From assembly GCA_021785315.1 (NCBI GenBank), contig JAJYFX010000005.1, positions 1 to 17,658 on the forward strand: 17,658 nt of DNA, in the 5' to 3' direction. The notes beneath the pieces were generated by a model. It ran no database searches, was not told the origin of the DNA, and was given only the letters and a program-made list of their open reading frames with translations. A program made the translations under genes and the position numbers. Origin of the DNA: Actinomycetes bacterium (GTDB lineage: Bacteria > Actinomycetota > Acidimicrobiia > Acidimicrobiales > Acidimicrobiaceae). Of the stretch, positions 1 to 17,658 are shown one piece after another. Every line of letters starts with the position of its first letter. Position 1 is the stretch's first letter.

Positions 1-114
1 CCCGGAAAAGTCCGATTTAACTTTGCGTGCTCTCATCAAAAGCGAGGTCATTTCATTGCACTAGCGCGGATGTTGACTCAGTCGTAACAGAATAAATCAG
101 CAAGCCGTACAAAT

Positions 115-972
115 CTATTTATCGTGACCCAGCCGCTGCCATGCCAAAACCCTATTTTGACAGAAGGTTACGATCCCCATCCCGATCAAGACCATTGCAA
201 CCATAATGATGATTCCGGAAAACAGCCCTGCGGAATCAAACTGCTGGGTGGCCTGCAACACGAAGTAGCCGACCCCTCTATCCGCGGCAATGAATTCACC
301 AACTATGACTCCGATCATCGCGAATGGCACGCATGCCTTAAGGCCTGCAAAGATCGGGATAGACAGGGAGGGAAGTACTACTTTTCTTGCGACATAGCCT
401 CGTTTTGCACCCATAACCTGGAACAGCTTTACCAGCATCGGCGAAATTCCCAACATTCCCATGTAAACGTTGTAGTACATGACAAAAAAGACGATCATGC
501 TTGCCTGGGCAACCTTGGACCAAATTCCAAGTCCGAACCATAGGAGAAACAGGGGGGCCAACGCAATCTTGGGTATGCCGTTTATCCCGGCGATAATTGG
601 TTCAAACACGCTAGACACATATTTGAGTGATCCCATCAATACGCCAACCAAAATTCCAAATACCACTCCGATCGCATAGCCAAGTACCAGCTCCTGGGTG
701 GTGGTGAGGATATCGTTCCACATTGTCTTGGTTTGGATTAGGGTGATCGTGTCGCTGGCCACGCCTGTAGGGGAGCTGATCAGATAATCAGGAATGACGT
801 TTCCGCTGATCGCCTGCCAAATGCCTAGCATTAGCAATATTGCCACTACCTGGCCAATCGATACCTTCAGTCTCCACTTCCGGTCCCGACTTGATTTGCT
901 AACAGTCTTAGGTGCAACGATTTCTCCGTCGAGTGCTACTGCAGCCGACTTGACCTGCGTTCGAGTACTCAT
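115..972 (-). CDS. ABC transporter permease (SsuC/TauC/ThiX-like)
   Basis: Inner-membrane permease of an importer of the nitrate/sulfonate/taurine/thiamine-precursor family, 285 residues, the usual length for the family. A hydrophilic N-terminal tail of about 38 residues precedes the first membrane helix (about 40–57). Further helices lie around 94–115, 135–170 and 208–265. The cytoplasmic EAA loop that docks on the ATPase is clear at about 186–211 (MGAKRGYVARKVVLPSLSIP). The ATG start at 972 is preceded by a G-rich ribosome-binding site (GGGGGGAAC). It lies 194 bases downstream of the ATPase gene on the same strand and is probably co-transcribed with it; the binding protein is divergent beyond the ATPase. 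The substrate cannot be told from sequence: sulfonates, pyrimidine precursors or nitrate-like anions are all handled by this family. Confidence 0.88.
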   Translation of the reverse strand: MSTRTQVKSAAVALDGEIVAPKTVSKSSRDRKWRLKVSIGQVVAILLMLGIWQAISGNVIPDYLISSPTGVASDTITLIQTKTMWNDILTTTQELVLGYAIGVVFGILVGVLMGSLKYVSSVFEPIIAGINGIPKIALAPLFLLWFGLGIWSKVAQASMIVFFVMYYNVYMGMLGISPMLVKLFQVMGAKRGYVARKVVLPSLSIPIFAGLKACVPFAMIGVIVGEFIAADRGVGYFVLQATQQFDSAGLFSGIIIMVAMVLIGMGIVTFCQNRVLAWQRLGHDK

Positions 973-1084
973 TTCTTTGTTCCCCCCGGGACGTGTGCTG
1001 TATTGCCAATCGGCTACCTGTCTGTCGCAACAAAGGACTCTTATTTGAGATGCTATCCCTTAATAGAGTTCTAATGCCGTACAG

Positions 1085-1112
1085 GTCAAAATGTCCCCTC
1101 CGACATGTTGAC
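1085..1112 (-). other. Hairpin in the ATPase–permease spacer
   Basis: Arms gtcaa-a-atgtc (1085–1095) and gacat-g-ttgac (1102–1112) form 5+5 base pairs with one internal mismatch around a 6-base loop. On the minus strand it lies between the ATPase stop and the permease start. No T-run follows, so a simple intrinsic terminator is unlikely. It may protect the mRNA end or tune permease expression relative to the ATPase; that role is inference. Confidence 0.35.
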
Positions 1113-1166
1113 GCTGGTTTTACCACATTTGGTGTTTGATACTAAGCTCCTTGGATTCTCGAATTC

Positions 1167-1952
1167 TCAGACCAACTCTCCAAGATTGTTATCAACTCCG
1201 GGCTCTAGGTAAGACCAGATCTTGGTGTGCAACTCTACGAAATCGCTGGAAGCAGCAAGATGTCTGATCTCCCGCGGCCGCGGCAGTGTTATGGGTATCC
1301 TGGCCCTGACCCCGCCAGGTTGGCCGTTGATAACCACGACGGTATCGCCAAGTGCAATAGCTTCGACTAAATCGTGCGTGATGAAGAGAATGGTTTTTCG
1401 CCTCGTTTGCCAAAGGCCAAGGAGGGTTTCCTGCAGAATTGTTCGAGTAATTGCATCAAGCGGGCCAAACGGCTCATCCATGTAGATCATTGCGGGATCG
1501 TAGGCCATAGTTCTTGCTATCGAACACCGCTTTTGCATTCCTCCCGAAAGTTGGCCCGGGTAAAAGTCGAGGAATTTGCCAAGCCCCACAGCTTCGGCCC
1601 ACTCCTTGGCCGTAGCCCGGCGCTCTGACTTCGGTATCCCGCGGATCTCCAGAGGAGTCATAATGTTTTCGAGGACAGTCGACCATGGAAGAAGATTGGC
1701 GTCCTGCGTTATGTATCCGACATCGCTCGAGACTATTCCCTCGATCTTTTTGCCACCATGGAAGATTTCTCCCCCAGATATTGGTACGAGGCCTAGGGCA
1801 AGGTTCAACAGGGTACTTTTCCCACAACCACTCGGTCCAACAACGACACAGAATTCGTCGTCTTCAACTGTGAACGACACGTCTTGGAGAACGCTTACTT
1901 CCTGGCCCCCCGGTGTCTCGAAGCGCTTGGATACGTTTCGAAATTCCAGCAA
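1167..1952 (-). CDS. ABC transporter ATP-binding protein (SsuB/TauB-like)
   Basis: ATPase subunit that powers the neighbouring permease, 261 residues, full length for the family. Visible motifs: Walker A GPSGCGKST (about 39–47), Q-loop ITQD (81–84), signature LSGGMQKR (135–142), Walker B MIYMDEP (155–161), D-loop just after, and switch histidine ITHD (191–194). The sequence class (e.g. QDANLLPWSTVLENI) is typical of nitrate/sulfonate/taurine transporters. The start is TTG at 1952, supported by AGGAGG eight bases upstream; no better ATG is present. It is first in a minus-strand pair with the permease and divergent from the substrate-binding lipoprotein, with a 355-base shared control region. 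Confidence 0.93.
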   Translation of the reverse strand: MLEFRNVSKRFETPGGQEVSVLQDVSFTVEDDEFCVVVGPSGCGKSTLLNLALGLVPISGGEIFHGGKKIEGIVSSDVGYITQDANLLPWSTVLENIMTPLEIRGIPKSERRATAKEWAEAVGLGKFLDFYPGQLSGGMQKRCSIARTMAYDPAMIYMDEPFGPLDAITRTILQETLLGLWQTRRKTILFITHDLVEAIALGDTVVVINGQPGGVRARIPITLPRPREIRHLAASSDFVELHTKIWSYLEPGVDNNLGELV

Positions 1953-2307
1953 AGGTATAGCCTCCTAAACAGAAATTATCAATAACGGAAACTAGTTCCA
2001 GTCATACATTACTACCAACGTATATCTTTAATACTTGGCTAAGTCGAATCACGTGGAGTTTCTACTTTACAACTGGTAATTCCAACAGGGGAAGTTATGG
2101 TGCAGCCCCTCCTGTCAGCGCGTTTGTCGAGGTACAACCCATTTAACTCATGGATATCACTGTGTAATAGCGGCGAAGTTTATGTGAAAATTTCGAGGAA
2201 TTCGCTCGGTTGAACACTTTTCGCAAGGCAAGTTGTGCTATAAATTCGGCATGCAATTAGATCGGTAAGCGTCTAATGTGCATTTTCCAATCAGGGGGGG
2301 GAAATAT
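1953..2307. other. Divergent control region of the ABC importer
   Basis: This 355-base AT-rich stretch separates the TTG start of the ATPase from the ATG start of the binding protein and holds no credible gene. I looked for the conserved core of a TPP riboswitch, which would point to a thiamine-precursor importer, and did not see it. An imperfect hairpin lies at 2085–2115 (acagg/cctgt plus two further pairs around a one-base bulge). A candidate extended −10 promoter for the binding protein lies at 2236–2244. Confidence 0.5.
2236..2244 (+). promoter_or_regulatory. Candidate extended −10 promoter of the binding-protein gene
   Basis: TGC-TATAAA is an extended −10 pattern. A TTGAAC lies upstream at 2210, but 23 bases away, too far to act as a standard −35. 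Initiation here would give a leader of about 57 bases before the ATG at 2308. Judged by eye only. Confidence 0.35.
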
Positions 2308-3375
2308 ATGTTAGCCAGTAAAAAGGCAGCTTTAGCTTCTTTTTTGCTTATTGGAACGGTGCTTGCCGCATGTGGTTCTAGTTCGTCGAGCTCGTCATCC
2401 GCAGCGACGACGGCAGCTACGACGACATCGACTGCGGCACCTACGTCAATAACAATTGCTTTGCCGGTATCTGAGCCAGTTCAGTCGCCGGTTTATCTAG
2501 CCCAACAGGCAGGCTACTTCAAGAAGCAGGGACTGGATGTCAAGATAGTCGTACTTTCGGGCGACGTTATTGTCAACTCGGCCCTTGTGTCTAACAGCGT
2601 GCAATTCACATCTGTCAATGCGGTATCGCTGCTTACTGCTGCGTCAAAGGGGATTCCGCTTCAGATGGCGTGCATGGAATATAATGGACCGGAATGGGCG
2701 TTAGCTGTGACAAACCAGATTGCAAGCACCAGCAAGCTCAGTTCAAGCAGCACCCCGCTCCAAGTGCTCCAGGCTCTTAAGGGTGACAAGGTCGCCGCTG
2801 TAGGTGGAGCTGCAGCTGCTCCAGGTGTAATGCTCTCCGGCCTGCTTTCGCATTATGGACTCCCAGCCAACTGGCTGACCATCTTTTCGGTTGGAAGTAG
2901 CGCAGCTTTGGTTTCATCTCTTCAGCACAATGAGGTGCAAGGCATCTTCGATACCCAGCCGATACCAGCGTCTGCGCAAGAGCTGAATGCTGGCAAGGTT
3001 GTGTTTGACACCACCGAGATATCTCAGCTCGCAGCAGTTCCATGGGAGGGTATTCTCGCGGCCAAGTCTTACATAACGGCTCATCCACAGACCGTCAAAG
3101 CTGTGTGCAGTGCGATTGCTCAAGCGGACAATTACCTGATCAGCAATCCAACTGCTGCCACCACTGCGCTGCAGGCGACCTTCTCTAAGCTCAGTCCAAC
3201 TTTGCTCACAAGCGCATTGGAGAGTTACAAATGGGCAAAGGATGCGAATATGACCGCTCAGCAATGGACAAATGGACTAGCGGCTCTTGAGAGCTTCCAT
3301 CTCTTGAAAGCTCAGATTTCTCCGACGCTACTGTCCTCCTCGTACACCTTGAGCTATCTGCCGCCTACGGGCTAG
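2308..3375 (+). CDS. ABC transporter substrate-binding lipoprotein (SsuA/NMT1-like)
   Basis: Extracytoplasmic ligand-binding component of the importer, 355 residues. The N-terminus has two lysines, a hydrophobic stretch and the lipobox LAAC with the lipidated cysteine at residue 22. A Ser/Thr/Ala-rich linker (about 23–50) is usual for actinobacterial lipoproteins. The fold begins at ITIALPVSEPVQSPVYLAQQ, followed by GYFKKQGLDVKIV, typical of the SsuA/THI5-like family. I chose ATG 2308 because it follows a strong G-rich ribosome-binding site (tcaggggggggaa) and gives a standard signal peptide; the upstream GTG at 2278 would place the binding site inside the gene. It is divergent from its ATPase and permease and followed by a strong hairpin, so it is likely a single-gene transcript. 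Ligand unknown. Confidence 0.88.
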   Translation: MLASKKAALASFLLIGTVLAACGSSSSSSSSAATTAATTTSTAAPTSITIALPVSEPVQSPVYLAQQAGYFKKQGLDVKIVVLSGDVIVNSALVSNSVQFTSVNAVSLLTAASKGIPLQMACMEYNGPEWALAVTNQIASTSKLSSSSTPLQVLQALKGDKVAAVGGAAAAPGVMLSGLLSHYGLPANWLTIFSVGSSAALVSSLQHNEVQGIFDTQPIPASAQELNAGKVVFDTTEISQLAAVPWEGILAAKSYITAHPQTVKAVCSAIAQADNYLISNPTAATTALQATFSKLSPTLLTSALESYKWAKDANMTAQQWTNGLAALESFHLLKAQISPTLLSSSYTLSYLPPTG

Positions 3376-3827
3376 GCGCCGGATTTGGGTCGAGCGGGTT
3401 CCCTGTCACAGGGGAGCTTTCGTCTTGATTTCTTGAGGCAAACAGGGTGAGGGTCGGCTTTAGGCCGACCCTCACATATCTTTGGCTGCAGCTCATTGAA
3501 AATTTTGGAAAAGGCATTTCGTGGTTCCGAGGGTGTGATGAAATTGGATGATGGGCCGTCCTTGGTGCGGCAAGTGGGCATCGGCCTGCTCCAGCCATCG
3601 TGATAAGCGGCAGATCCAGCACGTGCCGAATCCTTTGCGCCCAAGTGTCAACGGAATGCCAAAGATTGGCACTCTAGAACCTAATTAATGCGGCGCAAAG
3701 CAGCGTTTGACGACCTACTTTCGGAGTTGGAAGCGGTGCGGTAGCCCATTTCGTAAAGATGATTCGGTAAATAGCGGCCCTACTTCCCGGGGCGGCAGGC
3801 GGAGGCAGGCCTTGGTTTGGGAACACG
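3376..3827. other. Gene-free gap between binding protein and MFS gene
   Basis: The 452 bases lie between two genes that converge here. They contain the hairpin at 3447–3475 and a perfect inverted repeat TGCCAA-AGA-TTGGCA at 3657–3671. Open frames on the minus strand (about 3365–3644) are rich in Pro/Ser/Arg without family character and look like chance. A very short plus-strand frame at 3689 (MRRKAAFDDLLSELEAVR) looks protein-like but is only 18 residues and cannot be assigned. Confidence 0.5.
3447..3475 (+). terminator. Hairpin terminator after the substrate-binding gene
   Basis: A perfect 12-base-pair stem (gtgagggtcggc / gccgaccctcac) around a 5-base loop, 71 bases after the stop codon. 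The following atatcttt is only a weak T-run. Stem strength and position make it the probable end of the binding-protein transcript. Confidence 0.75.
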
Positions 3828-5138
3828 TCATGGGTTTGCTGAGCCAAGTGCGGGAGTCCTTGTGAGCTTGGGTGGCCTCAGCCAAGGAGTTGCAATCATC
3901 ATTACTCCTAGGCTTATTACAAAGAGGATTCCTGGAACTGCGATGACCCAGGGGACCGGGAAGAAGAGAGTCAGCCAGCCCCAGAGCAGCGCAAACGAAG
4001 ACATGGTGGAGCCGACAAGAATGTTTGAGAAAGCTGCAACCCGGCCACGCATTTCGGGGGCCGCCGTGCCCTGCAGCAATGCCAGATAAAGCGCCATGAA
4101 TGCCGATTGACTCGCTCCAACGAGGACCGCTCCCGCCAGCGCGAGCGGTGAGCTCCGAGCGGCTCCTAGGACGACAAGGGACAGGCCGCTCACCACGCCA
4201 GTGAAAGCCAGCATGAATTTCAGATCAAGCCAGCGGGCAAAGACGATTACCAGTAGCGCGCCGATAATCGCTCCAATGCCCACAGCCACAAGCAGAGTGC
4301 CGTAAAGTCCGCTGCTTCCCAGAAGATCTGATTGAGCAAGCTTAGGTAGGGTGCCAGTATACGCCATTGTGAGTCCGCAATGAAGTCCAACTAATACCAG
4401 TAGCGCGCCGACCAGTCGCTGCTTGGAAGAGACGTAAACGAGAGCTTCCTTTAGCGGGTTGTAAATGCCGCGCTGCGTGGAGAGGCCCCGAGGAACGTGC
4501 TTTCTAAGACTGATTGAAAGTGCACAGGCAATTCCATAGCAGACGCCGCTGAGGATGTATACCGGAGTCGGTCCGAAGCGAACAAGCAAGGGTGTCGCGA
4601 TTGCTGGCCCAAGAAATTCAGATCCTTGCTGGGCAACCCGAATCATTGCTCCTCCGTTGACCATGCGTCGAACACCGATGACAGCCGGCGTCAAAGATGC
4701 CCACGCTGGGTTTTGAATCGCGTTACCTATCCCGACTCCAGCCGTCGTCGCCACAAGAAGTCCGAGGCTGAGGTGACCAAAATAGAGAAACACAGCAGCC
4801 AGAAGAGCAGATATCATGGCGATTGTTTGACCGATAGCCATCTGTGTCGCTTTGTTTACGCGGTCCGCTGCGGCGCCTGCGACCGGACCTACGAATGCCA
4901 CTGGAATCAGAATACAAAAGGCAATAATGCTTGACCAAAATGCGGATCGGCTGATTTTATAAGCTTCCCAACCAGCTACAACGATGAGGCTGAATCGGCC
5001 TGAATTCCCGCTGAGTACGCTTGTCCAAATCCGACCGAAACCGAATACCTTGAAAGCGGCAAACATTGAGACGTCCTGTTCGACTTCTCCAATGATCGCC
5101 TCTCGTGGCGTTGGGGCGGTATCTTTACTATCGGGCAC
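3828..5138 (-). CDS. MFS transporter, MFS_3/EntS-like exporter
   Basis: Multi-pass membrane transporter of 436 residues, a usual length for the 12-helix major facilitator superfamily. The N-terminal pattern (FGFGRIWTSVLSGNSGRFS…GWEAYKISRSAF) and the loop after helix 2 (GPVAGAAADRVNKATQ, an MFS motif A variant) resemble MFS_3, which includes the siderophore exporter EntS. A second motif A-like loop after helix 8 (VFARWLDLKF) marks the start of the second half. The GTG start at 5138 has no good ribosome-binding site; an ATG 24 codons further in (MFAAFKVFGF) is a real alternative and would remove a charged tail. No siderophore or antibiotic genes adjoin it, so its substrate is unknown. Confidence 0.85.
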   Translation of the reverse strand: MPDSKDTAPTPREAIIGEVEQDVSMFAAFKVFGFGRIWTSVLSGNSGRFSLIVVAGWEAYKISRSAFWSSIIAFCILIPVAFVGPVAGAAADRVNKATQMAIGQTIAMISALLAAVFLYFGHLSLGLLVATTAGVGIGNAIQNPAWASLTPAVIGVRRMVNGGAMIRVAQQGSEFLGPAIATPLLVRFGPTPVYILSGVCYGIACALSISLRKHVPRGLSTQRGIYNPLKEALVYVSSKQRLVGALLVLVGLHCGLTMAYTGTLPKLAQSDLLGSSGLYGTLLVAVGIGAIIGALLVIVFARWLDLKFMLAFTGVVSGLSLVVLGAARSSPLALAGAVLVGASQSAFMALYLALLQGTAAPEMRGRVAAFSNILVGSTMSSFALLWGWLTLFFPVPWVIAVPGILFVISLGVMMIATPWLRPPKLTRTPALGSANP

Positions 5139-5143
5139 TTGGG

Positions 5144-5407
5144 ATGGGTACTTTTCTTTCTGAGCAGAGACTATCGAGCAATTACAGGTCTTATGACATC
5201 AATGTGAATGAAGCTAGTCCTGCTGAAAAAATTGTTGTCAATCTGCTCCGTATCACTATTTCAAGAGATGTTACCACCGAAGACCTTGTTGATTTTGAAA
5301 CCTCCACACGGCAATTTCGAAAATGGATGGGACGGAAACTTTTGAAGGAGGCCGTTGTCGCAGAAAAAGGGCAGGGTACGCCAGCCTGGCTGTTACTCGC
5401 GAGATGA
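5144..5407 (+). CDS. Possible small protein, unknown function
   Basis: An 87-residue open frame in an otherwise gene-free stretch. Its second half (EKIVVNLLRITISRDVTTED onward) is mixed charged and hydrophobic, more protein-like than the competing minus-strand frame at 5191–5619, which is Ser/Thr/Arg-rich. There is no clear ribosome-binding site before ATG 5144; a GTG at about 5204 (VNEASPAEK) is an alternative start. No known domain was recognised. It begins right beside the start of the MFS gene, so the two would share a divergent control region. Confidence 0.27.
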   Translation: MGTFLSEQRLSSNYRSYDINVNEASPAEKIVVNLLRITISRDVTTEDLVDFETSTRQFRKWMGRKLLKEAVVAEKGQGTPAWLLLAR

Positions 5408-5816
5408 GCACCACATGTAGCCGTCCCTGCGTTTTCGCCCACAAATGTCTTATGTGGTTTGCCCGTTTGTTCATTTGGCATCAGTAAATGGATTCGTACT
5501 GTGCCGGCAGCGCGATTGTCAAGAGGGCATACCTTTTTCGCTAAATAATTAAGAATAGATGCATTCATGCTGCGATCTGTTAATTGCGCTATCGGCAAAT
5601 TGTTCGCGGGTACGCCCATTCCGATTCCGAATGAGCTATTTGTCCGAGTTTTTCGTTGCTGGAATTGATTTAGCCGGTCTCAGGCTGTTTTTTGCAATAT
5701 CTTCAATCTGGAGTCAGGTCTCCGGCTGGAGAGATTGTGTTGTAGGCCGCTACGGCTTACGTTCAATGGCGAAAAGTCATTCCCGAGCGCGAAGGGATAT
5801 CCCGAACTGGACCAAA
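5408..5816. other. Gene-free stretch before the pirin gene
   Basis: No gene, repeat or convincing hairpin is seen in these 409 bases. A plus-strand frame from about 5559 runs into the 3' end of the pirin gene and shows no family character. The pirin gene ends at 5817 on the minus strand, and no T-tailed terminator was found after it. Confidence 0.5.
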
Positions 5817-6776
5817 TCACAAATACTGCGGTTTGGGGGCTTCGATACGGTCAAGCGAGGAGGATAGCTGGCCGAAACGCTCAGCGCGTGACTGCCAGTC
5901 AGAATAAGCTTGAATGATCTCGTCCTGGCTGCGGGCTACGAAGTTCCACCACATCAGAGGTTTAGATGGAAATGGTGCGCCCCCTATAAGAAGAAAAGTG
6001 GTTGGCTCGTGGGCCGTCAACGGCAGTTCATCTCTGTCGGCACCGAAATAGGCTAGATTTCCGGGGGTGATTATTTGGGATTGGAACCCGACCATGCCCT
6101 GTAACACGATTAACCCGTATTCAAAGTCCTTTCGAAGTTCGAAGATACTAGAGCCGATTCCAAGCGACGCTTCGATCCCAACGATTGGAGTGTCGGTTCG
6201 GGCGCTCGAGGAGGCTCCTCCAAAACTTCCCAGGAAAACCTTCGCTGACACGTTGTCAAAAGTAGCTTCCGGAATCGCATCATGATGTTCGAAGGAGGGT
6301 GCATCATTGCGCGTTGCATCCGGTTGGGCCACCCAAAGCTGGATTCCATGCATGCGGGGAATGTTCCGTCCTGAGAATTCTTCGGAATGGGTAACTCCCT
6401 GGCCGGCGGTCATTAGGTTAAGCTGCCCGGGACGAATTGGTTGTTCGGACCCAAGACTGTCTCGATGAACTATTTCACCCTCAATGAGCCAGGTCGCGGT
6501 TTGCAGTCCGATGTGAGGATGGGGTCCGACTTCCATCCCCCGTTTTCCATTGAGAGTTTCCGGCCCAAAGTGGTCAGCGAAACACCAGGCGCCTATGGTT
6601 CTTCTTTGTCTCTTAGGCAAAGCGCGTCTCACCTGCGTATTGCCGACCATAGCAACTCGGGATGGATAAAGCTCAAACGATGGCTGTAAAGCTGGTTCTG
6701 TTTTCTCCTCGATACTTGCCGCGAATTCGGCTTGCGATATCGGTCCACTCATTCTTTTAACGCTATCAAGTACCAC
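5817..6776 (-). CDS. Pirin family protein (bicupin)
   Basis: A 319-residue iron-binding bicupin of the pirin family. The N-terminal cupin has the metal site: HPHIGLQT (two His ligands), then GQGVTHSEEF further on, supplying the third His and the Glu. The opening segment (ADHFGPETLNG, then GPHPHIG) is diagnostic. The C-terminal cupin follows (PTTFLLIGGAPFPSKPLMWWNFVAR, typical pirin C-terminal pattern). Some bacterial pirins have quercetinase activity and others bind metabolic enzymes; the role here cannot be chosen. The GTG start at 6776 has no clear ribosome-binding site; ATG 6752 (MSGPISQ) is an alternative that leaves the fold intact. The gene is divergent from the molybdoenzyme gene, 46 bases away. 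Confidence 0.9.
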   Translation of the reverse strand: MVLDSVKRMSGPISQAEFAASIEEKTEPALQPSFELYPSRVAMVGNTQVRRALPKRQRRTIGAWCFADHFGPETLNGKRGMEVGPHPHIGLQTATWLIEGEIVHRDSLGSEQPIRPGQLNLMTAGQGVTHSEEFSGRNIPRMHGIQLWVAQPDATRNDAPSFEHHDAIPEATFDNVSAKVFLGSFGGASSSARTDTPIVGIEASLGIGSSIFELRKDFEYGLIVLQGMVGFQSQIITPGNLAYFGADRDELPLTAHEPTTFLLIGGAPFPSKPLMWWNFVARSQDEIIQAYSDWQSRAERFGQLSSSLDRIEAPKPQYL

Positions 6777-6822
6777 GGAGAGTTGAACGTGGTTAAGCGC
6801 GCAAAAGTGATATGTTCAAGAA

Positions 6823-7530
6823 ATGTCGCAGGAAATAGATGATTCAAAGCATGGCATTCCTGTTGGCAGGAGGGTCTTCCTCGGCGTTGCGGGCTTGGGA
6901 TTGCTGGGCATTGTATTTGGCTCGCGGGTTCAAAGAGCAGTTGGCGAAACGGTAGGCACGGGTCTTGGAGGGCTACTCCCAGGAGGAAACCGCTTTAGAA
7001 TCTACAGCATAACTGGTTCGTTCCCAAACATTGGGACCAGCGACTACCGACTGAAAGTATCCGGTTTGGTCGAGAATCCAATGACCCTCACCTTCGAAGA
7101 TCTCAAAGCAATGCCGCCTGTCCATCTGGTAAAAGATTTTCAATGCGTGACTGGATGGAGGGTGCCGCAGGTGCACTGGGAGGGGGTCAGACTTTCTGAT
7201 GTGATTGACGCTGCCGGAGTAAACAGCCAGGCGAAAGGCGTCGAATTCAGCTCATTTGACGGTGCAGACACGGAGAGCCTAACGCTCAGCCAGGCGCGTC
7301 GTTCGGATGTAATTATTGCTTATCGTATGCTTGGAGGTCCTATTTCGTCGTCTCACGGAGGTCCTGTGAGGTTATATGTGGCGCCGATGTATGGCTACAA
7401 ATCACTCAAGTGGCTTTCTGAGATCCGGCTGGTGGAGAAGGTGTCCCTTGGTTATTGGGAGCAGAATGGCTATCCTGTGGATGCTTGGGTAGGAAATTTC
7501 AATGGACGCCAGGATGCGCCGATCACTTGA
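6823..7530 (+). CDS. Sulfite-oxidase-fold molybdopterin oxidoreductase (MsrP/YedY-like)
   Basis: Exported enzyme of 235 residues with the oxidoreductase molybdopterin-binding fold. The N-terminus GRRVFLGVAGLGLLG resembles a twin-arginine export signal (Arg16–Arg17), though no clear cleavage site follows, so it may stay anchored. The molybdenum-ligating cysteine is Cys108 in DFQCVTGW, and SHGGPVRLYVAPMYGYKSLKWL matches the conserved cofactor-binding segment. The C-terminal dimerisation domain of true sulfite oxidases is absent, as in MsrP. The next gene encodes a cytochrome b and overlaps by 29 bases, so the two probably form an electron-transfer pair like MsrPQ. Whether it reduces methionine sulfoxide or oxidises a sulfur compound is not visible. 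Cofactor genes moaC, moaA and moeA lie further along. Confidence 0.88.
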   Translation: MSQEIDDSKHGIPVGRRVFLGVAGLGLLGIVFGSRVQRAVGETVGTGLGGLLPGGNRFRIYSITGSFPNIGTSDYRLKVSGLVENPMTLTFEDLKAMPPVHLVKDFQCVTGWRVPQVHWEGVRLSDVIDAAGVNSQAKGVEFSSFDGADTESLTLSQARRSDVIIAYRMLGGPISSSHGGPVRLYVAPMYGYKSLKWLSEIRLVEKVSLGYWEQNGYPVDAWVGNFNGRQDAPIT

Positions 7531-8170
7531 GGGGAGAAGAACTGCCGGAATCCCAATGATTCTAAGGTTTGACTCCATCGAGCGGATCGTCCACTGGACG
7601 AGTGCTCTACTGTTCACGGTATTGATCCTGACCGCAGCCCCCCTCTATTTTGTGCAAGTCGAGAGAATCGTTGGACGCCGCGCGCTAATTGCGGAGATCC
7701 ACACTTGGACTGGGATTCTGCTCCCGCTCCCACTTTTGGTCGCACTCTCGGGATCATGGGGATCAGGCCTTCGGGCCGACATCAGGCGCTTCAATTATTG
7801 GACCATGGGGGAGCTCAGATGGCTTAGGACCTTTGGTGCCAATTCCAGTTTGAAATTGGGAAAGTTTAATCCTGGGCAGAAGATTAATGCCATTTTCGTG
7901 GGCTCGTCGATGGTGGTGATGTTCTGCACCGGCTTTGTGCTCAAGTGGTTTAATTTTTTTCCGCTGTCCTGGCGGACCGGAGCTACCTTTGTGCATGACC
8001 TTTTCGCTGGTGCCATTGTTGTGGTTGTAACGGGGCACGTCGCGTTCGCTTTAGCTCATCGAGAAGCGTTGAAGTCGATGATTACGGGACGTATTTCTGA
8101 ACCTTGGGCATCTAAGCATGCACCACGCTGGCTGGCTGAAGAAACGGACGATCAGCCCGAGATTGGTTAA
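7502..8170 (+). CDS. Membrane cytochrome b (b561/FdnI-like) partner of the molybdoenzyme
   Basis: A 222-residue membrane protein with four helices (about 28–50, 64–85, 130–152, 163–186). Histidines suited to heme ligation sit at His31, His67, His165 and His179, and FNPGQKINAI precedes helix 3 as in the formate-dehydrogenase-gamma and hydrogenase b-type cytochrome families. It would carry electrons between the quinone pool and the upstream molybdoprotein; that coupling is inferred from adjacency. The start at ATG 7502 follows AGGA with 7-base spacing and overlaps the upstream gene by 29 bases, suggesting translational coupling. ATG 7556 (MILRFDS) is the alternative. It is not the YedZ/MsrQ sequence family that usually accompanies MsrP. 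Confidence 0.85.
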   Translation: MDARMRRSLEGRRTAGIPMILRFDSIERIVHWTSALLFTVLILTAAPLYFVQVERIVGRRALIAEIHTWTGILLPLPLLVALSGSWGSGLRADIRRFNYWTMGELRWLRTFGANSSLKLGKFNPGQKINAIFVGSSMVVMFCTGFVLKWFNFFPLSWRTGATFVHDLFAGAIVVVVTGHVAFALAHREALKSMITGRISEPWASKHAPRWLAEETDDQPEIG

Positions 8171-8295
8171 GAGCTGCGCGTACAAGACCTGATGGCGGCC
8201 GCCGATAAAAATTTGAGGCCAGGTGGCCTGAGCGGATATCCAAGTCGATTCAAGGTGGAGCTGAGCCGGGGCCGATGCAAAGCTGACTGATTAGC

Positions 8296-9270
8296 TCAGG
8301 GCAATGTTGAAAGGTGTGAATTTGCACTCTGGTTTATCTGGGGTACTCCAAAGTTGATTTCAATTGTTTTCAGCAGGGAGTAATGATCGAGGCGCTGAGA
8401 GATATCCTGTCCTTTGCTGAGATCTGGTTCGATGACAAGCGTTAGTATATGTCCGCCTCCTCCTTTCGAAGCGATGCTCCCATCGTAGGTAAGACCGCGA
8501 TAATCACCCCCGTTGCCTTCATCCCATGTCACATAAAGCGCTCCGTTTTGTTTCCATGCCGACAGAGAGGTGATTTGATTTACCATATTGTCGAGCCATG
8601 TTCCGGCAGCTGCAGCCGAACAGTTGTGTCCGTCATTGCAAAGATTCGGCGTTATCCAAATGAAATTCGGAAGATTCGCCGATGAGTTAGCGAACTGTGA
8701 GGTTAAGTGACTGAGCGGCTTGATGTTCGAACATAACGTCAAGTTGGAGCGGATGTTGTCGAAATAGACAAATGGATCATGCTTGCCGGCGTACGTCCCG
8801 CCGGGCGCGTATGGGTACAGGTAACAGTCATTCGGAATGGATTCCATATAGGCCGCCCAGGGAATTCCGTTCCGGCTCAGTTCGGTCGGCAAGTTGGGAG
8901 CATTCACGTAACATCCCGTGCAGTCTGAGGAGATTCCAAATGTCGATCCGCCAATCAATGATAGGTAGTTGGGAAGAGACGGATGAGTCGTAGCAAAGTA
9001 GTTGGTGGTGTATGCCCAACGATGGGCTAGCTGACTGAACTGCGGGGTAGCCATTGCCGCACGGTAGCCGAGGTTTTCCATGACGATTACAAATACATGG
9101 GGATGCTTCGCTTGAGTGGCGTTGGCTGCAGTCGTTGTGGTGGCCTGGGTGATCGGGGTCACGGATGTCGTGGAAGTTGTCGGTGAACCAGCTGCAGGGG
9201 TCACGCCACAACTCGCAGTAACAAGCACTAGAACAGCGATTGAAAAATAAAGTTGGATCTTTCTTATCAT
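8296..9270 (-). CDS. Phosphoesterase-family lipoprotein (acid phosphatase/phospholipase C-like)
   Basis: Secreted lipid-anchored hydrolase of 324 residues. A signal peptide ends in the lipobox TASC (Cys21), followed by a Thr/Ser-rich linker to about residue 55. The phosphoesterase fold (PF04185) starts at HVFVIVMENLGY, with the metal-binding Glu65–Asn66. Other family marks are THPSLPNYLSLIGGST (about 95–110), WDEGN, GGGGHILTLVI and LDHYSLLKTIE, covering the alkaline-phosphatase-like metal site. Relatives include AcpA-type acid phosphatases and phospholipases C; the small size fits a phosphatase better. ATG 9270 has no strong ribosome-binding site. Neighbours on both sides point the other way, so it is probably transcribed alone. 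Confidence 0.85.
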   Translation of the reverse strand: MIRKIQLYFSIAVLVLVTASCGVTPAAGSPTTSTTSVTPITQATTTTAANATQAKHPHVFVIVMENLGYRAAMATPQFSQLAHRWAYTTNYFATTHPSLPNYLSLIGGSTFGISSDCTGCYVNAPNLPTELSRNGIPWAAYMESIPNDCYLYPYAPGGTYAGKHDPFVYFDNIRSNLTLCSNIKPLSHLTSQFANSSANLPNFIWITPNLCNDGHNCSAAAAGTWLDNMVNQITSLSAWKQNGALYVTWDEGNGGDYRGLTYDGSIASKGGGGHILTLVIEPDLSKGQDISQRLDHYSLLKTIEINFGVPQINQSANSHLSTLP

Positions 9271-9470
9271 GCGATTACAAGGTTACATCGCGAAAACCTT
9301 TTAGATCCGATCGCTGGCGTGCAAATGCTGCTTGCCCATTGCGAGGTTTCACCGAGCTACGAATATTGGCAAGCCAACTAAAATATCGATTGATGTTACA
9401 GTTCCGAGTCCGTTGTTTTTAGTACTTACAATGAGTCCCAGTTTCGTTTGCAATCCGAGTGGAGAGTGTG

Positions 9471-11015
9471 ATGACGCCTATACTTCAAAGTTTCAGCCAG
9501 GGCCGCTGGCAGTCGGGCGGGGGGGATGCAACACCTCTGCTAGATGCGTCAACCGGCGAAGAGGTTGCCCGTATTCCACGGGTTGGTCCAGACGTTGCCG
9601 CGATGTTGCAGTTTGCCAGAAAGATTGGCGGTCCGGAAATCCGCAAGCTCACCTTTACGCAAAGGGCTGCGATTCTCAAAGATCTGGGAAAATATCTTTT
9701 CGGACATATCGAGGAATTTGCTGCAATATCAGCTCGTACGGGCTCCACCAGACGAGACACGGCTGTCGATGTTGATGGTGGAATTGGAACTGTTGCCGTT
9801 TTCGCCAGCAAGGGCGGACGCGAACTTCCTGATTCGACCATTCTTTACGATGGGGATATCGAACTCTTGGGCAAAGGTGGAACCTTCGGCGGAAGACATA
9901 TCTATAGTTCCAGGCTTGGTGTTGCGGTGCAGATCAATGCTTTCAACTTTCCTGTTTGGGGAATGCTCGAGAAGTTTGCCCCTGCATTTCTGGCAGGAAT
10001 GCCTTCAGTTGTCAAGCCGGCGAGCCAGACCGCCTATCTAACGGAAGCAGTGGTCCGCAAGATTGACGAGTCCCATCTGCTGCCAGAAGGTGCAATCTCC
10101 CTCTTGTGTGCGGGTCCAGCGGGATTGATAGAAAACCTGACGGGTCAGGACACCGTATCATTTACCGGTTCAGCAGGTACAGCGCAGGCCTTGCGGAGCC
10201 ATGAGGTGGTCACAGGCCGATCGGTGGCATTCAATGCGGAAGCAGATTCATTGAACTGTTCGATCCTTGGAACAGACATTGTGCCAGAGGACGATGAATT
10301 CGGAGTCTTTGTTGACCAAATTGTCAATGAGATGGTAATAAAGGCAGGTCAAAAGTGTACTGCTATCCGCCGGGCGTTTATCCCGGTTTCCATCATCGAT
10401 GACGTCGCCGAGGCAATATCTGCGCGATTGGCTCAGACGGTAATAGGCAATCCGTCGGATCCCAGTGTTCAGATGGGACCGTTGGCGAGTTTGGCGCAGC
10501 GCACGGAGGTGCGAAGCAATATCCAGAAACTACTTGCAGCCGGTCAAGTGGTTTACGGCAATCCTGACTCTGTAAAAGTTGTTGGTGCGGACTCAGAAAA
10601 AGGGGCATTTCTGTCACCAATACTGCTCAGGGCCGATGACGTCTTTGCACCGGAGATACACTCGGTTGAGGCTTTCGGGCCTGTTTGCACCCTTTTGCCT
10701 TATCAGACCTTTGGAGAGGTGATCGAAGCTGCCGCAATGGGCGAGGGAAGTCTTGTCGGGTCTATCGTCACCACAGACACCGCGCTTGCGAAAGTACTTG
10801 TTCACGGACTCGCTCCATGGCACGGCAGACTGCTTGTTGTAGATAGCTCAAGCGCAGGGGAGTCGACAGGGCATGGAATTGCAATGCCGCAGATGCTCCA
10901 TGGCGGACCAGGGCGGGCGGGCGGCGGAGAAGAGCTCGGCGGTCTAAGGTCGCTAAGCCACTACATGCAGCGAACCGCAGTTCAAGGGCATCCCGACTTT
11001 CTGAAAAGTCTGTAG
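9471..11015 (+). CDS. PaaZ/BoxD-type semialdehyde dehydrogenase, lacking the MaoC domain
   Basis: Aldehyde dehydrogenase of 514 residues, closely following the dehydrogenase half of PaaZ from end to end (opening FSQGRWQSG; close [10 protein letters not shown]). Catalytic residues are visible: Cys296 in [10 protein letters not shown], the general base Glu257 in NAEADSLN, and the oxyanion Asn159 in NAFNFP. E. coli PaaZ is about 680 residues with a C-terminal MaoC hydratase that opens the oxepin ring; here the gene stops where that domain would begin. It therefore fits BoxD (3,4-dehydroadipyl-CoA semialdehyde, benzoyl-CoA pathway) or a split PaaZ. ATG 9471 is chosen over GTG 9459 because GGAG sits six bases upstream and the N-terminus then aligns with PaaZ. 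No other aromatic-degradation gene is in the window. Confidence 0.9.
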
Positions 11016-11362
11016 TGAAAATCCGACCCGACCTTATTATGACTAGCAAACCGGGCGGCCATGGCTGTAAGTGGAGATGAAAAGCTTACGATCTCGATGC
11101 GGATCAACCAAAATCACATACCGCAGGCAAACTCTAAATCAAAGTCTGTAGCTTTTCAGCCGCAGACTCTGGATCGCCGATCCCAATCAGCAAAGTTTCA
11201 TAGCCTTCATCATTGAGGGTGGTTGTGATTTCCCTGGTTCACGGTTACGGAGCATGGGTGCCCCGGTAGCAATTATGGCAATATGTCTTCTGGAAAATGC
11301 AATAGGCTGGAAGGTTTGAATTCTCCGCCTGCATATCTATGCTGCTACTCTTGCTGCAGCAG
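11016..11362. other. Gap between the convergent dehydrogenase and methyltransferase genes
   Basis: The 347 bases hold the possible gene remnant described at 11134–11336. A 6-base-pair inverted repeat (gctgct 11341–11346 / agcagc 11358–11363) overlaps the methyltransferase stop codon but has no T-run after it. No intact gene is seen. Confidence 0.45.
11134..11336 (-). pseudogene. Possible frameshifted gene remnant, family unknown
   Basis: Two minus-strand frames that each look protein-like abut here. The first, open from 11336, reads …FSRRHIAIIATGAPMLRNRE; the second, open from 11238 to a TAG at 11134, reads REITTTLNDEGYETLLIGIG and ends PESAAEKLQTLI. Removing the 8 bases ccagggaa, which repeat the preceding gaa, joins them into one continuous frame, as expected of a decayed C-terminal coding segment. 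No start codon or domain was identified. It could be chance; it is the only coding-like material in the gap 11016–11362. Confidence 0.3.
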
Positions 11363-12160
11363 CTAGGCCGGAGCTCCTTTGCGTCCCACCAGATGAAAAA
11401 CTCGACTGAGTTGGCGGTAGGGGTCTCGCCGGCTTGCCTCGAGCTCGACTGCGGCTATCGCTGCTAGCTCATTTTTATCGTTGGGGTCTAATTCGGCCCC
11501 GCTGAACTCGAGCCAGTCGACAAACAGCCAAACCCCATACCAGTGCAGGGGCTCCACGCCCTGGCTCCGCAGAATGCCGCTGAGTTCGTCTACCGTGTCG
11601 GCCCGACCTTGTACTCCCAGCACCCCAATCTCAGTTCTTGCGTCAAATGCCGCCAGCGCATCACTCCACCGCCGTTCCATGGCCGGGCGTATGGCCCCAG
11701 CCTTGGCATTTCCCGTCATGATCGAGACCACGCCTCCGGCGGCGACACACTGACACAGCTGGTTGACCATCGGTTCGGGTTGCTCAAGGTAGCCAAGTAC
11801 GCCATGACATAGCACGGCCGCGAAGCGTCGACCGTCAACGGCCTCGCTGGCGTTCTCGCCGTCGGCTTGTAACAGCGTTACTCGTCGCTGGACCTCATCG
11901 GGCAGCCGTTGGAGTCGCTGTTGCGCTTTGTCCATCATCGCCTGGGATCGGTCAAGCAACGTTACGTCGTATCCAGTTTGAGCCAGTGGAAATGACTGAT
12001 GGCCCGCACCTCCGCCGACGTCTAGCACAGTCGCTGGAGCTGGTGGCAGATGTTCAAGAAGGTGCTGATGCATTACGTAAGTGCGCACGTATCCCTTGAC
12101 CGAGGCGTAGGCCTCATCGGCAAATTTGTCAGCCAGGCCGGCCCAGATGTCATCACCCAC
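11363..12160 (-). CDS. SAM-dependent class I methyltransferase
   Basis: Cytosolic methyltransferase of 265 residues. SAM-binding motif I is VLDVGGGAGHQS (about 45–56), the acidic end of strand 2 is LLDRSQAM (68–75), and motif II/III are near LLQADGEN and FAAVLCHGVLGYL. The layout resembles the SmtA/CmoM and UbiE-like group; the substrate is unknown. GTG 12160 is the only reasonable start; the frame stays open 40 codons upstream but without a start codon. Base use differs from the neighbours: 40 of 60 bases are G/C at 11401–11460, against 23 of 60 at 14281–14340 in moaA, which may reflect separate acquisition. No adjoining gene on its strand suggests a role. Confidence 0.85.
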   Translation of the reverse strand: MGDDIWAGLADKFADEAYASVKGYVRTYVMHQHLLEHLPPAPATVLDVGGGAGHQSFPLAQTGYDVTLLDRSQAMMDKAQQRLQRLPDEVQRRVTLLQADGENASEAVDGRRFAAVLCHGVLGYLEQPEPMVNQLCQCVAAGGVVSIMTGNAKAGAIRPAMERRWSDALAAFDARTEIGVLGVQGRADTVDELSGILRSQGVEPLHWYGVWLFVDWLEFSGAELDPNDKNELAAIAAVELEASRRDPYRQLSRVFHLVGRKGAPA

Positions 12161-12476
12161 CAGACCAAGATACCAGCCGGAAGTTGGAAAGAAGTATCCT
12201 GCACCTAGCTGTCCGTACGAGTACGCGTGAACGGTGATTTTGAGGGCAACAAGGTCTTTGAAGGCTTCTGTCTTCTGACTTCAGTACGTGGTGTAGCAGA
12301 TCTTCCGGAAGAACTCATGCCTGGTTCCGTAAGAATCGGGCAAGTGGTCTGGCTGGTCCGCTCCCGGCACCTGTCATTCCGCCAGGTTCTGAGGCCAGAA
12401 ATTGCCGAAGGAGTTGAAAGAACGAAAATCCCCAACCCGCATCCACGCGGTCAGGACCTGAGCAAGAAGGACGGGG
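12161..12476. other. Gene-free stretch between methyltransferase and tRNA-Ala
   Basis: No supported gene. The plus-strand frame 12227–12523 runs into the tRNA and ends in residues that simply translate tRNA sequence. On the minus strand just past the tRNA, a small imperfect hairpin (about 12436–12451) followed by a T-containing run could end the tRNA transcript, but it is weak. Confidence 0.45.
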
Positions 12477-12549
12477 TGGAGGTGAGCGGACTCGAACCGC
12501 CGACTTCTACGTTGCGAACGTAGCGCTCTACCAGCTGAGCTACACCCCC
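12477..12549 (-). tRNA. tRNA-Ala (anticodon CGC)
   Basis: A 73-base cloverleaf read by eye. Acceptor stem GGGGGTG/CACCTCC (one G·T), D-arm GCTC-AGCTGGTA-GAGC, anticodon stem CTACG/CGTAG with loop TTCGCAA giving anticodon CGC (codon GCG, alanine), variable loop AAGTC, and T-arm GGCGG-TTCGAGT-CCGCT. The discriminator base is A. The CCA end is not encoded (ACCCC follows). It lies about 60 bases downstream of the small membrane-protein gene on the same strand. Confidence 0.96.
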
Positions 12550-12609
12550 GGCCAAGTTTCGATCTTACCTGTATCGGCCGTCTACGGAGTCCTTATCTGG
12601 CGGAACGTT

Positions 12610-13104
12610 TTAATTAAAAACGGCTTTTTTGAACTGGATAAGTAGCCCTACGTATGAAATGAGTGCAATAAACGTCAGTAGAGTCAGGAGTTCGAGAATT
12701 CTGGACCCCATCAAAAGGTTGATAACGAAAAGGACAAAAGTACTCGCGAGAAGGACCGTGAGTATGTTTTTACGACGTTTGAGCATTTGGTGATGGGCGA
12801 GGCGGGGGACCCTTGTATTGAAGCTACCCACTCTGTTCGGCTGTGAACTCAGCATTCGGTACTGATCTTGCAAGACGATTTCAGGCTCGACCCGACCGAA
12901 CTTAGTAAGAATAGTCCAAGATGAACTGCGGACTGCCTGCCTGCCAGGAATAGCGGTCATCGAAGTTGAACACTGGTGACCCAATACCCCAAGGGACTTA
13001 GAGAAGCTGCCAACTGAAGCAACATGACGCGAATCTCGCCATCTCACAATTAGTGGAATGGTGATGACGGCCGCCCACATTGATGCAACAATCGCCAGTA
13101 GCAT
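12610..13104 (-). CDS. Small three-helix membrane protein, GLPR/SepX-like candidate
   Basis: A 164-residue protein. An N-terminal membrane helix (about 2–20) ends in PLIVRWRDSRH. A polar region of about 90 residues follows, then LKRRKN leads into a helical hairpin (about 114–133 and 137–156) ending YVGLLIQFKK. That layout, with a short helix running into a P-L-x-x-R-x-R-D type junction and an Arg-rich patch before a helix pair, matches my memory of actinobacterial GLPR/SepX-type membrane proteins (M. tuberculosis Rv0996 is the galU–moeA-linked relative). Those proteins recruit or anchor the MoeA-like protein Glp at the divisome. The gene closes the series galU, moeA, moaA, moaC, consistent with this reading. 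It has ATG 13104 with a weak AAGGA site. A 133-base AT-rich gap precedes it, so it may have its own promoter. The family call is inference. Confidence 0.6.
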   Translation of the reverse strand: MLLAIVASMWAAVITIPLIVRWRDSRHVASVGSFSKSLGVLGHQCSTSMTAIPGRQAVRSSSWTILTKFGRVEPEIVLQDQYRMLSSQPNRVGSFNTRVPRLAHHQMLKRRKNILTVLLASTFVLFVINLLMGSRILELLTLLTFIALISYVGLLIQFKKAVFN

Positions 13105-13237
13105 TTATCAACAATTCCTTAAACTACAAATGTGTAATTACAAATATATCAAGCAAATTGCGGCTGTGCTTTTATATTTGAATAATTTTTACTACACACG
13201 AGTTTTTTGAGTGCGTAATTTTCGAATCTGTGGAAAA
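13105..13237 (-). promoter_or_regulatory. AT-rich spacer, possible promoter of the small membrane-protein gene
   Basis: The region is much richer in A/T than its flanks: 18 G/C in the 60 bases 13141–13200. It is the longest gap inside the minus-strand series. Several TATA-like stretches exist, but no −35/−10 pair with standard spacing stands out, so only a general promoter role is suggested. Confidence 0.3.
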
Positions 13238-13744
13238 CTAAAGGTTGAGTTCAGGAAGAGCGTCAGCTCCAGGTCTCTTCCAAAGGCCTGATCTGCCACC
13301 AACTTTTTCCCAAAGGGCCAGTTCACCGATGACCATAGTTCTATCCGCTGACTTGCACATATCGTAAACTGTGAGCGCAGCCACTGAGCATGCGGTGAGC
13401 GCTTCCATCTCGACTCCAGTGCGGTCCACAGTCTCTACTTGAGCTTCGATCTCAACGTAGTCGTCACCTATAGTGAAATTGATATAGATTGAGCCCACTA
13501 ACAGTGGATGGCACAAAGGGATGAGATCCGGGGTTCTCTTTGCTGCCTGAATACCAGCAATTCTCGCAGCTCCAAGAACGTCGCCTTTGGTAATTGCGTT
13601 GCTGGCAACTTTAGCGGTTGTTTCAGGCAACATGAAGACTTTGCACCTGGCAGTTGCGCGTCGGTGGGTGGGATCTTTGGGCGTAACATCGACCATGCGC
13701 GCTCGGCCGAGCGGGTCAATGTGGGTGAGGCTGCGGTCAGACAT
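13238..13744 (-). CDS. moaC: Cyclic pyranopterin monophosphate synthase MoaC
   Basis: Catalyses the second half of the first step of molybdenum-cofactor synthesis: it converts the MoaA product 3',8-cyclo-GTP into cyclic pyranopterin monophosphate. The 168 residues are the usual full length. Family marks are LTHIDPLGRARMVDV at the start, LIPLCHPL (about 74–81), VEMEALTACSVAALTVYDMCK with catalytic Asp128 and Lys131, and a WEKVGGRSG segment near the end. ATG 13744 is the natural start. It follows moaA on the same strand with 79 bases between, so MoaA and MoaC, which act consecutively, are probably made from one message. Confidence 0.97.
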   Translation of the reverse strand: MSDRSLTHIDPLGRARMVDVTPKDPTHRRATARCKVFMLPETTAKVASNAITKGDVLGAARIAGIQAAKRTPDLIPLCHPLLVGSIYINFTIGDDYVEIEAQVETVDRTGVEMEALTACSVAALTVYDMCKSADRTMVIGELALWEKVGGRSGLWKRPGADALPELNL

Positions 13745-13823
13745 TAGTTAATCCAAGGCCTTTCTTTACTGTGCGCTAAATCTGTAAATCGTTACTCTGC
13801 AAATTGATTCTAGGTATAACTGA

Positions 13824-14840
13824 TTAACCGCCGATTTGGCTCATAGATCTCGGCGGCCTGACAAAGTTGACTTTTCCGATGGCGTGGCCTGCCCATTTAG
13901 TTCCAACGGCTGAGCTTATTTCTTTGATTAGATCCTTGTCGCTTCCGCCCGATCGAAGGATTGCTCTAAGGTCGAAATCATTTACGGCAAAAAGACATGT
14001 CATAAACTTACCTTCGGCGGTTAGCCGGACCCGATCGCAATCGCCGCAAAATGGCTTTGTGACTGACGGTATTACGCCAATTTCCCCCATGCCGTCTTTA
14101 AATCTGAATCGTTGAGCCGGCTCAGGTCCATGAGATACGGGTTCAAGGGGGTAAACGTCGTTGATTTTCTCAACGATTTCATCTGCGGGAACCACCTTGT
14201 CCATGGTCCATGCGCCGTCAGCATCGAGTGGCATGAACTCAATGAATCGCGGCTGGAGCCCTTTGTCGCGTGCGAAAGTGGCGAAATCAACGATTTCGTT
14301 ATCATTCGTACCCCGTATCATCACGATGTTAAGTTTGATCGGGTCAAATCCAGCTTCAATAGCGGCGTCGATTCCGTCAAGAACCTTATCGAGATGATTT
14401 CGTCTAGCCATCAAGAAAAAAATATTTGGATCAAGTGAATCCAAGGAAATATTCAACCGGCCAAGGCCCGCAGCTTTCAGATCCTCAGCTATCAGCCTCA
14501 GTGAAGATCCGTTTGTCGTCATTGCGAGGTCCACGGGTTTGTTTGTCGACGGAATTATCAATTTAGAAAGTTTTTCAACGAGTACGGGCAGATCAGCACG
14601 GACTGTTGGCTCACCACCCGTAAGGCGTATGCCATCGAAGTCAAAGTGCTCGACAAAGATCTTTGCCAGGCGCGCTATCTCTTCAAAAGACAGCACTTCG
14701 GCTCGATCGAGCCACTTCAGACCTTCTTCCGGCATGCAGTAGGTGCACCGAAAATTGCATCTGTCTGTTATCGAAATTCTAAGATCCCTTACCCTGCGGT
14801 CAAAAGAATCAATGAGTGGGGTGAATCTTTTTGAAGACAC
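13824..14840 (-). CDS. moaA: GTP 3',8-cyclase MoaA
   Basis: Radical-SAM enzyme that starts molybdenum-cofactor synthesis by turning GTP into 3',8-cyclo-GTP. It has 338 residues, normal for the family. The N-terminal [4Fe-4S] site is CNFRCTYC (Cys28, 32, 35), followed by the SAM-binding LTGGEPTVR (73–81). The second, substrate-binding cluster uses Cys265, Cys268 and Cys282 (FCGDCDRVRL…TC). The protein ends in Gly-Gly, the essential tail that enters the active site. The GTG start at 14840 has only a weak upstream AGG, but the N-terminus fits. It sits between moeA and moaC, downstream of a double hairpin in the 76-base moeA–moaA spacer. Confidence 0.97.
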   Translation of the reverse strand: MSSKRFTPLIDSFDRRVRDLRISITDRCNFRCTYCMPEEGLKWLDRAEVLSFEEIARLAKIFVEHFDFDGIRLTGGEPTVRADLPVLVEKLSKLIIPSTNKPVDLAMTTNGSSLRLIAEDLKAAGLGRLNISLDSLDPNIFFLMARRNHLDKVLDGIDAAIEAGFDPIKLNIVMIRGTNDNEIVDFATFARDKGLQPRFIEFMPLDADGAWTMDKVVPADEIVEKINDVYPLEPVSHGPEPAQRFRFKDGMGEIGVIPSVTKPFCGDCDRVRLTAEGKFMTCLFAVNDFDLRAILRSGGSDKDLIKEISSAVGTKWAGHAIGKVNFVRPPRSMSQIGG

Positions 14841-14864
14841 AATTAAAAGCCTACTTTACCAGAT

Positions 14865-14909
14865 TGCAGTAACTGCACGCGGCTCCACCGATCAGCAAGG
14901 GGAGCCACG
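14865..14909 (-). promoter_or_regulatory. Double hairpin in the moeA–moaA spacer
   Basis: Read on the minus strand, CGTGGCTCC and GGAGCCGCG (14901–14909 and 14878–14886) pair over 9 positions with one G·T wobble that is a mismatch on the other strand, indicating RNA made from the minus strand. A second perfect hairpin, TGCAG-TTA-CTGCA (14865–14877), follows at once. The pair begins 7 bases after the moeA stop and has no T-run. It may be a processing or attenuation element setting moaA expression; I do not recognise a known molybdenum-cofactor riboswitch. Confidence 0.4.
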
Positions 14910-14916
14910 TCGAAAT

Positions 14917-16140
14917 TTACAGTACGCGCAGAATCAGCGTGTCTACTGTGTCGCCGGCTTGGTAACCATTTCCGTCTGGGATTATTGCGAGCGCGTTGGA
15001 GTTGGCCATCGAGTAAAGCAGGTGGCTTGACTGACCTGATTGGGGTTCAAGGTGAATCCTCTCGTCCATTCCCCATTTGGCGGTGACCCTCATGAAGTGG
15101 AGTTTTCCGTCGGGATGCCTGCGGATGTCGGTCTCTGTGACAGCAGGTACTGCTGTTCTGAAAAGATTTCGGTGGCCCATCATTTTTCTGATTGCCGGTC
15201 GCGCAAGAAGCTCAAATGAGACAGCCGACGATACCGGATTTCCAGGCAGTCCGAAAACTGGAGTCGAACCGATATGTCCGAATGCGAACGGTTTAGCGGG
15301 CTTGATTGCAATTTGCATCCAGGACATCGTTCCATTTGAGAGTTCGTCAAGGATCTGCTTCGTGTAGTCGAAATCGCCAACGCTGACTCCTCCAGACGAT
15401 AAAAGCACATCACATGATGAGGCTGCTTCCAGAAATCCATGCCGGAGGCTTTCTTTGTCATCCCTGATTGTCCCGAGATCTATGGGTATGGCATTCATTT
15501 CCTTTACCAGACTGAACAGCATGGGCCTGTTTGAGTCGCGAATTTGGCCCGGCTGGAGTGGTCCTGGGCCATCAGCCAGCTCGCTTCCGGTGGAAAGTAT
15601 TCCTACCCTGGCTCGGGGGAATGCCGCTACCTCGGAAATTCCAAGGCTGGCTAAAACCCCGAGGTGGCCTGCAAACAATTGTGAGTTGTTTGGGAAGAGC
15701 AACTGGCCCTGAATTATATCGCTTCCCGCTTTTCTCACATTTTCAAATTCACCGGGCTTTTTTGAAAATGTGAGAAAGCTCTTGCCGTCTTTTTCGGTGA
15801 CGACTGAATCTTCCACCATTAATACACAGTCGGCGCCTTCCGGCATTGGCGCGCCGGTCATGATTCGTACGGTAGCCGAGGCGCTGACAGGAATGTCGCC
15901 AGAGTCGCCGGCTGCAATGGTTCCTATGATTTCGAACTCTTTGGTTCCGGCCCGAACGGACTCGGAATTGAGGGCGAAGCCGTCTACGGCTGTGTTATCG
16001 AACGGAGGTACAGACTCGCTTGCATATATTGCGGCGTAAATAACGAGACCGTCACAGTCCGTGAGCGGGATCTTCCTCGTTTGAAGTTGTGATATGGATT
16101 CAAGGACTTTCTGTTGCGCTTCTTGCAGTTCAATCATCAC
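14917..16140 (-). CDS. moeA: Molybdopterin molybdotransferase MoeA / gephyrin-like Glp
   Basis: Inserts molybdate into adenylylated molybdopterin. The 407 residues are a full-length MoeA. Marks in order: PPFDNTAVDGFAL (about 45–57), RIMTGAPMPEGADCVLMVED, GILSTGSEL and RDSNRPML, SSGGVSVGDFDY, IKPAKPFAFG and GLPGNPVSSAVSFE. Starts are GTG 16140 or ATG 16137, after AGGGAAATTA. It lies 48 bases after galU on the same strand. In mycobacteria and corynebacteria the galU-linked MoeA paralogue (Glp) also binds FtsZ and takes part in division. Here it adjoins moaA and moaC, which argues for a real cofactor role, but a dual role is open given the membrane gene downstream. The coding sequence holds a perfect 17-base inverted repeat (15731–15777). 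Confidence 0.95.
   Translation of the reverse strand: MMIELQEAQQKVLESISQLQTRKIPLTDCDGLVIYAAIYASESVPPFDNTAVDGFALNSESVRAGTKEFEIIGTIAAGDSGDIPVSASATVRIMTGAPMPEGADCVLMVEDSVVTEKDGKSFLTFSKKPGEFENVRKAGSDIIQGQLLFPNNSQLFAGHLGVLASLGISEVAAFPRARVGILSTGSELADGPGPLQPGQIRDSNRPMLFSLVKEMNAIPIDLGTIRDDKESLRHGFLEAASSCDVLLSSGGVSVGDFDYTKQILDELSNGTMSWMQIAIKPAKPFAFGHIGSTPVFGLPGNPVSSAVSFELLARPAIRKMMGHRNLFRTAVPAVTETDIRRHPDGKLHFMRVTAKWGMDERIHLEPQSGQSSHLLYSMANSNALAIIPDGNGYQAGDTVDTLILRVL
15731..15777 (-). repeat. Perfect 17-base inverted repeat inside moeA
   Basis: Left arm tttctcacattttcaaa (15731–15747) and right arm tttgaaaatgtgagaaa (15761–15777) are exact reverse complements around a 13-base loop. The encoded residues are FLTFSKKPGEFENVRK, an ordinary MoeA surface segment. 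The hairpin would form in the mRNA within the moeA reading frame. Confidence 0.9.
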
Positions 16141-16188
16141 TAATTTCCCTAATTGTTTTGCGATTCGAACATCCCAAGCTTACTTACG

Positions 16189-17160
16189 TCACTTGGAGTT
16201 GGGCTTATGGTGCAATCTTCTGGCAAGTGCTCTGACGGACTTGGCGAAAAAGCTCCGTGAGACAGGTGATGTGGTAGTTTTGTCGAGCCTTTCAAGAATT
16301 TCTTTTAGGGTTACCAGGAATTGCGGTCCGAGGTCATCTCTTGCCAAGGCCAACTCGACGATGGCTGTCAGATAATCAATTTTGGTTCCGACGTCGAATC
16401 GCCCACCCTTAATTATGTATCCCAGTACGGGCTGCTTTTTGAGGAGCAAGGAAATGGCATCGGTGAGCTGAATTTCCCCGTTTCTGCCTGGTTTGATTTG
16501 ATCAAGGCATTCGAATAGCTCCGGAGTGAAAATGTACCGACCGATTACCGCGAAGTTGGATGGGGCTTCGTCCGGTTCAGGTTTTTCTGTTATTCCAGTA
16601 ATGCGGACAACGCTGCTTTCATCCGTTTTATCGTAGGCAACGCAGCCATATAGGGAAATGCTCTCATGAGGTACCTCCATGAGCGCCAGAACAGAGCATT
16701 GATGCCGGTCATATAGCTTGAGCATGTCAGAAAGAAGAGGATGGCCGGTGATCATGATGTCGTCAGCTAGCAGAACCGCAAATGGCTCGCCGGATGTGTG
16801 TTGTCTTGCCATTGAGACCGCGTGTCCAAGGCCCAGCGGCTCTCCCTGGCGCACATAATGCAATTCGGCAAGGTCGGAAATAGACCTGACCAGATCCAGC
16901 TCTTCGAGCTTGCCGCTCGACTCGAGATATTTCTCAAGTTCAAATGACTTGTCAAAATGGTCTTCGATAGACCACTTCGATTTTCCCGTAATCACCAGGA
17001 TGTCGTCCAGCTCAGCTGCAACCGCTTCCTCGATTATGTACTGGATTGCAGGCCGATCAACCAGGGGCAGCATCTCCTTTGGCTGAGCTTTTGTCGCCGG
17101 AAGAAGCCGAGTACCGAGTCCGGCGGCAGGTATTACGGCCTTTCGTGGCGTCTGATGCAC
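16189..17160 (-). CDS. galU: UTP–glucose-1-phosphate uridylyltransferase GalU
   Basis: Makes UDP-glucose from UTP and glucose-1-phosphate, a precursor for glycolipids, trehalose and cell-wall sugars. The 323 residues are full length. Family marks: AVIPAAGLGTRLLPATKAQPKEM at the nucleotide-binding loop (given as its first part AVIPAAGLGTRLLP), the metal-binding LLADDI, the sugar-binding GEIQLTDAI, and GGRFDVG near the end. I place the start at GTG 17160 because AAAGGAG lies five bases upstream; GTG 17166 would overlap that site. It heads the minus-strand series galU–moeA–moaA–moaC–membrane gene, and is divergent from the CIRCE-controlled zinc-ribbon gene, a neighbourhood shared with mycobacteria. 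Confidence 0.95.
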   Translation of the reverse strand: MHQTPRKAVIPAAGLGTRLLPATKAQPKEMLPLVDRPAIQYIIEEAVAAELDDILVITGKSKWSIEDHFDKSFELEKYLESSGKLEELDLVRSISDLAELHYVRQGEPLGLGHAVSMARQHTSGEPFAVLLADDIMITGHPLLSDMLKLYDRHQCSVLALMEVPHESISLYGCVAYDKTDESSVVRITGITEKPEPDEAPSNFAVIGRYIFTPELFECLDQIKPGRNGEIQLTDAISLLLKKQPVLGYIIKGGRFDVGTKIDYLTAIVELALARDDLGPQFLVTLKEILERLDKTTTSPVSRSFFAKSVRALARRLHHKPNSK

Positions 17161-17349
17161 AAGCACTCCTTTGCAGCAGTTTGATCATCGCTATTGCCGT
17201 TGCTTGAGAAAGAATCTAACCGTGAATCGCTGGCGCTCGGATGTGACTTGATAACAATTGTATTCGGAAGACTCTTCCTTTGAAAGCAGTGCGGAATGTG
17301 CAAGCATGTGACCAGGGAAAAGATACTTATTCTGATAGACATGGTAGTA
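17161..17349. other. Divergent control region of galU and the zinc-ribbon gene
   Basis: The bases between the galU start and the CIRCE site carry no gene. They should hold the galU promoter on the minus strand and the heat-shock promoter on the plus strand; no −35/−10 pair with good spacing could be picked by eye. Only one CIRCE copy is present, next to the zinc-ribbon gene, so HrcA is unlikely to control galU directly. Confidence 0.5.
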
Positions 17350-17376
17350 TTAGCACTCAGTGTAGTAGAGTGCTAA
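17350..17376 (+). promoter_or_regulatory. CIRCE operator (HrcA-binding site)
   Basis: TTAGCACTC-N9-GAGTGCTAA, an exact match to the CIRCE consensus, with spacer agtgtagta. It lies 28 bases before the GTG start of the zinc-ribbon gene. HrcA binding here would repress transcription until heat or protein-folding stress. A TAGTAT at 17345–17350 overlaps the first base and could be the −10 element, which would put the operator over the transcription start. Confidence 0.95.
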
Positions 17377-17404
17377 TAGAGCTAATGAAACGTGGAGGAA
17401 GTAG

Positions 17405-17602
17405 GTGCCTACCTACGAATATGTGTGCAAGAGCTGCGATCGACAATTTGATGTGTTCCAGTCCTTTTCTGAGGATCCGCTAAGTACTTGCGAAGTGTGC
17501 GGAGGCGAGCTGAAAAAGAAGTTTGGATCTGTTGGAATAATGTTCAAAGGTTCGGGATTTTATAAAACTGACTCCCGTCCAGCAGCGAATTCCGAGTCTT
17601 AG
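17405..17602 (+). CDS. FmdB-family zinc-ribbon protein, Ruc (Rv0991c)-like
   Basis: A 65-residue protein starting MPTYEYVCKSCDRQFDVFQS, the standard FmdB opening, with a four-cysteine zinc ribbon (Cys8, Cys11, Cys29, Cys32) and a Ser/Lys/Gly-rich flexible tail (VGIMFKGSGFYKTDSR). Start GTG 17405 follows GGAGG with six bases between. The mycobacterial member Rv0991c (Ruc) is a chaperone switched on when its zinc cysteines are oxidised, works with Hsp70, and is co-regulated with hsp60/hsp70 genes. The perfect CIRCE site before this gene supports the same role here. The tail is shorter than I recall for Ruc (about 110 residues), so client binding could differ. It is divergent from galU, as in mycobacteria. 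Confidence 0.9.
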   Translation: MPTYEYVCKSCDRQFDVFQSFSEDPLSTCEVCGGELKKKFGSVGIMFKGSGFYKTDSRPAANSES

Positions 17603-17658
17603 TCGGAAGTCGTTGGAACAATCGGCAGAGGCCAGGAATTAGACGGGTCAAAGTAGCG

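What the first reader, a model, noticed from the sequence alone, without database searches (positions are those of the whole stretch)
17350..17602. CIRCE-controlled FmdB/Ruc-like zinc-ribbon gene outside a chaperonin operon
A letter-perfect CIRCE operator precedes an isolated FmdB-family gene, not groES, groEL or dnaK. Established knowledge: CIRCE is bound by HrcA, and M. tuberculosis Rv0991c (Ruc), of the same family, is a redox-activated chaperone co-regulated with hsp60/hsp70. Together these suggest that placing this small protein in the HrcA regulon is conserved beyond mycobacteria, here with a 65-residue short-tailed version.
Basis: partly seen in the sequence, partly recalled or inferred. 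Interest (0 to 1): 0.75.

Follow-up and report, generated by a model that had tools for sequence, protein, structure and literature searches.

The report
Heat-shock switch on small zinc protein
A tiny zinc-binding protein gene carries the same on-off DNA switch that controls bacterial heat-shock chaperones; the pairing was known from the tuberculosis bacterium and turns out to be common in two large classes of the same bacterial phylum, though this copy has only a stub of the floppy tail that its studied relative needs to protect other proteins.

Summary
Confirmed. A perfect CIRCE operator (17350-17376) lies 28 nt before a 65-codon FmdB-family gene (17405-17602); 0 expected by chance. Each of the seven closest genomes has one hrcA, one FmdB gene of 65 aa and exactly four CIRCE with at most 2 mismatches: at fmdB and hrcA in all seven, and at groEL or groES-groEL in all ten further copies read. 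The same four operons form the HrcA regulon of M. tuberculosis, where HrcA represses ruc/Rv0991c (PMC7448276, PMC8557902, passages). So the link is known; the window is a new member. New is the breadth: CIRCE (at most 4 mismatches) precedes 41 of 104 Ruc-type genes read in Acidimicrobiia and 75 of 109 in Actinomycetes, against 1 of 3854 and 0 of 3210 background stretches; a Cys-rich-tailed paralogue family has 0 of 25. CIRCE-linked genes tend to encode long disordered tails; the window's clade is an exception with a conserved 12-residue tail. As tail-less M. tuberculosis Ruc is inactive, redox-chaperone activity of this short version is doubtful and untested. No genome is held for the window.

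The parts
17342..17350 (+). Putative extended -10 promoter element TGG-TAGTAT, its last base overlapping the operator
   Evidence: Pattern TGGTANNAT invariant in 8 of 8 aligned upstream regions (window + 7 kin); the sigma-70 consensus scan found no -35/-10 pair on this strand, so the promoter is an inference
17350..17376 (+). CIRCE operator (HrcA binding site), TTAGCACTC-N9-GAGTGCTAA, perfect
   Evidence: all 18 arm bases invariant in 8 of 8 sequences, 5 of 9 spacer bases invariant
17394..17398 (+). Ribosome-binding site GGAGG
   Evidence: Sequence; GGAGGAAGTAGGTGCC invariant in 8 of 8
17405..17602 (+). FmdB/Ruc-type zinc-ribbon protein, 65 aa, GTG start; CxxC at residues 8/11 and 29/32, GSGFYKTDSR motif, 12-residue tail after GSGFY
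   Evidence: TIGR02605, PF09723; AlphaFold2 model: three strands within residues 3-39, pLDDT about 75 there, residues 49-57 and 61-65 under 50
16189..17166 (-). Context: galU, divergently transcribed neighbour (not thought to be under the operator)
   Evidence: TIGR01099 345.3 bits over cut-off 326.8; in the class sample CIRCE stays 13-89 nt from the fmdB start while the galU match starts 140-2116 nt from it
14917..16140 (-). Context: MoeA/Glp-type gene of the galU-moeA-moaA-moaC cluster
   Evidence: also beside galU in five kin loci

Best explanation
This is a single-gene transcription unit for a Ruc-type (FmdB-family) zinc-ribbon protein that belongs to the HrcA heat-shock regulon. At normal temperature HrcA binds the CIRCE, which overlaps the -10 element and probable transcription start, and keeps the gene off; heat or other proteotoxic stress inactivates HrcA and the gene comes on together with hrcA-dnaJ, groES-groEL and groEL. 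The protein is a relative of M. tuberculosis Ruc (Rv0991c), made in this Acidimicrobiia clade as a 65-residue form with a short conserved tail. Most likely it assists the Hsp70/Hsp60 machinery under combined heat and oxidant stress through its redox-sensitive zinc site. Shown: operator, gene, regulon architecture in the kin, family membership, conservation. Inferred: HrcA binding, promoter position, heat induction, redox action.
For: Exact CIRCE with 0 expected. In 7 of 7 nearest genomes: one hrcA over cut-off, one FmdB gene of 65 aa, exactly four CIRCE with at most 2 mismatches. By coordinates these sit at fmdB in 7 of 7 and at hrcA in 7 of 7; dnaJ follows hrcA in the 4 loci read; of the other 14 copies, the 10 read precede groEL (6) or groES-groEL (4), and the 4 unread are assigned by their spacers only. 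Footprint: operator arms invariant 18 of 18 in 8 sequences, while 11 of 87 positions upstream of TGG are invariant (two rows are cut short there, which lowers this number). Class sample: CIRCE at 41 of 104 Ruc-type and 0 of 25 paralogue-type genes (Fisher p 2.4e-5), background 1 of 3854; all 41 genomes have an hrcA match, 38 of them over the cut-off (tables matched by hand). Class Actinomycetes sample: 75 of 109, background 0 of 3210. The counts do not change if the cut is moved from 4 to 6 mismatches. M. tuberculosis: HrcA represses ruc, groES-groEL1, groEL2 and hrcA-dnaJ2 (PMC7448276 and PMC8557902, passages).
Against: No genome is held for the window, so its own hrcA cannot be seen. No expression data. 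Nearest relatives outside the short-tail clade (L131, L133 and others) have no CIRCE at this gene although their genomes keep CIRCE at hrcA and elsewhere, and CIRCE presence needs at least 28 changes on a weak tree, so membership of the regulon is gained and lost easily. hrcA is found in 153 of 198 class genomes, so it does not by itself predict a CIRCE at fmdB; one CIRCE-fmdB genome of ten checked elsewhere gave no hrcA match. RucNterm (residues 1-49) has no chaperone activity in vitro (PMC7448276), and this protein is only 16 residues longer.
Confidence: 0.8

Rival explanations
1. Same HrcA control, but the short-tailed protein is not a holdase: without the long disordered tail it acts as a small redox- or zinc-responsive partner of DnaK/GroEL (sensor or adaptor) or as a zinc/thiol buffer during heat stress.
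For: Tail-less Ruc lacks chaperone activity (PMC7448276, passage). The protein is 65 aa in 7 of 7 kin genomes, and the tail reads DSRPAA[SN]S[ED]S in the window and the six kin copies complete in their locus. In both samples CIRCE-linked genes have longer tails than CIRCE-free ones (medians 66 v 48 and 61 v 40.5; tails under 30 residues in 1 of 116 v 22 of 97, the window clade not counted), so the window clade is the odd one out.
Against: The paper reports tails from about 7 residues upward among Ruc homologues; I saw no test of a short one in the passages read. The tail-CIRCE correlation is only suggestive after correcting for kinship (28 independent pairs, CIRCE-linked longer in 18.4 and shorter in 9.1 on average, median Wilcoxon p 0.010, range 0.0003-0.24; only 2 pairs on well-supported branches).
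Confidence: 0.35
2. The operator serves the divergent galU gene (or both genes), not fmdB.
For: CIRCE is palindromic and lies in the galU-fmdB intergenic region; the galU start is 184 nt away.
Against: In the class of the kin the site lies 13-89 nt from the fmdB start while the galU match starts 140-2116 nt from it, or galU is not found (4 of 41); in the Actinomycetes sample no galU was detected in the stretch held (up to about 2.3 kb upstream) at 65 of 75 CIRCE-linked genes. In the window and the kin the distance to fmdB is 27-28 nt.
Confidence: 0.03
3. An FmdB-type regulator of formamidase/amide metabolism that happens to have a CIRCE.
For: The family name FmdB comes from that context (recalled).
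Against: No formamidase among the ten window ORFs scanned (the rest of the window was not annotated). The protein carries the GSGFYKTD motif of the Ruc-type group and not the Cys-rich tail of the other family, which has no CIRCE (0 of 25); 20 of 39 known non-cysteine positions of M. tuberculosis Ruc are identical.
Confidence: 0.02

Closest known systems
M. tuberculosis Ruc (Rv0991c), HrcA- and SigH-regulated redox chaperone (PMC7448276)
   Same: FmdB-type zinc ribbon with CxxC pairs at 8/11 and 29/32; HrcA site upstream; the kin genomes have CIRCE at the same four kinds of operon; galU/moeA neighbourhood (M. tuberculosis gene order recalled; one search did not return the record)
   Different: 65 aa with a 12-residue tail after GSGFY against a long disordered tail required for activity in M. 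tuberculosis; single gene rather than an operon with rv0990c; no SigH-like site recognised here by eye, not searched systematically
CIRCE/HrcA heat-shock regulon
   Same: Perfect inverted repeat overlapping the probable start of transcription; hrcA, groES-groEL and groEL carry the other copies in kin
   Different: Target is a non-chaperonin small zinc-ribbon gene
Cys-rich-tailed FmdB paralogues of the same class (for example L186, L192)
   Same: TIGR02605 match, zinc ribbon at the N-terminus
   Different: No GSGFY motif, no galU found in the flank (0 of 25), no CIRCE (0 of 25)
Hsp33
   Same: Redox-controlled zinc site feeding clients to DnaK, by analogy through Ruc (PMC7448276, discussion section)
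   Different: The paper finds no sequence similarity beyond the four zinc cysteines; not compared here

Membership tests
FmdB family zinc ribbon (TIGR02605 / PF09723) | Profile match above curated cut-off with two CxxC pairs | tested here: met
   68.5 bits v 31.3 and 58.9 v 34.4; C8, C11, C29, C32
[quoted passage not shown]
   GSGFYKTD motif; 24 of 43 known positions identical to partial Ruc read from printed primers (20 of 39 without the four Cys), against 6-14 of 43 for the 25 paralogues and 8-34 for the 104 Ruc-type rows, all counted without gaps; paralogue group separate on the tree with SH-aLRT 83, weak 57-column tree
[quoted passage not shown]
   (sequence of the site; binding not tested)
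[quoted passage not shown]
   Tail has pLDDT under 50 over most of its length but is only 12-16 residues; homologue tails from about 7 residues are reported (PMC7448276, passage)
[quoted passage not shown]
   Needs purified protein
HrcA/CIRCE regulon | Consensus inverted repeat with 9-nt spacer near the start of transcription | tested here: met
   18 of 18; overlaps TGGTANNAT conserved in 8 of 8; the start of transcription itself is inferred
HrcA/CIRCE regulon | hrcA in the genome | tested here: inconclusive
   Own genome not held; present in 7 of 7 nearest genomes
HrcA/CIRCE regulon | HrcA binding and heat induction | not testable with these tools
   No expression or binding data

The most novel reading that the evidence does not exclude
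Ruc is an old and common member of the HrcA regulon of Actinomycetota, and its disordered tail evolves together with HrcA control: genes that leave the regulon tend to have shorter tails. The window's clade has HrcA control but only a short fixed tail, so it offers a natural Ruc in which the heat-induced zinc-ribbon part works without the holdase tail, for example as a redox sensor or adaptor on DnaK or GroEL.
Probability: 0.25. Interest if true: 0.65.

Novelty: new member of a known kind. Interest (0 to 1): 0.45.

Why it matters
In the held papers that I could find, HrcA control of Ruc is described for M. tuberculosis only (searches; most subscription papers are not held). Finding the operator at 116 of 213 Ruc-type genes read in two classes says that this little-studied redox chaperone is a common part of the actinobacterial heat-shock response and predicts heat induction in many species. 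The short-tailed clade gives a natural test of what the tail is for.

Tried and rejected
Gapped DNA pattern as a count of CIRCE-fmdB pairs: 11 of 198 genomes against 41 genes when upstream DNA of the same genomes was read, so the pattern counts (54 loci in genome contigs; 2 of 119 in the class of the Ignavibacteriales relative) are lower limits. First parsing of FmdB starts used too strict a cysteine filter and lost 83 of 130 loci, largely because many family members have His at the third ligand; corrected. Considered and rejected: operator for galU, formamidase regulator (see rivals). The sigma-70 scan gave no hit on this strand. The PDB sequence search gave no family relative (two hits with E 0.19 and 0.79). 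A fold search was not run because the model's pTM is 0.40. The tree-based test of tail length against CIRCE on well-supported branches had only 2 pairs and decides nothing. Rows dropped before counts: of 139 matches over the cut-off listed, 130 were fetched (not fetched: G005 itself, whose site was already known, and 8 low-scoring ones), and L184 was dropped because its start failed a position rule; of the 150 matches listed ('more matches are not listed'), the 30 best and 80 of the other 120 were read, and L241 was dropped because no ORF passed the filter. The Actinomycetes sample therefore leans to well-scoring copies, and its parser prefers ORFs with the GxGFY motif.

Full report
What is there. 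The window ends with a perfect CIRCE at 17350-17376 (18 of 18 arm bases; 0 of 200 shuffles had a match), a GGAGG at 17394-17398 and a 65-codon gene with GTG start at 17405-17602. The protein matches TIGR02605 (68.5 bits, cut-off 31.3) and PF09723 (58.9, cut-off 34.4). The gene to its left is galU, transcribed away from it, followed by moeA, moaA, moaC and a SepX/GlpR-like gene. In six of six relatives inspected the next long ORF to its right is convergent, so fmdB stands alone.

Who the relatives are. A scan of 84,980 species genomes for a 16-base CIRCE core followed within 8-38 nt by an MPTYEY-type start gave 54 loci, all but two labelled as actinobacteria; L013 is labelled Ignavibacteriales and L017 Rubrivirga, the latter with an actinobacterial-looking protein and probably misbinned. 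Seven loci (L012, L018, L019, L020, L021, L046, L047) form the window's own clade: FmdB 82-88% identical in the six complete in their locus, and GalU 76-78% and MoeA 69-77% identical in the five loci that hold them; the FmdB gene is 65 aa in all seven genomes. One of these records is named Acidimicrobiaceae. The isolate codes look like acid mine sites (recalled, not checked).

Regulon in the kin. All seven genomes have one hrcA over the cut-off, one FmdB gene and exactly four CIRCE with at most 2 mismatches (three further ones with 3 mismatches occur in two genomes). Two of the four sit at fmdB and at hrcA in every genome. Of the other 14 copies the loci of 10 were read: 6 precede a groEL and 4 precede groES-groEL; dnaJ follows hrcA in the 4 loci read. 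M. tuberculosis HrcA controls groES-groEL1, groEL2, hrcA-dnaJ2 and rv0991c-rv0990c (PMC8557902, passages), and HrcA represses ruc, with SigH as activator (PMC7448276, passages; PMC4803200, one passage).

Footprint. In 8 aligned upstream regions all 18 arm bases are invariant, the spacer less so (5 of 9), and the motif TGGTANNAT, ending in the first base of CIRCE, is invariant. This would place the start of transcription inside the operator. The consensus scan finds no -35/-10 pair here, so the promoter is an inference.

How common it is. In 198 genomes of the class, 129 have a TIGR02605 match at E up to 0.001 and 121 a match over the cut-off; 153 have an hrcA match, 147 over the cut-off. Of 130 FmdB loci fetched, 129 gave a start; the best CIRCE within 150 nt has at most 4 mismatches in 41, 6 in one and 7 or more in 87; random stretches of the same loci give at most 4 in 1 of 3854. 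Split by type: Ruc-type (GxGFY motif) 41 of 104, Cys-rich-tailed paralogues 0 of 25 (Fisher p 2.4e-5); a divergent galU in the flank of 81 of 104 and 0 of 25. All 41 CIRCE-linked genomes have an hrcA match (38 over the cut-off), but so do most others, so hrcA alone does not predict it. In 246 genomes of the class of L022 (Candidatus Nanopelagicales, class Actinomycetes), 236 have FmdB; of 109 Ruc-type genes read, 75 have a CIRCE with at most 4 mismatches and the other 34 at least 7, background 0 of 3210. In the two classes the site lies 13-89 and 10-66 nt from the start codon. In total 116 of 213. Outside the phylum, L013 has the pair on the same contig as hrcA, in line with the report that ruc lies in chaperone/hrcA loci in other phyla (PMC7448276).

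Results against a simple story. The nearest relatives outside the clade (L133, L131, then L108, L099, L124, L119, L126) have no CIRCE at fmdB and no galU found in the flank held. Among five genomes with a CIRCE-free fmdB, G133, G062, G109 and G074 hold exactly three CIRCE with at most 3 mismatches and G106 four, one of them beside hrcA in each; G099, a relative with a CIRCE at fmdB, holds seven. So fmdB enters or leaves the regulon while the regulon persists. Of ten genomes of CIRCE-fmdB loci checked elsewhere, one (L031) gave no hrcA match.

The tail. RucNterm (residues 1-49) of M. tuberculosis cannot prevent aggregation (PMC7448276). The window's protein has 12 residues after GSGFY. Tails are longer at CIRCE-linked genes in both classes (medians 66 v 48, p 1.9e-9; 61 v 40.5, p 5.5e-9; 71 representatives at 75% identity, p 5.8e-6). 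Relatedness inflates these p values; with 28 independent pairs on the best tree the median p is 0.010, range 0.0003-0.24, and well-supported branches give only 2 pairs. The window clade goes against the trend. The model shows a small three-stranded part at residues 3-39 and a disordered end (mean pLDDT 64.4, pTM 0.40).

Verdict. A real, conserved operator; the gene is a Ruc-type member of the HrcA regulon by sequence evidence. The regulation is known in M. tuberculosis and is here extended to two classes. No held paper that I found reports this breadth (search listings; PMC7448276: passages and the discussion section; PMC8557902 and PMC4803200: passages). Chaperone activity of the short form is open.

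Noticed in passing
Class sample of G005, loci L096-L225: Many Ruc-type proteins have His instead of the third zinc-ribbon Cys (HxxC): 47 of 104, with 45 Cys and 12 not parsed. A redox switch built on four cysteines would not apply to them unchanged.
   Followed up: partly
Class samples: Tail length of Ruc-type proteins correlates with presence of a CIRCE upstream; suggestive but not proven after correcting for kinship.
   Followed up: partly
L013 2082-2375: Ignavibacteriales fmdB with its own CIRCE on the same contig as dnaJ and hrcA: the pair occurs outside Actinomycetota. A second such hit in that class (L257) was not looked at.
   Followed up: partly
L017, L009, L048: Records labelled Rubrivirga and Bifidobacterium breve carry fmdB genes nearly like those of planktonic actinobacteria in the same list (L010, L029; L005, L044, L053); probably mislabelled or misbinned MAGs.
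   Followed up: no
G106 C34:56895-56949; G099 C38:24459-24518: Tandem CIRCE-like sites a few bases apart; what they precede was not looked at.
   Followed up: no
L031 (G209): CIRCE-fmdB present but no hrcA match found in this genome, the one miss of ten; incompleteness or real loss not decided.
   Followed up: no
G001-G007, groEL and groES CIRCE copies: The 9-nt spacer of the groEL-type CIRCE (TCAATACTA) is identical in 7 of 7 kin genomes and that of the groES-type copy is the same in 5 of 7, unlike the more variable spacer at fmdB.
   Followed up: no
window 12610-17166: galU-moeA-moaA-moaC-SepX/GlpR-like cluster; the MoeA protein scores on both MoeA and Glp (divisome) models below their cut-offs.
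   Followed up: no
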